Positions 1 to 64,000 of a DNA stretch of 64,000 bases are shown one piece after another. Positions within the stretch are counted from its first letter, which is position 1, and every line of letters begins with the position of its first letter. The position numbers were made by a program, and so were the translations under genes. The stretch is from Treponema sp. (lineage in GTDB: Bacteria; Spirochaetota; Spirochaetia; Treponematales; Treponemataceae), in contig JAGAZO010000019.1 of the NCBI GenBank assembly GCA_017940005.1, positions 1 through 64,000 on the forward strand, given 5' to 3'. Under the pieces are notes generated by a model that made no database searches, was not told where the DNA came from, and saw only the letters and a program-made list of their open reading frames with translations.

Positions 1-79
1 ACGCAAGCGAAAATGGAGCGAACGGACGCACAGTATGCTATGTTTTTGCAGCATTCAATAACAGCCTCAAGGAGTGAAC

Positions 80-973
80 ATGAAACGGATTTCGATGGTT
101 GCGGTTGCTATTGCGGCAGCTGCTTTGATTTTGGCGGGATGCAAAGGCATTGGTGTTGGCGAAGGTGACTTAAAGGGCTCAAAGTGGGATGCTGAATTAC
201 AGATTGACAACAGTGAGGCACAGACTGGCGTGCCGTTATACAAACGCTACTTTGAAGGCATTGGTAACGCAAAAGAAACAGTCTATGAAGTAAAATCAAC
301 TATAACTATCGATACAAGCAAAATAAAAAGTACGGTTTATAGCGACAGCAGCAACAATTATGCATCAGCACAAGATGCAACTTATTCTAAATCGCATGAT
401 GTTTATGCTGTCGTTGGGTTAATGTTTGATACACACCAAAAAGGCACAGGCAAAAACGCTACCTATGACTTCGCGCTTTTTGGCTATCAGCCCGGCATGA
501 ATCGTTTCTACATTGAACGCTATTATGACGTCAAAGCAACAGATTTAGCAACATATGATGATAGCGGTAAAAAACAATTCGGTACTACAAATTTGTCTAT
601 TCCTGGTGGTACGGAAGATAAATTTGAAAATATCGATGCTGACAGCGGCAGTGGTTGGGTAGACTGTGACAGCGGCTTTGCACTCACATCAGGACAGACA
701 AGCAAAACAATTACTGTTACAATCACCCAGAAGACAAAAGGCGAGTATGTAATTGCATTTGATGGAAAATCAGGCAAAACATACACTTATAATGCTAAAA
801 ATGTCGATTGGGGTAGCAAGTCTGTCAGCGGAAAATCAACAACAAATAGCGACGGTTATTACACTGGCAGTATCTGGGCATATGGAAATGTTCCGCTTAA
901 TACAAAACTTTCTGCAAACTTTGTCCAAGATAAAAATGCAACACAAGGTCTTTTTGCTGAAGTAACAGAATAA
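80..973 (+). CDS. Putative lipoprotein of unknown function
   Basis: A 297-residue protein with a basic start, a hydrophobic stretch and a lipobox ending in ILAGC, so it is probably lipidated at Cys about 21 and exported. I see no known domain in the mature part, which is rich in Ser, Thr, Lys, Tyr and Asp, as in a beta-rich surface protein. The start is placed at ATG 80 and not at GTG 74, because AAGGAG (69-74) overlaps that GTG and is correctly spaced for the ATG. A strong terminator follows, so the gene is the last of its transcript. Function unknown. Confidence 0.75.
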   Translation: MKRISMVAVAIAAAALILAGCKGIGVGEGDLKGSKWDAELQIDNSEAQTGVPLYKRYFEGIGNAKETVYEVKSTITIDTSKIKSTVYSDSSNNYASAQDATYSKSHDVYAVVGLMFDTHQKGTGKNATYDFALFGYQPGMNRFYIERYYDVKATDLATYDDSGKKQFGTTNLSIPGGTEDKFENIDADSGSGWVDCDSGFALTSGQTSKTITVTITQKTKGEYVIAFDGKSGKTYTYNAKNVDWGSKSVSGKSTTNSDGYYTGSIWAYGNVPLNTKLSANFVQDKNATQGLFAEVTE

Positions 974-1007
974 TACATACTGTGCTAATTAGCATCTAGC
1001 TATGCTG

Positions 1008-1040
1008 AAAAAGCTGCTCAGAAAACTGGGCAGCTTTTTT
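1008..1040 (+). terminator. Rho-independent terminator
   Basis: AAAAAGCTGC pairs with GCAGCTTTTT over 10 bp around a 12-base loop, ending in a T6 run. It closes the upstream lipoprotein gene. Confidence 0.85.
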
Positions 1041-1108
1041 ATGCGACGCAGAGCGTCTAATCTTAAAAACATATAGTTTTTTTGTTGCCCAATTTATTAA
1101 TAAATTAT

Positions 1109-1431
1109 ATGTTGGACAGTTGATTTTAATACTGCGGCACGCAAAGAATTCCTTTTTTTAGCTGGTTCTCAAAAACCGCATATAGCAAAAGCAATAGAAA
1201 AAGTCCGCAAAAATCCGCTTCCGCATACGGAAAGCGGCTATGGCGCGCCGTTGGAGAACAAAAGCGGAAATGATTTGACAGGACTGTTGAAAATTAAGCT
1301 GAAAAACTCGGCTTGCGGTAGTATACCGTCTTGTACGCGAAAAAAGCGTCATGAAAATAATCGCCATCTCTGTTCGCAGCGATAACGAAGTGTATAAAAT
1401 TGCAGCAAAACGAATGCAAGAAAAAATGTGA
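1109..1431 (+). pseudogene. RelE/ParE-type toxin pseudogene (frameshifted)
   Basis: Two adjacent frames give consecutive parts of a RelE/ParE-family mRNA interferase. The first frame (from about 1124 to 1305) reads AARKEFLFLAGSQKP, then NPLPHTESGYGAPLENK and LTGLLKIKLK. After an A5 run near 1301-1305 the match continues one base later with VVYRLVREKSVMKII and VRSDNEVYKIAAKR, ending at TGA 1429-1431. The pattern NPLP..GYG.PL.NK..LTGLLKIKL..VVY...VYKIAAKR is typical of this family. One extra A explains the break. The presumed ATG at 1109 is also out of frame with what follows, so there may be a second lesion. No antitoxin gene lies upstream. Family membership is recognised from memory of the family pattern. 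Confidence 0.7.
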
Positions 1432-1445
1432 GGCGCATTGTCAAG

Positions 1446-1478
1446 CTATTTACAACAACGGGCTTTGTTTGTAAATAG
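1446..1478. repeat. Inverted repeat between toxin pseudogene and htpG
   Basis: CTATTTACAA at 1446-1455 pairs perfectly with TTGTAAATAG at 1469-1478 around a 13-base loop. It lies 3' of both neighbouring genes and may end transcription of htpG, but has no clear T run. Confidence 0.4.
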
Positions 1479-1539
1479 TTGCTCTAACCATGCGCCCTGT
1501 AACATCACATTTTATCTGCGTGTTCGTGCTACCCGTCGT

Positions 1540-3513
1540 CTACTTGCTCAAAAGTTTGTTCATGCGTTTCACAAAATCTGCAGGGTCTTTGAGCACTTCG
1601 CTGCTTTCAAGGAGCGCTTCATCGAGCAGCACATTTGCTACGTCCGCAATAAATTCTTTGTCGTCGCTCGTTTTGAGCTTTTGCACAATCGGATGGTCGC
1701 CGTTTATTTCCAGAATAGGCTTTACTTCTGCCATGCCTGTTTGCCCCATTGCGCGCATCATGCGCTCCATTTGAAACGACAGGTCATTTTCGTCAACGAC
1801 AATGCATGACGGGCTTTCTGAAAGACGCTTGCTGAGCTTTACTTCTTTTACGCGGTCACCGAGCGCGTCTTTTATTTTTTCGACAACAGGCTTGAACTCT
1901 TTTTCTTTCTTTTCTGCTTCTGCTTTGTCAATGCCAAGCTCTTCATCACTGCCGGCGCGATTCACTGCTTTGAGCTCAAAATCTTTGTACTTGCCGTAAC
2001 CAGGAATTACGATGTCTGCAATGTCACTTGCAACGATTAAAACCTCAAAGCCTTTTTTCGTGTACGCTTCAAGGAGCGGGCTTTTGCGCAAGTTGTTTTC
2101 GTCAGTGCCAGTGATGTAGTAAATCGCTTTTTGGTCTTGCTTCATGCGCTGCACGTAGTCTGCAAAGCTCGTCCAGTTGTCGTCTCCCGTGCCGCTTGCA
2201 TTGGTGCTTTTAAAGCGCACAATTTCTGCAATCTCATCACGATTTGCATAGTCGCCGTACAAGCCTTCCATCATCGGGCGATTGAATTGCGCCACAAACG
2301 TGTTCCATTTTTCAATCGCTTTCTTTTCGTCGTCAGTAGGCTTTTCCGATGCACGCGCTTTATCTGCCTGTTCGCCGAGTTTTTTAAATTCGCCGAGCAA
2401 TTTTTTTACCGATTGCGTTTTAATCGTTTCAAGGATTCTGTTCTGTTGCAGAATCTCTCGACTCACGTTGAGCGGCAAATCTTCACTGTCGATAATGCCG
2501 CGCACAAAGCGCAAGTACGCTGGAAGCAGTTCGCGGTCGTCGTCAGTGATGAACACGCGCTTGACGTAGAGCTTTACGCCGCTTTTGTAATCTGCTTGAT
2601 ACATGTCGAACGGCGCAACTTTTGGCACAAAAAACAGCGTCGTGTATTCCTGCGTGCCTTCCGCATGCGTGTGAACGTAATGCAGCGGGTTGTCGCCGTC
2701 GTGAGAAATCGTTTTGTAAAATTCGTTGTAGTCGCTTTCTTTAAGCTCGCTCTTTGCGCGCTTCCACAATGCGCTCGCGCTGTTCACTTGGTCAACTTTA
2801 TTTTCGGTAGAAGTGACGTTGCCTTTGTCGTCGTATTTATTCTGCGCGTAATGCAGATAAATGGGAAACGCAATATGATCGCTGTATTTTTTAATAAGCT
2901 CCTCGATTTTCCAGCGGCTCGCGTATTCGGTGCTGTCATCGTTCAAATGCATGACAATTGCAGAGCCATGCGTTTCTGTTTTGTCAAAGCCATATGTTTT
3001 TGCGTTCTCGCTTGACGCGTCTACTTCTTCAATGTCGTATGAGTTTGTGCCGTCGCTCGACCAGTGCCAGATTTTGTTTGAATCGTCTGCCGCTTTGCGC
3101 GTGAACACATCTATCTTTTTTGCTGCCATAAACGCAGAGTAAAAGCCTACGCCAAACTGCCCGATGAGCGACGAATCTTTAAGCGCCGCTTCACTCAATT
3201 TATCAAGGAACGCTTTTGTGCCGCTCCGTGCAATAGTGCCCAAGTTTTCCGTCAAATCACTGTCGCTCATGCCGATGCCGCTGTCCTGCACAGTGAGCAC
3301 ATGCGCTTTATCGTCGAATGAGATGTCTATGCGCGGCTCAAATGCGACGCCCTTAAATGCGTCGTCAGAGACAGTAAGATATTTTAATTTGTCGAGCGCA
3401 TCTGATGCGTTTGAAACAATCTCTCGCAAAAAAATATCTTTGTTTGAGTACATTGAATGAATGATGAGTTTTAAAAGTTGATTTACTTCCGTTTGAAATT
3501 GATACGTTGCCAT
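1540..3513 (-). CDS. htpG: Molecular chaperone HtpG (Hsp90)
   Basis: 657 residues, the usual bacterial Hsp90 length. The N-terminal GHKL ATPase domain shows the helix REIVSNASDALDKL with the Asn/Asp nucleotide ligands, DSGIGM (G1) and GQFGVGFYSAFMAA (the glycine-rich lid). The middle and C-terminal dimerisation regions follow in order, with the catalytic-loop segment SREILQQNRILE. It is an ATP-dependent cytosolic chaperone. No Shine-Dalgarno sequence precedes the ATG; a TACATT hexamer ends six bases before it (minus strand) with TTGCCG 18 bases further upstream, so a leaderless start is possible but weak here. The identity is secure. Confidence 0.97.
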   Translation of the reverse strand: MATYQFQTEVNQLLKLIIHSMYSNKDIFLREIVSNASDALDKLKYLTVSDDAFKGVAFEPRIDISFDDKAHVLTVQDSGIGMSDSDLTENLGTIARSGTKAFLDKLSEAALKDSSLIGQFGVGFYSAFMAAKKIDVFTRKAADDSNKIWHWSSDGTNSYDIEEVDASSENAKTYGFDKTETHGSAIVMHLNDDSTEYASRWKIEELIKKYSDHIAFPIYLHYAQNKYDDKGNVTSTENKVDQVNSASALWKRAKSELKESDYNEFYKTISHDGDNPLHYVHTHAEGTQEYTTLFFVPKVAPFDMYQADYKSGVKLYVKRVFITDDDRELLPAYLRFVRGIIDSEDLPLNVSREILQQNRILETIKTQSVKKLLGEFKKLGEQADKARASEKPTDDEKKAIEKWNTFVAQFNRPMMEGLYGDYANRDEIAEIVRFKSTNASGTGDDNWTSFADYVQRMKQDQKAIYYITGTDENNLRKSPLLEAYTKKGFEVLIVASDIADIVIPGYGKYKDFELKAVNRAGSDEELGIDKAEAEKKEKEFKPVVEKIKDALGDRVKEVKLSKRLSESPSCIVVDENDLSFQMERMMRAMGQTGMAEVKPILEINGDHPIVQKLKTSDDKEFIADVANVLLDEALLESSEVLKDPADFVKRMNKLLSK

Positions 3514-3587
3514 TTTATAAATGTACTACAAAATGGCTGAAATCGGCAAGAGGAATTATTGCGCATCTTTTACAATTTTTGCGTGTA

Positions 3588-3616
3588 TTGTACTTTTACG
3601 CTATGCTTGTTATACT
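3588..3616 (+). promoter_or_regulatory. Sigma-70-like promoter
   Basis: TTGTAC (3588-3593), a 17-base spacer and TATACT (3611-3616), followed by an AAGGGG ribosome-binding site and ATG 3638. Confidence 0.6.
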
Positions 3617-3637
3617 TGTATCAAGGGGTGACTGATT

Positions 3638-4114
3638 ATGAAAAAACTTACACTGGTTTTGTGTGTCGTCTTGCTTGTAACAATGGCATGCGCTTCTGGA
3701 ATAACAGGCAGCGTGCATTCGATTTCCACACAATCATCGAAAGGAGACTTCGCCATGAAGTTGAGCATTTTAATAAATGATGCAACGACGCTTATCGCAA
3801 CATTGTATGACAATTCGTCTACACGTGCGCTTGTTGCACTTTTGCAAAAGGGTGCAGTTACGATTGACATGCAGGATTACGGCAATTTTGAAAAAGTAGG
3901 CGATTTGCCTGTCACGCTTCCACGTAACGACACGCCTACAAATACAGATGCAGGCGATATAATTTTATATCTTGGAAAACGCTTTGTAATTTACTATGAC
4001 AAAAACTCATGGAATTTTACGCCGCTCGGAAAGGTTGACGGCGTGTCAAAGAGCGAGTTGAAAAAGATTCTGGGCACGGGCAATGTGACTGCGGTGCTTT
4101 CGATTGCGGAGTGA
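3638..4114 (+). CDS. Small exported protein, possibly a lipoprotein
   Basis: 158 residues with a clear signal sequence, MKKLTLVLCVVLLVTMAC, where Cys 18 could be a lipobox cysteine (VTMAC is an unusual but tolerated spirochaete form). The rest has no motif I recognise: a mixed alpha/beta small domain with LPRNDTPTNTDAGD in the middle. It ends 7 bp before the sulfatase-modifying-factor/flavodoxin gene and shares its promoter, so the two are probably co-transcribed. Function unknown. Confidence 0.7.
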   Translation: MKKLTLVLCVVLLVTMACASGITGSVHSISTQSSKGDFAMKLSILINDATTLIATLYDNSSTRALVALLQKGAVTIDMQDYGNFEKVGDLPVTLPRNDTPTNTDAGDIILYLGKRFVIYYDKNSWNFTPLGKVDGVSKSELKKILGTGNVTAVLSIAE

Positions 4115-4121
4115 ATAGCAG

Positions 4122-5606
4122 ATGAAAAAATCATTTTTGCCCATGATGACGATATTTGCTATGACAGCAACATTGACGGCGGTGACGTATTCTGCGCCGC
4201 ATTCAGATTTTGTTTTGATAAAAGGTGGCAGCTTTCAGATGGGAAGTCCTGCAAGCGAAGACTGGCGTAGCGATGACGAGATGCAGCATCGAGTTACCGT
4301 TTCGGATTTTTACATGAGCAAGTACGAACTTACGCAAAAACAGTACGCTTCTGTGACAGGTGAAAACCCGAGCAATTTTATAGGCGATAATTTGCCTGTA
4401 GAAAATATTACGTGGCTTGAAGCAATTGAATTCTGCAATAGCTTAAGCCGCAAAGAAGGTCGTGTGCCTGTGTACACTGTGGCAAATGGTGGTGCGACTG
4501 TTACGTGGAACAGAAGTGCGAACGGCTATCGCTTGCCTACTGAAGCTGAATGGGAATACGCTTGCCGTGCGGGGACAACTACGCCATTCAATACGCGCAA
4601 AGTGCCGGGCGCAGAAGAAACAAATTTTTACGGACACTATCCATATCAAATTGAACAGAACTATTTCCATGATGAAGTTCTCGAAACGCGTCCGGGTAGG
4701 TACCGTGGCACGACTGTTGCCGTTACGAGTTTTACACCAAACACATGGGGCTTGTATAACATGCACGGTAATGTGAACGAATGGTGCTTTGACTACTATG
4801 GCGCCTATGGTACTGCGGCGCAGACGAATCCAACAGGAGCTGCAAGTGGAACGCGGCGCATAAACCGTGGTGGTGGTTGGAACGACTTTGGCAAAAATTT
4901 GCGTAGCGCATACCGCGCGGCAACTCCGCAGGGCAACAAAAGTTTTAACATTGGATTGCGCCTTGTTACGAACGCGGACGACAGCGTAAAAGGCACAGTC
5001 ATAACGCATGAAGCGTCTATGCGTCATGCAAATGCAAATTCCAGTACAGCCCACGCAACGGCAAATACTGCGGGTACAGCTGCAAACATGATGAACAGTG
5101 TTGCGAATGATGCAGCAGGCAAGGCGCTCATTGTGTTTTACTCGTGGGGTGGCAATACGCGCGGCGTTGCCCGCGAAATCAAAAAACAAACGGGCTTCGA
5201 TATGATTGAGCTGGAGCTTGTTGCGCCGTATTCAACAAACTACAATACTGTCTTAAACGAAGCACAACGCGATCAGCATAAGCAGGCGCGTCCGCCGCTT
5301 AAAACAAAAATTGCTACGGAACAATGGGCAGAATACGATACTATCATACTTGGTTATCCGAACTGGTGGGCATCTATTCCCATGCCCATAGCAACATTGC
5401 TTGAAAGTTATAATTTTTCCGGCAAACGCATTTTGCCGTTTTGTTCACACGGCGGCGGACGCTTTGGGCAAAGCCTTACAGCTATAGCAAAACTTGCGCC
5501 ACATGCAGTGCTCGAAGAAGGGCTATCAATTCATTATTCTGGTGGCAGCACTCTTGCGCGTGACGTGACGCGCTGGTTGCAAAAGAACGGAATTGTCGCG
5601 CGGTAG
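4122..5606 (+). CDS. Exported SUMF1/FGE-fold domain fused to a flavodoxin-like domain
   Basis: 494 residues. A signal peptide (about 1-25) leads into a complete formylglycine-generating-enzyme-fold domain (about 28-285), shown by GGSFQMGS, PVENITWLEAIEFC, RLPTEAEWEYACRAG, HGNVNEWCFDYYG and RRINRGGGWND. A low-complexity Ala/Asn/Thr/His linker (about 290-330) joins it to a flavodoxin-like domain (about 333-494) with KALIVFYSWGGNTRGVA as the phosphate loop and YDTIILGYPNWWASIPMP and LPFCSHGGG as flavin-loop equivalents. The paired cysteines needed for formylglycine synthesis are not evident, so the first domain is probably a binding fold rather than an oxidase. Each domain is clear on its own; the joint function is unknown. 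An FMN domain behind a signal peptide is unusual. Confidence 0.85.
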   Translation: MKKSFLPMMTIFAMTATLTAVTYSAPHSDFVLIKGGSFQMGSPASEDWRSDDEMQHRVTVSDFYMSKYELTQKQYASVTGENPSNFIGDNLPVENITWLEAIEFCNSLSRKEGRVPVYTVANGGATVTWNRSANGYRLPTEAEWEYACRAGTTTPFNTRKVPGAEETNFYGHYPYQIEQNYFHDEVLETRPGRYRGTTVAVTSFTPNTWGLYNMHGNVNEWCFDYYGAYGTAAQTNPTGAASGTRRINRGGGWNDFGKNLRSAYRAATPQGNKSFNIGLRLVTNADDSVKGTVITHEASMRHANANSSTAHATANTAGTAANMMNSVANDAAGKALIVFYSWGGNTRGVAREIKKQTGFDMIELELVAPYSTNYNTVLNEAQRDQHKQARPPLKTKIATEQWAEYDTIILGYPNWWASIPMPIATLLESYNFSGKRILPFCSHGGGRFGQSLTAIAKLAPHAVLEEGLSIHYSGGSTLARDVTRWLQKNGIVAR

Positions 5607-5662
5607 AGTTGCAAAAAATTGAGATACACTTAAAGCTTTGTGCCATTATAAGTGCAATCGTT

Positions 5663-5691
5663 TTGACAATTATGCTGTTTCTGTGTATACT
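5663..5691 (+). promoter_or_regulatory. Near-consensus sigma-70 promoter
   Basis: TTGACA (5663-5668), a 17-base spacer and TATACT (5686-5691), 50 bp before the ATG of the next gene. The leader holds a small AGTCA/TGACT dyad and a CGGAGG ribosome-binding site. Confidence 0.8.
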
Positions 5692-5741
5692 AGTGCAGTG
5701 AGTCAGGTGACTTACTGCATCATTCTCTTTCGGAGGCTTTT

Positions 5742-6575
5742 ATGAAAAAGATATATGCAGCACTTTTTATTGTTGTCATGAGCGCATCGCTTTTTGCATA
5801 TGATGTTATGGAATACGTTCCAATGAAAGGCTCAGTAAAAAGCTGGACACGCACGCAGTATGACATTTCGGCAAAATTTGGTGACTATTTCCGCACGCCT
5901 GCATTAAAAGTTGTGCATGTCTTAAATGCATCGGGGCGTGAAACTGAATCATCTGAAATGACGCCACGTAATGTATTGATTAATAAAATTCAAAATACTT
6001 ACGATGCGCAAGGTCGGCTCATTTCACAAGTAGGCTACAATGCAGACAATGTGCTTATTTGGAAAAGTGCAATTACGTACGCAGCAAACGGCAATAAAAC
6101 TGACATGTCTGAATATGGCAAAGATGGTGATTTAAAAAGTAAAACCATATATACGTATACAGGCAATCTGTTGACGGATGAATCCTACTATACTGGCGAA
6201 GGTGCGCTCGTATGGAAAATTGTGTATACATATAATGACTCAAACAGACTTGCCACAGAGAGCCACTATTTTGAAGACGGCTCACTTGACGAGGAATTTG
6301 AATACGCATATACAGACAGCGGTAAAATCGATACAGTTACATTCATCAACGGCAACGGCGAAATACGTGAGCGTGATTATTTTCGCTATGGCAACGATGG
6401 CGTGCTTAATGAAGTTACCAAAAGCGATGCATCGAACAAAACTATCGGCCGAGAAATCTATAAATACGATGCAACGGGAAACCTCTCAAGAATTTCAACA
6501 TATGTCGTTGCAAAAAAATTTGGTACAACAGTTACAGAACTCGTAGACATGTCTGAGATTACGTATCAATACTAG
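5742..6575 (+). CDS. Exported protein with YD-like beta repeats
   Basis: 277 residues starting with a signal peptide (MKKIYAALFIVVMSASLFAYD). From about residue 85 to 235 it has repeated segments of 20-25 residues of the type YDAQGRLISQVGYN, YGKDGDLKSKTIYTY, YTGEGALVWKIVYTY and YFEDGSLDEEFEYAY. These resemble the YD/Rhs-like strands found in exported proteins that fold as beta sheets. There is no toxin or protease module and no carboxy-terminal anchor. It has its own promoter and a GGAGG site, so it is a single-gene unit. Probably periplasmic or surface-located; role unknown. Confidence 0.75.
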   Translation: MKKIYAALFIVVMSASLFAYDVMEYVPMKGSVKSWTRTQYDISAKFGDYFRTPALKVVHVLNASGRETESSEMTPRNVLINKIQNTYDAQGRLISQVGYNADNVLIWKSAITYAANGNKTDMSEYGKDGDLKSKTIYTYTGNLLTDESYYTGEGALVWKIVYTYNDSNRLATESHYFEDGSLDEEFEYAYTDSGKIDTVTFINGNGEIRERDYFRYGNDGVLNEVTKSDASNKTIGREIYKYDATGNLSRISTYVVAKKFGTTVTELVDMSEITYQY

Positions 6576-6625
6576 AACTTGTGTTATTACGGAATTCGCG
6601 CTATCATAGACGATAGAGGAAGCGT

Positions 6626-8089
6626 ATGAAGCAGATTGGTATCAAACTTGCAGATGGTTCTTTTTATCCCTTGCTCGAAGAGGGCACGCCGTCGAAAACA
6701 ACGCTTGATTTAACAACGGCGAGCGATAATCAGACAACCGTTGCTGTTGATCTGTATTCTTCAGAAACAGGCTCAATCGAAAATGCCGAGTACATCGATA
6801 CATTGCAAATCGATAATTTGGTGTCTCATCCGAATGGTGAGCCGAGCATTTCATTCTCGATTGCGCTTGATGAAAACGATGAGCTTTCTGTCGAAATAAA
6901 CGATCCTGAATCTGGCATACACAGCAATAAAAAAGTTTCGCTTTCTGCATTGCGCTCTCGTCCAAGTGGTGTGTCTTCTAAAAATAATGGAGCGGGTGCT
7001 GCTGCTGGTCTTGTTGCAAGTGGTGTTCTTGCTGCTGCATTAAAGCATACCGAGAAAGATGATAATGTTGATTTCAGCGATTTAGATTTACCAGATGATA
7101 TAGATTTAACAAAACCTGTTGATTCAGATGCAAACGATTTTGCCGAACCAGAAATTAGAGCTGGTGAAATGGCATTTGCATCTGACGGCAATTTTACTGA
7201 ACCTGTAATAGACGAAAGCATCTCGTTTGCAGATGAAGACACACAACTCAGTGACGATAGCGACATTTCTATTTCAAAGAGTGTGAACGATTACAATATT
7301 GTGCCCGACGATTTTCCCTCTTTTGACAACACAGAAGCCTCTGATGCATCATCAGAGGTGGACGATTCTGCTGCGTTGCTCGGCAGCGTAGCAATAGGCG
7401 GAGTTGCGCTCGGTGCAGCTGCTGTAGCGGCAAATGATGAGAGCACCGCTTTTGAAGACGATTTCTTTTCAGATATGGATAATGATGCGGTCAGCAGCAA
7501 TGCGGACTCCTTTTCAGATACGGATTCGTTAAACTTAGACGAACAGTATACTATCAACAACACAGACGAGGAAACAGCTACGAATACTCAATCGAAAGAA
7601 GCTTTTAAGAAAAAAACGAAAGCGCCTGTACTCATATGCATTTTATGTGCACTCATTTGCATTATTGCGACACTATTAATTTTATTTGTAATACCCTCAC
7701 GCTTTAATGTGTTCGGGACTCGTGCAATGAATAGCAGCGAAACTGTTGCCCGTGCGCCGAGCGCGCAAACAGAACACACTGCTGCATCATCTGGCATAGT
7801 AGTGCAAGAAGAGTCTCGTGTGCCAGTTCAGCAGCAAGTTGCACCTGCGAAAGTCAATGAAGTGGTTGTGGCTCCAAAATCAGAAGTGGTCGTTCCTGAA
7901 AGGCCTGCTTCGTCTGCGCGCTCGTCTAGCGATGTGGTGTATCGCATAAAGTGGGGCGACACATTATGGGACATTGCCGATGCGTATTATAAAAATCCAT
8001 GGCGGTATCAGCGCATTGCCCGTTACAATAATATACGTAACCCTGATTATATCATTTCTGGTACAACGATCGTAATTCCTGCAGAGTAA
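6626..8089 (+). CDS. Membrane protein with Hsp70-like beta domain and C-terminal LysM
   Basis: 487 residues. Residues 1-115 resemble the beta-sandwich of the Hsp70 substrate-binding domain: GIKLADGSFYPLLEEGTPSK, then DNQTTVAVDLYSSE (DnaK has DNQSAVTIHVLQGE) and NGEPSISFSIALDEND (DnaK RGMPQIEVTFDIDADG). There is no Hsp70 ATPase. A long acidic Ser/Asp-rich region with two short Ala/Gly-rich segments follows, then one membrane helix (about 332-355, APVLICILCALICIIATLL), a Val/Pro/Ser linker and a LysM domain (about 436-485) with GDTLWDIADAYYKNPWRY. The layout suggests a cytosolic beta domain and a periplasmic peptidoglycan-binding tip. It lies 6 bp before a lytic transglycosylase gene, which fits a cell-wall role. 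Confidence 0.8.
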   Translation: MKQIGIKLADGSFYPLLEEGTPSKTTLDLTTASDNQTTVAVDLYSSETGSIENAEYIDTLQIDNLVSHPNGEPSISFSIALDENDELSVEINDPESGIHSNKKVSLSALRSRPSGVSSKNNGAGAAAGLVASGVLAAALKHTEKDDNVDFSDLDLPDDIDLTKPVDSDANDFAEPEIRAGEMAFASDGNFTEPVIDESISFADEDTQLSDDSDISISKSVNDYNIVPDDFPSFDNTEASDASSEVDDSAALLGSVAIGGVALGAAAVAANDESTAFEDDFFSDMDNDAVSSNADSFSDTDSLNLDEQYTINNTDEETATNTQSKEAFKKKTKAPVLICILCALICIIATLLILFVIPSRFNVFGTRAMNSSETVARAPSAQTEHTAASSGIVVQEESRVPVQQQVAPAKVNEVVVAPKSEVVVPERPASSARSSSDVVYRIKWGDTLWDIADAYYKNPWRYQRIARYNNIRNPDYIISGTTIVIPAE

Positions 8090-8095
8090 ACGTCA

Positions 8096-10210
8096 TTGCA
8101 ATATTGTTCTTGTGTGCTGAATTTAAAATTGCCAAAAATAATACCGCTTGTTTGCGCAGTGTTTATTTTTGTAGGCTGCAATCAAACATTGTCAGAGTCT
8201 CCTCAAAAGACATACGGGGAAGATGCTCACTATTACATTGCATTGAGAAAACTTGCCAGCGGCAATGAAAAAGAAGCTATACAGCTGCTTGCGCGGTGTG
8301 CAGAAAAGGGGTCGTATTACATTGCGCGGCGAAGTGCAGAAGAATTGACAAAGCTGGGCAATGTGCAGGATAAGCTTGCAGCAAGCAAAAAACTTATTGA
8401 AAAGTATGGAGATGAGGATGCACTGCTCATTGCAATGCGACAGTACGAAGCGGCAGAAGAATATACGCAGATAATCGTTATGACAGAGGCACTCAATCTT
8501 GCTAAATGCGATAGCGAGCTTGGACGAATACGGCTTGCCGCGTTATTTAAAACAAATAGCGCGCAGTTTGAAGATGTTGCGTATAAATGGTATACAACAC
8601 GAGCAATGACCGCGCACATGTATAAGCTGTATCAAGATACTATGTCAACTACAGAAAGAAATTATCGGGAAAAAATTATTAATTTTCGTGTTGACGTGTA
8701 TCGCAGAAGCTATCGCGCAGCTTATGAAAGAATCGATGAAGTGAATGAACTTATCGCTGCTGACCAAACACTTTCTCTTACAGCGCAACTTGTGTCTGAT
8801 ATGGGAAAGGCATGCTTGTATGGCAGTGAAAATAATATTCGCAATGCGCGTATGTTCAGTGAAATAGCAACTGTTGCGCACGAAGATAAAAAGATTCTGT
8901 ACAATGCGTGGTTTTACGCAGGCCGTCTGTATGACAGAGTTGAGTCAAGTTATGCCGCGTCATCAACGCGATTTATCAATGCTATGGACAATGCGCAAAC
9001 AGGCGAGCAATATGATGATGCACTTTGGTATCTTTTGAGCAGCAGCTTACGTGCTTCCATAGATGTTACAATCAACCTTCTTGAAAAATATTTTATAAAA
9101 ATATACGACCCATCAAATTTTGACAATTTTTTTGAATCATTTGTACCGTTATTACTTTCTCAAGCCCGTTGGTCTGATTTTAAAAGAATTTATGAACTCA
9201 TTGACGGATATGCATCTGATAACGTTACTGCAAAATTTGCATACATTTACGGACGACTTGTACAAGAAGGATTTGCGTATCCATCGAATCCAGAAAAAGA
9301 AACTGAAAAAGCGTTTACTCGCGCATTGAAAAGCGGTACCGATATTTATTATAAAACGCTTGCCGCCATGCGCCTTAATTTCGATGAGACAGCTGTAGAA
9401 CAGTTGATTTCTGATGTTTCGATTAATAATAATTTTAAACAAAATGCGGATGCGGAGCGATTGCTTATTGGATATGCGTTGTTCGGATTGCCTGAACGAA
9501 TTTATTCTGAATGGCTTTCATTCACGACAGATAAAAATATTGCGATAAGCCTTGACTGCGCGGTGCAGCTTTCCGATTTTTTAAATAAAACAGCTACGTA
9601 CACAGATAATTATTACACACAGAGTTTACGCATTATTGCGCGCGCAGCGAGCAGGAGCGACAAGCCACTTACCAGCGAAGCGCTCAAGTTGCTGTATCCG
9701 CGCAATTACAGTGAAGATGTTGAAGCGATATGCAAAAAATTTTCCCTGTCACCAGAGATGATGTATGCACTCATCAGGACTGAAAGTTTTTTCGCGCATG
9801 ATGTGGTGAGTTCTGCCGGTGCAGTTGGACTCACGCAGCTGATGGAATTCACTGCATCTGATATTGCCCAGCGGCTAAAACAAAAAGAATACTCGTTGCA
9901 TGATCCTATTACAAATATTGAATTTGGAGCATATTATTTGGCAAGCCTCATAAAATATTTCGACGGTTCTGCGCTTACTGCTTTTTTTGCCTACAATGGC
10001 GGTCTTACGCGCGTAAAACGATGGCTACGGAATTTTCGCATTGAGTTCGGAAAAGAAGCATCTTCTGCATACGATTTATTTCTTGAAACAGTTCCCTATG
10101 CCGAAACGCGCGACTATGGACGCAAGCTTGTTGCTGCATCAGTTGTGTACGGCAATGTGCATTTTAATAAATCGATTCAAACTGTTGCGAAAAGCATTAT
10201 GGTGCAGTGA
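8096..10210 (+). CDS. Slt-type lytic transglycosylase, putative lipoprotein
   Basis: About 704 residues. A signal sequence ending IFVGC suggests a lipid-anchored protein. A long alpha-helical TPR-like region (about 40-540) precedes a family 1 SLT domain (about 550-690). The catalytic Glu is in ALIRTESFF; other family motifs are SSAGAVGLTQLM, DPITNIEFGAYYLA and FFAYNGG. It should cleave the MurNAc-GlcNAc bond of peptidoglycan in the periplasm, giving 1,6-anhydro ends. The start is uncertain: TTG 8096, GTG 8114 and TTG 8126 are all in frame and none has a good ribosome-binding site. It is probably translated together with the LysM gene upstream. Confidence 0.88.
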   Translation: MQYCSCVLNLKLPKIIPLVCAVFIFVGCNQTLSESPQKTYGEDAHYYIALRKLASGNEKEAIQLLARCAEKGSYYIARRSAEELTKLGNVQDKLAASKKLIEKYGDEDALLIAMRQYEAAEEYTQIIVMTEALNLAKCDSELGRIRLAALFKTNSAQFEDVAYKWYTTRAMTAHMYKLYQDTMSTTERNYREKIINFRVDVYRRSYRAAYERIDEVNELIAADQTLSLTAQLVSDMGKACLYGSENNIRNARMFSEIATVAHEDKKILYNAWFYAGRLYDRVESSYAASSTRFINAMDNAQTGEQYDDALWYLLSSSLRASIDVTINLLEKYFIKIYDPSNFDNFFESFVPLLLSQARWSDFKRIYELIDGYASDNVTAKFAYIYGRLVQEGFAYPSNPEKETEKAFTRALKSGTDIYYKTLAAMRLNFDETAVEQLISDVSINNNFKQNADAERLLIGYALFGLPERIYSEWLSFTTDKNIAISLDCAVQLSDFLNKTATYTDNYYTQSLRIIARAASRSDKPLTSEALKLLYPRNYSEDVEAICKKFSLSPEMMYALIRTESFFAHDVVSSAGAVGLTQLMEFTASDIAQRLKQKEYSLHDPITNIEFGAYYLASLIKYFDGSALTAFFAYNGGLTRVKRWLRNFRIEFGKEASSAYDLFLETVPYAETRDYGRKLVAASVVYGNVHFNKSIQTVAKSIMVQ

Positions 10211-10270
10211 TTATAGACTTTTATGTCTATACGTAGTATATTTTAAATATACATAATTTCGGAGGATTCT

Positions 10271-10522
10271 ATGGCAAATGCAGAGCTTGAAGCCAGAGTA
10301 AAAGAAGTGCTAGATATGCTCCGTCCACAGCTTCAGGCAGATGGCGGTGATATGGAATATATTTCTCTCGATGAGCAGAATCGCGTTCATTTAAAGCTCA
10401 TGGGCGCATGCGGTAGTTGTCCAATGGCAATTATGACGCTCAAGATGGGCGTAGAGCGGTATCTCAAAGATGCGTGCCCCGAGGTTACAGAGGTTGTCCA
10501 AGATATGGACGAGGACTTCTGA
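10271..10522 (+). CDS. NifU C-terminal-domain Fe-S scaffold (Nfu-type)
   Basis: 83 residues forming a stand-alone Nfu domain: VKEVLDMLRPQLQADGGD followed by GACGSCPMAIMTLK. The CxxC pair binds a [4Fe-4S] cluster at a dimer interface for delivery to apo-proteins. It is cytosolic and fits a genome rich in Fe-S enzymes such as the hydrogenase further on. A CGGAGG site sits 6 bp before the ATG. The upstream gap has two AT-rich dyads (10213-10231 and 10235-10251) that may separate it from the transglycosylase gene. Confidence 0.92.
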   Translation: MANAELEARVKEVLDMLRPQLQADGGDMEYISLDEQNRVHLKLMGACGSCPMAIMTLKMGVERYLKDACPEVTEVVQDMDEDF

Positions 10523-10588
10523 CATGCACGCTATCAGCGGCAATCTTTGAAACACATTGCGCGGGAGCAAACGATATAGGCGCGAATA

Positions 10589-11167
10589 TTAGCTATCGAG
10601 TGATTTATAAAGCGCTTGAAAATTTTCTTCTGCCGTTGCATCTGCAAGCGGCACCGTTATATCTGCAAGCGTTCGATATGTTGTTGTGTATTGTGTGTAC
10701 AACTCGCTGAAAAGTTTTCGTATATCTTCTTCCGAGTTCGGCTTATTTTTTGCGATTGCTGCGGGCAAGTTGGAAATTGTGCCGTCTGTTTGAAACACTG
10801 CTTCTTGCAGCATGCGGTCGGCTAGAATAGTTTCAGGAACATCAAGAAAAATGAACGCGCCTAAATCACGTAGATATGTGAGTGCGGGCGCATTGTCACA
10901 GATGATTTCACCTGTTGCAATTACGATTTTTTTGCCAATGCATTTTTCACCAATCACTTTGCAAAACTGTTCCTCTGTATTCATAAATTTTCCAGGTCCG
11001 TAGTCTTGATATATATCACTTGGCGTGAGTCCTGTTTGTTTTTTTATCGTATCATTAATGTCTATAAAAGGATATGAAAGTTTTTCGGAGAGCAGACGAC
11101 CTAGTGTTGTTTTACCGCAGTACTTCATTCCAAAAAGAATGTACGCTGGATTAATATTTGTTGCCAT
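10589..11167 (-). CDS. aroK: Shikimate kinase
   Basis: 192 residues. P-loop GMKYCGKTTLGRLL near the start, the shikimate-binding DIN motif in FIDINDTIKKQTG, EEQFCKVIGE, and the ATGEIICD segment in the place of the usual GGG loop. It phosphorylates shikimate at the 3-hydroxyl in aromatic amino-acid synthesis. The substrate-binding glycine loop is diverged (ATGEII rather than GGGxx), so some drift in specificity is possible. It is a single gene on the minus strand with a promoter whose -10 ends six bases before the ATG, and no ribosome-binding site. Confidence 0.82.
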   Translation of the reverse strand: MATNINPAYILFGMKYCGKTTLGRLLSEKLSYPFIDINDTIKKQTGLTPSDIYQDYGPGKFMNTEEQFCKVIGEKCIGKKIVIATGEIICDNAPALTYLRDLGAFIFLDVPETILADRMLQEAVFQTDGTISNLPAAIAKNKPNSEEDIRKLFSELYTQYTTTYRTLADITVPLADATAEENFQALYKSLDS

Positions 11168-11173
11168 ATTTAT

Positions 11174-11202
11174 AGTATAATGCGTGTCATTGCAAAAGTC
11201 TA
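11174..11202 (-). promoter_or_regulatory. Promoter of shikimate kinase gene, probably leaderless
   Basis: On the minus strand TAGACT (11202-11197), a 17-base spacer and TATACT (11179-11174). Six bases separate it from ATG 11167, so transcription should begin at or next to the start codon. Confidence 0.55.
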
Positions 11203-11884
11203 TAATATGCGCTATCCTTTTTTTATGAATGTTTATCTTGCAATTATGCTTTGCTTTATTCCGCTCTTTGCTTTTATTTTATTAATTCGATTTTTTTTCA
11301 ATATACATTTTATCACAGAACTGACTGCAGTTTTACTCGGTCTTGCGGCTGTTTTGCCCATTTCGTTTTTACAGTTTTATATCTCCGGTTTTGCACCTTT
11401 TGCTTCAAATATTTGGCACACACAGTTTTTGCGCGCACTTTTCTTCAATGGGTTTATTGAGGAATTGATAAAAATGGTTGTACTCATATTACTGCCTTCA
11501 AAAAAGCTGTCGCTCGGCAAATTCCTTTTATGCTCGCTGTTATGTGGTATAAGTCTTGGATGTTTTGAGTCAGCAATTTATTTTTTACAACGACTGCAGC
11601 ATGCACATGCGCTCGGTGCACAGCTTGTATATCGTCAAATTTTTATGCGCATGTTTACTACAGATATTGTTCATGCTCTTTGCGCCGGTTTGAGTTGTTT
11701 TTTTGTTTGGGGAAGTAAAAATAAAAAAGTGCATGTGCTGCCGTTTATATTTGCGGTATTGTTGCACGGGCTATATAATTTTTTTGCACTATACGATGCA
11801 TTGCGCGTGTTCTCGTTTGTGGCAATTTTATTTATGGCCATACAGTGTCGTTTATACTATATGAAGTTTGCAAAAAAAAAGTAG
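11180..11884 (+). CDS. PrsW-like intramembrane protease family protein
   Basis: Up to 234 residues with about seven hydrophobic segments. The order of conserved residues matches the PrsW (glutamic-type intramembrane protease) family: EELIKM (EExxK motif), CFESAIYFLQR (aromatic/Glu motif), a His in DIVHALCAG and HGLYNFF near the C terminus. Such proteins cleave membrane-bound regulators such as anti-sigma factors, but no partner is visible here. The start is unclear. ATG 11180 lies within a TATAAT and 11207 directly follows another; ATG 11225 (MNVYLAIML) would leave a short leader. No Shine-Dalgarno sequence is present for any of them. Confidence 0.65.
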   Translation: MRVIAKVYNMRYPFFMNVYLAIMLCFIPLFAFILLIRFFFNIHFITELTAVLLGLAAVLPISFLQFYISGFAPFASNIWHTQFLRALFFNGFIEELIKMVVLILLPSKKLSLGKFLLCSLLCGISLGCFESAIYFLQRLQHAHALGAQLVYRQIFMRMFTTDIVHALCAGLSCFFVWGSKNKKVHVLPFIFAVLLHGLYNFFALYDALRVFSFVAILFMAIQCRLYYMKFAKKK

Positions 11885-12018
11885 CAGAACAAAGCGGGCA
11901 CAGACTCCATAGTGCCGATATTTAAAATGATTTTATACCCCTTATTAACAATCAAGCAATTTTGCGTGTACGTTATAAAACGCATTGTGCAATAGTTTTT
12001 ATTCGTGCGGAGGGGTTA

Positions 12019-12076
12019 ATGTATCACTTTGTGATACGAACTGTAAGGAAATTATTTAACTCGTCGCTTACGCGAC
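12019..12076 (+). repeat. 58-bp intergenic repeat, copy A
   Basis: Begins with the palindrome GTATCACTTTGTGATAC and runs through AAATTATTTAACTCGTCGC. The second copy is inverted at 27272-27329, and about 51 of 58 bases agree. Confidence 0.8.
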
Positions 12077-12141
12077 TGGCGTATATCTCGCCGCTTGCGT
12101 CGTAAAAATGGTATTAAATCTGACTGCGACACCTTTAGAGA

Positions 12142-12180
12142 ATAACAACCTCGAACGCTTGCGGCAAGGTTGTTGATTTT
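12142..12180 (+). terminator. Terminator-like hairpin
   Basis: AACAACCT pairs with AGGTTGTT and is followed by GATTTTTT. The internal loop CGAACGCTTGCGGCA resembles the GC-rich core of other short dyads in the window. Confidence 0.5.
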
Positions 12181-12212
12181 TTCGCTTATTGTCAATATAA
12201 TTTTTTGTACTC

Positions 12213-12242
12213 TTGAAAAAACTCAAAAAACAGCATACTATA
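12213..12242 (+). promoter_or_regulatory. Promoter of tRNA-Ser/SRP RNA unit
   Basis: TTGAAA (12213-12218), an 18-base spacer and TACTAT (12237-12242), 11 bp before the first base of the tRNA. Confidence 0.5.
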
Positions 12243-12253
12243 TATATTTGTAC

Positions 12254-12340
12254 GGAAAGATGTCCGAGTGGTTTAAGGTCCACGCTTGGAAGGCGTGCGT
12301 ACCCGAAAGGGTACCGGGGGTTCGAATCCCCCTCTTTCCG
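12254..12340 (+). tRNA. tRNA-Ser (anticodon GGA)
   Basis: 87 nt class II tRNA. The acceptor GGAAAGA pairs with TCTTTCC with discriminator G. The D arm is CCGAGTGGTTTAAGG, the anticodon stem ACGC/GCGT holds the loop TTGGAAG with anticodon GGA, a long variable arm is GTACCCGAAAGGGTAC, and the T arm is GGGGGTTCGAATCCCCC. CCA is not encoded. Confidence 0.97.
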
Positions 12341-12343
12341 ATT

Positions 12344-12439
12344 GCCCAGATGCCATGCAGTTAAATACCAGCAAACCCCGCCAGATTGGGAACAAAGCAG
12401 CGGTAGTTGGATATTTGACGTGCCGTGGTTTATCTGGGC
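12344..12439 (+). ncRNA. ffs: Signal recognition particle RNA (4.5S-like)
   Basis: A 96-nt hairpin RNA starting 3 bp after tRNA-Ser. The apical part matches the conserved SRP helix 8: CCAG, A, TTG, GGAA tetraloop, CAA, AGCAGC (E. coli has UCAG, G, UCC, GGAA, GGA, AGCAGC). The flanking arms pair in register: GCCCAGAT with ATCTGGGC, CCA with TGG, GCA with TGC, AAATA with TATTT, and CCA with TGG. The T6 run at 12440-12445 ends it. It binds Ffh and guides membrane-protein ribosomes to FtsY. Close spacing to the tRNA suggests one precursor transcript. Confidence 0.92.
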
Positions 12440-12746
12440 TTTTTTATATGTAAGCTCACGTGATTTTTTACGAAAAAAGTAGTTTGGGAGCATGCTGCTG
12501 GAAGAGCCGTGCTTTCGCGGCTTGCTCACGCGCGGCACCTTCACCGCTTGCTTTTAGAACATGCAATGACGTTTGCAAGGAGATTTTCCGCATGCCTCCA
12601 GCAGTCTGCGCCTTGCGGGATTGTCGCGCGGTGGCGGATGCTGCCTGCGGCACCGCTCCAGCGCGGGCTAGGCGCAGTTGCTTCAAATTGCAATATTCAT
12701 CAAACTGTCAGAAGACCTCGTTGCAAGCATGGTGCATGGAAGTCGA
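12440..12746. other. Intergenic region downstream of SRP RNA and the ecf operon
   Basis: About 300 bp between the convergent SRP RNA and biotin-transporter operon. It contains an inverted CTGCTGGA/TCCAGCAG pair about 100 bp apart and a GC-rich stretch. A 72-codon minus-strand frame (12468-12686) has no support. No gene is called. Confidence 0.5.
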
Positions 12747-13580
12747 TTATACTGCAATTGTCCTGTTTTGCAGCGCGAGAGATGTGGTGTGCGCTTTTTT
12801 CATGCACACGGAAAAAAACACAGGCAAAAGCGTAAGCATCATGCGTATGCCACTTTTACCGCGCCGCGCTTTCCATGCGCGTGTTACGCTTTTCCATGTG
12901 GCGAATACGAGCGGAATGAACGTGAGCAAAAGTGAAAGCGACGAGGAGAAGAGCGCGGCGCGCTCTGTCGTTTTGCAAGATGTGCGCACTGTCTGTTCGC
13001 TCGGTGTCAAGTTTTTAATGTGCATTGCTTTTTTTCTAAATGCACCGAGTACAAACTGTTCTGCATCCTCGATAGCTTCGCGCAACGCGAGCGGGCTTGT
13101 GGTGCGGTACAAGAGCGATGTTACGAGGATTGCAAGGGCAAGTCGTGCGACAAGAAGCACGTCGCTCGTGCGTACTGAAACGGTGAGCAAAGTTGCGCTG
13201 TAAGAAAAAAACATGCTAGAAAATTTGCCGCCCGCGTTGCGCTCGCTTTCGTCGTGCATAAACGCATTTGCAATGTCGTGCGAATCTGCGTCATGCGCAA
13301 ACACGTTCGCTGCGCTGCCGTCGAAAAATGACGAAAAAAGTGTCGCGCAATATATGACGAGCGCATAGTACAGCACAACTTTAAAAAGCGATGCAATCTC
13401 CCGCACAGTGAATCCTGCTGCGAGCAATGTCATGCATGCGATTGCGCAGAGAATTACAGAAAGCTCAAGCGGCAGTGAAAAAATGACAAACGCGCACGCG
13501 AACAAAAGTACAAGCTTTATGCGCGCGTCTAATTTATGAAACACAGTGTTTCCCGGTTTGTATGAAAAAAGCGTCACCAT
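12747..13580 (-). CDS. ECF transporter T component (EcfT/BioN-like)
   Basis: 277 residues from ATG 13580 (MVTLFSYKPGNTVFHKLDARIKLVLL). The LDARIKL segment after a short hydrophilic start, several membrane helices and the SLLYRTTSPLALREAIED region in the coupling part are typical of the T subunit. It links the ATPase to the substrate-binding subunit in the membrane. The start overlaps the end of the ATPase gene by 7 bp (ATGGTGA), indicating coupled translation. An extra Asp/Ala/His-rich segment (about 95-130) between helices makes it longer than usual. In this operon it should serve biotin uptake. Confidence 0.85.
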   Translation of the reverse strand: MVTLFSYKPGNTVFHKLDARIKLVLLFACAFVIFSLPLELSVILCAIACMTLLAAGFTVREIASLFKVVLYYALVIYCATLFSSFFDGSAANVFAHDADSHDIANAFMHDESERNAGGKFSSMFFSYSATLLTVSVRTSDVLLVARLALAILVTSLLYRTTSPLALREAIEDAEQFVLGAFRKKAMHIKNLTPSEQTVRTSCKTTERAALFSSSLSLLLTFIPLVFATWKSVTRAWKARRGKSGIRMMLTLLPVFFSVCMKKAHTTSLALQNRTIAV

Positions 13581-14425
13581 AACAAGTCTTCTATTTTTTT
13601 GTACGAAACGAGCGGATTGCGTATGTTCCACGCTTCCAAGTCTTGCGAAAGTCCTTCGCGTGCGCTTCCGTCGAACATTTTTTTACCGTGATGCAGCACA
13701 ATGAAACGGTTGCACAGTGCGAGCGACTTTTCAAGCTCGTGCGTCAAAATGAGCACAGTGATGCCGCGCTTTTTTAACAATGTGATAATTTCGTTCACTT
13801 GCTGTACGCCATGATAATCGAGATTCGCATACGGCTCGTCAAAAATGATGAGCGGCATGTCGAGCGCAAGAACGCTTGCCACCGCCAGTTTGCGTTTTTC
13901 TCCACCAGAAAGAAAGCGCGCGGGAAAAAGCGCTTTGTCTGCAAGACCTACCTGTGAAAGCACTTCGAGCGCCTTTTGCTTTGCTTCGCCACGCGGAACG
14001 CCAATGTTTTTTAAACTGAAACTCACGTCTTCAAGCGGCGTTTCGCCGAGCAGTTGGCTGTCTGCGTCTTGAAATACAAGCCCTGCACGCGCGTTTTTCC
14101 CGCCGCGCGTTATGCGCACTATGCCTGAATTAGCGCTTTCGAGCCGCGCGATGATTGCCATAAGCACGCTCTTGCCAGAACCGTTTGCGCCCGCAATGAA
14201 CGCGCACGAGCTTTCGGCAAGCTCAAACGAAACATCTGAAAGCGCGGCGAATGTACTCGTGCCGTCAGGAGCGGGAAATGTTTTTGTGACATGCTGCACG
14301 GAGAGCGATGCGCCGTTGTGCTTTGAGCTGCTGTAACTTGTATTGTTGTCATGCCCTGCATCACTATGGCTTGCATCGTTGCACCGCATGCCACTACGAT
14401 TTGCGCCTATGCCGTTTTCGCTCAT
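13574..14425 (-). CDS. ECF transporter ATP-binding protein (EcfA/BioM-like)
   Basis: 283 residues from ATG 14425, which overlaps the bioY stop as ATGA. ABC ATPase motifs: Walker A GANGSGKSV, Q loop FQDADSQL, signature LSGGEKRKLAVA, Walker B PLIIFDEPYANLD, and switch His in ILTHELE. Only one ATPase is present, as in BioMNY-type systems. Residues 1-45 form an Asn/Ser/His-rich extension not usual in the family. An in-frame extension upstream overlaps bioY and is unlikely to be used. It powers uptake together with the flanking membrane genes. Confidence 0.88.
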   Translation of the reverse strand: MSENGIGANRSGMRCNDASHSDAGHDNNTSYSSSKHNGASLSVQHVTKTFPAPDGTSTFAALSDVSFELAESSCAFIAGANGSGKSVLMAIIARLESANSGIVRITRGGKNARAGLVFQDADSQLLGETPLEDVSFSLKNIGVPRGEAKQKALEVLSQVGLADKALFPARFLSGGEKRKLAVASVLALDMPLIIFDEPYANLDYHGVQQVNEIITLLKKRGITVLILTHELEKSLALCNRFIVLHHGKKMFDGSAREGLSQDLEAWNIRNPLVSYKKIEDLLW

Positions 14426-14976
14426 GTTTCGAGATACCGCGCGGCGACAGGGCGGAGCTTTGCGGCGAGCAGCACAGTGAGCACGAGCTTTATCACATCG
14501 CCGGGAATAAATGGAACAACGCACGCGCCCATTGTGGCGCCGAATGTGCGCTTTGTCACTTGCATGAACCAGAGAACGCCCGGCACGTAGAGCACGGTGA
14601 ATCCTGCTGCTGCCGCAAGCACCAACCGCATCAGCGTCATGCGCCCTTTTTCAGTAGCGCGTGGCTTTTGTGCAATAAGCCCTGCGGCAAGAGAGGCGAG
14701 CACGTATCCAAAAATAAATCCGCCTGTCGGACCGAGCACATGTGCGATGCCGCCTCTTCCGCCGGAAAACACAGGCAAGCCGAGCATGCCCGCTGCCACA
14801 AAGATGAGCGACGCAAAAAATCCACCTGTGCCGCCGAGAATGCAGCCTGCAAGAACAGCAAACATGTTTTGCAGCACAATAGGAACACCGCCCGCGCCAA
14901 CGGGAACAGCAATAAAACATCCTGCGCATATGAGCGCGGCAAAAAGTACGATAAATACAAATCGAGTAGTTTTCAT
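14422..14976 (-). CDS. bioY: Biotin ECF transporter S component BioY
   Basis: 184 residues with six hydrophobic segments. BioY hallmarks: VPIVLQNMFAVLAG, GGRGGIAHVLGPTGGFIFGY and the C-terminal PFIPGDVIKLVL. It binds biotin in the membrane. It is first in a three-gene minus-strand operon (bioY, ATPase, T component) with overlapping starts, so the assignment of the other two to biotin follows from context. No biotin synthesis genes are visible. Upstream, a TTTACA/TGTAAA dyad (14985-14999) could be an operator. Confidence 0.95.
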   Translation of the reverse strand: MKTTRFVFIVLFAALICAGCFIAVPVGAGGVPIVLQNMFAVLAGCILGGTGGFFASLIFVAAGMLGLPVFSGGRGGIAHVLGPTGGFIFGYVLASLAAGLIAQKPRATEKGRMTLMRLVLAAAAGFTVLYVPGVLWFMQVTKRTFGATMGACVVPFIPGDVIKLVLTVLLAAKLRPVAARYLET

Positions 14977-14984
14977 GCGAAAAG

Positions 14985-14999
14985 TTTACAATATGTAAA
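14985..14999. promoter_or_regulatory. Dyad upstream of bioY
   Basis: Perfect inverted repeat TTTACA-ATA-TGTAAA within 10-25 bp of the bioY start. A TTGTCA hexamer (minus strand, 15021-15016) lies upstream as a possible -35. A biotin-repressor site is possible, but the spacing does not match the usual BirA operator. Confidence 0.35.
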
Positions 15000-15070
15000 A
15001 AACATGCACAATAGGTTGACAATTTAAAAACTGCCATGAAAACGTGATGCATCAGCTATTGCAGTACTGC

Positions 15071-15098
15071 TAGACAAAGCACTTGTTTGTGCTATACT
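15071..15098 (+). promoter_or_regulatory. Promoter of EamA transporter gene, probably leaderless
   Basis: TAGACA (15071-15076), 16-base spacer, TATACT (15093-15098), then six bases to ATG 15105. Confidence 0.55.
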
Positions 15099-15104
15099 GC
15101 ATAC

Positions 15105-16109
15105 ATGAAAAATAAGTGTTTTATTCATCACAACATACACAAGGCAGCAGTGTTGCAATTTCCTCATAAAGACAAACAAAAATCTTTTTCAGGCGTTTTA
15201 TTTGCCGCGTTCACAATTTTTGTATGGGGTATTACATTTGTGTGTACAAAATCACTGCTGCATGATTTTTCTGCACTTGAAATTCTCGTTGTGCGTTTTT
15301 TACTTGCGTACATTACACTATGGTGCCTATATCCGCATGCATTACATATGGAACATAAAAAAGACGAGTTGCTTTTTTGTGCTGCAGGATTGAGCGGCGT
15401 TACGGTGTATCAGTTTCTTGAAAATATTGCGATAACATTTACATCGGCTTCAAACGTGAGCATTATTGTTTCAATATGCCCGATTTTTGCAGCGATTACC
15501 GCACAGATTTTTTTACACGAAAAGCATATTACAATTTTTTTTGTAAGTGGTTTTGTGCTCGCGATTATTGGTGTGGCGTTTGTGAGTTTCAATGGTGCGC
15601 TCAATTTTCACGTCAATCCAAAAGGCGATTTTCTTGCGCTTGGCTCTGCAATTTCGTGGGGATTTTATACACTGTTTGTATCGAAAATCAATGCATTGCA
15701 TTTTAATAAACTTGCAATAACGCGTCGTATATTTTTCTATGCGCTCATCTGGATGATTCCGCTTGTATTGATTGGAGCATTTTTTCCAGTTGCAAAAGAA
15801 AGCAGTTTGATTGCAGTGCAACTTGATCCGACAATAAACGCTATCCGCTTTTCAAAATTATTAAATTTGATAAATTTACTATTTTTAGGAATAGCCGCAT
15901 CTGCACTCTGTTTTGCGGCGTGGAATGTGGCATGTGAAAGACTTGGTTCTGTTCGCGCAACTATAGGCATTTATCTTATTCCAGTTGTTACGATTGTATT
16001 TGCATATTTTGCGCTCGGTGAAAAAATCACTGCTATGGGAGTCGTAGGAGCATTGTTGGCAATTTGCGGACTTGTTATTTCAAGTATACGAGTACAAAAA
16101 CCTGTATAA
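15105..16109 (+). CDS. EamA/DMT-family membrane transporter
   Basis: 334 residues with about ten membrane helices forming two EamA repeats: FAAFTIFVWGITFVCTKSLL and RFLLAYITLW in the first half, GDFLALGSAISWGFYTLFVSK and AAWNVACERLGSVRATIGIY in the second, ending in FALGEKITAMGVVGALLAICG. The family exports or imports small metabolites, often amino acids or nucleosides. The substrate cannot be read from sequence. The start is placed at ATG 15105. It has no ribosome-binding site, and its -10 hexamer ends six bases before it. A later in-frame TTG at about 15153 behind AAGG is an alternative. Confidence 0.88.
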   Translation: MKNKCFIHHNIHKAAVLQFPHKDKQKSFSGVLFAAFTIFVWGITFVCTKSLLHDFSALEILVVRFLLAYITLWCLYPHALHMEHKKDELLFCAAGLSGVTVYQFLENIAITFTSASNVSIIVSICPIFAAITAQIFLHEKHITIFFVSGFVLAIIGVAFVSFNGALNFHVNPKGDFLALGSAISWGFYTLFVSKINALHFNKLAITRRIFFYALIWMIPLVLIGAFFPVAKESSLIAVQLDPTINAIRFSKLLNLINLLFLGIAASALCFAAWNVACERLGSVRATIGIYLIPVVTIVFAYFALGEKITAMGVVGALLAICGLVISSIRVQKPV

Positions 16110-16147
16110 AACGGTATTTTGTTTATTTATAAGAGCGCCATTTTTGC

Positions 16148-16177
16148 TTGACAAAAACGCAAGAGATACGCTATGAA
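16148..16177 (+). promoter_or_regulatory. Promoter with long structured leader
   Basis: TTGACA (16148-16153), 18-base spacer, TATGAA (16172-16177), followed by about 240 nt of leader before ATG 16422. Confidence 0.65.
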
Positions 16178-16187
16178 TAGCAACAGA

Positions 16188-16416
16188 ACTCCTTTTCAAG
16201 GAGTGTTTAAAAACGTCACTAAAATGACGTGTCATTTTTAGCTTGCAGTTTGCTCCGCAAACTTGCATATTTACCTATGCGCGTGCACTTCATGCAACTG
16301 CGCACTAATTACACGCGTCCTCATTCCATTACGCTTTTGTAGTGCAGTTTTGAGCGACGCACGATTTTGAACAGTTAAGATTTTGAAAAATCGTTCGTTG
16401 TTCAAAATCAAGGAGG
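16188..16416 (+). promoter_or_regulatory. Leader with alternative hairpins (candidate riboregulator)
   Basis: The leader opens with the hairpin ACTCCTT-TTC-AAGGAGT (16188-16204), whose left arm could also pair with the real ribosome-binding site. Further dyads follow (around 16212-16228 and 16240-16266). Near the gene, GATTTTGAAC (16363-16372) and GATTTTGAA (16379-16387) can each pair with GTTCAAAATC (16400-16409), which touches the AAGGAGG site (16410-16416). Two mutually exclusive stems at a ribosome-binding site suggest control of translation. It matches no riboswitch class I recognise. Confidence 0.45.
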
Positions 16417-16421
16417 TCTTT

Positions 16422-17060
16422 ATGAATAAAACTGTTTCGCGCAATAGAACAATTGCATTGACAGGTGCACTTTGTGCGCTCGTTGTTATTCTCGGTATGC
16501 CACCAGTTTCTCTTGGCATGATTCGCATTGGACCGCATGCCTCTATAACGATTATGCATATTCCCGTATTGCTTGCTGCTATGCTCATTGCGAATACAGC
16601 GGGGCTTGTTTCTGGCGTTGTTGTCGGTGCTGTGTTCGGCATTTTCAGTTTGATAATCAATGCTATTTCTCCGTCTGGTGCACTCAGTCCACTTTTTGTT
16701 AATCCTGGTGTGTCTGTTTTGCCGCGTATGATGCTTGGTGTTGTAGCATGGTTTTTATGGAAATTAATAAATTTAATTCCTCACCTGCCAAAACCTGTGG
16801 CAGCGGCAATCACAGCGTTTATTTCTACGTTTGCACATACATGCATGGTTATTGGCGCACTCTATGTCTTTGCGTTTAGAGGTGTGTTTGAAGTAATGAA
16901 TGGGCGTGGTTATTTTGCAGTGATGGCGGCGTTGCTTCCAAATGCAATCGTTGAAGCAATTGGAGCTGCAATTGTGTGTACTGCTGTTATCGGTGCAATG
17001 AGTGTGGCGCATGGTAAAAAATCAAAACTATCACAAGAACAAAACGACACAGAAGAGTGA
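16422..17060 (+). CDS. ECF transporter S component (substrate unknown)
   Basis: 212 residues from ATG 16422, with a consensus AAGGAGG site. Six membrane helices and family motifs: ASITIMHIPVLLAAMLIAN, AGLVSGVVVGAVFGIFSL and FVNPGVSVLPRMMLGVVAW, as in PF12822-type S components. It binds a micronutrient in the membrane. No ATPase or T component is adjacent. It must use either a shared EcfAT module elsewhere or the bioY-linked one, which is less likely. The unusual leader suggests vitamin-dependent regulation, but the vitamin is not evident. Confidence 0.85.
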   Translation: MNKTVSRNRTIALTGALCALVVILGMPPVSLGMIRIGPHASITIMHIPVLLAAMLIANTAGLVSGVVVGAVFGIFSLIINAISPSGALSPLFVNPGVSVLPRMMLGVVAWFLWKLINLIPHLPKPVAAAITAFISTFAHTCMVIGALYVFAFRGVFEVMNGRGYFAVMAALLPNAIVEAIGAAIVCTAVIGAMSVAHGKKSKLSQEQNDTEE

Positions 17061-17154
17061 TTTCATGACGGCAACAAAAATTAATAATTATTAAAAGTGT
17101 GTATTGTGCCGTGAGTACTATATTTGCACAGTATGTAATTTCTAGGGATATGCT

Positions 17155-18600
17155 ATGAAAATCGTTATAGTCGGCGCAGGATTTACTGGTATTCATTTAG
17201 CAAAATTATTAATCAATGAAAAGAATGATGTTGCGCTTATCGACAACAATGAAGCAACAGTGCGTCATGTGTCAAATCAGCTTGATTGCACGGTGATGCT
17301 CGCAGACGGCAACGACTTGAATACGCTTGAAGAGGTGGGCATTGCAAAAGCACATGCGCTCGTATGCGTAACAGAAAGCGATGAAATCAACATGATTACG
17401 TGTTCGCTCGTTGACACGGTGTATCCTGATGTCATAAAGATTGCGCGCGTGAGAAACTACGCGTATTATGTAAATACTGCTGCCACAAAAAAACGACACG
17501 CTGATTTTTTCAGCGGCAAAAACCGTCCGCTATATGGCATCGATTACATGATAAATCCCGATGTAGAGGCTGCGAGCGCGATTGTGCAAGCTGTTGAAAA
17601 CGGAGCTGTGAGTGATGTGCAGGCGTTTGCAGGAAGTGACTACGAGCTTACGCGCATGACGATTGCAGAAGGCAGCAAGCTCGCAGACCAAAAACTACAG
17701 ACAGTGCGTTCACTTTCCGATAAGCACTTTCTTATTGCGTATGTGGAAGAAGATGAAAAAACATCGCTCCCAAGCGGCGATACTATTCTGAAGCCGGGCG
17801 ACAGCATCGGCGTGCTTGCGTTAAAAAATGACGTGAATGAAATGCTTGCGTTGTGCGGCTCTGCACAAAAATCGCTCAACAGCATTGCGCTCATCGGCGC
17901 GGGAAGAATCGGTACTATCATTGCAGAAAAATTGATGCAGCCGAAAGAAAAGAAATCGTTACGTGCGTTGTTTTCGCGGCAAGCAGTCAAGCGCCCTCAA
18001 ACATTTGTCATCATTGATAACGATGAAGCGTTGACAAAAAAAGCCGCTGAAAAATTTCCGAGCGCAAATGTGTTCTGCGCTGATGCAACAGATGAATCGT
18101 TTTTGCAGGAAGAAGGCATTGATAAATTTGATTTAGCAATTTGCGCCACGCACAATCACGAGATGAACATGGTGCTTGCAGCGTTTCTCGAATCGCTCGG
18201 CGTTGGACAATCAGTAAGTCTCGTTACGAGTTCTGCATTTTCTTCCATTGCGCGAAAGCTTGGCATTGATGTGTCTGTGCCGCTTCGCGACGCTGTTGTC
18301 GATTCTATTATGAGTCACTTGCGTGGAAAATCTGTGAAAGAAGTGCATACCATAACGACGGGCGATTTAGAAATCATCGAATGCGTGCTTCCCGAAGATT
18401 CAAAAGTGATTAATAAAACGCTGAAAGATGTTTCAAATCCCGGCGTGTTCCTCGTGCTGTTGCTTAAAAAACATGATTCTTCAGCGTATGAAATTCCTGT
18501 TGGCGACACGTTGCTCAATGCTGGCGACCATGTTGTTTTAATAACGCTTGCAGAGGAGAACAGCAAAATAGTTTCATTTTTTGGCGGCAGCGTAAAGTAG
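17155..18600 (+). CDS. trkA: Trk potassium uptake regulatory NAD-binding protein TrkA
   Basis: 481 residues made of two RCK units. Each has an NAD-binding Rossmann start (KIVIVGAGFTGIHLAKLL and SIALIGAGRIGTIIAEKL), an aspartate at the second strand (ALIDNN, VIIDND), and a TrkA-C domain (GSKLADQKLQTV, PEDSKVINKTLKDV). It sits on the cytosolic face of TrkH and gates it in response to nucleotides. AGGGA precedes the ATG. trkH follows 42 bp downstream in the same direction, so they are probably one operon. Confidence 0.95.
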   Translation: MKIVIVGAGFTGIHLAKLLINEKNDVALIDNNEATVRHVSNQLDCTVMLADGNDLNTLEEVGIAKAHALVCVTESDEINMITCSLVDTVYPDVIKIARVRNYAYYVNTAATKKRHADFFSGKNRPLYGIDYMINPDVEAASAIVQAVENGAVSDVQAFAGSDYELTRMTIAEGSKLADQKLQTVRSLSDKHFLIAYVEEDEKTSLPSGDTILKPGDSIGVLALKNDVNEMLALCGSAQKSLNSIALIGAGRIGTIIAEKLMQPKEKKSLRALFSRQAVKRPQTFVIIDNDEALTKKAAEKFPSANVFCADATDESFLQEEGIDKFDLAICATHNHEMNMVLAAFLESLGVGQSVSLVTSSAFSSIARKLGIDVSVPLRDAVVDSIMSHLRGKSVKEVHTITTGDLEIIECVLPEDSKVINKTLKDVSNPGVFLVLLLKKHDSSAYEIPVGDTLLNAGDHVVLITLAEENSKIVSFFGGSVK

Positions 18601-18642
18601 CGCGGCTTGCGCAATGGCGACTTCGGTGCGCAAGGATAAAAC

Positions 18643-20088
18643 ATGACAGTATTAACATTTTTAAAAATCATCTCGATAATCATTGCATTTGTTGGCACGT
18701 CATTTTTATTTCCCATAGGAACGGCAGCTGCGCTCGGAGAAACTGTCGTGCTGCCGTCGTTTATTATTCCGATGATTGCGAGCTGGATTGCAGCGGCAAT
18801 CATTTTTATTGCGGGCAGAAAACATACAATACGCCTTTCAACACGCGGTACGTTTGTCATTGTTGCAGTTGCGTGGGTAAGCGTGAGTTTGTTCGGCGCA
18901 GCGCCGCTCTACTTTAGCGGCGCAATTCCGCATTTTGCTGATGCAGTTTTTGAAAGCGTCAGCGGCATTTCGACAACAGGCGCAACAATTTTGAACGAAG
19001 TTGAATCACTTCCGAGAAGCATCAACTTGTGGCGCTGCGAAACGCATTGGCTCGGAGGCATGGGAATTGTTGCGCTCACTGTTGCGCTTTTGCCGTTGCT
19101 CGGCGTAGGCGGCTTTCAGTTGATAAAAGCGGAGACGACTGGTCCTGAAAAAGGAAAGGTGACACCGAAAATCACGACAACGGCAAAAATCTTGTGGGCT
19201 ACATATGCGGTACTCACTGTGTTGCAGCTTATCTTGCTTATGGTCGCGGGCATGGATTTTATCGATGCGCTTTCACACGCATTTGCCACGCTCGGCACTG
19301 GCGGATTTTCTACGCGCAATACAAGCGTCGGCGCATACAATTCTGCTACAATCGATATAATCTGCACCGTGTTCATGGTCATTGCAGGAGTAAATTTCAG
19401 TTTGTACTATTACGCGGTCATCAGAAAATTTTCAGAGATTCGCGAGAACACGGAGCTTAAAGTATACATCGGCATTTTTTTTGTTGCTGCGTTGCTTTTA
19501 GCGCTTTTAACAATGCAGCAGTACGGCTCATTTTTTCGCGCGTTCAGATACAGCTCATTTCAAAGCGCTGCAATTTTAACAACAACAGGATTTGCCACCG
19601 CAGATTTTACTACGTGGGTGCCCGTGGCGCAATTAATAATTTTTCTTTTGTATTTTATTGGCGGATGTGCCGGTTCTACTGGCGGTGGCATCAAGGTGAT
19701 TCGCTGGATTGTGCTCACAAAGCAAGTGCACAATGAAACAAAAAAATTGCTCCACCCGCACGGTATTTTTAACATTCGCTTGAACGGAAAAGTTGCAAGC
19801 AAAGGTCTTGTGTTAAACATAGCAGCATTCATCTCGCTCTATTTTCTGCTCGTGATGATTACAGCTGCAATTGGCTGTCTTTTTAATTTAGATATATTCA
19901 GCTCGTTGACAGGCGCGCTTTCCATGGTCGGTAACGTTGGTCCTGCGTTTAATAAACTTGGACCGTCGTGCAACTACGGTTTTTTACCAGATACAGTAAA
20001 GTGGTGGTACAGTTTTGCAATGCTTGCTGGTCGCCTCGAATTATACACGATGATTATTTACTTTTTGCCTGCATACTGGAAAAAGTGA
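18643..20088 (+). CDS. trkH: Trk potassium transporter TrkH
   Basis: 481 residues, integral membrane. It has the four pore-loop repeats of the family, with selectivity-filter-like segments SGISTTGATIL, LGTGGFSTRN, TTTGFATADF and VGNVGPAFNKLGP, and GGCAGSTGGGIKVIRW before the third. It moves K+ under control of TrkA. A good AAGGA site precedes the ATG. A hairpin-rich repeat (20102-20140) follows and probably ends transcription. Confidence 0.95.
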   Translation: MTVLTFLKIISIIIAFVGTSFLFPIGTAAALGETVVLPSFIIPMIASWIAAAIIFIAGRKHTIRLSTRGTFVIVAVAWVSVSLFGAAPLYFSGAIPHFADAVFESVSGISTTGATILNEVESLPRSINLWRCETHWLGGMGIVALTVALLPLLGVGGFQLIKAETTGPEKGKVTPKITTTAKILWATYAVLTVLQLILLMVAGMDFIDALSHAFATLGTGGFSTRNTSVGAYNSATIDIICTVFMVIAGVNFSLYYYAVIRKFSEIRENTELKVYIGIFFVAALLLALLTMQQYGSFFRAFRYSSFQSAAILTTTGFATADFTTWVPVAQLIIFLLYFIGGCAGSTGGGIKVIRWIVLTKQVHNETKKLLHPHGIFNIRLNGKVASKGLVLNIAAFISLYFLLVMITAAIGCLFNLDIFSSLTGALSMVGNVGPAFNKLGPSCNYGFLPDTVKWWYSFAMLAGRLELYTMIIYFLPAYWKK

Positions 20089-20101
20089 GCGCGCACAATC
20101 A

Positions 20102-20140
20102 CCAACCTCGCCGAAGAGCAGCGAGGTATGGCGCTCTTCT
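20102..20140 (+). repeat. Hairpin repeat between convergent trkH and Fur-like gene, copy 1
   Basis: Contains CCTCGC/GCGAGG and GAAGAGC/GCTCTTC stems. A second copy lies at 27134-27170 with two differences in 37 bases. The position between convergent genes suggests a bidirectional terminator. Confidence 0.6.
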
Positions 20141-20163
20141 GAAAAACATATGGCAACAGTCGT

Positions 20164-20427
20164 TCAACTAGAACGCTGCATGCGCAGTTGTGGTTCAATC
20201 GTCACATGTTGTCGTTGAATGTAGCCGAGTTCTTGGAGCGAGTTCACCATTCTGTACACTGTTGCCCGTCCAATCGAGCTGTCTGCTTTGTGCGCGCTAT
20301 AAAACAGCTCTTTTGGCGACATGCCGGGGCTTTTCAATATGAGCGCAAGCAATCGTTTGCGTTGAACTGTTATGCGCATTCCATTTTTTTTGAATGAAGC
20401 GAGTATTTCTTTAAATGTTTGTTCCAT
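20164..20427 (-). CDS. Fur-like winged-helix protein lacking the metal-binding domain
   Basis: 87 residues from ATG 20427. It matches only the N-terminal DNA-binding half of Fur-family repressors: LASFKKNGMRITVQRKRLLA, MSPKELFYSAHK and the recognition helix region SIGRATVYRMVNSLQELGYI. The usual family length is 130-150 residues. The C-terminal dimerisation domain with its His-rich metal site is absent, and no continuation is visible in other frames beyond the stop. An upstream extension to 20460 has no ribosome-binding site. It is divergent from the ABC/TonB operon, with a 40-bp palindrome between them. It may regulate that operon, be a partner of another regulator, or be a decaying gene. 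Confidence 0.75.
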   Translation of the reverse strand: MEQTFKEILASFKKNGMRITVQRKRLLALILKSPGMSPKELFYSAHKADSSIGRATVYRMVNSLQELGYIQRQHVTIEPQLRMQRSS

Positions 20428-20530
20428 AAAAATTAAATATCCTGAATTAAGGAATAACATACTTCGTCGTTTGCGGCGAAGTTGTTGATTAGTTGTGAAT
20501 CACTTTCAAAAAGCGATGTGTAGTGCAAAA

Positions 20531-20570
20531 CTTTTTACAAAAGTTAGTATATGCTAATTTTTGTAAAAAG
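20531..20570. promoter_or_regulatory. 40-bp palindrome containing the TTAG/CTAA operator
   Basis: The arms CTTTTTACAAAA and TTTTGTAAAAAG flank a central TTAGTATATGCTAA (20544-20557). Of 20 base pairs, 18 are complementary and 2 are G/T, with no loop. It lies between the divergent Fur-like gene and the ABC/TonB operon. I interpret it as an operator for one or both. Confidence 0.7.
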
Positions 20571-20754
20571 TCTAGTATTTTAGTGGACAAATGATTAATA
20601 ATTATTAAAATATTTTTTCACAATACGGACTGTTGAAAAAAAATCTCAATAACGAGCTGTGTTGCATAATAGTTTTTTGTTTATTTTTATGTTAGCATGG
20701 GCAAACGATTGTGTGCATCGCTAAATTAGTGCAACGTTTTTCAAAGGATTTTTT

Positions 20755-22524
20755 ATGATGATTGACAAGCGGCTGGTAAACGCTGTGCCGCATGTAAAAA
20801 AATATGTTTTTGCAACAGTGCTTGTGCGCACCTGTGCGCTTTTTGCAAATATAGTGCTGATTTTTGCTGTGGCGCATATAGTGCGCACGCGCGGCAACCG
20901 CTGGCAGATTCCTGCACTCGTGATTGTGCTGTCACTTGCTGTGCGCATTGCCTGCGACATTGCCGCGTCATATGCAAGCTATCGAGCTTCGAGTGGTGTA
21001 AAGCGCACGTTGCGCTGTCGCATCTATCAAAAGTTGTTGCGGCTTGGCACAGGCTACCAAGAGCAAACGACGACGGCAAAAGTCGTGCAGCTTGCAGTAG
21101 AAGGCGTGGAGCAGCTTGAAACATGGTTCAGTTCGTTTTTGCCGCAGTTTTACTACAGCGTGATTGCCGCTGTTGCAACATTTGTCGTGCTTGCGTTTTT
21201 GAACATGCGCATGGCGCTCATTTTGCTTGCGTGTGTGCCGCTCATTCCCATTTCAATGATGATTGTGCAGCGCATTGCAAAACGTTTGCTCGGCAAGTAT
21301 TGGGCGCAGTACGCTTCCCTCGCGGGCAATTTTTTGGAAAACTTGCAAGGCTTGACGACATTGCAAATATATAAAGCTGACGAGTACAAAGCTCGTCAGA
21401 TGGCACAGGAAGCAGAGCGTTTCCGCACAGTAACGATGAAAGTGCTTTCTATGCAACTCAATTCAATCATCGTGATGGATATTGTTGCGTTTGGCGGTGC
21501 GGGGCTTGGCATTGCAGTGGCACTTGCATCATTTTATGCAGCCGCGCTCTCGCTCGACCATGCGTTCATTTGCATTTTGCTTTCTGCGGATTTTTTTATT
21601 CCATTGCGTGCGCTCGGCAGCGCATTCCACACAGCGATGAACGGCATCACTGCAAGCAAAAATATTTTTGCGTTGCTCGACACAAAAGAGCGTGAATGCG
21701 GAACTCTCGCTGTTCCCGCTCTACAGCATGGCGTGCCGATTTACAAGGCGCACAAACTCGGCTATCAATTTGACCGTGTTGTGTTGCACGACTGCACTAT
21801 CGAGATTGCAGAAGGGAGCTATGCCGCATTTGTTGGAAAAAGTGGCAGCGGCAAAAGCACTGCGGCAAAAGTGCTCGCGGGGATATGTGCGTCATACAGC
21901 GGTTCAGTGCGTGTGAATGGTGTAGAGCTTGCGGACATTGCGCCGTCATCGCTGTATGAATATACGACGTACATCAGTCATCGTGATTGGATTTTTGCAG
22001 GCACCGTGCGCGACTGTCTGTGCGAAGGAAATGCCAATGCGCGTGATGATGAGCTGTGGCATGCGCTAGAATCTGTGAGGCTCGCATCGTTTTTGCGTGA
22101 GCGCGACGGACTTGACACGCACATTCAAGAAGGCGGCGCAAATTTTTCTGGCGGGCAAAAGCAACGGCTTTCGATTGCGCGCGCACTGCTCCGAAACAGC
22201 AGCGTGTACATCTTTGACGAGGCGACGAGCAACATAGACGTTGAAAGCGAGCAGGCAATTTTAGCGTTGTTGCATGAGCTTAAAGGCAAAAAGACAATCA
22301 TCATGATAAGTCATCGCGCAGAAAATTGTGCAGGTGCAGATGTCGTCTATTACTTTGAAAATGGCGCAGTGCGCAAAGAAACTGCCGCAACTGTTTGCCG
22401 TGTTGAAAGCGAGCGTGCCAGAGGCAAAACGTGCACCGCAACTGTTGAAAGCGTGCGCATACGTGGCGAGATGTGCGATGCGCTCGCTTCCCGTACTACG
22501 CACCTGGCGGGAGGTGCACAATGA
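20755..22524 (+). CDS. ABC half-transporter, exporter fold (first of a pair)
   Basis: 589 residues: a six-helix membrane domain (about 1-310) fused to an ATPase. Motifs: Walker A GKSGSGKSTAAK, signature FSGGQKQRLSIARALL, Walker B SVYIFDEATSNID and switch His in ISHRAE. A Cys/Arg-rich tail of about 45 residues follows the ATPase. Such half-transporters work as heterodimers, here with the next gene (ATGA overlap). Because the pair leads an operon ending in exbB-exbD-tonB beside a TonB-dependent receptor, I infer import of an iron complex in the manner of YbtPQ or IrtAB, rather than export. A CydDC-like role is the main alternative. Confidence 0.85.
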   Translation: MMIDKRLVNAVPHVKKYVFATVLVRTCALFANIVLIFAVAHIVRTRGNRWQIPALVIVLSLAVRIACDIAASYASYRASSGVKRTLRCRIYQKLLRLGTGYQEQTTTAKVVQLAVEGVEQLETWFSSFLPQFYYSVIAAVATFVVLAFLNMRMALILLACVPLIPISMMIVQRIAKRLLGKYWAQYASLAGNFLENLQGLTTLQIYKADEYKARQMAQEAERFRTVTMKVLSMQLNSIIVMDIVAFGGAGLGIAVALASFYAAALSLDHAFICILLSADFFIPLRALGSAFHTAMNGITASKNIFALLDTKERECGTLAVPALQHGVPIYKAHKLGYQFDRVVLHDCTIEIAEGSYAAFVGKSGSGKSTAAKVLAGICASYSGSVRVNGVELADIAPSSLYEYTTYISHRDWIFAGTVRDCLCEGNANARDDELWHALESVRLASFLRERDGLDTHIQEGGANFSGGQKQRLSIARALLRNSSVYIFDEATSNIDVESEQAILALLHELKGKKTIIMISHRAENCAGADVVYYFENGAVRKETAATVCRVESERARGKTCTATVESVRIRGEMCDALASRTTHLAGGAQ

Positions 22525-24233
22525 AAACATTGTTGCGATTGTCAAAATTGATTGCACCGCTTTTTCCCATAATGGCGCTTGCTGTCATATTCGGTACGAC
22601 AGGATTTTTTTGTGCCATTGGCATTCCGTTGCTCGGCGCGTTTGCGCTTACACAGCATGTACCGCTTACGCTGCTTGTACTTGCAGGCGTTTTGCGCGGC
22701 GTGCTGCATTATGCCGAGCAGTATTGCAATCACTTTATTGCATTTACGCTGCTTGCACAGATTCGCAACATTGTGTTCGCAAAACTGCGCGCGCTTGGTC
22801 CTGCAAAACTTGAAGGCAGACAAAAAGGCGCGCTCATTTCGCTCATCACGTCTGACATTGAACTGCTCGAACTGTTTTATGCGCATACTGTTTCTCCTGT
22901 GTGTATCGCATTTCTTGTGAACGCGGCGATGACCACGCTTCTTTGGATACAGCACAGCGCGCTCGGAATTGCCGCGCTCGTGTTTTATACAGTAGTGGGA
23001 ACATGTATTCCGCTTGTCGTGCAAAAGCGCGCGCTCAAAGCGGGAGCCGTGTACCGTATGCAATTTGCCACGATGAATGCGTTCTTGCTCGACACACTGC
23101 GCGGGTTGCAGCAGAGCATTTTGTATAAAACGGGCGAAAAAAAATTGCGCGCGCTTGAAGAAAAAAGTGATGCGCTTTCTGCGAGCAAAAAATCTCTTGC
23201 GCTGCATGAGGGATGTACTGCCGCGCTCATCGACTGTTGCGTGATTTTTGCTTCTGTTGTTATGCTTGCGCTTTCGCTTGTTTTATATCGTAATGGCGCG
23301 ATTGATTTTGGAACAGTTGTTTTTTCAGTGACTGCGATGTTCAGCTCGTTTGGTCCAGTGATTGCGGTGGCGCGGCTTGGAAACAGCCTTTCGCAAACAG
23401 TTGCAGCAGGTGCGCGCGTGCTCGCGTTGCTTGACGAATCGCCTGTCGTTGCAGAAGTGACAGATGGCATTGCCATAGACAGAGCGCATTTCAGTGGCGC
23501 ACGATTGCAGTCTGTGACGTTTGCATATGAGCATGGCGCAGAAAAAAAGTATTCGTGTATGCAACGAACAGCGAGCAATGCGCAAGGTGCTGCTCTGTCT
23601 GCAACTGCTGCGCAACAGCCTGACAGAGAAAATGTTGTGACCAACATCTCTCTTGATTTTCCTGTCAATAAAATTACAGGCATACAGGGAAAGAGCGGCA
23701 GCGGCAAATCAACATTGTTAAAATTGCTCATGTACTTTTGGCGCGTGGACAGCGGCACGATACATGTAAGCGGCAATGAAATCAGCACAATAACTACGTC
23801 ATCGCTGCGTGAAGCAGAAAGTTACGTAACGCAGGAGACAGTGCTCTTTCACGACACAATAGAAAACAACATGCGCATTGCAAAGCTCGATGCAACAGAC
23901 GATGAGATTGTCGAAGCGTGCAAAAAAGCAAGCGTTCACGAATTTATCATGTCGTTGCCGCAAGGGTACCAAACACATGTTGCAGAACTCGGCGACAATT
24001 TTTCAGGTGGCGAGCGGCAGCGGCTTGGACTTGCGCGCGCATTTTTGCACGATGGTGATTTGCTGTTGCTTGACGAACCGACAAGCAATCTCGACTTATA
24101 TAACGAGCACATCATCCTTGATTCAGTGCGCACGGCAGCGCAGCAAAAAGCAGTCGTGCTCGTGTCGCATCGCGAATCGACGCTTTTGATTGCAGATTTT
24201 GTATACAAGCTTGAAGTAGCGAGGCAATCATGA
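22521..24233 (+). CDS. ABC half-transporter, exporter fold (second of a pair)
   Basis: 570 residues from ATG 22521, overlapping the first half-transporter by 4 bp. Six membrane helices (about 1-300) and an ATPase with GKSGSGKSTLLK, FSGGERQRLGLARAFL, LLLLDEPTSNLD and VSHRES. A Lys/Ser/Gln-rich insert (about 350-380) lies between the membrane part and Walker A. It should dimerise with the upstream product to give two complete ATP sites. Its stop overlaps the start of the ybaN-like gene (ATGA), so the operon is tightly coupled. Confidence 0.85.
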   Translation: MKTLLRLSKLIAPLFPIMALAVIFGTTGFFCAIGIPLLGAFALTQHVPLTLLVLAGVLRGVLHYAEQYCNHFIAFTLLAQIRNIVFAKLRALGPAKLEGRQKGALISLITSDIELLELFYAHTVSPVCIAFLVNAAMTTLLWIQHSALGIAALVFYTVVGTCIPLVVQKRALKAGAVYRMQFATMNAFLLDTLRGLQQSILYKTGEKKLRALEEKSDALSASKKSLALHEGCTAALIDCCVIFASVVMLALSLVLYRNGAIDFGTVVFSVTAMFSSFGPVIAVARLGNSLSQTVAAGARVLALLDESPVVAEVTDGIAIDRAHFSGARLQSVTFAYEHGAEKKYSCMQRTASNAQGAALSATAAQQPDRENVVTNISLDFPVNKITGIQGKSGSGKSTLLKLLMYFWRVDSGTIHVSGNEISTITTSSLREAESYVTQETVLFHDTIENNMRIAKLDATDDEIVEACKKASVHEFIMSLPQGYQTHVAELGDNFSGGERQRLGLARAFLHDGDLLLLDEPTSNLDLYNEHIILDSVRTAAQQKAVVLVSHRESTLLIADFVYKLEVARQS

Positions 24234-24694
24234 AAATCACTAAACCGCTGTGGATTGGAATAGGTTTTATTGCGCTGGGACTTGGTGCGCTCGGCGTGCC
24301 GCTTCCCGTTTTACCGACGACGCCGTTTTTGCTGCTTGCAGCATTTTGTTTTGCAAAAGGTTCAGACCGCCTTAACAATTGGTTTCGCGCGACAAAATTG
24401 TATAAACGTCATCTGGAAAGCTTTGTGCAGAACCGTGCAATGACGCTCAAAACAAAATTGAGCATATTGATTCCTGCGACAATTATGCTTGTGTTTGCGT
24501 TTGTCGGAATGAGTCGCAAAGATACCGTTGGCACGCGAATAGGCAGAGCAGTTATCCTCGTTTTGATTGCGCTCAAGTACATGTATTTTTTTACCAAAAT
24601 CAAAACGATACGACAAAACGAAGCGCAAACTGCCATGAAAAACATAGCGCAGAGTGAACAAGTGAATGACGCACATGAGGAAGCGCGTGCGTAG
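24230..24694 (+). CDS. YbaN/DUF454 family inner-membrane protein
   Basis: 154 residues with membrane helices at about 5-40 and 80-125. The family signature is clear: GIGFIALGLGALGVPLPVLP, TTPFLLLAAFCFAKGS and FKDxRAMTLKTK-like NRAMTLKTKLSI. The molecular function of DUF454 is not established; in several bacteria it is next to haem or iron genes. Its overlap with both neighbours and its place in this operon support a role in the uptake system or its regulation by iron. Confidence 0.85.
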   Translation: MKITKPLWIGIGFIALGLGALGVPLPVLPTTPFLLLAAFCFAKGSDRLNNWFRATKLYKRHLESFVQNRAMTLKTKLSILIPATIMLVFAFVGMSRKDTVGTRIGRAVILVLIALKYMYFFTKIKTIRQNEAQTAMKNIAQSEQVNDAHEEARA

Positions 24695-25070
24695 TCAAGC
24701 TGCTGAAAAAAAGCGTATGCAAGAATACCGCACGGTGCTTTTGATGATACAGCTTTATTGCAAAGACAAACACGGCAGAAAAACGGCGTTGCGTTCTGCC
24801 AAAGAATTATGCAGCGAATGCAGTGCGCTTGCTGCATATGTGCGCGAACGAGAAGCGCATTGTCCATTCATGGAGGCAAAGACATTTTGCAGCTTGTGCA
24901 AAGTACATTGCTACAGAAACGATATGCGCGAGAAAATCAAAAACGTAATGCGCTATTCAGGTCCACGCATGTTGCTCTATTGTCCGATAACTGCAATTCG
25001 CCATCTTGTTTTGACGGTAAAAGCAAAGCACACGTTGCACAGGAGATTGCTTGCGCAAGTTCAACGGTAA
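24666..25070 (+). CDS. YgbA-like (nitrous-oxide-stimulated promoter family) protein
   Basis: Up to 134 residues; ATG 24666 and ATG 24675 are both possible and both overlap the preceding gene in another frame. It matches the YgbA family (PF11756) by the cysteine pattern CSEC...CPFMEAKTFCSLCKVHCYRNDMREKI followed by VMRYSGPRMLLYCPITAIRHL. It is cytosolic, with six or more conserved Cys that could bind metal or an Fe-S cluster. YgbA in enterobacteria responds to nitric oxide and iron. Its place in an uptake operon suggests a link to iron or nitrosative stress here. Confidence 0.85.
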   Translation: MTHMRKRVRSQAAEKKRMQEYRTVLLMIQLYCKDKHGRKTALRSAKELCSECSALAAYVREREAHCPFMEAKTFCSLCKVHCYRNDMREKIKNVMRYSGPRMLLYCPITAIRHLVLTVKAKHTLHRRLLAQVQR

Positions 25071-25147
25071 CAATCATGTCTGCTTAAAAGCTGTGCGTTT
25101 TTGCATGGAAATGTGTCGTAGTAATCGCGTTGTGTACAGGAGAAAAA

Positions 25148-25768
25148 ATGAAACTGATTAAATTTATTAATTTAGGCGGACCGCTCAACTGGCTGCTTAC
25201 AGCAATACTATGCTTTTGTTTTTGTCAATGTCTTGAACGGGGCATCTATTTTTTTCAAACGCGCAAAGGCTCAAAAGGAGATGTGCTCAAACGGCTGCAA
25301 ACAAAAGCGATGAAGCTTGCCGCACTGACAGAAACGCAACGTCGCAAGGAGATGGAAAAAGAAACAGCGCTTTTATACTATGAGATGAACCGTGGATTGT
25401 GGCTGCTCAATTTTATCAGCGCGGTCTCTCCGTCGATAGGATTGCTCGGCACTGTTACAGGACTTATCGGCTCGTTTTCAAAAATGGCAGAAGTGGGCGC
25501 GGCCGTGAATATTCAAGATTTGTCTGGCGGCATTTGGGAGGCCATGCTCACTACCGCGTTTGGCATGATAATATCAATTCCCGCACTGTTGTGCTACCGC
25601 ACATTTAAACGAATAATCGAAAAGCGAATGATGACGATGGGCTTGTATGGCGACGAGTGCCAAAGCATTGTGACAGGAACGCACGATGCTGAGCGTTGTG
25701 ACGCTTCATCATGTACATGGGAAGAAACGGGTTGCAGTGCTTTGCCATGCCAGCAGGGAGCATTGTGA
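25148..25768 (+). CDS. exbB: ExbB/TolQ-family proton channel subunit
   Basis: 206 residues from ATG 25148 (AGGAG site). Three membrane helices: about 10-28 after FINLGGPLNWLL, then LLNFISAVSPSIGLLGTVTGLIGSF and GIWEAMLTTAFGMIISIPALLCY, the MotA/TolQ/ExbB signature. With ExbD it uses the proton gradient to energise TonB. The C-terminal tail after residue 165 is Cys-rich. It overlaps exbD by one base of the stop (TGATG) and follows the YgbA-like gene by 77 bp, so it may also have its own promoter. Confidence 0.92.
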   Translation: MKLIKFINLGGPLNWLLTAILCFCFCQCLERGIYFFQTRKGSKGDVLKRLQTKAMKLAALTETQRRKEMEKETALLYYEMNRGLWLLNFISAVSPSIGLLGTVTGLIGSFSKMAEVGAAVNIQDLSGGIWEAMLTTAFGMIISIPALLCYRTFKRIIEKRMMTMGLYGDECQSIVTGTHDAERCDASSCTWEETGCSALPCQQGAL

Positions 25769-26172
25769 TGTACTATCAAGATTTTTTGCATCATCACGAA
25801 GAAGAGCTTGTTGTAAACATCACGTCGCTCATCGATGTTATTTTTATCCTGCTTATTTTTTTTATGGTGTCAACACAGTTTAAACGAAGCTCACTGCCAC
25901 TTGATTTGCCGCAAAGCGAAGACACGACGCAGGAGCATAATGCAACAAAAGTGCTCGCCGTTTCTGCTGATGCCATAGAATTGAATGGAGCTGTTGTTGC
26001 ACTCGACTCGTTGCAGGATGAGCTTGCCATGCTGTACGCGCGTGAGCCAGAACTTGCGCTTTCTCTCGAATGCGAGCGCACTGTTGCATTTGAGCGCGTT
26101 GTGCAAATATTGACAAAAATTCAAGCGGCAGGAATCAGTCGCATAGGAATTGTGCATGAGCCGTTGGAATGA
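25768..26172 (+). CDS. exbD: ExbD/TolR-family protein
   Basis: 134 residues from ATG 25768. A short cytosolic start, a single helix with the essential Asp (NITSLIDVIFILLIFFMVST), then a periplasmic domain of about 95 residues with PQSEDTT and the final segment GISRIGIVHEPLE. It forms the ExbB-ExbD proton channel. An in-frame extension upstream lies within exbB and is not used, given the overlapping TGATG arrangement. Confidence 0.93.
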   Translation: MYYQDFLHHHEEELVVNITSLIDVIFILLIFFMVSTQFKRSSLPLDLPQSEDTTQEHNATKVLAVSADAIELNGAVVALDSLQDELAMLYAREPELALSLECERTVAFERVVQILTKIQAAGISRIGIVHEPLE

Positions 26173-26809
26173 TTCGCGCACGCGCTGGCTGCTGTCTGCG
26201 CTCGGTACAACGGCGTTTGTTGCGTTGTTGCTTTGTTTGCCCGTCTGGAGCGTGAGAAACGCATCTTCAACAGTCGCATCAATTACGCCAGACACAACAA
26301 TATCTACAGTCACTGTGATACGGCACGCGCGCAAGCAGACGCCGCCAATCATGAAACAACAAATTGTTCCTGTGCCGCTGTTGCGGCATGCAGAAGCGAT
26401 TCCGTCTCCGCAAGAAGAAATCGTTGAGCACGTAGACGAGCTGCCCGCTGACACTGATGACAAAAGCGCAGCAATAAGCGATGCGAGCAACACAAACGAT
26501 ATGCTTTTTCCTGCAAACGATGCAAAGGCGAGCGCGACATACAAATCATATGTGCTCGGGCGCATCGCTTCAAAAAAAACATATCCATATGCGGCGCGCT
26601 CAAAAGGTCTTGAAGGCAAAGTGCGCGTGCACCTCGTCATTAATCCTGACGGAACAGTTGCCCATGCAGACGTGATTGAGCCGTCTGAATACGCGTTGCT
26701 CAACGATGCATGCCTTGCTGCAATTCAAAAAGCAGCTCCATTTAAAAAAATGACTGGCGGCATGAGCGCAATGACTATTTCATTTGTCATGGATTTTTCA
26801 TTGCGGTAA
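26156..26809 (+). CDS. tonB: TonB protein
   Basis: 217 residues from ATG 26156 (AGGA eight bases before), overlapping the exbD end in another frame. One N-terminal helix (about 10-28), a Pro/Lys/Glu-containing spacer, then the TonB C-terminal domain: KTYPYAARSKGLEGKVRVH, INPDGTVAHADVIEPS and LLNDACLAAIQKAAPF. It passes energy to outer-membrane receptors. The spacer has few Pro-Lys repeats. It is last in the operon that starts at 20755, and a TonB-dependent receptor follows 770 bp downstream. Confidence 0.93.
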   Translation: MSRWNDSRTRWLLSALGTTAFVALLLCLPVWSVRNASSTVASITPDTTISTVTVIRHARKQTPPIMKQQIVPVPLLRHAEAIPSPQEEIVEHVDELPADTDDKSAAISDASNTNDMLFPANDAKASATYKSYVLGRIASKKTYPYAARSKGLEGKVRVHLVINPDGTVAHADVIEPSEYALLNDACLAAIQKAAPFKKMTGGMSAMTISFVMDFSLR

Positions 26810-26942
26810 CGTGCTGTCCTTGCGCAAGAAGCGATAGCCATGCGACGAGTTGGGATTACAACAAGTGATAGCAGGGCAAAGGCGCGGCGGTGCAACATCA
26901 GTCCACACGGTATCACACCACGCAGCATTTTAGGCGCAGCTT

Positions 26943-27107
26943 TTACGGCAGCAAGAACATTGCCAGGTAATACGGCACAGTAGTTTTGTCGCTCGCAATG
27001 CTGATGTTATTTGCAGACAACTTGCAGCGCTTTTGCACTTCGTACTGTGGATTTTTGAGCACGGTAATGGCAGATTTTGTGTTGCCTGTAGTCGCCTTTA
27101 CTGCAAT
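26943..27107 (-). pseudogene. Possible C-terminal remnant of an unknown gene
   Basis: A 54-codon open stretch with no start codon, reading SAITVLKNPQYEVQK and SDKTTVPYYLAMFLLP before TAA. Composition is protein-like (few rare codons, hydrophobic end) but there is no family match I can name. It may be chance. Confidence 0.25.
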
Positions 27108-27133
27108 TTAGCGGATTTGTCAGCGGTTAATCC

Positions 27134-27170
27134 CCAACCTCGCCGCAGAGCAGCGAGGTATGGCGTTCTT
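27134..27170 (+). repeat. Hairpin repeat, copy 2
   Basis: Differs from 20102-20138 at two positions. It keeps the CCTCGC/GCGAGG stem. Confidence 0.6.
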
Positions 27171-27271
27171 TAAAATGCAACAGCGAGCAAAACATCAGTT
27201 TCGGGAGTTGTTGCGTTGGTGCACGTGAGCGCGCATGTACGTGCGCGCTAGTTCAGTGCCACTCACATGTC

Positions 27272-27329
27272 GTCACGCGAGCGACGAGTTAAATAATTTC
27301 TTCACAGTTTGTATCACGAAGTGATACAT
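27272..27329 (-). repeat. 58-bp intergenic repeat, copy B (inverted)
   Basis: Reverse complement of the element at 12019-12076 with about seven substitutions. The palindrome is GTATCACGAAGTGATAC; the change in its loop keeps the stem. Confidence 0.8.
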
Positions 27330-27519
27330 GAAACCTTTCACACAAATCACATGTTTCTAACAGTTTTTAAAAAATAGTGTACTTTTCGACAATTACACTG
27401 TGAAATGTATCATCTAATGAATGTGCATCAAATCTTCGCCATCTTTATCGTGATTTTTTCTCAATAAAGCATGTTTTTATTGTAAAAATATAATAATGTT
27501 GATACTGTATGCGCAATAG

Positions 27520-27533
27520 TTAGCTATAGCTAA
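27520..27533. promoter_or_regulatory. Operator-like dyad upstream of TonB-dependent receptor
   Basis: Perfect palindrome TTAGCTATAGCTAA. TTGATA at 27499-27504 is a plausible -35, which would put the dyad over the -10 region, 49 bp before the TTG start. Confidence 0.7.
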
Positions 27534-27581
27534 TTTTATAAATCGATTGTCAGTGCCAAAATTTTCAAGGACAAGTGTGTT

Positions 27582-29612
27582 TTGAAAAAGTATATCTTAT
27601 TGTGCTTTCTTTGTTTCTCGCTGCAATTTCTGTTTTCACAAGAAGCGGAAGATGATGTCATAGTCGTAAACGCAGAAAAAATTGAGCAATCTATCGATAC
27701 AGCTGTTGAGCAGAGAAAAACAATTTCCACCGAAGAGATGCGAAAATCAGGCGCAAAGACGGTGGGCGACGCCTTAAAAGCGCTTCCTGATGTTACCGTG
27801 AGCACTGCCACCGCGGGAAATGGCAACGAATCTGTCACCATACAGGGACTTGGCAACGGGTACGTAAAAATCATGATTGATGGCATCACTGTCTCGACAG
27901 ACATATCAGGTTCAACGCCCATATTTCAAATTCCTGTGGAAAGCATTGACCATATTGAAGTTATCAAAGGCGCAGACTCCGTGCTGTATGGAAGCGATGC
28001 GATGGGCGGCGTTATCAACATTGTGACAAAGCGAGCGCCTTCAAATGCGGACGAAAGCGAAGAGGAATCTGAAGAAAAACGCAAGGTGAAAGTAGCTGGT
28101 GGCGTTACAGAAGAATTCGGATTTTCGCCCGTGATAATCGGTTGGAAAAATTACGCGGCAACAAATCTTTTTGTCTCTGGCAAGCATATTTCAAATGCGC
28201 TCACGGGAAGTTTCGATTATAATCCCGGCAAAAAGAAAACGATAAACGACGCGCTCGCAGGAAAAATCATTTACTACGAAAGCACAAAAAAGATTTTGGG
28301 ATTTGTACGCAACACATTTGCATGGAATGCTGATTGGGGAAGCGTGGACGTATACGGGCTGTACACCGTCTCGTATCAAGTGAGCAATTACACAAAGACA
28401 GGATACGACAAAGGCTCCGACATGACATACGCTTCACACAGAGGCGAGCTAGGCGTTACGGGAAAATACATCCACAGCGAAAAATTATACATCGACAGCT
28501 TTGTAGCGGGAAAGCTCTATTTTCTGAACACATCGTACAACGTTAAGGCGGGAGTGTATTCTTCCTCAAAAGTAACGCGCTCGAATTCTTTTGACATTGA
28601 AACAGATGCACGCGCGTACTGGAAGCCGAACAAAATCAATGATTGCACGATTGGCGTAAACATAAATCTTGAATCGATGAGCGGCACATCGTTTGAAAAA
28701 AGAAAGCACGCGCTTGAAACAGCGCTTTTTGCGCAAGATGCAATTTCGCTTTTTGATGCAAAACTCACGCTTGTTCCCGGCATACGACTTGATTTTTCAC
28801 CGCCTATTCAAGAGAGCGCTGTCATTTTTATGGCGACACCAAAGCTTGGCATAAAATATACTCCCACAGAAAAAACTGCGCTCAGATTCAGCTACGGCAT
28901 GGGCTATAAAATCCCCTCGCTCAAAGAAAAGTACTGGATTTTCCGACATAACTACGCACCCGGCGCAGGCAATTTTATTTTGTACGGAAATCCTAATCTT
29001 GTGCCTGAAAAATCGCACAACTTTACGCTTGGCGTTGAGCAAAACGTGGCAAATCTTTTTACGTTTTCCGTCGGCGGATATTTCAATTACATACTCGATT
29101 TGATTGACGGCGTTGTTACCGACGCAACATCTTCCCCGCAAATACGCGAATATCAAAACGTAGACAAAGCAATCACATACGGTGGCGATTTTTCAATGGG
29201 CACAGAACTTGACAGATTCAAGGCAAAAATCGGCTACGCATATACAGGCGCAAAATTTTTTGATGCGCCTTCTTCGCAGTGGAAAAATCTTGCATTGCGT
29301 GTTGCCCACAGAGTTACAGCGAGCGCGGAATATCGCATTCCAGTGATTGAAACGACAATTGCGGTGAGCGTTCAGTGGAATTCTCCGCAGCTTTTAAATG
29401 CGCAAACTGCATATTACACGCCTGACTATTTTATGACCGGTTGTGATATTTCAAAAAAATTTTTTGAAGATACGTTTGCTGTCTATGTTGGTGTAGACAA
29501 CATGCTCAACAATTTGCACTTCATCAAGGGAACAAACGGAGAGATGCAAAAAAATTATTACGGGCTTAACGATGGCATAACGCTACGAGTTGGCGCCAAA
29601 TACAATTTTTAA
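27582..29612 (+). CDS. TonB-dependent outer-membrane receptor
   Basis: 676 residues. Signal peptide MKKYILLCFLCFSLQFLFSQ, then EDDVIVVNAEKIEQ as a TonB box region, a plug domain (about 40-150) with KTVGDALKALPDVTVS, IQGLGNGYVKIMIDGI, SIDHIEVIKGADSVLYGSDA and GGVINIVTK, and a 22-strand-type barrel ending in Phe (ITLRVGAKYNF). The start is TTG 27582 behind AAGGA. It binds an iron complex, haem or a vitamin at the surface and passes it through with TonB energy. The ligand is unknown; context favours iron or haem. Confidence 0.93.
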   Translation: MKKYILLCFLCFSLQFLFSQEAEDDVIVVNAEKIEQSIDTAVEQRKTISTEEMRKSGAKTVGDALKALPDVTVSTATAGNGNESVTIQGLGNGYVKIMIDGITVSTDISGSTPIFQIPVESIDHIEVIKGADSVLYGSDAMGGVINIVTKRAPSNADESEEESEEKRKVKVAGGVTEEFGFSPVIIGWKNYAATNLFVSGKHISNALTGSFDYNPGKKKTINDALAGKIIYYESTKKILGFVRNTFAWNADWGSVDVYGLYTVSYQVSNYTKTGYDKGSDMTYASHRGELGVTGKYIHSEKLYIDSFVAGKLYFLNTSYNVKAGVYSSSKVTRSNSFDIETDARAYWKPNKINDCTIGVNINLESMSGTSFEKRKHALETALFAQDAISLFDAKLTLVPGIRLDFSPPIQESAVIFMATPKLGIKYTPTEKTALRFSYGMGYKIPSLKEKYWIFRHNYAPGAGNFILYGNPNLVPEKSHNFTLGVEQNVANLFTFSVGGYFNYILDLIDGVVTDATSSPQIREYQNVDKAITYGGDFSMGTELDRFKAKIGYAYTGAKFFDAPSSQWKNLALRVAHRVTASAEYRIPVIETTIAVSVQWNSPQLLNAQTAYYTPDYFMTGCDISKKFFEDTFAVYVGVDNMLNNLHFIKGTNGEMQKNYYGLNDGITLRVGAKYNF

Positions 29613-29661
29613 TCGAGTGCCGCAGCTTGCCAGCAGGCGCGGCATTTATCAAGGAGGTTAT

Positions 29662-30645
29662 ATGAAAAAATGTTACATAACATATGCTTTAGCTGTGACA
29701 GCGATTGCGTTGCTGTTCATCTCTTGTGCAGGTACGAGCAATGAAAGTCTTGCAGATTACGACATCGCTAAAATCTACGGCTATACGTATTATGGGAACA
29801 TTACTGCTTCAAGCGGGAATACGCTCATTCCATCATTGATTGTATACAACGACAATCGATGTGACTGGAATATGAACGTAACTGGAATGAACAATAATCA
29901 GTTCTATTACTATGCTACCCAAAATTCAGCGAGCAACTACACACTGTATTGGTTCAGCGCGGCAGACCATGCATCTGCAATCGCTAAAGATGCTTCAAAA
30001 GCTGCAATGGTTGTGCAAGTTGGCATAAATAGTTTGGATGAAATTGTCATTCTGCTCACTGGTGACAAACTCACTGGCATTAGCGCAATGGCAAATACGC
30101 GCGTGCCCATGAAAAAGCAGGCTAATATTCCGCGCAACACAACACCTACAGAAATAGATTACAACGCGAGCATTAAAGACATAATGATTGAGCGTCCTGA
30201 AGGCGCATCGAGAGCTGCATGGGGTGGGAATGATTCGTACAACGGAAGTTTTGTGTATCTTGTTGGAGAAATGCAAAAAGGTAAAGGTTCATGTGGAACT
30301 GATGCAGATGGAAATATGATTACACCTGTAGTCAAGGTTGCAGATACAAGTGCTACAACAGCAAACACAGTGCAGCTTACGATGTATCGCTTTGCATTTT
30401 CAAAGGAAATGACAATTAAAAGTTTTGATATCCCTAATGTTGAAGTGTATAAGGACGGAGCTACATACTACTTGCATCTTGATGCAACATCGTCTATTCA
30501 GGCAGAGACACTAGATAAAACAATCACGTTAAAGGATTTGACTGTAGACGGAAAGCTTGATGAAAAAGGCATGCTCACGTTGCGTGTTTCTTTCAAACCG
30601 GGAAAAATGCCGTTCCCGATTATTGAAATATTCACAAGCACTTGA
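29662..30645 (+). CDS. Lipoprotein with calycin-like C-terminal domain
   Basis: 327 residues from ATG 29662 behind a strong AAGGAGG. Lipobox ALLFISC. The C-terminal part (about 205-327) resembles the Bacteroidetes-type calycin-like domain: SFDIPNVEVYKDGATYYLHL, TLKDLTVDGKLDEKGML and the ending RVSFKPGKMPFPIIEIF. The same pattern recurs in the next gene. Following the receptor by only 49 bp, it is probably co-expressed and could bind the receptor's ligand at the surface. That role is inference. Confidence 0.7.
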   Translation: MKKCYITYALAVTAIALLFISCAGTSNESLADYDIAKIYGYTYYGNITASSGNTLIPSLIVYNDNRCDWNMNVTGMNNNQFYYYATQNSASNYTLYWFSAADHASAIAKDASKAAMVVQVGINSLDEIVILLTGDKLTGISAMANTRVPMKKQANIPRNTTPTEIDYNASIKDIMIERPEGASRAAWGGNDSYNGSFVYLVGEMQKGKGSCGTDADGNMITPVVKVADTSATTANTVQLTMYRFAFSKEMTIKSFDIPNVEVYKDGATYYLHLDATSSIQAETLDKTITLKDLTVDGKLDEKGMLTLRVSFKPGKMPFPIIEIFTST

Positions 30646-30737
30646 TTGCGTCTATTGCACAGTAGACAAACTATACTGTTACCGTGCAATAAAAATAAAA
30701 AATGCTTCACAGAAGCAAAAAATATGTGGAGGTTTTT

Positions 30738-32054
30738 ATGAGAAAACTATTTTTAGGTATGATAGGGACGCTCATCTTTTTGGGTGTGCTCTCTTGTACG
30801 AATAGCACTATAGATAGCGCAAAAAATGCTTCAACGACAGCGGATGTTGTCGCAGGTGAGTACTACACGGATGAATCGTATAGCGTAGCAGGTGTCGAGG
30901 GTAAAAATGCAGGCGTAAAGCTTGTCATTAAAAAAACAGCTGATGACACAGTTTCTATAACTATACCTGGCTTTTCGTACAGCAGCTCAATGACGATCAA
31001 TACTTTTGACATCACTAATGTAGTTGTTTCAACTGTTGATAATGAAAACTATGTTTTTGCATTGGGCGAATTTACTTCAAGAGCTGTATTCAAGGAAGCG
31101 GGAAAAGACGTAAAAGACATATCTGTATCAGGAACGTTTAAAAAGTCTACAAAAACGCTCACTGTGAAAGCAGTGTATACATATGGCGCAATGCCCCTGC
31201 CGATTACTAATTCATTCAGCAATACGTTCAAGTCTACTTATCAGCTTTCTGACATTATGAAGAAATATTATACATTTGAAGCAAATAATAATTCACACCT
31301 TTTGAAACTCTTGTCTTCGTCTGAAAGCGTTTATATCATAACGGATACTGAAAAAAGTAAAATAACTGCATTATATTTTACCTATGCATGGAAAGAGATT
31401 GGAACAAATGTTTATCTACTTACTTCTTATGTGCACGCAAATCAAAATGCGACGGCTGACACAACAGGGGCTTCAACGAGAGTAGATAAAATCACTATAA
31501 AAAGTGAAAAAGAAATTTTAGTTGACACTGTATCAGCGTTCCTGTCAGAATATACAATAACAGCAAATTTGAGTTGCTTTGTCAACGCGATGGGCGGTAT
31601 AGATTTTGGCGCAGGGCAGGATGAAGGCCATCCGTCACTCCTTGTAGATGCAAGCGTTGCAATCGCTACTGACGGCAGTGTAATGCTCACTGCAAACTTC
31701 AGAAAGTCAAGCGTAATTGTTTACGGTCAGTTAGCACATACTTTTATTGATTCAACAAATTCAATACCTGGATATTATATTTCAGAAGAAGAGAAAAAGG
31801 ATGCCATATACTACACTACGAGTGCAGATACGGCAACTGATAGGAACGGCAAAGAAGTTCATTATGTTGATGCTATGTCGTTTCCTGTGAGTAAAGATAT
31901 ATCTTCCTATAACTTGTGGATTTATGTTAACTCAAATACTACGGGTCTGCAATTCTGCAACGGAAAAGGAGAAGGTACAGTAAATCAGCCGAATGTTGCC
32001 ACTTCATATGTTGGCAAAATTACGCTTAATTGGGATACCTTGTCAAAAAAATAA
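30738..32054 (+). CDS. Lipoprotein with calycin-like N-terminal domain
   Basis: 438 residues from ATG 30738 (GGAGG site). Lipobox LGVLSC. The first domain (about 35-175) has TFDITNVVVSTVDNENYVFAL, DISVSGTFKKSTKTLTVKAV and YGAMPLPITNSF, paralogous to the end of the preceding lipoprotein. The second half (about 180-438) is Ser/Thr/Asp-rich and beta-like, with no domain I recognise. It is the third gene of the receptor unit. Function unknown; a ligand-binding surface accessory is plausible. Confidence 0.68.
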   Translation: MRKLFLGMIGTLIFLGVLSCTNSTIDSAKNASTTADVVAGEYYTDESYSVAGVEGKNAGVKLVIKKTADDTVSITIPGFSYSSSMTINTFDITNVVVSTVDNENYVFALGEFTSRAVFKEAGKDVKDISVSGTFKKSTKTLTVKAVYTYGAMPLPITNSFSNTFKSTYQLSDIMKKYYTFEANNNSHLLKLLSSSESVYIITDTEKSKITALYFTYAWKEIGTNVYLLTSYVHANQNATADTTGASTRVDKITIKSEKEILVDTVSAFLSEYTITANLSCFVNAMGGIDFGAGQDEGHPSLLVDASVAIATDGSVMLTANFRKSSVIVYGQLAHTFIDSTNSIPGYYISEEEKKDAIYYTTSADTATDRNGKEVHYVDAMSFPVSKDISSYNLWIYVNSNTTGLQFCNGKGEGTVNQPNVATSYVGKITLNWDTLSKK

Positions 32055-32207
32055 GTCCGTGTGAAATAACATGTAACAGACGTAAACAAACTAGCTGTCA
32101 TTGATTAAAAAGCATCGCATTGTTTGTAGTAGTATTTTTAATACGCGTATGCAGAATGCAACGTTCATTGTATTCTATAGTTTAGGACGTGTTTGTTTTA
32201 TATTATA

Positions 32208-32237
32208 TTGGCATAATTTTTAAAATTATAGTATAAT
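32208..32237 (+). promoter_or_regulatory. Promoter of large lipoprotein gene, probably leaderless
   Basis: TTGGCA (32208-32213), 18-base spacer, TATAAT (32232-32237), then six bases to ATG 32244. The spacer contains the AT-rich dyad ATAATTTTTAAAATTAT. Confidence 0.6.
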
Positions 32238-32243
32238 GCAGGT

Positions 32244-34694
32244 ATGAGATTAACAGGATTTTGTATCAGTTTGGCTGTTGCTGCGTGCATTTTGCTTGCA
32301 AGCTGTCAGAATGAAGGCTTTTCTTCTGATTACAGAAACTCACAGTCAAAACAGGGATATGCGTTCTCTCTCAATTCTCAAACTGGCGGTCAACAGCTGC
32401 ACACTGGTGTTTCTGTCTTTGTGTCGTCTACTGCTGTCGTTGCCGTACGTAGTCCTGTTATTGTTACGATTACAAGTCCTCTCGCAGTAAACATTGATTC
32501 GCTTGACGCTGCGCTCAATTTTTTTCCAGTTTTTGGAGGCGATGAACACAAAGTCGCTGTGCGCGGCGAACCATTGTATAAAATCCGTACAAATGTAGTA
32601 CGCAGCATTGCAGACGAAAAATCTTCCGATACAAAAATTGTTGTCACATACGATGTAGATTTTTCGCCGCTTGAAGTGCTTAATACAGATACAGCAATAT
32701 ATGTTATCGATGCAACAGTACTTAAAAATGTTGCTGGAGCTGCAATGCTCAACGAGGACGGCGGCGACTCTGCTGGCGATGAAACAGACAGCATCATTGA
32801 CTATGCAAATGCTGTCGATGCATCTGGAACGCGATTACCGATTACGAAAGCTGACGGTACGTTGCTTGCTGCCGTTATTTCGCCTATTGAAAAATCGCAT
32901 CCTTCTCTTATTGATGAGCTTGGCACACCTGGCGCTCTTGATTTTAACGGCATGAGTTTTCAAGCTGCATTCAATATCAATACAAATAGTTATGACGGCA
33001 GGTGGAAACTGACGTTTGATAAAGTCGTAGATAGTAGTGGCAATGTGATTGTTGATTTTTCCAATACGCTTAGTAAAATCTATTCATATCAAATTTTGTT
33101 GCCTGGCGAAAAGATCTGGAGCAAGCCGCTATTTTTTGATTTCAGCTATGTGGGCAGTTCTGGCGATGATTTTGGGCATAGTGAACAGTACGTAGCGTTT
33201 ACGCAAGAAGCATTTCTCGATAAAAAGGCAGGTACAAAAATTCGTGTGTTGCGCAATTTTTCTCCAAATATTGTCAGTCCTGCGTATTTTGAGGAAAAGT
33301 TTGGAAGGCTGGGACGGTGGAGTTATGCGCAGTCAAGTTCCCGTACAGAAATAACGTCTCTTGCGCAAACTGTCGGTGTATACACAGCTGATCCGAGCTA
33401 CATCGTAAGCCGCGCATATTATGAAGCGGATTCCGATGATGCAATAGCGGCACTTTTTGAAAAAGGGTATTTACTTGAGCCTGAACGTTTGCAAGCGGCG
33501 CAGCGAAAGAGTTTTTATATTGAAGATGAGGAATTGCTTCCGCTGACATTCAAGATTATGCCGCGCGGAGAATATCGCTTTGTTGCAGATAAATGCACTG
33601 ATTTTATTGTTACTGACAGTAACAATAAACTGTTCTCTTCAAGAATAGCACTTATTGTCGAGGATACTGAACCGTATGTGCGTATTTCGCTTGCAGGAAG
33701 CAGTTTCCCGAATAACGTAAAAGATGTTAAGCTGTGGGTTGGCAAAAAAACGAGCATTACTGACGGGCGTACAGTAAAGTCATTTGGCACATATGATGAC
33801 AATGCGCATGGTGATGCGTCGGGCTATGTTGAACTTCCCATTCCTGTGCCGCTTCGTGTAAATACATGTGCAGTATACGCAAGCGACAGCGTGCAACCGC
33901 TTGCTGTGTTGCATAATGTTGACGTGCATACACTTTTATATCATAGAGATGTTGTTGCATTACTTGACGCGGTAAAGCAGCGGTTTACTGGTGGGCATGT
34001 CGCTATTACACTTGATCATATTGAGCAGCAGAATAAAACAAAATGCGTTGGTAACGAATGTACGACAGATGAAATGCACTTGTATCTCAAAGAACATACA
34101 GATGATGTCATGCCTGTTTGCAATGTTACTGTGCGCGTTACCACAAGTGACGGACATCTTTTAACAACAGTGCACGATGTCGCTGTCCATCGCTATTATA
34201 ATCGTGTTATTGAAAATAATGATGATGTTGCCTTGTTGCATGCTGTAACAGTTGCACTTGAACCATTGTCTATAGCAGATTTGCAAGGGCAAGCAGTTAT
34301 TGAAGATTTTGCCGATATGAAAGCGGAATCGTTTGAAAAACATGCAACAGTTGATTTTACACTCAATAAACGATTAGCCGCTATTGAAAGTATACAGAAT
34401 ATAACAATTACCGGTATTGCTATAGAGAGTTCCGATGGGCAGGTAATCGGTATGCTCGATTCGCCTGTTGAACTGCATAGTCCGCTTATTGCAGAGGATT
34501 TCACGGTGCTTTTAAATGCCGTTGCACAGCAACTTAATCTTGCTGAAACCGACATACACATTGCAGCATTTAGACAGGACAATAGCATGCTCCATGTATT
34601 TGCCACGTTGCTGGATAATACGGGGGGGGGGTACTCGTTATTACTCGATGAGACTGCCGAAGAATGTGGTTTTCAACTGAAGAAGAATGAATAG
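32244..34694 (+). CDS. Large lipoprotein of unknown function with a G9 tract
   Basis: 816 residues, lipobox ILLASC at about residue 20. No domain is recognised. The protein appears to be mostly beta-strand, with repeated ITITGIAIESSDG and VTVRVTTSDGHLL type strands that suggest Ig-like or similar exported modules. There is no ribosome-binding site, and a perfect -10 lies six bases before the ATG. A run of nine G at 34622-34630 encodes GGG about 22 codons before the stop; slippage there would change or shorten the C terminus. Confidence 0.7.
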   Translation: MRLTGFCISLAVAACILLASCQNEGFSSDYRNSQSKQGYAFSLNSQTGGQQLHTGVSVFVSSTAVVAVRSPVIVTITSPLAVNIDSLDAALNFFPVFGGDEHKVAVRGEPLYKIRTNVVRSIADEKSSDTKIVVTYDVDFSPLEVLNTDTAIYVIDATVLKNVAGAAMLNEDGGDSAGDETDSIIDYANAVDASGTRLPITKADGTLLAAVISPIEKSHPSLIDELGTPGALDFNGMSFQAAFNINTNSYDGRWKLTFDKVVDSSGNVIVDFSNTLSKIYSYQILLPGEKIWSKPLFFDFSYVGSSGDDFGHSEQYVAFTQEAFLDKKAGTKIRVLRNFSPNIVSPAYFEEKFGRLGRWSYAQSSSRTEITSLAQTVGVYTADPSYIVSRAYYEADSDDAIAALFEKGYLLEPERLQAAQRKSFYIEDEELLPLTFKIMPRGEYRFVADKCTDFIVTDSNNKLFSSRIALIVEDTEPYVRISLAGSSFPNNVKDVKLWVGKKTSITDGRTVKSFGTYDDNAHGDASGYVELPIPVPLRVNTCAVYASDSVQPLAVLHNVDVHTLLYHRDVVALLDAVKQRFTGGHVAITLDHIEQQNKTKCVGNECTTDEMHLYLKEHTDDVMPVCNVTVRVTTSDGHLLTTVHDVAVHRYYNRVIENNDDVALLHAVTVALEPLSIADLQGQAVIEDFADMKAESFEKHATVDFTLNKRLAAIESIQNITITGIAIESSDGQVIGMLDSPVELHSPLIAEDFTVLLNAVAQQLNLAETDIHIAAFRQDNSMLHVFATLLDNTGGGYSLLLDETAEECGFQLKKNE

Positions 34695-34707
34695 TCGCCG
34701 CGTGCCG

Positions 34708-34736
34708 TTGCGCCTTTTTTGTTTCTTTTATATGAT
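34708..34736 (+). promoter_or_regulatory. Promoter of ettA, probably leaderless
   Basis: TTGCGC (34708-34713), 17-base spacer, TATGAT (34731-34736), then six bases to ATG 34743. Confidence 0.55.
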
Positions 34737-34742
34737 AGCCGT

Positions 34743-36503
34743 ATGGCAAAGACAGTCGACGATAAAAAAATCATCTACACAATGGACGATGTGAGCCGCG
34801 CATACGGCACAAAAGTCGTTCTAAAAAATATCAGCATTTCATATTACTACGGAGCAAAGATTGGCGTTATCGGGCCGAATGGCTCTGGCAAATCGAGCTT
34901 GTTTAAAATCTTGGCGGGCATAGACACAGATTTTACCGGCGAAACGCGCCTCGCAGACGGCTACTCAATCGGCTACCTGGAGCAGGAGCCGGAGCTTGAA
35001 AAAGGTAAAACAGTAAAAGAGATTGTGGGCGAAGGCGTCAAAGAAATTACTGACTTGCTCGAAGCGTTCGACAAAGTAAATGAAGCGTTTGGCGACCCAG
35101 ACGCAGATTTCGATAAACTCGGCGCGCGCCAGGCGGCATTGCAGGAAAAACTTGATGCGCTCGATGCGTGGAATCTTGACAACAACTTGGAGCTTGCTAT
35201 GGACGCGCTCCGCTGTCCACCCGGTGAGCAAGTTGTCGATGTGCTTTCTGGCGGCGAGCGTCGTCGCGTTGCGCTGTGCCGTCTGCTTTTGCAAAAGCCC
35301 GACATTTTGCTCCTCGACGAGCCAACAAATCATCTTGACGCAGAAACAGTGGCGTGGCTTGAGCGGCACCTGCACAATTATCCTGGTACTGTGATTGCGA
35401 TTACACACGACCGCTATTTTCTCGACGATGTTGCCGGTTGGATTTTAGAGCTTGACCGCGGCGAAGGCTATCCGTTCAAAGGCAACTATTCAAGCTGGCT
35501 TGAACAAAAAGAAGCGCGTCTTGCAATCGAGGAGAAAACTGAAAGCGAACGGCGCAAAGCGATGCAGCGCGAGCTTGAATGGATTCACATGAATGCAAAA
35601 GGCAGACAGGCAAAGCACAAAGAGCACATCACGCGCTACAAAGAATTGCTCGCCAAGCAGGGCAAACAGCAGCTCAAAGACGCGCAGATTTCAATTCCTG
35701 CAGGGCCGCGGCTCGGCGACAAAGTGATTGAAGTTGCAGGCTTAACAAAATCATACGGCGAAAAACTGCTGTTTGAAAATCTTTCGTTCAGTATTCCCGC
35801 CGGTGCGATTGTGGGAATCGTGGGACCGAACGGAGCAGGAAAGACAACGCTTTTCAAAATGATTGCAACAGCGGCAGGACTTCCTGTAGCACGCGCCGAC
35901 AGAAACGCGGGCGGCGAAGTGCAAGATGGCGGCAGCATACAGCTCGGCTCGACAGTAAAACTGGTATATGTTGACCAGCTGCGTTCATCGCTTGACGAAA
36001 ACAAAACGGTGTATGAATTTTTGAGCGGCGGACAAGATGTGCTCAAGCTCGGCGCTGTTGACGAAAAAGGGCGCGCGCTTGAAGGCGGCATCCGCGAGGT
36101 GAATGCGCACGCGTACTGCTCGTGGTTCAATTTTGTTGGCGCTGACCAAAACAAAAAAATCGGTGTGCTTTCAGGAGGCGAAAAAAATCGCTTGAACCTT
36201 GCGATGATGCTCAAAGAGTCGGGCAATGTGCTCATGCTTGACGAACCTACGAACGACTTGGATGTGCAAACAGTGCGCGCGCTCGAAGAGGCGCTAGAAG
36301 ATTTTGCCGGCTGCGCGCTTGTTGTAAGCCACGACCGCTGGTTTTTAGACCGTATTTGTACGCATATCATCGCGTTTGAAAACAACAGCGAAGTGCGCTT
36401 TTTTGAAGGCAACTGGTCGGAATACGCTGCGTGGAAAAAGGAACAGTTTGGCGAGGATGCTGATGTGCCCAAGCGCACTGTCTACCGCAAGATGACACGA
36501 TGA
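34743..36503 (+). CDS. ettA: ABC-F ATPase, EttA-type translational throttle protein
   Basis: 586 residues, two ABC ATPase domains and no membrane part. First: Walker A GPNGSGKSSLFK, signature LSGGERRRVALCRLL, Walker B ILLLDEPTNHLD. The EttA arm and linker follow (LEWIHMNAKGRQAKHKEHI). Second: GPNGAGKTTLFKM, LSGGEKNRLNLAMML, VLMLDEPTNDLD. It acts on ribosomes at the E site in response to ADP/ATP ratio. The start is taken at ATG 34743; an upstream in-frame extension would run into the promoter. Confidence 0.93.
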   Translation: MAKTVDDKKIIYTMDDVSRAYGTKVVLKNISISYYYGAKIGVIGPNGSGKSSLFKILAGIDTDFTGETRLADGYSIGYLEQEPELEKGKTVKEIVGEGVKEITDLLEAFDKVNEAFGDPDADFDKLGARQAALQEKLDALDAWNLDNNLELAMDALRCPPGEQVVDVLSGGERRRVALCRLLLQKPDILLLDEPTNHLDAETVAWLERHLHNYPGTVIAITHDRYFLDDVAGWILELDRGEGYPFKGNYSSWLEQKEARLAIEEKTESERRKAMQRELEWIHMNAKGRQAKHKEHITRYKELLAKQGKQQLKDAQISIPAGPRLGDKVIEVAGLTKSYGEKLLFENLSFSIPAGAIVGIVGPNGAGKTTLFKMIATAAGLPVARADRNAGGEVQDGGSIQLGSTVKLVYVDQLRSSLDENKTVYEFLSGGQDVLKLGAVDEKGRALEGGIREVNAHAYCSWFNFVGADQNKKIGVLSGGEKNRLNLAMMLKESGNVLMLDEPTNDLDVQTVRALEEALEDFAGCALVVSHDRWFLDRICTHIIAFENNSEVRFFEGNWSEYAAWKKEQFGEDADVPKRTVYRKMTR

Positions 36504-36897
36504 ACTACCATCACTATTGTTTTAAACTGTATTGAAAAAAATGCAATAGCGGCGACTTATTTTCTACGTAATGCGCGGCATTAGACTGTTCTCACTTACT
36601 CTCCAAGCAAAGAGTTTTCTTTGAAAATTTTTTCACAAAAAATGTAGTGCAGTACACTGTCTAGCTAATATTGTGATGAGGCGCATATACGGCAAAATCT
36701 GTCTATGCGCAGAAAACAGGCAACGGTAGAATTTGCGCAGCATGGCAGTGGCTCGTTTTCAGGCGATGCGCAGGAGTTTTGCGATGATGAATGACGTGTC
36801 AGCCATGATACTCGATTTTCATGTTTTCCGTATGTGCTGTTCCTCGCCCAGCTCATCGTTCGTTTTAGTAGTCGGTTCTAAATCTATGAGAAACTAT
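36504..36897. other. Intergenic region, no gene seen
   Basis: About 390 bp between ettA and tRNA-Ala. I find no coding frame with support, no RNA I recognise and no strong terminator. A 63-codon minus-strand frame (36665-36856) is not convincing. Confidence 0.5.
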
Positions 36898-36971
<74 letters not shown>

Positions 36972-37191
36972 ATAAGACGATTACACTATAACAAAAGAAC
37001 GCGCATGCTGTCAATGCAACTTTTAAATACTACTTCCCTAAAATTTGGTATAAATCACAATACTTTTTGAATATTGTGGCAGAAGTTTTCCCCTTGTGGA
37101 TTTTTCTGGGATAGTTATTTATCCGGTGACAGCAGTCTCAAACTTATCATGAGCTACCCTTGAAAAATATGAGTCCGTCGATACAGTTTTT
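36972..37191. other. Intergenic stretch upstream of tRNA-Ala
   Basis: Should contain the tRNA promoter on the minus strand. TTGACA appears at 37013-37008 (minus) with TATAGT near 36990 (minus) at a plausible distance. Nothing else is seen. Confidence 0.35.
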
Positions 37192-37371
37192 TCATGCCCT
37201 CAATGTCCATAAACTCAAGGCTGCGGTTGTATGGCGTCGTGAACAGGCGGCAATCGATGTGTCCCTTCTGCCTTTTATCGTATCCAGTTCCCAATGTCCG
37301 AATTGCTTCCGTGCTTCCACATCTTTTGGGCGATTGTCTACGGAATATACGGCGCATGCTGCTCTTGTGTG
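37192..37371 (-). pseudogene. IS30-family transposase remnant
   Basis: About 60 codons with no start, bounded by stops. The reading SVDNRPKDVEARKQFGHWEL followed by DTIKGRRD matches the segment around the first catalytic Asp of IS30-type DDE transposases (RP..V..R..FGHWE.DT). The rest of the gene and the terminal repeats are missing. A 24-bp palindrome (37373-37396) abuts its upstream side. Confidence 0.7.
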
Positions 37372-37372
37372 T

Positions 37373-37396
37373 TACCTCGTCGCTTGCGACGAGGTA
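37373..37396. repeat. Perfect short palindrome
   Basis: TACCTCGTCGCTT and its complement form a 24-bp dyad with almost no loop. It shares the CTCGTCGC core with other intergenic dyads (12060-12076, 27276-27290) and may end the neighbouring exported-protein gene. Confidence 0.5.
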
Positions 37397-37431
37397 TAAA
37401 ATCTTCTGTATAAATGAAAATGCAAAAATGT

Positions 37432-37845
37432 TTATTTCTTTTTCATTGTTTTGACGTAATGTGTATTCGGGGCGCTTGCGGGCGTGTCATGGCGGTCAAT
37501 TGTCATAGTGATGTCTGTTGAAAGCGAAATACCTTTGTTAAACTGGTAACTGCGTTTTGTTTCATCGCAGTCAAAGCTGATTGTGACGCCAGCTGTGCCT
37601 GCGTTCACTTTAAAGTTTTTCACTTTGCCGCTAAAGTTGTACACAAGCGCGCCGTTTTGCAATAGGCGAATGTTGCGGGAAGAAAATTCCCAATCTGCGT
37701 TCCATGTGTCATCATGCCATGTTCCTACAGGAAAGTCACCGAGATTGATTTCTGTAGCCGGTGTTGTCAAATCAACAGAGTTTTGTGCAACTGCTAAAAC
37801 TGCGCACGCTACAGCAACTGCAATTATTAAAGCGAACTTTTTCAT
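37432..37845 (-). CDS. Small exported protein of unknown function
   Basis: 137 residues from ATG 37845 (GGAGG site on the minus strand); an earlier ATG at 37857 has no such site. A signal peptide (MKKFALIIAVAVACAVLAVA, cut before QNSVDL) is followed by a small beta-rich domain with GDFPVGTWHDDTWNADWEFS and FNKGISLSTDITMTIDRHD. It resembles lipocalin- or immunoglobulin-sized exported domains, but no family is identified. Single gene. Confidence 0.7.
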   Translation of the reverse strand: MKKFALIIAVAVACAVLAVAQNSVDLTTPATEINLGDFPVGTWHDDTWNADWEFSSRNIRLLQNGALVYNFSGKVKNFKVNAGTAGVTISFDCDETKRSYQFNKGISLSTDITMTIDRHDTPASAPNTHYVKTMKKK

Positions 37846-38004
37846 AAAAGCCTCCAAAATAAAGTGATTTGGTATGGTTGCACTATACTATACTTTGAGT
37901 AATGTACACAAGCAGGTGCAGGTAGTATTATTTTACGTACATAACTTGACGTGTATGCAGAAAAATGCAATTATAACTCATAAAATTAACAATTTTTATA
38001 GATT

Positions 38005-38706
38005 ATGGAACCGATTTTAGTAGCAGAAAATTTGACAAAGCAATACGGTATGCGCCCTGCGATTAGCAATCTTTCTCTTACACTTGAGGCAGGACGAATA
38101 CTTGGCCTCATGGGACCGAATGGAAGTGGCAAAACAACATTTCTAAAAATTGTTGCAGGATTGCAAAAAGCGAACAACGGATATGTGCGTGTGTGTGGAA
38201 AAGCGCTTGGTATTGAAAGCAAGCGACTTGTGTCTTTTTTACCAGACCGCAATATTATGCCAAAGTGGATGACCGCGCTTGATGCGATTGACTATTATCA
38301 TGATTATTTTGCCGACTTTGATACACGTAAGGCATATGATATGCTTGAATTTGTGCATCTTGAAAAGAATGTATCCGTTGCCCATATGTCAAAAGGCATG
38401 ATAGAAAAGCTCAATCTGACGCTGTGTTTCTCGCGTGCAGCAAAATTATTTTTGCTTGATGAGCCGCTCGGCGGCGTAGATCCTGTCGCAAGAGAACAGA
38501 TTGTCTCTTCAATTGTTAAAACATATAATCCTGATTCATCGATTATTGTGAGCACACATCTGGTGCACGACATTGAGCACATGTTCAACGATGTGTGTTT
38601 TATTAAAGATGGGGAGATTGTATTGTATGGTGACGCCGAGCGGCTCCGCAATGAGCATGGTATGGATATTGATGCGCTGTATATTGCGACATTCAAGGAG
38701 ATGTAA
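38005..38706 (+). CDS. ABC transporter ATP-binding protein (ABC-2 type)
   Basis: 233 residues. Walker A GPNGSGKTTFLK, a degenerate signature HMSKGMIEKLNLTLC, Walker B KLFLLDEPLGGVD, and switch His in VSTHLVHDIE. The signature has SKGM in place of SGGQ, as is common in YtrB-like ABC-2 ATPases. It works with the membrane protein encoded 4 bp downstream. The substrate is unknown. There is no Shine-Dalgarno sequence before the ATG. Confidence 0.9.
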   Translation: MEPILVAENLTKQYGMRPAISNLSLTLEAGRILGLMGPNGSGKTTFLKIVAGLQKANNGYVRVCGKALGIESKRLVSFLPDRNIMPKWMTALDAIDYYHDYFADFDTRKAYDMLEFVHLEKNVSVAHMSKGMIEKLNLTLCFSRAAKLFLLDEPLGGVDPVAREQIVSSIVKTYNPDSSIIVSTHLVHDIEHMFNDVCFIKDGEIVLYGDAERLRNEHGMDIDALYIATFKEM

Positions 38707-38710
38707 TGTT

Positions 38711-39535
38711 ATGGGAAAAGATGCAGCATTTCACAAGACCAATTTATTTAAGGCAACTTTGCGACAAGAATGGAAAGCAAGTAAAAATCGCATTGCATAC
38801 ACGAGTGCTGTTATTGCAATTGTGTTACTCGGCGCGGCGCTCACAAATTTTATTGCATATCAAACACAATCGAATCATGTAACATTTTTTGGCATGACTA
38901 TGTATGTCATCGGTATGCTCGGTTTGTGGGCTATTCCTATTTACGCACTTGCACGAGGAAGCGGTAATATTCGTTTTATGCTTTTTGGCGACACGAGCTA
39001 TCTTATGCTTCTTGTACCTGAAAGAAGTTATGCATTGCTTGCTGCAAAACAGCTTATCAATCTTGCAGAATTTGCGATATATGCGATTCCTGCTGCAATA
39101 TATCTTTCGTTTATGGGCCCGACCGCGGGGCTTATTTTTAAAGAACTATTTACAATTCTTATACCATTTGAAACAGATCTCGGCGTATCGTATTGGGAAA
39201 ATGTACGGAGCATTTATCACTGGGTTTTTGTGGAACACTTTTTTGATATGCTGCAGTATTGTGCAAGATTGGTGATTTTGTTTGTGAGCGCGCAGGCTAC
39301 ATTTAACTGCGCTTTTGCATTGTATTCTGCGTTTATTCATACAAAAAAACCGAATGGCTTTTTAATTCTGGTGATTTTGTTTTTTCTGTTTTATCTGCCG
39401 TTGCGCATTACATTTATTGGAATAGAAGGAAACGCGATGAGTTCGTTTTGGAATCATCTGTTACGATATGTGATTTTTGCCGCTGTGTATTTTGCTGCAA
39501 CGAGCTGGCTTTTGGAAAATAAGCTTGAGGTATAG
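38711..39535 (+). CDS. ABC-2 type transporter membrane protein
   Basis: 274 residues from ATG 38711, with AAGGAG ten bases upstream inside the end of the ATPase gene. Six membrane helices, for example IAYTSAVIAIVLLGAALTNF, MYVIGMLGLWAIPIYALA and FLILVILFFLFYLPLRI. It is the membrane partner of the preceding ATPase. No substrate can be inferred; such pairs often act in cell-envelope stress or peptide resistance. Confidence 0.85.
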   Translation: MGKDAAFHKTNLFKATLRQEWKASKNRIAYTSAVIAIVLLGAALTNFIAYQTQSNHVTFFGMTMYVIGMLGLWAIPIYALARGSGNIRFMLFGDTSYLMLLVPERSYALLAAKQLINLAEFAIYAIPAAIYLSFMGPTAGLIFKELFTILIPFETDLGVSYWENVRSIYHWVFVEHFFDMLQYCARLVILFVSAQATFNCAFALYSAFIHTKKPNGFLILVILFFLFYLPLRITFIGIEGNAMSSFWNHLLRYVIFAAVYFAATSWLLENKLEV

Positions 39536-39883
39536 CGTGTAATGAAGCTTGTTCGTAAGGCAATTTTGCTGTTCCGATGGTCGTATCTTTTTAACATGCG
39601 GTAACGGCGTCATGTGTGTCCGTTTTGTGTGTGCGGCAAAATATTCTCACGTGGAGCGATAATATTGCCGATACTAATAATGCGGAAAGCTGTTTTATAC
39701 ATTTTGATGAGGTTTGTGGTAAAAAAATACATGCTAGATATTGCTATATGCATATATATGCAGTATATTATTAATATAACTTAGTTAAATAAATATAATA
39801 AGATTTTAAAAAGCACTCTAAAATTGTATTAAATAAAAAGTATTCGGAAAAGGTTTGCGATACATAAGACGAGGTGAAGGTTT
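39536..39883. other. Intergenic region upstream of chemoreceptor genes
   Basis: About 350 bp. It becomes very AT-rich from 39730, with dyads such as ATGCATATATATGCAT, and ends in GAGGTGAAGG before the chemoreceptor ATG. It includes a 20-codon frame (39541-39603) without a ribosome-binding site, not called. Confidence 0.5.
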
Positions 39884-41773
39884 ATGGGTATGAGTGCAAA
39901 ACGTGGTCAGACGAGCAGGAAGTTGCCTGTTCGTTGTTACGTGTATCTGCTTATGGCATATACGTCTCCGTTTTTGTTGTACGGGTTAACCGCATGGGCA
40001 AGTGGTGCAATTACGCGCAGCGAATTCCAAACGGTTATAGGTGATCCTGTCGTGTTTATTATTTTGGCAACAGTCGCAGTAATTCCTTTTGCAACGCTAT
40101 ATGGATTCGAGAAAAAAATTCAACAGTATGACGGCAGTGAGACTACTACAGAAGAAGCAAATAGCGCTATAAGGAAATTTGAATTTTTCTCCATCAGTGT
40201 CATTTTTATTATTTCTATCTGCGAGCCATTCATTTACCATTTGCGGAATATACAGCGTGGCATTACCTATGCTGCATTTCATGGAGAATCATCATTGTTC
40301 TTTGGCATTCTGACTGTGCTTGGACTTGTATGCGCTGCGTCTTTGGGGTCATATGTTTTATTTCAAGAAAATCTTGAAAATTCGCTTAACTGGATTCCCT
40401 ATCGCAGAAAGTATCAAACGATGTCACTTACACTGCGTTCGATGCTGGCAGTATTTTTTGGGATTTCAGGCATTGTGTTGCTTTCAGATGCAACACTCAT
40501 TGTACCGGCGAACCGTACGCTGTCAAATGTTGAGCTGCTCGTTGGACGTTTAATGCCATGCTCTACTATTGTAGGCATGGTTGTTTTAGCAGGCGTGTAT
40601 TTCCAATTTCGTGCCACCAAGTCAAGCATAGCAGCAGTTGAAACATTTTCAAATAGTTTGTCGCACCGCGATTATACAGTACAAGAGTTGCCCGTATTGT
40701 TGCGTTGCGAAATAGGTAGTCTTGCCAATAATTTAAATGCATTCTGTATTGCTACGCGGGAGATTCTTATCAATTTTAGGGATAATGTGAGTGCTTCTAA
40801 CGAGACGACAAAAGAGCTTATTGCGCGTATGAATGCAGCAAGTGTTGCGGTAAAAGAAATCATTGACAGCATTTCGCTCGTGCAAAGTGAAATGAATAAT
40901 CAGGCTGCGGGCGTGGAGGAGACGAATGCTGCCATGAATCAAATTATGTCGAGCATACGTACGCTTGGTGCAAGTGTTGAGTCGCAAGCTTCAAGCGTCA
41001 CAGAATCATCGGCAGCTGTTGACGAAATGGTTGCAAACATCCGTTCCATAACGCAAATCCTTGAGCGAAATGCTATCTCAGTCAGTTCACTTTCAGATGC
41101 TTCTGACGAAGGGCGTAAGAGCGTGCAGAACGCAGTGGAGACATCGCAAAACATTATTGAGCAGTCTGCATCGCTTCTTGAAGCGAGTACGATTATTCAA
41201 ACGATTGCAAGCCAGACAAACTTGCTCGCCATGAATGCAGCAATCGAGTCTGCACATGCAGGCGAGGCGGGAAAAGGTTTTGCTGTGGTTGCGGACGAAA
41301 TCAGAAAACTCGCTGAACAGTCGAGCGCGCAGGGCAAGGCAATCAGTGACAACTTAAAAGCGCTTTCCGCTTCAATCAGCGAAGTATCTGAAGACGTAAA
41401 AGAAGTGCAGAAAAATTTTGATGCCATCTACGATTTGTCACAAACGGTAAAAGAGCAGGAAACGGTCATCAAAAATGCAATGGAAGAACAGGCGACGGGC
41501 AACCAACAAGTGCTTGAAGCGATGAGAAGTATTAGCGATTCAACAATTGCTCTTAAAGACGGCTCTGCCGAAATGATTTCTGGTGGCGAGCAAATTGTAC
41601 GTGAAATGGGCGTCTTGAGCGATGTAACGAGCAAAATCAATGAGCGCATGAACGCCATGACAAGCAACATGGAATCGATTCAACTGGCGATGGAGCAGGT
41701 GAATGAATCCTCTGCGCAAACAATGGACGGTGCAGAGAAACTTAAAACTGTTATAGAAACATTTAAACTGTAA
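39884..41773 (+). CDS. Methyl-accepting chemotaxis protein (six-helix membrane sensor), copy 1
   Basis: 629 residues. Residues 1-255 hold six hydrophobic helices with short loops and no periplasmic ligand domain. No HAMP domain is evident. The cytosolic part is a long coiled coil with methylation-type stretches ([17 protein letters not shown]) and the conserved hairpin tip [20 protein letters not shown] followed by [16 protein letters not shown]. It should signal through CheA/CheW to the flagella. From about 41150 to 41450 it is nearly identical in DNA to the next gene. The G-rich GAGGTGAAGG is the ribosome-binding site. Confidence 0.93.
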
Positions 41774-41792
41774 ATTAAGAGGTGGCTTTTTT

Positions 41793-43694
41793 ATGGAACA
41801 TGATAAATTACATAATTCTCATTTGCACGATACATACAAGATGCCGATTGCTACATATGTTTTTCTCGTTCTCGTGTATACAGTGCCTTTGCTCATGTAT
41901 GGCGCTACATCGTTATGGTTTGGCGCTATTACAGCGGAGGAATTGAAATTGTCCATAAGCGATCCATTGCTTTTTATCTATATGCTTGTTTTACTCGTTG
42001 TGCCGATTATTTCATGCAAAAATTTTGAAAAAACAATGCGTACATATGACGGCAGTGCTGAATCGATTGATAAAATGAACAAACTGGTCAAAATATATGA
42101 ATGGACTTCTGTCGGTATTCCTATACTGTTGCTCCTGATTGTACCGTTCTTTTATGAGCTGCGAAACAGACAGCGCGGTATTGTGTATGAGGCCTTTCGC
42201 GGTGCTTCCCCGCTTGGATTCGGTATTACTGTTATATTCGGATTGATAAGCGTGTATAATGTGACGCTGTATTTACGCTATCTACACAGCTTTGAACGCT
42301 CTCTTGCATGGCTCCCGCATCGTGAAGGCGATGGCGGTTGGTCTATTGTCATGCGCAATATGGCTGTTGGATTTTTTTCAATGCTTGGTATACTGCTCAT
42401 GACTATCGCAGTATTTTACATTCCTGTAAACCGCGATGCAGATTTTGGCTCATTGGTAGCGACAAAAATTGTGCCTGCGGCTATATTAGCAAGCGTGATG
42501 GGACTTTTTGGCGTATATTCAAATGCATCTGCAACGCGGCGCAGCTTGCTCGCGATTGAAAAATTTGCAAATGCACTTTCAAATCGCGATTATATGGTTG
42601 AACAGTTGCCCGTTTATTATCGCAATGAAACGGGAGTGTTGGTAAACGATCTGAATGCCTTTGCGGCGACGACACGCGATGTGCTTTCAGGTTTCTCAAA
42701 TTCTATATCTGAATCGACAGAGTCTACGAAGGTGCTTGTCGAGAATATGAACAATGCATCCACAAATATACAGTCAATCAATGAAGGCATCTCTTCTGTA
42801 CAGGACGACATGAACAATCAAGCTGCTGGCGTAGAGGAGACGAATGCAGCTATGAATCAAATTATGTCGAGCATACGTACGCTTAATCAAAGCATAGAAA
42901 CACAGGCTGCAAGCGTTGCCGAATCGTCCGCCGCTGTCGATGAAATGATTGCAAACATTCGCTCGATGACACAGATTCTCGAAAAGAACACAACATCGGT
43001 CAATTTGCTGTCAAGCGCATCAGACGAAGGGCGCAGCAGTGTGCAGAATGCGGTGGAGACATCGCAGAACATCATTGAGCAGTCTGCATCACTCCTTGAA
43101 GCGAGTGTAATTATCCAGACAATCGCGAGCCAGACAAACTTGCTCGCCATGAATGCAGCAATCGAATCTGCACATGCAGGCGAGGCGGGAAAAGGGTTTG
43201 CTGTGGTTGCAGATGAAATCAGAAAACTCGCCGAGCAGTCGAGCGCGCAGGGCAAGGCAATCAGCGACAACTTGAAAGCGCTTTCTGCTTCAATCAGCGA
43301 AGTATCTGAAGACGTAAAAGAGGTGCAGAAAAATTTTGACTCGATTTACGACTTGTCGCAAACAGTACGCGAGCAAGAAAATGTGATAATGAATGCTATG
43401 TCTGAACAGGCAAGTGGCAATCAGCAAGTGCTTGAAGCCATGAAAAGCATCAACGATTCTACGATTGCAGTAAAAGATGGCTCTGCTGAAATGGTTTCTG
43501 GCGGCGAGCAGATTATGCGTGAAATGGGCGTTTTGAGCGAAGTAACGAGCAAAATCAATGAGCGCATGAATGCCATGACGGACAACATTCAGCAGATTGC
43601 AAATGGCATGAGCACTGTGGGAGAGACATCTGCGCAGACACTCAATAACGCAGAACACTTGAAAACGGTAATTAATTCGTTCAAACTTGCGTAA
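41793..43694 (+). CDS. Methyl-accepting chemotaxis protein (six-helix membrane sensor), copy 2
   Basis: 633 residues, same plan as the gene 20 bp upstream: about six N-terminal helices (for example [21 protein letters not shown]), then a coiled-coil signalling domain with the same hairpin tip. The sensor halves of the pair differ widely while the signalling cores are almost identical, so the two receptors probably sense different cues but feed the same array. Tandem duplication with later homogenisation of the core is the simplest origin. Confidence 0.93.
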
Positions 43695-43775
43695 GCGTGG
43701 TGTTGTAATGCGGTGACGTACATGCGCGTTTTGTCTCTTTGGTGCAGAAAAGACGCGCCATATTTTGGAGTTGCT

Positions 43776-44657
43776 ATGTTGCATATTGGATACCACGAAT
43801 CTACGAGCGGCGGCTTTGTTGCTATGGGCAATGAGGCGGTGAGCGTTGGAGCAGACACATTTGCATTTTTTACGCGTAATCCGCGTGGCGGCAACGCAAA
43901 GAAGATTGACACGGACGATGCAAGCGCATTTTGCGCGTTTGCAAAAGAACACAAGTTTGCGCCGCTCGTAGCGCACGCGCCGTATACGATGAATCCTTGC
44001 TCTGCAAATCCTGACGTGCGCACATTCGCGCTGGAAATGATAATAAGTGATTTTGCCCGCCTTGAATATGTGCCGGGGAGTTTTTATAATTTTCATCCGG
44101 GAAGTCACACGGGGCAAGGTGCGGACATAGGCGTTGCTCAAACGGCAGAACTCATCGCCGCCGCGCTCAAAAAAGTTGACGGAGCGCATAAAAAGGCGGG
44201 CACTACATGCCACACAACGCTGCTCGTAGAAACAATGGCGGGCAAGGGCTCTGAAATTGGCAAGACATTTGAAGAGCTCCGTGCAATTCTCGACGGTGCA
44301 GAAAAAAACTATGGCGCGCGCATTGCAAAACGCGTGGGCGTGTGCCTTGACACGTGCCACATCTGGGACGGCGGCTACGATATTGTTCACGACTTGGACG
44401 GCGTTGTTGCGCAGTTTGACAAAATTGTGGGGCTTTCGCGTCTTCGTGCGGTTCACTTAAACGACAGCATGAACGAATGTGGCACGCATAAAGACAGGCA
44501 CGCAAAAATAGGCGATGGTAAAATAGGGCTCGATGCGCTTGTCCGCGTCATAAATCATCCTGCGCTAAAAACGCTGCCGTTTATCCTTGAAACGCCAAAC
44601 GAGCATGACGGCTACAAAAAAGAAATCACAATGTTGCGTGAGAGATTCGCAGGATAA
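43776..44657 (+). CDS. nfo: Endonuclease IV
   Basis: 293 residues from ATG 43776 (TTGGAG site). AP-endonuclease-2 family TIM barrel with metal ligands in IGYHESTSGG, VAHAPYTMN, NFHPGSHTG, LLVETMAGKG, GVCLDTCHIWDGGYD, VHLNDSMNECGTHKDRH and FILETPN. It cuts DNA 5' to abasic sites in base-excision repair and binds three zinc ions. An upstream in-frame extension is unsupported. Single gene after the chemoreceptors. Confidence 0.96.
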   Translation: MLHIGYHESTSGGFVAMGNEAVSVGADTFAFFTRNPRGGNAKKIDTDDASAFCAFAKEHKFAPLVAHAPYTMNPCSANPDVRTFALEMIISDFARLEYVPGSFYNFHPGSHTGQGADIGVAQTAELIAAALKKVDGAHKKAGTTCHTTLLVETMAGKGSEIGKTFEELRAILDGAEKNYGARIAKRVGVCLDTCHIWDGGYDIVHDLDGVVAQFDKIVGLSRLRAVHLNDSMNECGTHKDRHAKIGDGKIGLDALVRVINHPALKTLPFILETPNEHDGYKKEITMLRERFAG

Positions 44658-44799
44658 TGACGCAATTTTTTCAATGCGGTTTACATGATGCGCAGTTCCG
44701 TCCGCACATACAATCAGGTAGCAGCACAAGTTTTTTCGGTTTGTTTCACACTGATAAAATGCATAACACCGCCTGTTGCCATAAGATAAAATGACCGTC

Positions 44800-44829
44800 T
44801 TGACTTATTTGAAATATTTTCAGTATACT
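44800..44829 (+). promoter_or_regulatory. Promoter of PF04392-type ABC importer operon
   Basis: TTGACT (44800-44805), 18-base spacer, TATACT (44824-44829). AAGGAGATGAT precedes ATG 44868. The leader is too short for a T-box. Confidence 0.75.
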
Positions 44830-44867
44830 TAAAAATCCTAATCACATTTTCTATTTAAGGAGATGAT

Positions 44868-45833
44868 ATGAAAACGCAAATAAAAAAAGCGACATTTGTA
44901 TGTGTTGTTGCAGCTGTTTGCTTGCTCGTGAGCACAGTCGGTTGCAAAGAGAAAAGCGGCAAAATCAAGATAGGCATTGTGCAGCTCGTAGAACACGCTG
45001 CGCTTGATGCTGCGTATCACGGTTTTGTGAACGGGCTTGCAGAAGCAGGCTACGTTGACGGTCAGAATATTGTAATTGATTATGAAAATGCGCAGGGTGA
45101 ACAGGCGAACTGCGTTACGATTGCGCAAAAACTTGTGAATGACCGTTCCGATTTGATTCTCGCTATTGCAACGCCTGCGGCACAAGCTGTGGCAAATTTA
45201 ACAAAAACGATTCCTGTTCTTGTGACTGCGGTGACTGACCCTGAAAGCGCAAAACTTGTGCAGTCGAATGAAAAACCGGGCACAAATGTTTCGGGAACAT
45301 CAGATTTAACGCCATGTGCTGAGCAAATCAATTTGCTTAAAACGCTTGTGCCGACTGCAAAAACAGTAGGCATGTTGTACTGTTCGAGCGAGCAAAACAG
45401 CATTTTTCAAATAAACCTTGCAAAAGCTGCGTGCGACAAGCTTGATCTTGCGTATATCGACGCAACAGTTTCAAATTCAAACGAATTGCAGCAAGTGGTG
45501 CAGAGCCTTGTTGGAAAAGTTGACGCAATTTATGCGCCTACAGACAACATGATTGCAGCAGGCATGACAACTGTTGCGCAAGTTGCAAACGACAATAAAA
45601 TCCCCGTCATTGCAGGCGAGGAAGGTATGTTGCACAACGGCGCGCTTGCCACATATGGCATTGATTACTACGAGCTTGGCAAACAGACTGCGGTAATGGC
45701 TGTTGACATTCTTGCGAATGGCAAAAAACCTGCCGACATGCCCATTCAGTATCTTGAAAACTGCACGTTTGAAGTGAACGAAGACACGGTAGCAAAACTC
45801 GGCATCACTATTCCTGCAAGTTTGCAAAATTAA
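44868..45833 (+). CDS. ABC importer substrate-binding protein (PF04392 family)
   Basis: 321 residues. Signal sequence with lipobox LLVSTVGC. The binding-protein fold is marked by IKIGIVQLVEHAALDAAYHG, YVDGQNIVIDYENAQG, VTDPESAKLV and NKIPVIAGEEGMLHNGALAT, which is the ABC_sub_bind family. Related systems import tryptophan or tyrosine (TrpX) in Gram-positive bacteria, but the ligand here is not known. First gene of a three-gene operon. Confidence 0.9.
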   Translation: MKTQIKKATFVCVVAAVCLLVSTVGCKEKSGKIKIGIVQLVEHAALDAAYHGFVNGLAEAGYVDGQNIVIDYENAQGEQANCVTIAQKLVNDRSDLILAIATPAAQAVANLTKTIPVLVTAVTDPESAKLVQSNEKPGTNVSGTSDLTPCAEQINLLKTLVPTAKTVGMLYCSSEQNSIFQINLAKAACDKLDLAYIDATVSNSNELQQVVQSLVGKVDAIYAPTDNMIAAGMTTVAQVANDNKIPVIAGEEGMLHNGALATYGIDYYELGKQTAVMAVDILANGKKPADMPIQYLENCTFEVNEDTVAKLGITIPASLQN

Positions 45834-45851
45834 TAACTGGAGAGCAGCGGA

Positions 45852-46814
45852 ATGAGTTTACTGTATGCGTTGCATGGTGCTGTTGCGCTCGGCGTTTTGT
45901 GGAGTGTAATGACACTGGGCGTGTATATTACGTTTAGGATTCTCGATATTGCAGACTTGACGGTAGACGGCAGTTTTGCCACAGGCGGCGCGATGAGCGG
46001 TATGCTTATTGTAAATGGTGTAAATCCGTTTGTGTCGCTGCTTGCGGCTTTTGTTGTCGGAATGCTTGCAGGTCTCGTGACGGGATTAATGCACACGAAA
46101 ATCAAAATACACGTGTTGCTTGCAAGCATTCTTACCATGATTGCACTCTATTCAGTCAATATTCGCATTATGGGAAAAGCGAACACACCGCTGCTCGGCG
46201 TGCGCATTATCACATCATTTTTAATGGAACATTTTGAGTTGACGACGACGACTGCCTCTTTCATCATCGGCGTAATTTTTGTTATCGTCATCGTTGCGCT
46301 TATGTACTGGTTTTTCGGCACGGAGATTGGCAGTGCAATGCGCGCAACGGGCAGCAACGAGCACATGGTGCGTGCGCTCGGTGTGAACACAGACAATATG
46401 AAAATTTGTGGCCTTATGCTTGCAAATGGACTCGTTGCGCTTTCAGGTGGACTTGTTGCGCAAAGTCAGGGCTATGCCGATGTAGGTATGGGCACCGGTA
46501 CAATCGTCGTGGGCCTTGCGTCTATTATCATCGGTGAAGTCATCTTCGGAAAACATTTTGGCTTTTGGTATACATTTCTCTCAGTCGTGTTCGGCTCAAT
46601 TTTGTATCGCATCGTCATTGCAGTGGTATTGCAGCTTGGTCTTAAGTCTACCGATTTGAAGCTGTTCACTGCGCTTATTGTAGCAGTGGCACTTTCTGTG
46701 CCTGTTGTAAAGGAGCGTGTTGTAAGCAGGCGGCGTTCTCCGCTTCCCGGTACGTCGCATTTAGACAAAGAGATTATGCGCGACCCAGAATTGACTGACA
46801 CGGTGGGAGGATAA
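45852..46814 (+). CDS. ABC importer permease
   Basis: 320 residues with eight to ten membrane helices, of the branched-chain-amino-acid/sugar type permease fold: YITFRILDIADLTVDGSFAT, MRATGSNEHMVRALGVNTDN and KICGLMLANGLVALSGGLVA. It carries the EAA-like loop for the ATPase. It lies 18 bp after the binding-protein gene and 1 bp before the ATPase gene. Confidence 0.92.
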   Translation: MSLLYALHGAVALGVLWSVMTLGVYITFRILDIADLTVDGSFATGGAMSGMLIVNGVNPFVSLLAAFVVGMLAGLVTGLMHTKIKIHVLLASILTMIALYSVNIRIMGKANTPLLGVRIITSFLMEHFELTTTTASFIIGVIFVIVIVALMYWFFGTEIGSAMRATGSNEHMVRALGVNTDNMKICGLMLANGLVALSGGLVAQSQGYADVGMGTGTIVVGLASIIIGEVIFGKHFGFWYTFLSVVFGSILYRIVIAVVLQLGLKSTDLKLFTALIVAVALSVPVVKERVVSRRRSPLPGTSHLDKEIMRDPELTDTVGG

Positions 46815-46815
46815 C

Positions 46816-47613
46816 ATGTTAAAACTGTTCAACATATCGAAAACATTCAAACCTGGTACAATCACAGAAAAACATGCGCTTAAAAATGTCAATCTCGAAA
46901 TTGCAGACGGAGACTTTATCACAGTTATCGGTGGAAACGGTGCGGGCAAGTCAACATTGCTCAATCTTATTGCGGGCATTTATCGTACCGATACAGGATC
47001 TATTTTTCTCGACGGCATGGATTTGACGGGATTACCTGAATACGTTCGTGCAAAATATATGGGACGCGTTTTTCAAGACCCGATGATGGGAACTGCCGCA
47101 AACATGCAAATAGAGGAAAATCTTGCGCTTGCTATGCGTCGTGGAAAGCGCAGGACGCTCGCGTGGAATGTGCAGCCTGCGGAGCGAAAACTGTATCGCG
47201 AAAAACTTGCGCTTCTTGAACTCGGTCTTGAAAACAGAATGACAGATAAGGTGGGATTGCTTTCAGGCGGACAGCGGCAAGCGCTCACGTTGCTTATGGC
47301 GACATTGCAAAAGCCGAAGCTACTTTTGCTCGATGAGCACACAGCTGCACTCGACCCGAAAACTGCAAAAAAAGTGCTCGAGCTTACGCAATCATTTGTG
47401 AGCGCAGAAAAACTTACAACGTTCATGGTTACACACAACATGAAAGACGCAATCAGGCACGGCAACAGATTGATAATGATGAGCGAAGGCAACATCATTT
47501 ACGATGTGAGCGGCGAAGAAAAGAAAAATCTCAAAGTGGAAGACTTGCTCAAAAAATTTGACGAAGCGGGCGCAGAAGATACGCTCAATGACAGACTGTT
47601 GCTTTCTCAATAA
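46816..47613 (+). CDS. ABC importer ATP-binding protein
   Basis: 265 residues. Walker A GGNGAGKSTLLN, Q loop VFQDPMMG, signature LSGGQRQALTLLMA, Walker B LLLLDEHTAALD (His where most family members have Pro), switch His in VTHNMKDAIRHG. It completes the PF04392-type operon. Confidence 0.92.
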   Translation: MLKLFNISKTFKPGTITEKHALKNVNLEIADGDFITVIGGNGAGKSTLLNLIAGIYRTDTGSIFLDGMDLTGLPEYVRAKYMGRVFQDPMMGTAANMQIEENLALAMRRGKRRTLAWNVQPAERKLYREKLALLELGLENRMTDKVGLLSGGQRQALTLLMATLQKPKLLLLDEHTAALDPKTAKKVLELTQSFVSAEKLTTFMVTHNMKDAIRHGNRLIMMSEGNIIYDVSGEEKKNLKVEDLLKKFDEAGAEDTLNDRLLLSQ

Positions 47614-47804
47614 TTTAAAATTGTGTGCAGGCATGTAGTTGTGTGCGCACTGAATCGCGCAAAAATCATATCGATAAAAAATTACGCCGACTGTTGCGCA
47701 TCTATTGTTAAGGCAGCTGTTCACAGCAAGTATGTTGTCAATATGTGTTGCAGCGGTTGTTGCATATCTTGCTAAAAAGTAGTATTTTAATAAAATCCAA
47801 TAGT

Positions 47805-48353
47805 ATGAAATTATTCGTTACACGGCATGGTGAAACCGCGTGGAATGCAAAACGCCTTATTTCGGGGCTTTCAGATATTCCGCTTGCTGAAAAGGGAATT
47901 GAGCAGGCACAGGCACTAGCGCGTATGCTTGCCGCACATCAAGATGAGTATCAAATCAAGCATATAGTTGTGTCGCATCTTCAGCGTGCGTGCGTCACTG
48001 CGTCATATATTGAAAAAGCGCTTGGTCTTATAGCTGTCGTTGATAAGCGGCTATGCGAAATAGATTTTGGCAATTTTGAGAAAACAAGCACGCGGAGCGA
48101 GGCATTTTTAAAAAATAAAGCAAATCCCTATAAACGATTTGGCGGCGGCGAGTCGATTTTACACGCTGCACATCGCATATATGCGGCAATCGAGGATGCG
48201 AAGAATTTATATGCACCTGATAATGTGCTGTTTGTCTGTCATGGAATGATTTCAATCATTGTAAGCACGTATTTTCTCGATTATGAAACAATCGATGATT
48301 TTATGAATATTCATATTGAGAATTGCGGTTTGCAAATATATGAAATGCAGTGA
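47805..48353 (+). CDS. Histidine phosphatase (phosphoglycerate-mutase superfamily)
   Basis: 182 residues from ATG 47805. Catalytic motif FVTRHGETAWNAKR with the phospho-accepting His, conserved HLQRACVTASYIE, acid region CEIDFGNFE, and VLFVCHGMISIIVS with the second His. Such enzymes remove phosphate from small metabolites; true mutase activity is unlikely at this length. No ribosome-binding site is present; TAAAAT ends eight bases before the ATG, so the mRNA may be almost leaderless. Confidence 0.9.
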   Translation: MKLFVTRHGETAWNAKRLISGLSDIPLAEKGIEQAQALARMLAAHQDEYQIKHIVVSHLQRACVTASYIEKALGLIAVVDKRLCEIDFGNFEKTSTRSEAFLKNKANPYKRFGGGESILHAAHRIYAAIEDAKNLYAPDNVLFVCHGMISIIVSTYFLDYETIDDFMNIHIENCGLQIYEMQ

Positions 48354-48419
48354 AGAGGGAATCATTGCGTACTGAAGTTTTTAGAGATTATTTAAATAGA
48401 TTTGTTAATGAGGTTAATA

Positions 48420-49340
48420 ATGAAACGTACGACACTATTACTGATTGGTGCATTTGCATGTATTTTAGCGCTTGGTTTTTTGTCTTTTGCTGCAAAGAGA
48501 AAAAAACTGGCTGTAGATGATATAGATAGCAAAACAACGGTATATGTGAATGGGCAGATGTCAGAACAAGTTGATGCGCAGTTTATTGCACAAATTGATG
48601 CACGGCAACTGACACAAAAATCGTCGTTAGTGCAAAACGTAGAGCGAGTAAAATTAACAATTAATAAATTAAGCATACGAGCACAGGAAGGAATTGTCAT
48701 ACAAGATTACGATGCATTTCTTGCAGATTTGGAAAAAATTATTGCATTTGATGAAGCAAGTGCCGCAAATGATTTGCCGTTGCTTATGCTTGTTGACAAA
48801 AAACATCATCTTTCATCTGAGTATGAGCCAAATGCTCTTGTTCCGCTTGTGCGAAATAGTGAATTCAATATAAATCGCAACGATTTGTCATTGCGCCCAG
48901 AAGCGTACGATGCGTTATGCGCGCTTTCACGTGCTGCACTTAATGATGGAATAAAACTGCTTGTGAGTTCTACCTATCGCTCATATGCGTATCAGGAAAA
49001 ACTGTTTCAGCGTTGGGTAGAAATTGACGGACTCGAAGAAGCAGAACGTGAAAGCGCGCGAGCTGGAAGAAGCCAGCATCAGCTCGGAACAGCAGTAGAT
49101 TTCGGTTCAATAACTGACGACTTTGCAGAAACGCAGATGGGCAGGTGGGTATACGAAAATGCTGCCGCATATGGGTGGAGCTTGAGTTTTCCCGCAGGCT
49201 ATGAAGATGTAACAGGCTATCGTTGGGAATGCTGGCATTTCCGCTACATTGGCGTTGAGGCGTGCGTCTTTCAAAAAAAATATTTTTCTGATATTCAACA
49301 GTTCATGCTTGAATTTTTAAATGCGTGGAATCAAAATTAA
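48420..49340 (+). CDS. D-alanyl-D-alanine carboxypeptidase (VanY/M15 family)
   Basis: 306 residues from ATG 48420 (GAGG six bases upstream). One N-terminal membrane anchor (TLLLIGAFACILALGFLSF), a helical spacer, then an M15B peptidase (about 150-300) with VSSTYRSYAYQEKLF, the zinc ligands His and Asp in SQHQLGTAVDFG, and the catalytic Glu and zinc His in RWECWHFRY. It trims the terminal D-Ala of peptidoglycan stem peptides in the periplasm. Confidence 0.92.
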   Translation: MKRTTLLLIGAFACILALGFLSFAAKRKKLAVDDIDSKTTVYVNGQMSEQVDAQFIAQIDARQLTQKSSLVQNVERVKLTINKLSIRAQEGIVIQDYDAFLADLEKIIAFDEASAANDLPLLMLVDKKHHLSSEYEPNALVPLVRNSEFNINRNDLSLRPEAYDALCALSRAALNDGIKLLVSSTYRSYAYQEKLFQRWVEIDGLEEAERESARAGRSQHQLGTAVDFGSITDDFAETQMGRWVYENAAAYGWSLSFPAGYEDVTGYRWECWHFRYIGVEACVFQKKYFSDIQQFMLEFLNAWNQN

Positions 49341-49455
49341 AATACAGTGAAGTAACGATTTTTAGAACTCCATGACAACTGACGTGCAGTGGTTTGCAAT
49401 GAATGTGTGCATTGTGCTTTGCGATACACATATTTTATTTGCTATTGCTAACTTA

Positions 49456-49485
49456 TTTACACGCGAGCCATCAATCTGCTATACT
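49456..49485 (+). promoter_or_regulatory. Promoter of GH114-like gene, probably leaderless
   Basis: TTTACA (49456-49461), 18-base spacer, TATACT (49480-49485), then seven bases to ATG 49493. Confidence 0.55.
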
Positions 49486-49492
49486 TATCGGC

Positions 49493-50440
49493 ATGAAAAA
49501 AAGTATATTATTTTTTTGCGTAGCATGGTATGCCGCGCTATTCTCTTGTTTTTGTTTTCCGGAAGATTTTTTGTCAAACGAGTTGTACAAGGACAGAATG
49601 AAAAGCCTTATTCGAGAATTGCGCGTCAATACAACACAAGAGCGAATACTTATTACGCAAAATGGCAGTGCGCTTTATTTTAAGAACGGTGCTATTGATA
49701 CAGATTTTTTGAATGTAATAAATGCGACGACACAAGAATCGCTGTATTATGGCGATGTGTTGAGATTTAATACACCTACTTCTAAAAAGTTGCAAAACGA
49801 GTTGCTTAATAATATTCATCTTGTAAAACAAAATGGAAAACCAATTTTTGTAATCAATTACGGGAAAGGGCAAAAAAAAAGAAATTTTCTCATTGCCGAA
49901 GATTCAAAGACAGGCTTTGTAAGCGAATTGCTCCCAACATTTGAAGCAAATGAGCTGTACGAGGCGTTGCGAACATATACTGAAAACAACATTACATCCC
50001 TTTCAGAAGTTAATAATTTTTTGTGTTTATTGAATCCTGAAAAATTTGCGGATGTGCAAGAATATCATGAACAGTTGCAAAATACCAACTATGATTTATT
50101 ACTTATCGAACCGTCACTCAATGGAATTTTTTTTACAAGAGAGCAGATACACGAGCTCAAAAAAAAGAAAAACGGTGGCAAACGGATTGTGGTCGCATAT
50201 TTCAGTATCGGCGAGGCAGAAAATTATAGATTATATTGGCAGAACGAATGGAATAAAAAAAGGCCAAACTGGATAGCGGAAGAAAACAAAGATTGGAAAG
50301 GCAATTATATTGTAAAATACTGGCTTCCCGAATGGAAGCATATTGTGAAAGAGTATCAAAAAAAGTTGGATGATTTAGATGTTGACGGTTATTTATTAGA
50401 CACCGTTGATTCGTATGATTATTTTAATAATCGTTCATAA
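49493..50440 (+). CDS. Exported GH114-like (endo-alpha-1,4-polygalactosaminidase family) protein
   Basis: 315 residues from ATG 49493, which gives a normal signal peptide (MKKSILFFCVAWYAALFSC); an earlier ATG at 49403 lies upstream of the promoter. The C-terminal third matches the GH114/TM1410 TIM-barrel family: YDLLLIEPSLNGIFFT, KRIVVAYFSIGEAENYRLYW and LDDLDVDGYLLDTVDSYDYF, with acidic residues at strand ends. The barrel looks truncated at the C terminus compared with the roughly 220-250-residue family domain. Predicted to cut amino-sugar polysaccharides outside the cell. Confidence 0.75.
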   Translation: MKKSILFFCVAWYAALFSCFCFPEDFLSNELYKDRMKSLIRELRVNTTQERILITQNGSALYFKNGAIDTDFLNVINATTQESLYYGDVLRFNTPTSKKLQNELLNNIHLVKQNGKPIFVINYGKGQKKRNFLIAEDSKTGFVSELLPTFEANELYEALRTYTENNITSLSEVNNFLCLLNPEKFADVQEYHEQLQNTNYDLLLIEPSLNGIFFTREQIHELKKKKNGGKRIVVAYFSIGEAENYRLYWQNEWNKKRPNWIAEENKDWKGNYIVKYWLPEWKHIVKEYQKKLDDLDVDGYLLDTVDSYDYFNNRS

Positions 50441-50465
50441 AAATTAATAAATTTAGGAGTTCTCA

Positions 50466-52355
50466 ATGAATCAAATTATAGTATTTGATAAATCAGTGAT
50501 AAAAATTCCACGCCATGTGTATGTTTGTTTTTGGCTGGCGTTTACGTTACCATGCTATATGTATGGAATTTTTGCATGGTTGTGTGGTGCCGTTACATTA
50601 AAGGAATTTATGCGCGTTAGTTCTGATCTCGTTATATATATTGATTGGATTTTAGTGGCGATTATACCGATTGGCATATTAAAAAGATTGGAATATCATT
50701 TGAAAAAGTGCGACGGTTCAGAAGCCGCAATAGATACTGCGAATAAAAAAGTAAAGGTGCTGCTGTCAACTGCAATAAGCATTATCTTATGTGTATCTAT
50801 TTGTGAACCAGTATTGTACCACATAAGAAATGTACAGCGTGGCATCAACTATGTGGCATTTGGAGGACAATCATCCCTTGCGTTTGGGATTGTACTGGTG
50901 CTAGGGCTTGTGTGCGTGTTGTCGTTATTTGCATATATTTTGTTTCAGCACCTGTTTGAACGTTCTCTCTCATGGTTGCTATTTAGAAAAAAAGATCAGA
51001 CAATGGGGCTTATAGCAAGAATTTGCCTTCCCGCCATTTTTGCATTGCAAGGGATGGCATTGCTGCTCACAGCAATTTTTATGGTTCCTGCAAATAGGGA
51101 ATTGTCGAGTATCGAAATTCTTGTAAAAAAAATGTTGCCATGTGCGGAGATTGTCGTCGTATTTGTTTTATTTGGTATTTATTTAGAAGCGCGCGGCATA
51201 AAGCGAAATCTTGATGCTGCTGAACAGTTTTCAAGTCAGCTTTCTGATCGCAACTATACGGCAGATTTGCTACCTGTCGTTTCACGCAGTGAGATTGGCA
51301 GCCTCGTAAACAATTTGAATGCATTTTGCAGAATGACGCGCCAGCTGCTTGTAAACTTCAAAGAAAATATAGATGCATCAAATGGCACGACAAAGGTGCT
51401 TATTGAACGGACAAATGCGATGCTTATAAACGTTCGCGAAATTACTGACAGCATTGCAATAGTGCAAGCAGAGATGAACAATCAAGCGGCAGGTGTTGAG
51501 GAGTCAAACGCGTCTGCAAGTCAAATACTGTCGAACATCAAATCACTGAATTCTGCAATCGAGTCGCAAGTAGCGAGCGTTACAGAATCTTCTGCATCAG
51601 TTGACGAAATGATTACAAACATCAAAAGTATGACAAATATTATTGAAAGAAATACTGCATCAATAAATTCGCTTGCGAGCGCGTCCGACGAAGGGCGACA
51701 AAGCGTCCAGAACGCAGTGGAGACTGCGCAGAACATCATTGAGCAATCTGCATCGCTTATGGAGGCGAGCACGATTATTCAAACGATAGCGAGTCAGACA
51801 AATTTACTCGCCATGAATGCAGCAATCGAGTCTGCTCATGCGGGCGAAGCAGGGAAAGGCTTTGCAGTCGTCGCAGATGAAATTAGAAAGCTCGCAGAAC
51901 AATCGAGCGTGCAAGGCAGAGCAATTGGCGACAGTTTGAAAGCGCTGTCATCATCAATACAGGAAATATCGGAAGATACAAAAGAAGTGCAACAAAAATT
52001 CGATGCAATATACGATTTATCGCAGATAGTGCGTGAACAGGAAGCTGTCATTATGAATGCGATGGCAGAACAGTCATCAGGGAACCAGCAAGTGCTCGAT
52101 GCAATGAAAAGCATAAATGATTCGACGCTGACGGTAAAAGAGGGATCAATGGAGATGCTTTCGGGTGGCGAGCAGATTGTTAAGGAAATGACGCAGCTTA
52201 CAGATGTAACGAGCAAAATAAACGAACGCATGAATGTGATGATGATGAGCGTCGAGCAGATTTCCGACGGCATGAAAGAGATGGAAAAATCGACAAGCCA
52301 GACGCTCACAGGCGCAGAACGGCTCACGACAATTATTAATACATTTGCGCTTTAA
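50466..52355 (+). CDS. Methyl-accepting chemotaxis protein (six-helix membrane sensor), copy 3
   Basis: 629 residues, the third receptor of the same design. The N-terminal half has about six helices ([20 protein letters not shown] and others) and aligns better with copy 1 than with copy 2, including the segment [17 protein letters not shown]. The signalling hairpin is conserved ([20 protein letters not shown]) but its DNA has diverged more than between the tandem pair, so it is an older duplicate. TTTAGGAG precedes the ATG. Confidence 0.93.
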
Positions 52356-52493
52356 CAAGCATACAGCAAATGGTACATAGCGACATATTGTGTTTGGGCG
52401 TATCCGTTTTTACAACGTAAAATATCGAGATACGTTATCTGCTGTATGAATCAAAGCTCGTTACAAATGTGCTGCATTACTTGTTATATACAT

Positions 52494-53147
52494 ATGAAAG
52501 ATGGAGTATTTTCAAAATGCGCGGCAGCATTATTCGCTGTTTTCACGTTTGCATTTTTTTCAAGCTGTACTGCGTCAGTTGAACTGCGCGCGCACGACGA
52601 CAGCAGCATAACGGTGGCATATGATGCTTCTTTTGGCGGTGCGTTTATCGAACTCATGCGCGCGCTTGCAGGTGGGCACGATGCGCTGCTTTTCAACGCA
52701 GATGAGATGGCGCGGCAATTTCACGAAGTGGGCATTGAGACAGTGCGCGTGTCGTCTCCTGCTGACGCGTCGCTGTCAGTTGCTGCGACAGTGCCACACA
52801 ATTCGCATGATGCAATTTCGCAATCGGGATGCATTGCCCGCGCGGAACGCAGCATGTCGCTTATTTGTTCTCTTGAAACATTTACAAAGCTGTACGAATC
52901 GCTGCCACCTAGCTTGCAGTCGTATATTGATTTATTTATGGCGCCAATTTTTTCTGGTGATGCAATGACAAAGGGCGAGTACCTTGATTTAGTTGCATCT
53001 GTGTACGGGAAGAAACTTGCCGACGAAGTTGCTGCGGCGCGTGTTAAAATCACAATGTACGGTGGGAATGCAAAGCAGGCATACACTATTCCGCTCGTGG
53101 AACTCTTAACGGCAACGATGCAAAATGTATATTCGATTGCGTGGTAA
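52494..53147 (+). CDS. Putative lipoprotein
   Basis: 217 residues from ATG 52494: signal sequence CAAALFAVFTFAFFSSC with a lipobox at about Cys 22. An upstream ATG (52446) would add 16 residues before the signal peptide and is less likely. TTACAA, a 17-base gap and TTATAT end a few bases before the ATG, so the transcript may be nearly leaderless. The mature protein has a helical C-terminal half (LPPSLQSYIDLFMAPIFSGD, YLDLVASVYGKKLADEV). No family recognised. Confidence 0.65.
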   Translation: MKDGVFSKCAAALFAVFTFAFFSSCTASVELRAHDDSSITVAYDASFGGAFIELMRALAGGHDALLFNADEMARQFHEVGIETVRVSSPADASLSVAATVPHNSHDAISQSGCIARAERSMSLICSLETFTKLYESLPPSLQSYIDLFMAPIFSGDAMTKGEYLDLVASVYGKKLADEVAAARVKITMYGGNAKQAYTIPLVELLTATMQNVYSIAW

Positions 53148-53178
53148 AAAAGTACAAGAAAAAGATGAATGACAAAAA

Positions 53179-53192
53179 TTAGCATTAGCTAA
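53179..53192. promoter_or_regulatory. Operator-like dyad upstream of the hydrogenase operon
   Basis: TTAGCATTAGCTAA, symmetrical in both 5-bp arms, 87 bp before the first hydrogenase gene. TATAAT at 53242-53247 may be the -10 of the operon, which would place the dyad upstream of the promoter; TAAAAT at 53201-53206 with the dyad over its -35 is an alternative. Confidence 0.6.
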
Positions 53193-53278
53193 TTAATTGT
53201 TAAAATTTAATAACTGACTTCCACAAAAATACTTTTTGGTTTATAATAAGTCCAACGATTTCCTTTCAGGAGAAAATA

Positions 53279-53767
53279 ATGGCAAAAGCTGGAAACGTCG
53301 GGTTTTCAAAATCACTGCTTGATTTTATCAAGGAGTGGAAAGAAAAGCCTGGCAACCTCATCATGATTCTGCACCATGTGCAGGAAGAGCAAGGCTTTAT
53401 TTCAAAAGAAGCAGCTATGGAAGTGGCGCGCCTCATTGGTGTGCCGGCAGCGCGTGTGTTTGGGGTGGTGTCGTTTTATCATTTTTTTAAAACGGAAAAA
53501 CCCGGAAAAAATCTTATCAACGTATGTCTCGGTACTGCATGCTATTTAAAAGGCGGGCAGGACATCCTTGACGAATTGCGGGCGCAACTCAAGATTGAAG
53601 AAGGTGCAACGACAACAAAAGACGGACTTTTTTCTGTCGAGGCGGTGCGTTGCATTGGATGCTGCGGATTAGCTCCTGTCATTTCTGTCAACGGCGATGT
53701 GTACGGAAAACTCACTAAAAATCAAGTTAAAGATATTCTTGCGCAGTACAACAAAGCGAGTGCATGA
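53279..53767 (+). CDS. hydC: [FeFe]-hydrogenase NuoE-like subunit
   Basis: 162 residues with a thioredoxin-like [2Fe-2S] fold. The four ligands are in NVCLGTACYLKGG and CIGCCGLAPV, after the helical start LIMILHHVQEEQGFIS. It corresponds to HydC of the trimeric bifurcating hydrogenases and to NuoE of complex I. AGGAG precedes the ATG. Its stop overlaps the next ATG (ATGA). First gene of the operon at 53279-58335, with the TTAG/CTAA dyad upstream. Confidence 0.92.
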   Translation: MAKAGNVGFSKSLLDFIKEWKEKPGNLIMILHHVQEEQGFISKEAAMEVARLIGVPAARVFGVVSFYHFFKTEKPGKNLINVCLGTACYLKGGQDILDELRAQLKIEEGATTTKDGLFSVEAVRCIGCCGLAPVISVNGDVYGKLTKNQVKDILAQYNKASA

Positions 53768-54312
53768 TGCATTATTCACTGTGCGATATGATTGCCGACA
53801 TTACGCAAAACAGCGTTGAAGCCGGGGCAAGCCATATCACGCTTGAATGCGTGCAGAGCGCGGATGTGCTTGACGTAACGGTGAAAGATGACGGAAAAGG
53901 CATGAACAAGGAAACGCTTGACAAAGCAAAAAGTCCGTTTTACACCGACGGCATAAAGCATCCGAAGAGAAAAGTTGGATTGGGAATCCCATTCCTGATT
54001 CAAACGGCAGAGGAAACTGACGGCTCGTGGAACATCCAGTCAGAGCCAGGAAAGGGAACGACAGTGACGATGCGGTTCAATTTAACAAACATCGATACGC
54101 CGCCTGTCGGCAATCTCTCTGAATTATTTTTTTCTATGATGACGCTGCCAGGAGAATACGACATGGATATTCATCGAGTTGATGCTGTTGCGCAGCGCGA
54201 CTATTCGCTCAACCGCAGTGAATTGCAAGAAACACTTGGCGGCGAACTTTCGTCAGCGGCATCGCAGATACTGCTGAAAAAGTTTATCGACTCGCAAGAG
54301 TATGGAATATAA
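53764..54312 (+). CDS. HATPase-domain protein in the hydrogenase operon
   Basis: 182 residues forming a GHKL ATPase fold without kinase phospho-acceptor: N box DMIADITQNSVEAGASH, G1 DDGKGM, G2 KVGLGIPFLIQTAEE, and GKGTTVTMRF. Anti-sigma-factor-like or chaperone-like ATPases of this size are found in hydrogenase operons of Clostridia and Thermoanaerobacter, where their role is unsettled. The C terminus (residues 120-182) is specific and has no metal motif. Position inside the operon suggests a regulatory or maturation role. Confidence 0.85.
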   Translation: MMHYSLCDMIADITQNSVEAGASHITLECVQSADVLDVTVKDDGKGMNKETLDKAKSPFYTDGIKHPKRKVGLGIPFLIQTAEETDGSWNIQSEPGKGTTVTMRFNLTNIDTPPVGNLSELFFSMMTLPGEYDMDIHRVDAVAQRDYSLNRSELQETLGGELSSAASQILLKKFIDSQEYGI

Positions 54313-54381
54313 ATATGGGCATGTGAACGTTGCCGCTGATGTGGTTCGACATTGCTCAAGCATATTGATTAGGAGAAAGCT

Positions 54382-54765
54382 ATGACGCTGGAAGAACTGC
54401 GCAAGATGCGCACGCAGATGAAGACGGAAGTCGAAAAACGCGAGACGGCCGGCAAGACAACGCAAGTGATTGTCGGCATGGGCACGTGTGGAATCGCGTC
54501 GGGGGCAAAAGAGACGTTCAACGAATTCTTGAAGCTCATCGATGAAAACGGGCTTGCCGACCACGTGATGCTCCGTCAAACAGGATGCATGGGCTTATGC
54601 TCTCACGAGCCTACGGTGGAAGTTGTGGCACCAGATATGCCGCGCGTTATCTATGGTGACGTAAAAGCGAGTGTGGCAAAAGATATTGTTGAAAAGCATT
54701 TGCTGAAAAAAGAACTGCTTGACAATCTTATTATCGACAAACCTGCCGCTGATATACTGCAATAG
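54382..54765 (+). CDS. Thioredoxin-like [2Fe-2S] ferredoxin
   Basis: 127 residues. Cysteines in VGMGTCGIASGAKETF and RQTGCMGLCSHEPTVEV give the four ligands of a thioredoxin-fold [2Fe-2S] cluster. It is like a free-standing copy of the N-terminal domain of the next protein. It probably passes electrons between the NuoE- and NuoF-like subunits or to another acceptor. AGGAG precedes the ATG. Confidence 0.9.
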   Translation: MTLEELRKMRTQMKTEVEKRETAGKTTQVIVGMGTCGIASGAKETFNEFLKLIDENGLADHVMLRQTGCMGLCSHEPTVEVVAPDMPRVIYGDVKASVAKDIVEKHLLKKELLDNLIIDKPAADILQ

Positions 54766-54774
54766 GAGAAGGTG

Positions 54775-56556
54775 ATGGCATATTCACATTATATTTTGGT
54801 GTGTGGCGGTTCTGCGTGTGAATCAAGTGCTGCAAAAAAAATTTATGAAAACTTGCTCGCAGAGGCAAAAACACAGGGCGTTGAAAAAGATGTCCAGATA
54901 GTTAAGACGGGCTGCTTCGGTTTTTGTGAAAAAGGTCCTATCGTAAAAGTGCTTCCCGAAGATTCATTCTATGTGAATGTTGTTCCTGAAGACGCGCACG
55001 AAATCATTGCGGAGCAAATTATCAAAGGACGCGAAGTGCCGCGCCTGCTCTACGACAAATCAAAAAAATCTGTTACTGACGTTGACGATATTCCGTTTTA
55101 TAAAAAGCAGCTTCGCATTGTGCTGCGCAATTGCGGCGTTATCAATCCTGAAAGCATTGAAGAATATATTGCGCGCGACGGCTATGCTGGTCTTGAGAAG
55201 GCGCTGTTTGAAATGACGCCAGAAAAAATTGTGGAAGAGGTAAAAGTTTCTGGTTTGCGCGGTCGCGGCGGCGCAGGCTTTCCAACTGGTTTGAAATGGG
55301 AAGCTGGTTTGAGAGCAAAAGGCGCAGAAAAGTATGTCGTGTGCAATGCAGACGAAGGTGACCCTGGCGCATACATGGACCGCTCCACAATTGAAGGCGA
55401 TCCGCATTCAATCCTTGAAGCGATGATTATCTGCGGCAAGGCAATAGGCGCGCACAGAGGATTTGTGTACATTCGCGCAGAATATCCGCTTGCAGTGCAT
55501 CGTCTCGAAATGGCTATTGAGCAGGCGCACGAACACGGCTTGCTCGGCAAAAATATTCTCGGTTCTGGGTTTGATTTTGACATTGAAATCCGTCTTGGTG
55601 CAGGCGCGTTCGTGTGTGGCGAAGAGACTGCGTTGCTCCGTTCTATCGAAGGAAAGCGCGGCATGCCGACGCCAAAACCGCCGTTCCCCGCGCAATCAGG
55701 ATTGTGGGGCATGCCTACCGTCATAGACAACGTGGAAACGCTTGCGAATATTCCCGTCATCATTACAAAAGGCGCGAACTGGTTTAATAAAATCGGCGAT
55801 GAAGATTCAACAGGTACAAAAGTGTTTGCGCTTACCGGCAAAATTGCAAACTCTGGTCTTGTCGAGGTGCCTATGGGAACAACGTTGCGCGAAATCATTT
55901 TTGAAATAGGCGGCGGCATCAAGAACGGCAAAAAATTCAAAGGCGTGCAAACAGGCGGACCTTCTGGCGGCATCATTTCTGAATCGGAACTTGACACGCC
56001 GATTGATTTTGGCGCGCTTGTCAAGCTCGGCTCCATGATGGGTTCTGGCGGCATGATTGTCATGGACGAAGACGACTGCGTGGTAGATATTTCAAAGTTC
56101 TACATGGAATTCTGCGTTGACGAAAGTTGCGGCAAATGCTCTCCGTGCCGCATCGGTACGCGCCAAATGTATACAATCCTCGATAAAATTTCAAAAGGCA
56201 ACGGCACAATGGACGACCTTAAAAAATTGGAAGACATTGGCAGCGCAATGCAGACATGTTCGCTGTGCGCGCTCGGTCAGTCTGCGCCGAATCCGACGCT
56301 TTCAACGCTCAAAAAATTTCGCAGCGAATACGAGGCACATGTTGTCGATAAAAAATGCTCGCCAGGAAAATGCAAAAACTTGCTCACCTATTTTATCACT
56401 GAAAAGTGCATTGGCTGTACGGCGTGCGCGCGTCAGTGCCCGGTGAGCTGCATCTCTGGTGAAGTAAAATCGCGCCACGTGATTGACCAAGCGAAGTGCG
56501 TAAAGTGCGGCTCATGCGAACGCGCGTGCAAGTTCCATGCAATCATACGGAAATAA
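54775..56556 (+). CDS. hydB: [FeFe]-hydrogenase NuoF-like flavoprotein subunit
   Basis: 593 residues from ATG 54775. Order of domains: thioredoxin-like [2Fe-2S] (CGGSACESSAAKK, KTGCFGFCEKGP; 1-100), the NAD/FMN domain (GLRGRGGAGFPTGLKW, CNADEGDPGAYMDR, GAGAFVCGEETALL), an N-type [4Fe-4S] motif (ESCGKCSPCRIGTRQM and a later Cys), and a C-terminal 2x[4Fe-4S] ferredoxin (CIGCTACARQCPVSC, CVKCGSCERACKF). It carries the NAD site where hydrogen, NADH and ferredoxin electrons meet in bifurcating enzymes. Confidence 0.95.
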   Translation: MAYSHYILVCGGSACESSAAKKIYENLLAEAKTQGVEKDVQIVKTGCFGFCEKGPIVKVLPEDSFYVNVVPEDAHEIIAEQIIKGREVPRLLYDKSKKSVTDVDDIPFYKKQLRIVLRNCGVINPESIEEYIARDGYAGLEKALFEMTPEKIVEEVKVSGLRGRGGAGFPTGLKWEAGLRAKGAEKYVVCNADEGDPGAYMDRSTIEGDPHSILEAMIICGKAIGAHRGFVYIRAEYPLAVHRLEMAIEQAHEHGLLGKNILGSGFDFDIEIRLGAGAFVCGEETALLRSIEGKRGMPTPKPPFPAQSGLWGMPTVIDNVETLANIPVIITKGANWFNKIGDEDSTGTKVFALTGKIANSGLVEVPMGTTLREIIFEIGGGIKNGKKFKGVQTGGPSGGIISESELDTPIDFGALVKLGSMMGSGGMIVMDEDDCVVDISKFYMEFCVDESCGKCSPCRIGTRQMYTILDKISKGNGTMDDLKKLEDIGSAMQTCSLCALGQSAPNPTLSTLKKFRSEYEAHVVDKKCSPGKCKNLLTYFITEKCIGCTACARQCPVSCISGEVKSRHVIDQAKCVKCGSCERACKFHAIIRK

Positions 56557-56568
56557 GGAGCAGTGACT

Positions 56569-58335
56569 ATGGCAAAAGTAACATTAACAATAAATGGACA
56601 GCAGGTGACTGTTCCTGCAGGAACGACAGTCAAGCAAGCTGCGGAGTCAATCGGCGCGAACATTCCGTCGCTGTGCTATAATCCCGATTTAAAGCCGTGG
56701 GCATCGTGCGGGTTGTGTGTTATTAAAAATGTTGACCCTCGTACTGGACGGGCGCGCATGGCACGTTCGTGCTGCACGGAAGTTACACCTGGCATGTGCA
56801 TTGTCACCGATGATGCAGAGCTTCGCAAAGCGCGGCGCACTGTGCTTGAACTGATTTTGTCAAATCACCCGAACGACTGTCTCAAATGCGCGCGCAATCA
56901 TCAGTGCGAGCTGCAAACGATTGCAGCAGATTTTGGTTTGCGCGAAATCAGATTTGACACTATGCTCAAAAATCAGGAGGAAGACAACTCGTATGCGGAA
57001 ATTGTGCTGCACCGCGACAAGTGCATCAACTGTGGTCGTTGCGTAACGGCGTGCCAGGAAGTGCAAAATGTATGGGCGCTTGAATACAACGGGCGCGGCG
57101 ACAAAACGGTGATTGGTCCTGTTGGCGGCGTTGATATTGCACACAGTCCGTGCGTTCATTGCGGGCAATGTGCAGTGCACTGCCCTGTTGGTGCAATTAC
57201 GTTCAGCACGCCGATTGACGAAGTGTTTGACAAAATTGCAGACAAAGAGATTACAACTGTTGCCGCGATTGCGCCGTCTGTGCGTGTAGCGTTGGGCGAA
57301 GAGTTTGGCTTTAAGCCGGGTACGCTTGCAACAGGCAAAGTATACGCTGCGCTCCGTGCACTCGGTTTTGATTACGTGCACGACACAAACTTTGGCGCAG
57401 ACTTGACAATTATGGAAGAAGGCACGGAATTGCTCAAACGCCTTACCACAAAAGGCAGCAAGCTCCCGCTGTTTACAAGCTGTTGTCCCGGATGGGTCGA
57501 TTACGCGGAAAAACGCTACCACGACATGCTGCCGCATCTTTCCTCTGCAAAGTCTCCGCAACAAATGCAAGGCGCAATGACGAAGACGTATTTTGCTGAC
57601 AAAATCGGCGTGAAAAAAAACAAAATCTACAACGTGTCGATTATGCCATGCACGGCAAAATTGTTTGAAAGCGCGCGCGACAAAAACATGAAATCGAGCG
57701 GTGCGCAAGATTACGACATAGTGATTACAACGCGGGAACTTGCGCATCTTATCCACCGCGCAGGAATCGACTTTGCGCATTTGTCGGAAAGTCATGCGGA
57801 CAATTTTTTGGGCGCATACAGCGGGGCAGGCACAATATTCGGCGCAACGGGCGGCGTGATGGAAGCAGCATTGCGCACAGCGTATTATCTCGTGAACAAA
57901 AAAGAGATGAAGCCTATTGATTATATGCCTGCGCGCGGCTTGAAAGATGTGCGCACAGCGGAAGTCAAAATCAACAAGGACACAAAAGTGCGCATTGCTA
58001 TCGTGCATCAGCTCGGAAATGTTGACCAAGTTGTGCAGCAAATACGCCAGGAGCTTGCGGAAGGCAAAGAGCCGTCGTTCCACTTTATTGAAGTGATGGC
58101 ATGTCGCGGCGGATGTATTGCTGGTGGCGGTCAGCCGTATGGTGCAACAGATGAAATCCGCAAAAAACGCGCGGCAGCGTTGTATAAAGACGATAAAGGC
58201 AAAAAGCAGCGACAGAGCCACAACAACCCGGAAATCAAAGCTATCTACAAAGATTTTCTTGGCAACCCCGGCAGCGAAAAAGCTGAGCACTATTTGCATA
58301 CAACGTATACAAAACGACCTCTGTATGCAGAGTAA
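56569..58335 (+). CDS. hydA: [FeFe]-hydrogenase catalytic subunit
   Basis: 588 residues from ATG 56569 (AAGGAG site). N-terminal [2Fe-2S] (CYNPDLKPWASCGLC), His-ligated [4Fe-4S] (HPNDCLKCARNHQC), two [4Fe-4S] clusters (CINCGRCVTACQ, CVHCGQCAVHCP), then the H-cluster domain with TSCCPGWVDYAEK, MPCTAKLFESAR and EVMACRGGCIAGGGQPYG. All H-cluster cysteines are present, so it should be active in H2 production or use. The maturases HydE, HydF and HydG are not in this window. A strong terminator follows. Confidence 0.97.
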   Translation: MAKVTLTINGQQVTVPAGTTVKQAAESIGANIPSLCYNPDLKPWASCGLCVIKNVDPRTGRARMARSCCTEVTPGMCIVTDDAELRKARRTVLELILSNHPNDCLKCARNHQCELQTIAADFGLREIRFDTMLKNQEEDNSYAEIVLHRDKCINCGRCVTACQEVQNVWALEYNGRGDKTVIGPVGGVDIAHSPCVHCGQCAVHCPVGAITFSTPIDEVFDKIADKEITTVAAIAPSVRVALGEEFGFKPGTLATGKVYAALRALGFDYVHDTNFGADLTIMEEGTELLKRLTTKGSKLPLFTSCCPGWVDYAEKRYHDMLPHLSSAKSPQQMQGAMTKTYFADKIGVKKNKIYNVSIMPCTAKLFESARDKNMKSSGAQDYDIVITTRELAHLIHRAGIDFAHLSESHADNFLGAYSGAGTIFGATGGVMEAALRTAYYLVNKKEMKPIDYMPARGLKDVRTAEVKINKDTKVRIAIVHQLGNVDQVVQQIRQELAEGKEPSFHFIEVMACRGGCIAGGGQPYGATDEIRKKRAAALYKDDKGKKQRQSHNNPEIKAIYKDFLGNPGSEKAEHYLHTTYTKRPLYAE

Positions 58336-58450
58336 ATGAGCAACAGTATGTTGCATCGTATGTAACGGAAGCGGTGCCACATCCCTGTGCCGCGAACAGC
58401 GCATACATCATACATCAAACGCGCAATGTATACGGAATGCGTAAGCGTTT

Positions 58451-58482
58451 AAAAACGGCACTGAAATAGTGTGCCGTTTTTA
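58451..58482 (+). terminator. Rho-independent terminator of the hydrogenase operon
   Basis: AAAAACGGCAC pairs with GTGCCGTTTTT (11 bp, 9-base loop), followed by T. Confidence 0.9.
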
Positions 58483-58551
58483 ATTTGCTTTTCAAGCTTG
58501 TGTTACCATGAAATAATATCATCCTGTATAGCAATATTTTTGTGAAAAAAG

Positions 58552-58565
58552 TTAGCATATGCTAT
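58552..58565. promoter_or_regulatory. Operator-like dyad 1 upstream of feo
   Basis: TTAGCATATGCTAT, one base from the perfect palindrome, directly next to the -35 TTGACA (58565-58570). Confidence 0.75.
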
Positions 58566-58593
58566 TGACAATTATTTCGAGTTAGCGTATATT
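58565..58593 (+). promoter_or_regulatory. feo promoter
   Basis: TTGACA (58565-58570), exactly 17 bases, TATATT (58588-58593). Operator-like dyads touch the -35 and cover the -10. Confidence 0.8.
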
Positions 58594-58595
58594 AA
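58582..58595. promoter_or_regulatory. Operator-like dyad 2 over the feo -10
   Basis: TTAGCGTATATTAA, centred 30 bp (about three helical turns) from dyad 1. A weaker third match, TTAGGTAGACTAA with 13-base spacing, lies at 58603-58615. Confidence 0.6.
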
Positions 58596-58662
58596 CTAGT
58601 GATTAGGTAGACTAATTATGCAGTTATAGTATGCACGAAAATGCAAAAGGAGGAAGTATACG

Positions 58663-58872
58663 ATGCCATTGTCAATGTGTGGTATTGGTCAAGAGTGCAC
58701 GGTAAAAAAAGTTGGTGGCTCGCCAGAAATCAAGCAGCGCCTCAATGAAATCGGTTTTAATGTGGGAACACCAGTGTCGGTCGTTTCTTCAATAAATGGG
58801 AACATCATTGTACAAGTGAAAGATTCCCGTTTTGCAATAGACAGGGCTATGGCAAACCGCATTATGGTGTAA
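58663..58872 (+). CDS. feoA: FeoA-domain protein 1
   Basis: 69 residues, an SH3-like FeoA domain: MSMCGIGQECTVKKVGGSPE, RLNEIGFNVGTPVSVVS, GNIIVQVKDSRFAIDRAMAN. It helps FeoB in ferrous-iron uptake on the cytosolic side. It is first in the feo operon and 17 bp before the second feoA. GGAGG is about 11 bases before the ATG. Confidence 0.93.
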   Translation: MPLSMCGIGQECTVKKVGGSPEIKQRLNEIGFNVGTPVSVVSSINGNIIVQVKDSRFAIDRAMANRIMV

Positions 58873-58889
58873 TTGGAGGCATGAAGGTG

Positions 58890-59111
58890 ATGAAAACTTT
58901 GAAAGATGTTACTGTCGGGCAAACAGTAACGGTAAAAAAGCTGGCAGGAGAAGGCGCGCTCAAACGCCGTCTCATGGACATGGGGTTTACGAACGGATGC
59001 AGCGTGTACATACGCAAAGTTGCGCCGCTTGGTGATCCAGTTGAAGTGACAATCAGAGGATACGAGTTGAGTGTCCGCAAAAATGATGCTGAGTGCATCG
59101 AAGTTGAGTGA
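58890..59111 (+). CDS. feoA: FeoA-domain protein 2
   Basis: 73 residues: TLKDVTVGQTVTVKKLAGEG, RRLMDMGFTNGCSVYIRKVA, LGDPVEVTIRGYELSVRK. The start is taken at ATG 58890 (MKTLKDV fits the family); ATG 58881 is also in frame, with GGAGG only one or two bases away. The two FeoA proteins are only distantly similar, so they are not a recent duplication. They may bind different parts of FeoB. Confidence 0.92.
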   Translation: MKTLKDVTVGQTVTVKKLAGEGALKRRLMDMGFTNGCSVYIRKVAPLGDPVEVTIRGYELSVRKNDAECIEVE

Positions 59112-59120
59112 GGTGGCAGC

Positions 59121-61328
59121 ATGGCAACGATAAAAATAGCGCTTGCAGGAAATCCAAACTGCGGCAAGACGACAATGTTCAACTCACTCACTGGTGCAAA
59201 TCAATATGTTGGTAACTGGCCGGGTGTCACTGTAGAAAAAAAAGAGGGCAAGCTGAAAGGCAACACAGGCGTTGTTATAACCGATTTGCCCGGCATTTAT
59301 TCACTTTCTCCGTATACATCAGAAGAAGTGGTAAGCCGCGACTACCTCGCAAGTGATGAGCCGAGCGCAGTTTTAAATCTTGTTGATGCAACAAACATTG
59401 AGCGCAACTTGTATCTTACAACGCAGATTCTTGAATTGGGAAAACCTGTCGTTGTCGCGCTCAACATGATTGATATTTTGAAAAAATCTGGCGACCAGAT
59501 AGACAGCGCAAAACTTGCCGCCGCGCTCGGCTGCACAGTGATTGAAACGTCTGCGCTCAAAGGCACGGGCGTAAAAGAAGCGGCGAAGGCTGCCGTAGAA
59601 GAAGCGCGCGCTGCAAAGACAGTGTCGCCGAAAGCATGTTTTTCCAGCGATGTTGAAAATGCCATTTCACAAATGGAAGCGCTTGTGCCGTCTTCTGTTG
59701 CTGCGCATTTGAAACGCTGGTATGCAATCAAGATGATTGAGCGCGACAGCGTTGTCATGGAGCGTTTGCATCTTGCTGCTGCGGATGTTGCAAAAGCAGA
59801 GGCCATTATAAAAGCGCTTGAAACTGCTCACAACGATGACAGCGAGTCGCTCATAACAAATGAGCGTTACAACTACATCACGACGCTTTTAAAAGGTTGT
59901 CACAAAAAATCAACGCGTACGCTCACTATGTCAGACAAAGTTGACAGAGTTATAACAAATCGCTGGCTCGGCATTCCCATTTTCTTGCTCGTCATGTGGT
60001 TTGTATACTGGGTGGCTATTTCCACAGTCGGCACGATGGGAACAGATTGGGCAAATGATACGTTGTTCGGCGAATGGATTCAAGGCGGCACAGAGGCGTT
60101 CCTTGAAAATGCTGGCGCAAACGAAATTTTGATTGACTGCATTGTGAATGGCATTTTGGGCGGACTCGGCGCAGTCTTGGGATTCGTTCCGCAGATGGCA
60201 GTGCTTTTCTTGCTGCTTTCCATCCTTGAGGACTGCGGCTACATGGCACGCATTGCATTCGTCATGGACCGTGTGTTCCGTCAGTTTGGACTTTCTGGAA
60301 AATCATTCATTCCGTTGCTCATCTCTTCTGGTTGCGGCGTTCCGGGCATTATGGCAAGCCGCACGATTGAAAACGACAATGACAAACGCATGACGATTAT
60401 GACAACGACATGGATTCCGTGCGGCGCAAAGTTGCCCGTCATTGCGCTCATGGCATCAGTACTTGCGACAAAGCTCACTGGTGGCGACGCATCGTTTGTT
60501 GGTCCGCTCATGTATGTCATAGGCATAGGTTCTGTGCTCATTGCGGCAATTATTCTTAAAAAGACAAAGCAGTTTCACGGACCTGCTGCGCCATTTGTCA
60601 TGGAGTTGCCGCAGTATCACCTGCCGCATGTAAAGACAGTGCTTTTGCACACGTGGGAGCGCGTAAAGAGCTTTGCAATCAAAGCGGGTACTATTTTGTT
60701 CCTTGCATGCATTGTGATATGGTTCCTTTCAAGCTATGGATTTGGCGAAGACGGATTTGGGCTTGTTGACGCGCCCGATTCAATTCTCGCTGCAATAGGT
60801 GGTGTGCTTCGCTACATCTTTATCCCGCTTGGATTTGGCGGTGAAACTGGTGGTTGGCAGGCGGCAGCGGCCTCTGTCTCTGGCTTCTCTGCAAAAGAAG
60901 CGATTGTCTCCACGATGGGCGTTCTTGCAAATGTTGACCCAGAGATTGCAGAAGCTGCACTTGAAGAGGAAGAGGCTATTGCAACTGTTGTCGGTGCTGT
61001 AGGTTCGTGGTTCCCCACAGGAATGGCAGCGTTCAGCTTTCTCATGTTCAATTTGCTCGACTCGCCATGTCTTGCTGCAATCGCAACAATGGCAAACGAG
61101 TTGAAAAACCGCAAGTGGTTCTGGTTTGCAATCGCATTCCAAAATGTGTTTGCATATATTTTGACAATGATTGTGTATCAGCTTGGCATGCTCATTGTGC
61201 ACGGCGTGTTCGGAGTGGGAACAGTCGTCGCAATCGTGTTTGCGCTTGCGTTGCTTGTTGCGTTGTTCAGGCCTAATCCATATGCAAAGGAAGACGCAAT
61301 GAGAAAGGCGGCAATGGCAGCTGCATGA
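59121..61328 (+). CDS. feoB: Ferrous-iron transporter FeoB
   Basis: 735 residues. N-terminal G domain: G1 GNPNCGKTTMFN, G3 DLPGIYSLSPYTSEE, G4 ALNMID and G5 ETSALKGTG; a helical GDI region (to about 270); then the membrane part with two gate repeats, SSGCGVPGIMASRTIEND and GETGGWQAAAASVSGFSAKE, separated by a Nucleos_tra2-like core. It imports Fe2+ across the inner membrane. GAGGTGG precedes the ATG. Confidence 0.97.
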   Translation: MATIKIALAGNPNCGKTTMFNSLTGANQYVGNWPGVTVEKKEGKLKGNTGVVITDLPGIYSLSPYTSEEVVSRDYLASDEPSAVLNLVDATNIERNLYLTTQILELGKPVVVALNMIDILKKSGDQIDSAKLAAALGCTVIETSALKGTGVKEAAKAAVEEARAAKTVSPKACFSSDVENAISQMEALVPSSVAAHLKRWYAIKMIERDSVVMERLHLAAADVAKAEAIIKALETAHNDDSESLITNERYNYITTLLKGCHKKSTRTLTMSDKVDRVITNRWLGIPIFLLVMWFVYWVAISTVGTMGTDWANDTLFGEWIQGGTEAFLENAGANEILIDCIVNGILGGLGAVLGFVPQMAVLFLLLSILEDCGYMARIAFVMDRVFRQFGLSGKSFIPLLISSGCGVPGIMASRTIENDNDKRMTIMTTTWIPCGAKLPVIALMASVLATKLTGGDASFVGPLMYVIGIGSVLIAAIILKKTKQFHGPAAPFVMELPQYHLPHVKTVLLHTWERVKSFAIKAGTILFLACIVIWFLSSYGFGEDGFGLVDAPDSILAAIGGVLRYIFIPLGFGGETGGWQAAAASVSGFSAKEAIVSTMGVLANVDPEIAEAALEEEEAIATVVGAVGSWFPTGMAAFSFLMFNLLDSPCLAAIATMANELKNRKWFWFAIAFQNVFAYILTMIVYQLGMLIVHGVFGVGTVVAIVFALALLVALFRPNPYAKEDAMRKAAMAAA

Positions 61329-61403
61329 TACCGAAATGCGTTGCGCGATTGCGCCGCATCGCATAAAGTTGTCGCAAAATGGTGCATTATATTTGAGGCA
61401 GAT

Positions 61404-61565
61404 ATGATTGCAAATATTATAGTTGGTGCTGTTCTTGCAGCAGGTGTCGCATTTTCACTCCGCTCGATTGTCAAACAGTGGCGTGATGCAAAGCGTACTG
61501 GCAACATGGGGTGTATTGGATGCAGTTGCGGATGCAGCAGCGATTATTGCTGTCATGAAAAATGA
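61404..61565 (+). CDS. FeoB-associated Cys-rich membrane protein
   Basis: 53 residues from ATG 61404 (GAGG five bases before). One membrane helix (IANIIVGAVLAAGVAFSL), a basic segment, then a Cys-rich tail (GCIGCSCGCSSDYCCHEK) with seven Cys, the hallmark of the FeoB-associated family (PF12669). Probably binds iron or shields it at the transporter exit. It is followed by the DUF3793 gene 12 bp later. Confidence 0.9.
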   Translation: MIANIIVGAVLAAGVAFSLRSIVKQWRDAKRTGNMGCIGCSCGCSSDYCCHEK

Positions 61566-61577
61566 GCGGGGTGCGTC

Positions 61578-62147
61578 GTGAGTTTTGATGAAACTGTCAT
61601 GCGATGCGGCGCGCCTGCTTTATGCGGAATAAAACCGTCGTGTTTGTTTTCTATTCGCAGAGAGCAGTACAACGAGCGCAAATTGCGCGAATGGAAAGCG
61701 GCACTTACTGAAGACGGCAAGTATGTTGTTGCGTTGCCACGCACAAAAACACGCATGCTGTTTTTTGTGTATGACCGTTCTCTTTTAGAGCGGCAGTGCA
61801 GCACATGCAAGATACGGCAATATTTGCTGCAGAAAGGGTATCCTGTCGAATCGGGATTTTGTCCATTGCTTGCGGAGTTGTTGCATCGACTTGTAGCAGA
61901 AAAAACATTTCCGCATGAAGTGGGCGTGTTTCTCGGTTATCCGCTTGAAGATGTTGTTGCGTTTGAAAAAATGGCGGGTACGCAGTTTCGCTACAGTGGC
62001 TCGTGGAAAGTGTACGGCGATGTGCATGCGGCGCGAGAGCAGATGAAAAAGTATAATACGTGTAGCACGTGGTGCAGGCGAATGGTAAAAAAAGGAGTGC
62101 CCGTTCCCCATGTTGCACGAAGATATAGGGCAAATTTTGGCTCATAA
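61578..62147 (+). CDS. DUF3793 family protein
   Basis: 189 residues from GTG 61578 (GGGGTG site). Family features: CGAPALCGIKPSCLFSI, TRMLFFVYDRSLLERQC, VESGFCPLLAELLHRL and FPHEVGVFLGYPLEDVVAF, with conserved Cys near the start and in QCSTCKIRQYLL. DUF3793 genes often lie beside feoB or flavodoxin in Clostridia; no biochemical role is known. The cysteines suggest metal handling in the cytosol. Confidence 0.88.
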   Translation: MSFDETVMRCGAPALCGIKPSCLFSIRREQYNERKLREWKAALTEDGKYVVALPRTKTRMLFFVYDRSLLERQCSTCKIRQYLLQKGYPVESGFCPLLAELLHRLVAEKTFPHEVGVFLGYPLEDVVAFEKMAGTQFRYSGSWKVYGDVHAAREQMKKYNTCSTWCRRMVKKGVPVPHVARRYRANFGS

Positions 62148-62191
62148 AAAAACAATGTGTCATTAAAGATGCGTTCGTATTGGAGGAAAAA

Positions 62192-62608
62192 ATGACAAAA
62201 GCTATTGTATATGCCAGCACGACCGGCAACACGGAAGCTATGGCGCAAGCAATTGAAAAAGGTGCACAATTATCGGGTGCAAAAGTTGTAATGCAAACAG
62301 CTGATTCGGCATCAGAAGCAGATGTACTGGCAGCTGACGTAATTATTCTTGGCAGTCCTGCAATGGGTGATGAAGTGCTTGAAGATAGCATGGAAGCATT
62401 TTTTGGTACAATTGAAGGAAAGTTGAGTGGTAAAAAGGTTGCATTGTTTGGCTCATATGATTGGGGCGATGGAAAATGGCTTCGTGATTGGGCAGAACGT
62501 GTTACAAAAGCGGGCGGCACAATGGTAAACGGTACCGGGCTTATGGCACAGCTTACGCCCGATGATGCGGCGCTTAAAGCGTGCGAACAACTTGGGGCAA
62601 CTGCATAA
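62192..62608 (+). CDS. Flavodoxin
   Basis: 138 residues from ATG 62192 (TTGGAGG). The FMN phosphate loop is YASTTGNTEAMAQAI, then ADVIILGSPAMGDEVLED and KKVALFGSYDWGDGKWLRDW as the 60- and 90-loops. It is a short-chain flavodoxin that can replace ferredoxin as electron carrier when iron is low, which fits its place in the feo cluster. Confidence 0.95.
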   Translation: MTKAIVYASTTGNTEAMAQAIEKGAQLSGAKVVMQTADSASEADVLAADVIILGSPAMGDEVLEDSMEAFFGTIEGKLSGKKVALFGSYDWGDGKWLRDWAERVTKAGGTMVNGTGLMAQLTPDDAALKACEQLGATA

Positions 62609-62698
62609 GTTGCATAATTATAGGTTCTCCTCGTGTGAAAGGATTGTTAATTCTTTTACACAGAACATAGCTGCATAGTAAAAGTTTCCAGCTTTTCA

Positions 62699-62741
62699 CA
62701 GGGCCTGTACGTACGCCACACGCGTGCAGGTCCTGTTTTTT
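62699..62741 (+). terminator. Terminator after flavodoxin gene
   Basis: CAGG-G-CCTG-T-ACG pairs with CG-C-GT-G-CAGG-T-CCTG, imperfect, followed by T6. It separates the feo cluster from the HMA gene. Confidence 0.65.
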
Positions 62742-62767
62742 ATATTGCAGATAGACGAAGGCTTTTT

Positions 62768-63142
62768 ATGTTGGTGAACGTAATCATTGTTTTAATAATC
62801 ATAGTTGGTGTGCTCGGTGGTATAAAATCATTTTTAAAACGTGCAACTGGAAAAGGGTGCTGCGCTGGAGGCGACGCAATCGTAAAAATTGCTGCGGAAG
62901 ACACAGACAAATCACACTACCCTTACCGTGCACGAGCTTCTGTTGATGGCATGACGTGCAAAAACTGCGCAGTGCGCGTAGAGAACGCGCTCAATAATCT
63001 TGACGGTGTGTGGGCAACAGTTGATTTGAAAAAACATACGGTGTCAATACTGCTCAAAGAGCGCAACTGCACAGCAACATTAATGGATGCAGTTGCTCGC
63101 GCCGGGTACGCGTTGAACAATGTAGAGATTACAGATGCGTAA
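62768..63142 (+). CDS. Membrane-anchored heavy-metal-associated (HMA) domain protein
   Basis: 124 residues. One N-terminal helix (VNVIIVLIIIVGVLGGI), a GKGCCAGGDAIVK segment, then an HMA domain (about 55-122) with the metal motif GMTCKNCAVRVENALNNLDG and the C-terminal AVARAGYAL. It binds a soft metal such as Cu+ through CxxC. The CC pair next to the membrane may be a second site. It resembles small metal proteins near feoB in other anaerobes. A chaperone or sensor role is inferred. Confidence 0.85.
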   Translation: MLVNVIIVLIIIVGVLGGIKSFLKRATGKGCCAGGDAIVKIAAEDTDKSHYPYRARASVDGMTCKNCAVRVENALNNLDGVWATVDLKKHTVSILLKERNCTATLMDAVARAGYALNNVEITDA

Positions 63143-63186
63143 GATGTTGCTGCGCCAAAATTTGTATCAATTTCATATTTAAATTA

Positions 63187-63215
63187 TTTACTTTTTTAAG
63201 AAAAATTAGTATATT
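63187..63215 (+). promoter_or_regulatory. Promoter of the thioredoxin-reductase-like gene
   Basis: TTTACT (63187-63192), 17-base spacer, TATATT (63210-63215). The operator-like dyad lies across the -10. Confidence 0.65.
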
Positions 63216-63219
63216 CTAA
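63206..63219. promoter_or_regulatory. Operator-like dyad over the trx-reductase-like promoter
   Basis: TTAGTATATTCTAA keeps TTAG-N6-CTAA and the central ATAT of the other sites. Confidence 0.65.
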
Positions 63220-63303
63220 CTGTATGATATGCGCATCAGGTGCGTTGCCTTCGCATCAGTGCGGGCTGCAATTTTGCGTTATCATTAAAAAAGGAGATAC
63301 AAT

Positions 63304-64000
63304 ATGGAACGATACGACATAGTGATTATCGGTACAGGACCTGCGGGGCTATCTGCGGCGATTACAGCAAAGATTCGCAATAAAAAAATTCTGTTGCTTG
63401 GCAGCAATAGCTTGAGCGCAAAAGTTGAAAAAGCACATGCCGTGCAAAACTATTTGGGGTTGCCATCTGTTACTGGTGAAAATATGCAAAAAGCATTTCA
63501 CGAGCATATTACATCTATGGGCATTGAAATAACAGAAGGGCGCGTGAATGCAGTTTTCCCGATGGGCAACTACTTTGGCATACAGTCGTCGCTTGGCATG
63601 CTCGAAGCGAGCACCGTGATTCTTGCAACAGGCGTTGTCATGGGAAAACCATACCCCGGTGAAGAAGCATTTCTTGGCAAAGGCGTGAGTTACTGCGCCA
63701 CATGCGACGCGCCGCTGTACAAGAAAAAAACAGTTGCAGTGATTGCTGCGAGCGCGCACGAAGAGGGCGAAGCAAACTTTCTTGCAGAAGTCGCGGAAAA
63801 AGTGTACTACATGCCGCTGTACAAAGATGAGGTGCATGTATCTGAAAAAATTACGGTTGTGCACGAAATGCCAAAAGAGATTGCAGGCACTTCGCATGTT
63901 GAATCGCTTGTGACGAATGCAAATGCCTATAATGTCGACGGCGTTTTTATTTTGCGCGAAAGCATTGCGCCTGGTCAACTCGTGCAAGGCATTGAAATGG
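63304..64000 (+). CDS. Thioredoxin-reductase-like flavoprotein (partial)
   Basis: Starts at ATG 63304 behind AAGGAG and runs off the window after 232 codons. FAD domain: YDIVIIGTGPAGLSAAITA, ending with TVILATGVVMG. The redox motif is SYCATCDAPLY, as in thioredoxin reductases. The part where NADPH would bind (VAVIAASAHEEGEANFLAEV) lacks GxGxxA/G, and the usual HRRxxxR phosphate-binding motif is not seen. It may use ferredoxin, as the clostridial flavin-dependent ferredoxin-thioredoxin reductases do, or another donor. Confidence 0.88.
   Translation, partial: MERYDIVIIGTGPAGLSAAITAKIRNKKILLLGSNSLSAKVEKAHAVQNYLGLPSVTGENMQKAFHEHITSMGIEITEGRVNAVFPMGNYFGIQSSLGMLEASTVILATGVVMGKPYPGEEAFLGKGVSYCATCDAPLYKKKTVAVIAASAHEEGEANFLAEVAEKVYYMPLYKDEVHVSEKITVVHEMPKEIAGTSHVESLVTNANAYNVDGVFILRESIAPGQLVQGIEM

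Follow-up and report, generated by a model that had tools for sequence, protein, structure and literature searches.

A TonB-dependent receptor locus of Treponema sp. with a CydDC-related pair of ABC half-transporters: a possible iron-regulated haem acquisition system

Introduction

Few exporter-fold ABC transporters are known as importers, and recognition of such proteins has centred on YbtPQ and IrtAB. The treponeme locus described here resembles them: it encodes two half-transporters of the exporter fold, lies in a setting of iron uptake and lacks a gene for a binding protein. In contrast to them, its pair belongs to another branch of the exporter fold (only YbtPQ was part of our tree), and no siderophore genes were seen at the locus.

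TonB-dependent haem uptake of the Hmu/Hem type (hmuTRUV-hmuW) likewise relies on TonB-ExbBD and a haem-type receptor, whereas HmuT, HmuU, HmuV and HmuW have no counterparts at the treponeme locus. For the streptococcal sia/hts operon (shr-shp-siaABC-siaDE-siaFGH), PMC6593403 lists siaD and siaE among the genes for putative ABC transporters. Clostridial relatives of the treponeme pair show a similar succession of NEAT, Shp, SBP, FecCD and ATPase genes followed by two ABC half-transporters, which is a likeness of gene order only, and one treponeme locus (G129) adds an ECF importer, like siaFGH. Unlike sia/hts, the treponeme locus uses TonB and calycin-like lipoproteins.

Lmo1131-Lmo1132 of Listeria monocytogenes belongs to the same clade as the treponeme pair; it has an upstream Fur box and is iron-regulated, as the treponeme pair probably is, although Listeria possesses neither an outer membrane nor TonB. 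The genes lmo1131-1132 are under Fur control (PMC4481299), and haem represses them along with uptake genes (PMC6305404); published mutant work on them deals with adhesion and invasion (PMC5736727). CydDC, the haem/thiol ABC exporter of E. coli with a defined axial haem ligand site (PMC13337084, PMC10374445), is also a heterodimer of unlike halves.

The best reading of the locus is a new version of TonB-dependent haem uptake, in which the novelty is a CydDC-type clade as the inner-membrane part. If this is true, import by the exporter fold would have an origin separate from YbtPQ, and an iron-controlled CydDC branch that kept the haem ligands while the propionate-recruiting arginine was replaced would provide a way to ask what sets the direction of transport. 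A function would be offered for a widespread pair usually annotated as 'CydD-like', which is Lmo1131-1132 in the case of Listeria, and for YbaN and YgbA, the orphan proteins accompanying it, and the iron supply would be described for treponemes whose TonB system serves a single receptor.

Results and Discussion

Gene content and arrangement of the locus

The window is the whole stretch of 64,000 nucleotides of a Treponema sp. contig (JAGAZO010000019.1) that was analysed. All ten genes listed for the locus in the earlier note are open frames in the place and order described there, and Pfam agrees for each family (Table 1). From ABC1 to TonB (20755-26809), adjoining genes overlap or are at most 78 nt apart. 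A gap of 772 nt separates TonB from the receptor gene, which has its own promoter and is closely followed by the two lipoprotein genes. The statement that the locus encodes neither a binding protein nor a BtuCD-type permease was confirmed, as open reading frames and Pfam matches revealed none between 20 and 32 kb of the window; one true FecCD permease is encoded in the genome outside the locus (G000:C7). The assertion that TonB systems are uncommon in treponemes does not hold in the sample examined. TonB was found in 13 of its 27 other genomes of the same genus and receptor plugs in 61 of 118 genomes of the family, so that the reasoning built on its rarity was wrong.

Table 1. Features of the locus and its regulatory region (coordinates refer to the whole window)
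Feature	Position	Strand	Remarks
mini-Fur, divergent from ABC1	20164..20427	-	87 aa; PF01475, positions 1-65 of 121 only
Exact iron-box-like palindrome TTAGTATATGCTAA	20544..20557	.	ABC1/mini-Fur intergenic region, upstream of ABC1
Composite promoter element before ABC1, CAATAA ... TTAGCATGGGCAAA	20647..20705	+	one of two whole-genome matches
ABC1	20755..22524	+	589 aa; exporter-fold half-transporter, CydD side; Pfam ABC_membrane/ABC_tran
ABC1 His292	codon at 21628	+	at the aligned position of haem ligand CydD H312
ABC2	22521..24233	+	570 aa from ATG; half-transporter, CydC side; Pfam ABC_membrane/ABC_tran
ABC2 Gln	codon at 22719	+	aligns with CydC R81
ABC2 His	codon at 22731	+	at the aligned position of CydC H85
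ABC2 His	codon at 22884	+	aligns with CydC R136
YbaN (DUF454), inner-membrane protein	24230..24694	+	PF04304, 114 bits
YgbA (YgbA_NO), small Cys-rich protein	24666..25070	+	PF11756, 132 bits
ExbB (MotA_ExbB)	25148..25768	+	PF01618
ExbD	25768..26172	+	PF02472
TonB (TonB_C)	26156..26809	+	PF03544; sole TonB of the genome
Composite promoter element before receptor, CAATAA ... TTAGCTATAGCTAA	27462..27533	+	other of two whole-genome matches
TonB-dependent receptor, haem-receptor-like	27582..29612	+	Plug and barrel; sole receptor (1 Plug) in the genome
Receptor His456	codon at 28947	+	flanked by a FRAP-like and an NPNL-like box
Lip1, lipoprotein, C-terminal calycin-like domain	29662..30645	+	LLFISC lipobox; PF13944, 34.5 bits
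Lip2, lipoprotein, N-terminal calycin-like domain	30738..32054	+	PF13944, 39.6 bits

Some further features of the genome were noted. Directly 3' of Lip2, a predicted lipoprotein of 816 aa without a Pfam match is encoded (32244-34694), and near-identical terminator-like hairpins, CCTCGCCG(A/C)AGAGCAGCGAGG, follow TrkH (20106-20126) and TonB (27138-27158). The only true FecCD gene adjoins a NifH-like gene, two NifD/K-like genes and two genes for Peripla_BP_2 proteins (L202, G000:C7, 1208-9808), a set that reads as a nitrogenase-like reductase and a BtuCD-type importer. A second exporter-fold ABC pair forms one operon with a Trep_Strep ECF importer (S, T, A; L110, G000:C16, 8269-14595).

Relationship of ABC1-ABC2 to CydDC

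In a tree of 51 half-transporter sequences, in which YbtP and YbtQ represented the exporter-fold importers, ABC1 and its orthologues formed a separate clade that is sister to CydD (support 100/99), and ABC2 and its orthologues a separate clade that is sister to CydC (support 97/92). YbtP and YbtQ fall elsewhere in this tree, by which a kinship of the pair to YbtPQ is ruled out. The earlier note had likened the pair to YbtPQ and IrtAB and had named grouping with CydDC as an outcome that would speak against its reading; grouping with CydDC is what the tree gave. The likeness was therefore dropped as kinship, but as a way of working it may still hold. CydD is also the closest solved bacterial half-transporter to ABC1 among the matches listed, and the best NCBIfam models are CydD for ABC1 (354 bits) and CydC for ABC2 (260 bits), both below the equivalog cut-offs (435 and 329, respectively).

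Both axial haem ligands of CydDC are kept, as His occupies the positions of CydD H312 and CydC H85 in 18 of 18 pairs each. In seven other exporter-fold sequences serving as control, His was present at the first site in one and at the second site in four, so that only the H312 site is fairly specific; His at the H85 position also occurs in YbtP, in YbtQ and in an unrelated pair of the same genome. The rest of the pocket differs from CydDC. Four of the six haem-pocket residues scored in PMC13337084 are lost across the clade (R81Q, T88A, H132V/L and F247L), and the position of CydC R136 is always His in the 18 pairs, as that of R81 is always Gln. Further differences are the iron regulon, the TonB locus and the missing link to cytochrome bd: no CydA (PF01654) match was obtained in the genome, and CydA occurs in only 6 of 118 genomes of the family. 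Since the genome lacks cytochrome bd, the pair is not an ordinary CydDC, a candidate that was rejected on this ground and because of the replaced residues. Judged from the conserved residues, haem or a haem-like molecule is the natural guess for the ligand.

Orthologues outside the treponemes and the role of YbaN and YgbA

Clostridial orthologues of ABC1 share 45-52% identical amino acids with it, and the Listeria proteins Lmo1131 and Lmo1132 show identities of 39% and 38%, respectively. Haem or FecCD genes (Shp/NEAT/FecCD haem operons) were found in 7 of the 72 clostridial loci, most clearly in the order NEAT/FIVAR/LPXTG protein, Shp, SBP, FecCD, ATPase, DtxR, ABC1, ABC2, YbaN (L133). Four loci have ECF S-T-A genes next to the pair, and many have no haem genes nearby. 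In Fusobacterium vincentii, the gene after the orthologous pair is flavodoxin-like (L205, 12620-13129) and thereby reminiscent of HmuF/FldH in the haem system of fusobacteria.

YbaN is encoded near ABC1 in 30 and YgbA in 22 of the 72 clostridial loci; at least one of them lies close to ABC1 in 41. Because both accompany the pair in Clostridia, which have no outer membrane, they belong to the ABC module and not to the receptor, and would act as accessories of the pair. A metal or redox protein is the probable identity of YgbA, which possesses many invariant Cys residues; its AF2 model is all-helical (pLDDT 87); no solved fold was matched by this model in a structure search.

Receptor and calycin-like lipoproteins

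The top NCBIfam subfamily of the receptor is TIGR01785 (haem/haemoglobin; 154 bits, cut-off 316.85), and its scores remain below every family cut-off, those of the haem families included. The protein exhibits the motif YKIPSLKEKYW...H456...GNPNL, the His of which is invariant in 11 of 11 orthologues. A FRAP-like box, an NPNL-like box and a His between them are also the arrangement of known haem receptors.

Lip1 is encoded after the receptor in all treponeme loci with a receptor of the same type, and relatives of Lip2 follow Lip1 in seven loci (L073, L078, L080, L120, L121, L255 and L258). The AlphaFold model of Lip1 showed a weak likeness to lipocalin and TbpB barrels and no significant match in the PDB, and is too poor (pLDDT 56) for interpretation. 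Concerning haem degradation, HutW/ChuW gave no match over the cut-off in this genome or in any of 145 genomes, a result that is uninformative because generic HemW-like matches swamp the search.

Promoter elements and iron box

A composite promoter element with TTAG-N6-CTAA as its core has exactly two matches in the whole genome (2.4 Mb), at the promoters of the ABC operon and of the receptor gene. As the pattern was derived from these sites, it necessarily matches them; what is informative is its absence elsewhere in the genome. The reversed pattern, used as control, gave four chance matches. In the sister genome (G212, L255), the composite element occurs again at both the ABC operon and the receptor gene.

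In nine of nine treponeme loci, TTAG-N6-CTAA is located 21-62 nt before the receptor gene (background 18 exact sites per 635 kb), and another element, ending with CAATAA, lies upstream of this box. A second conserved inverted repeat, TTATTGA-N9-TCAATAA, was observed about 40-70 nt before the TTAG box at receptor genes (e.g. L074, L076 and L080) and at ABC1 in L069. As a test of the spacing on 18 treponeme sites used chosen sites, the clostridial set provides the fair test. There, 37 of 68 loci have the box at a distance of no more than 300 nt from ABC1, in comparison to 38 of 690 other genes (p 1e-23), and a spacing other than 6 was found in one of the 68 loci only (N10). Other clostridial genes with this box encode FeoB, NEAT proteins (haem receptors), a Peripla_BP_2 lipoprotein (SBP) and a DtxR-type repressor. 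Judged from these genes, TTAG-N6-CTAA is most likely an iron box; it resembles half of the DtxR/IdeR consensus. For lmo1131, PMC4481299 prints a Fur box, and this sequence is located 177 nt before ABC1 of the Listeria locus (L204). Both the box and the Fur control published for the Listeria member speak for iron regulation of the treponeme locus.

The mini-Fur protein consists of the winged helix only, with neither a metal-binding nor a dimerisation domain. Similarly short relatives (63-90% identity) are encoded beside the same operons in four loci (L076, L080, L255 and L258), and the protein is a candidate for a local regulator.

Conservation in treponemes

The order ABC1-ABC2-YbaN-YgbA-ExbB-ExbD-TonB-receptor-Lip1 is kept in G036 (L070), where Lip2 is missing, and recurs without YgbA in the sister genome G212 (L255). 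This repetition is more than chance. In five genomes (G028, G044, G084, G098 and G211), YgbA-ABC1-ABC2(-YbaN) is divergent from ExbB-ExbD-TonB-receptor-Lip1; the simple gene caller missed or masked a few genes, such as YbaN in G098. The ABC and receptor parts lie apart in G024 and G145, the receptor and lipoprotein genes precede the ABC operon in two uncultured relatives (L120 and L121), and an ECF importer (Trep_Strep-type S, T, A) is inserted between TonB and the receptor in G129. From these variable arrangements, two modules can be distinguished, namely ABC1-ABC2 with YgbA/YbaN, and ExbBD-TonB-receptor-Lip1. Genus g2 is rich in ECF S components of the Trep_Strep family, with as many as 11 in one genome.

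The pair is present in 11 of 11 genomes with a close receptor orthologue (at least 49% identity). The co-occurrence check suggested in the earlier note was run among 145 genomes of the family and came out in its favour in one direction, since the pair was found in 15 of 17 genomes with a receptor homologue (Fisher p 9e-11, a value inflated by kinship), but not in the other, as 14 of 29 genomes with the pair have no receptor homologue. The pair, the TonB system, the receptor and the lipoproteins can thus be regarded as one functional unit, an idea upheld by the co-occurrence with close orthologues and the shared promoter element, whereas 'complete', as the uptake system had been called, is too strong for a pair that so often occurs without a receptor. 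Genomes of the latter kind include genus g2 (inferred to be T. denticola-like), and in many cases their pairs adjoin or coexist with a BtuCD-type importer of haem. Conversely, a search of G036, which has the full locus, revealed neither a true FecCD nor a Trep_Strep ECF gene, so that the pair is the only candidate found there for the inner-membrane partner.

Proposed function and alternatives

We give slightly less than an even chance to the locus serving iron-regulated acquisition of haem (iron-tetrapyrrole), with the pair carrying haem into the cytoplasm. Under iron limitation, Lip1 and Lip2 would gather haem or haem proteins on the cell surface and present them to the receptor, which, powered by ExbB-ExbD-TonB, would bring haem into the periplasm. 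From the periplasm or the outer leaflet, the ABC1-ABC2 heterodimer would take haem via a His-lined lateral pocket into the cytoplasm, and no binding protein would be needed. The steps of the lipoproteins and of the receptor with TonB are taken from knowledge of these families. For haem import by the pair, which is put at a little under one half, we infer the direction from G036, in which neither a true FecCD nor a Trep_Strep ECF gene was found, from a promoter logic that would co-induce pair and receptor, and from the uptake-like Listeria member. Held more tentatively is the wider proposal that this CydDC-derived clade, which occurs in Spirochaetota, Bacillota and Fusobacteriota and carries the iron box, might be a haem importer independent of binding proteins, joined in treponemes to TonB, a haem receptor and calycin-like lipoproteins as a self-contained two-membrane uptake system.

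The nearest characterised relative argues against import, since CydDC, to which the pair is sister in the tree, is counted among the haem exporters. The haem reading is also weakened by the four replaced pocket residues, by the low specificity of His at the H85 position and by receptor scores under the haem cut-offs. Alternatively, the pair could be an exporter within the same iron regulon, removing haem, porphyrin or a linear tetrapyrrole that remains once the iron has been extracted; haem itself would then enter via a FecCD or ECF importer. We consider this less likely than import but a serious rival, and several observations point to it. BtuCD-type haem importers occur alongside the pair both in clostridial operons and in genomes of the T. 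denticola type (hmu locus, PMC10404700). A full SBP-FecCD-ATPase importer adjoins it in the seven clostridial loci and ECF S-T-A genes in the four mentioned above, an ECF importer does so in G129, and the genome studied here has its own FecCD (G000:C7). Moreover, anaerobilin was described as cytotoxic (PMC10404700). Against export stand G036 with neither of these importers, the place of the pair at the head of the TonB-ExbBD operon in the present genome, and the regulation, as known haem exporters are induced by haem whereas the Listeria member is haem-repressed (PMC6305404).

Import of another iron complex, such as a xenosiderophore or a small iron chelate, in the manner of YbtPQ would agree with the many clostridial loci without nearby haem genes, with the receptor scores under all family cut-offs and with the iron box at other exporter-fold pairs (L135 and L179). 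It is nevertheless improbable, as the tree excludes YbtPQ, the axial His residues are kept, seven clostridial loci lie inside Shp/NEAT/FecCD haem operons, and the receptor has a conserved His and haem/haemoglobin as its best subfamily. Scarcely credible is a genuine CydDC that exports haem or thiols for the assembly of cytochrome bd and is located beside the TonB genes by accident. Its best support, the CydD and CydC models as top NCBIfam matches, is countered by scores under both equivalog cut-offs, by the rarity of CydA in the family and its absence from the genome, by the separate clade with residues of its own, and by the promoter element shared with the receptor.

Beside the reading as a haem acquisition locus, two observations concern the surroundings of related pairs. 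Methyltransferase-like genes occur near the ABC pair in three loci (L164, 716-1393; L185, 7084-7713; L119, 9140-9964), and two of these genes have iron boxes. In L261 (G189), six TTAG-N6-CTAA sites were found within 17 kb. They precede YbaN, two exporter-fold pairs that differ from each other, and further genes, which suggests a larger iron island.
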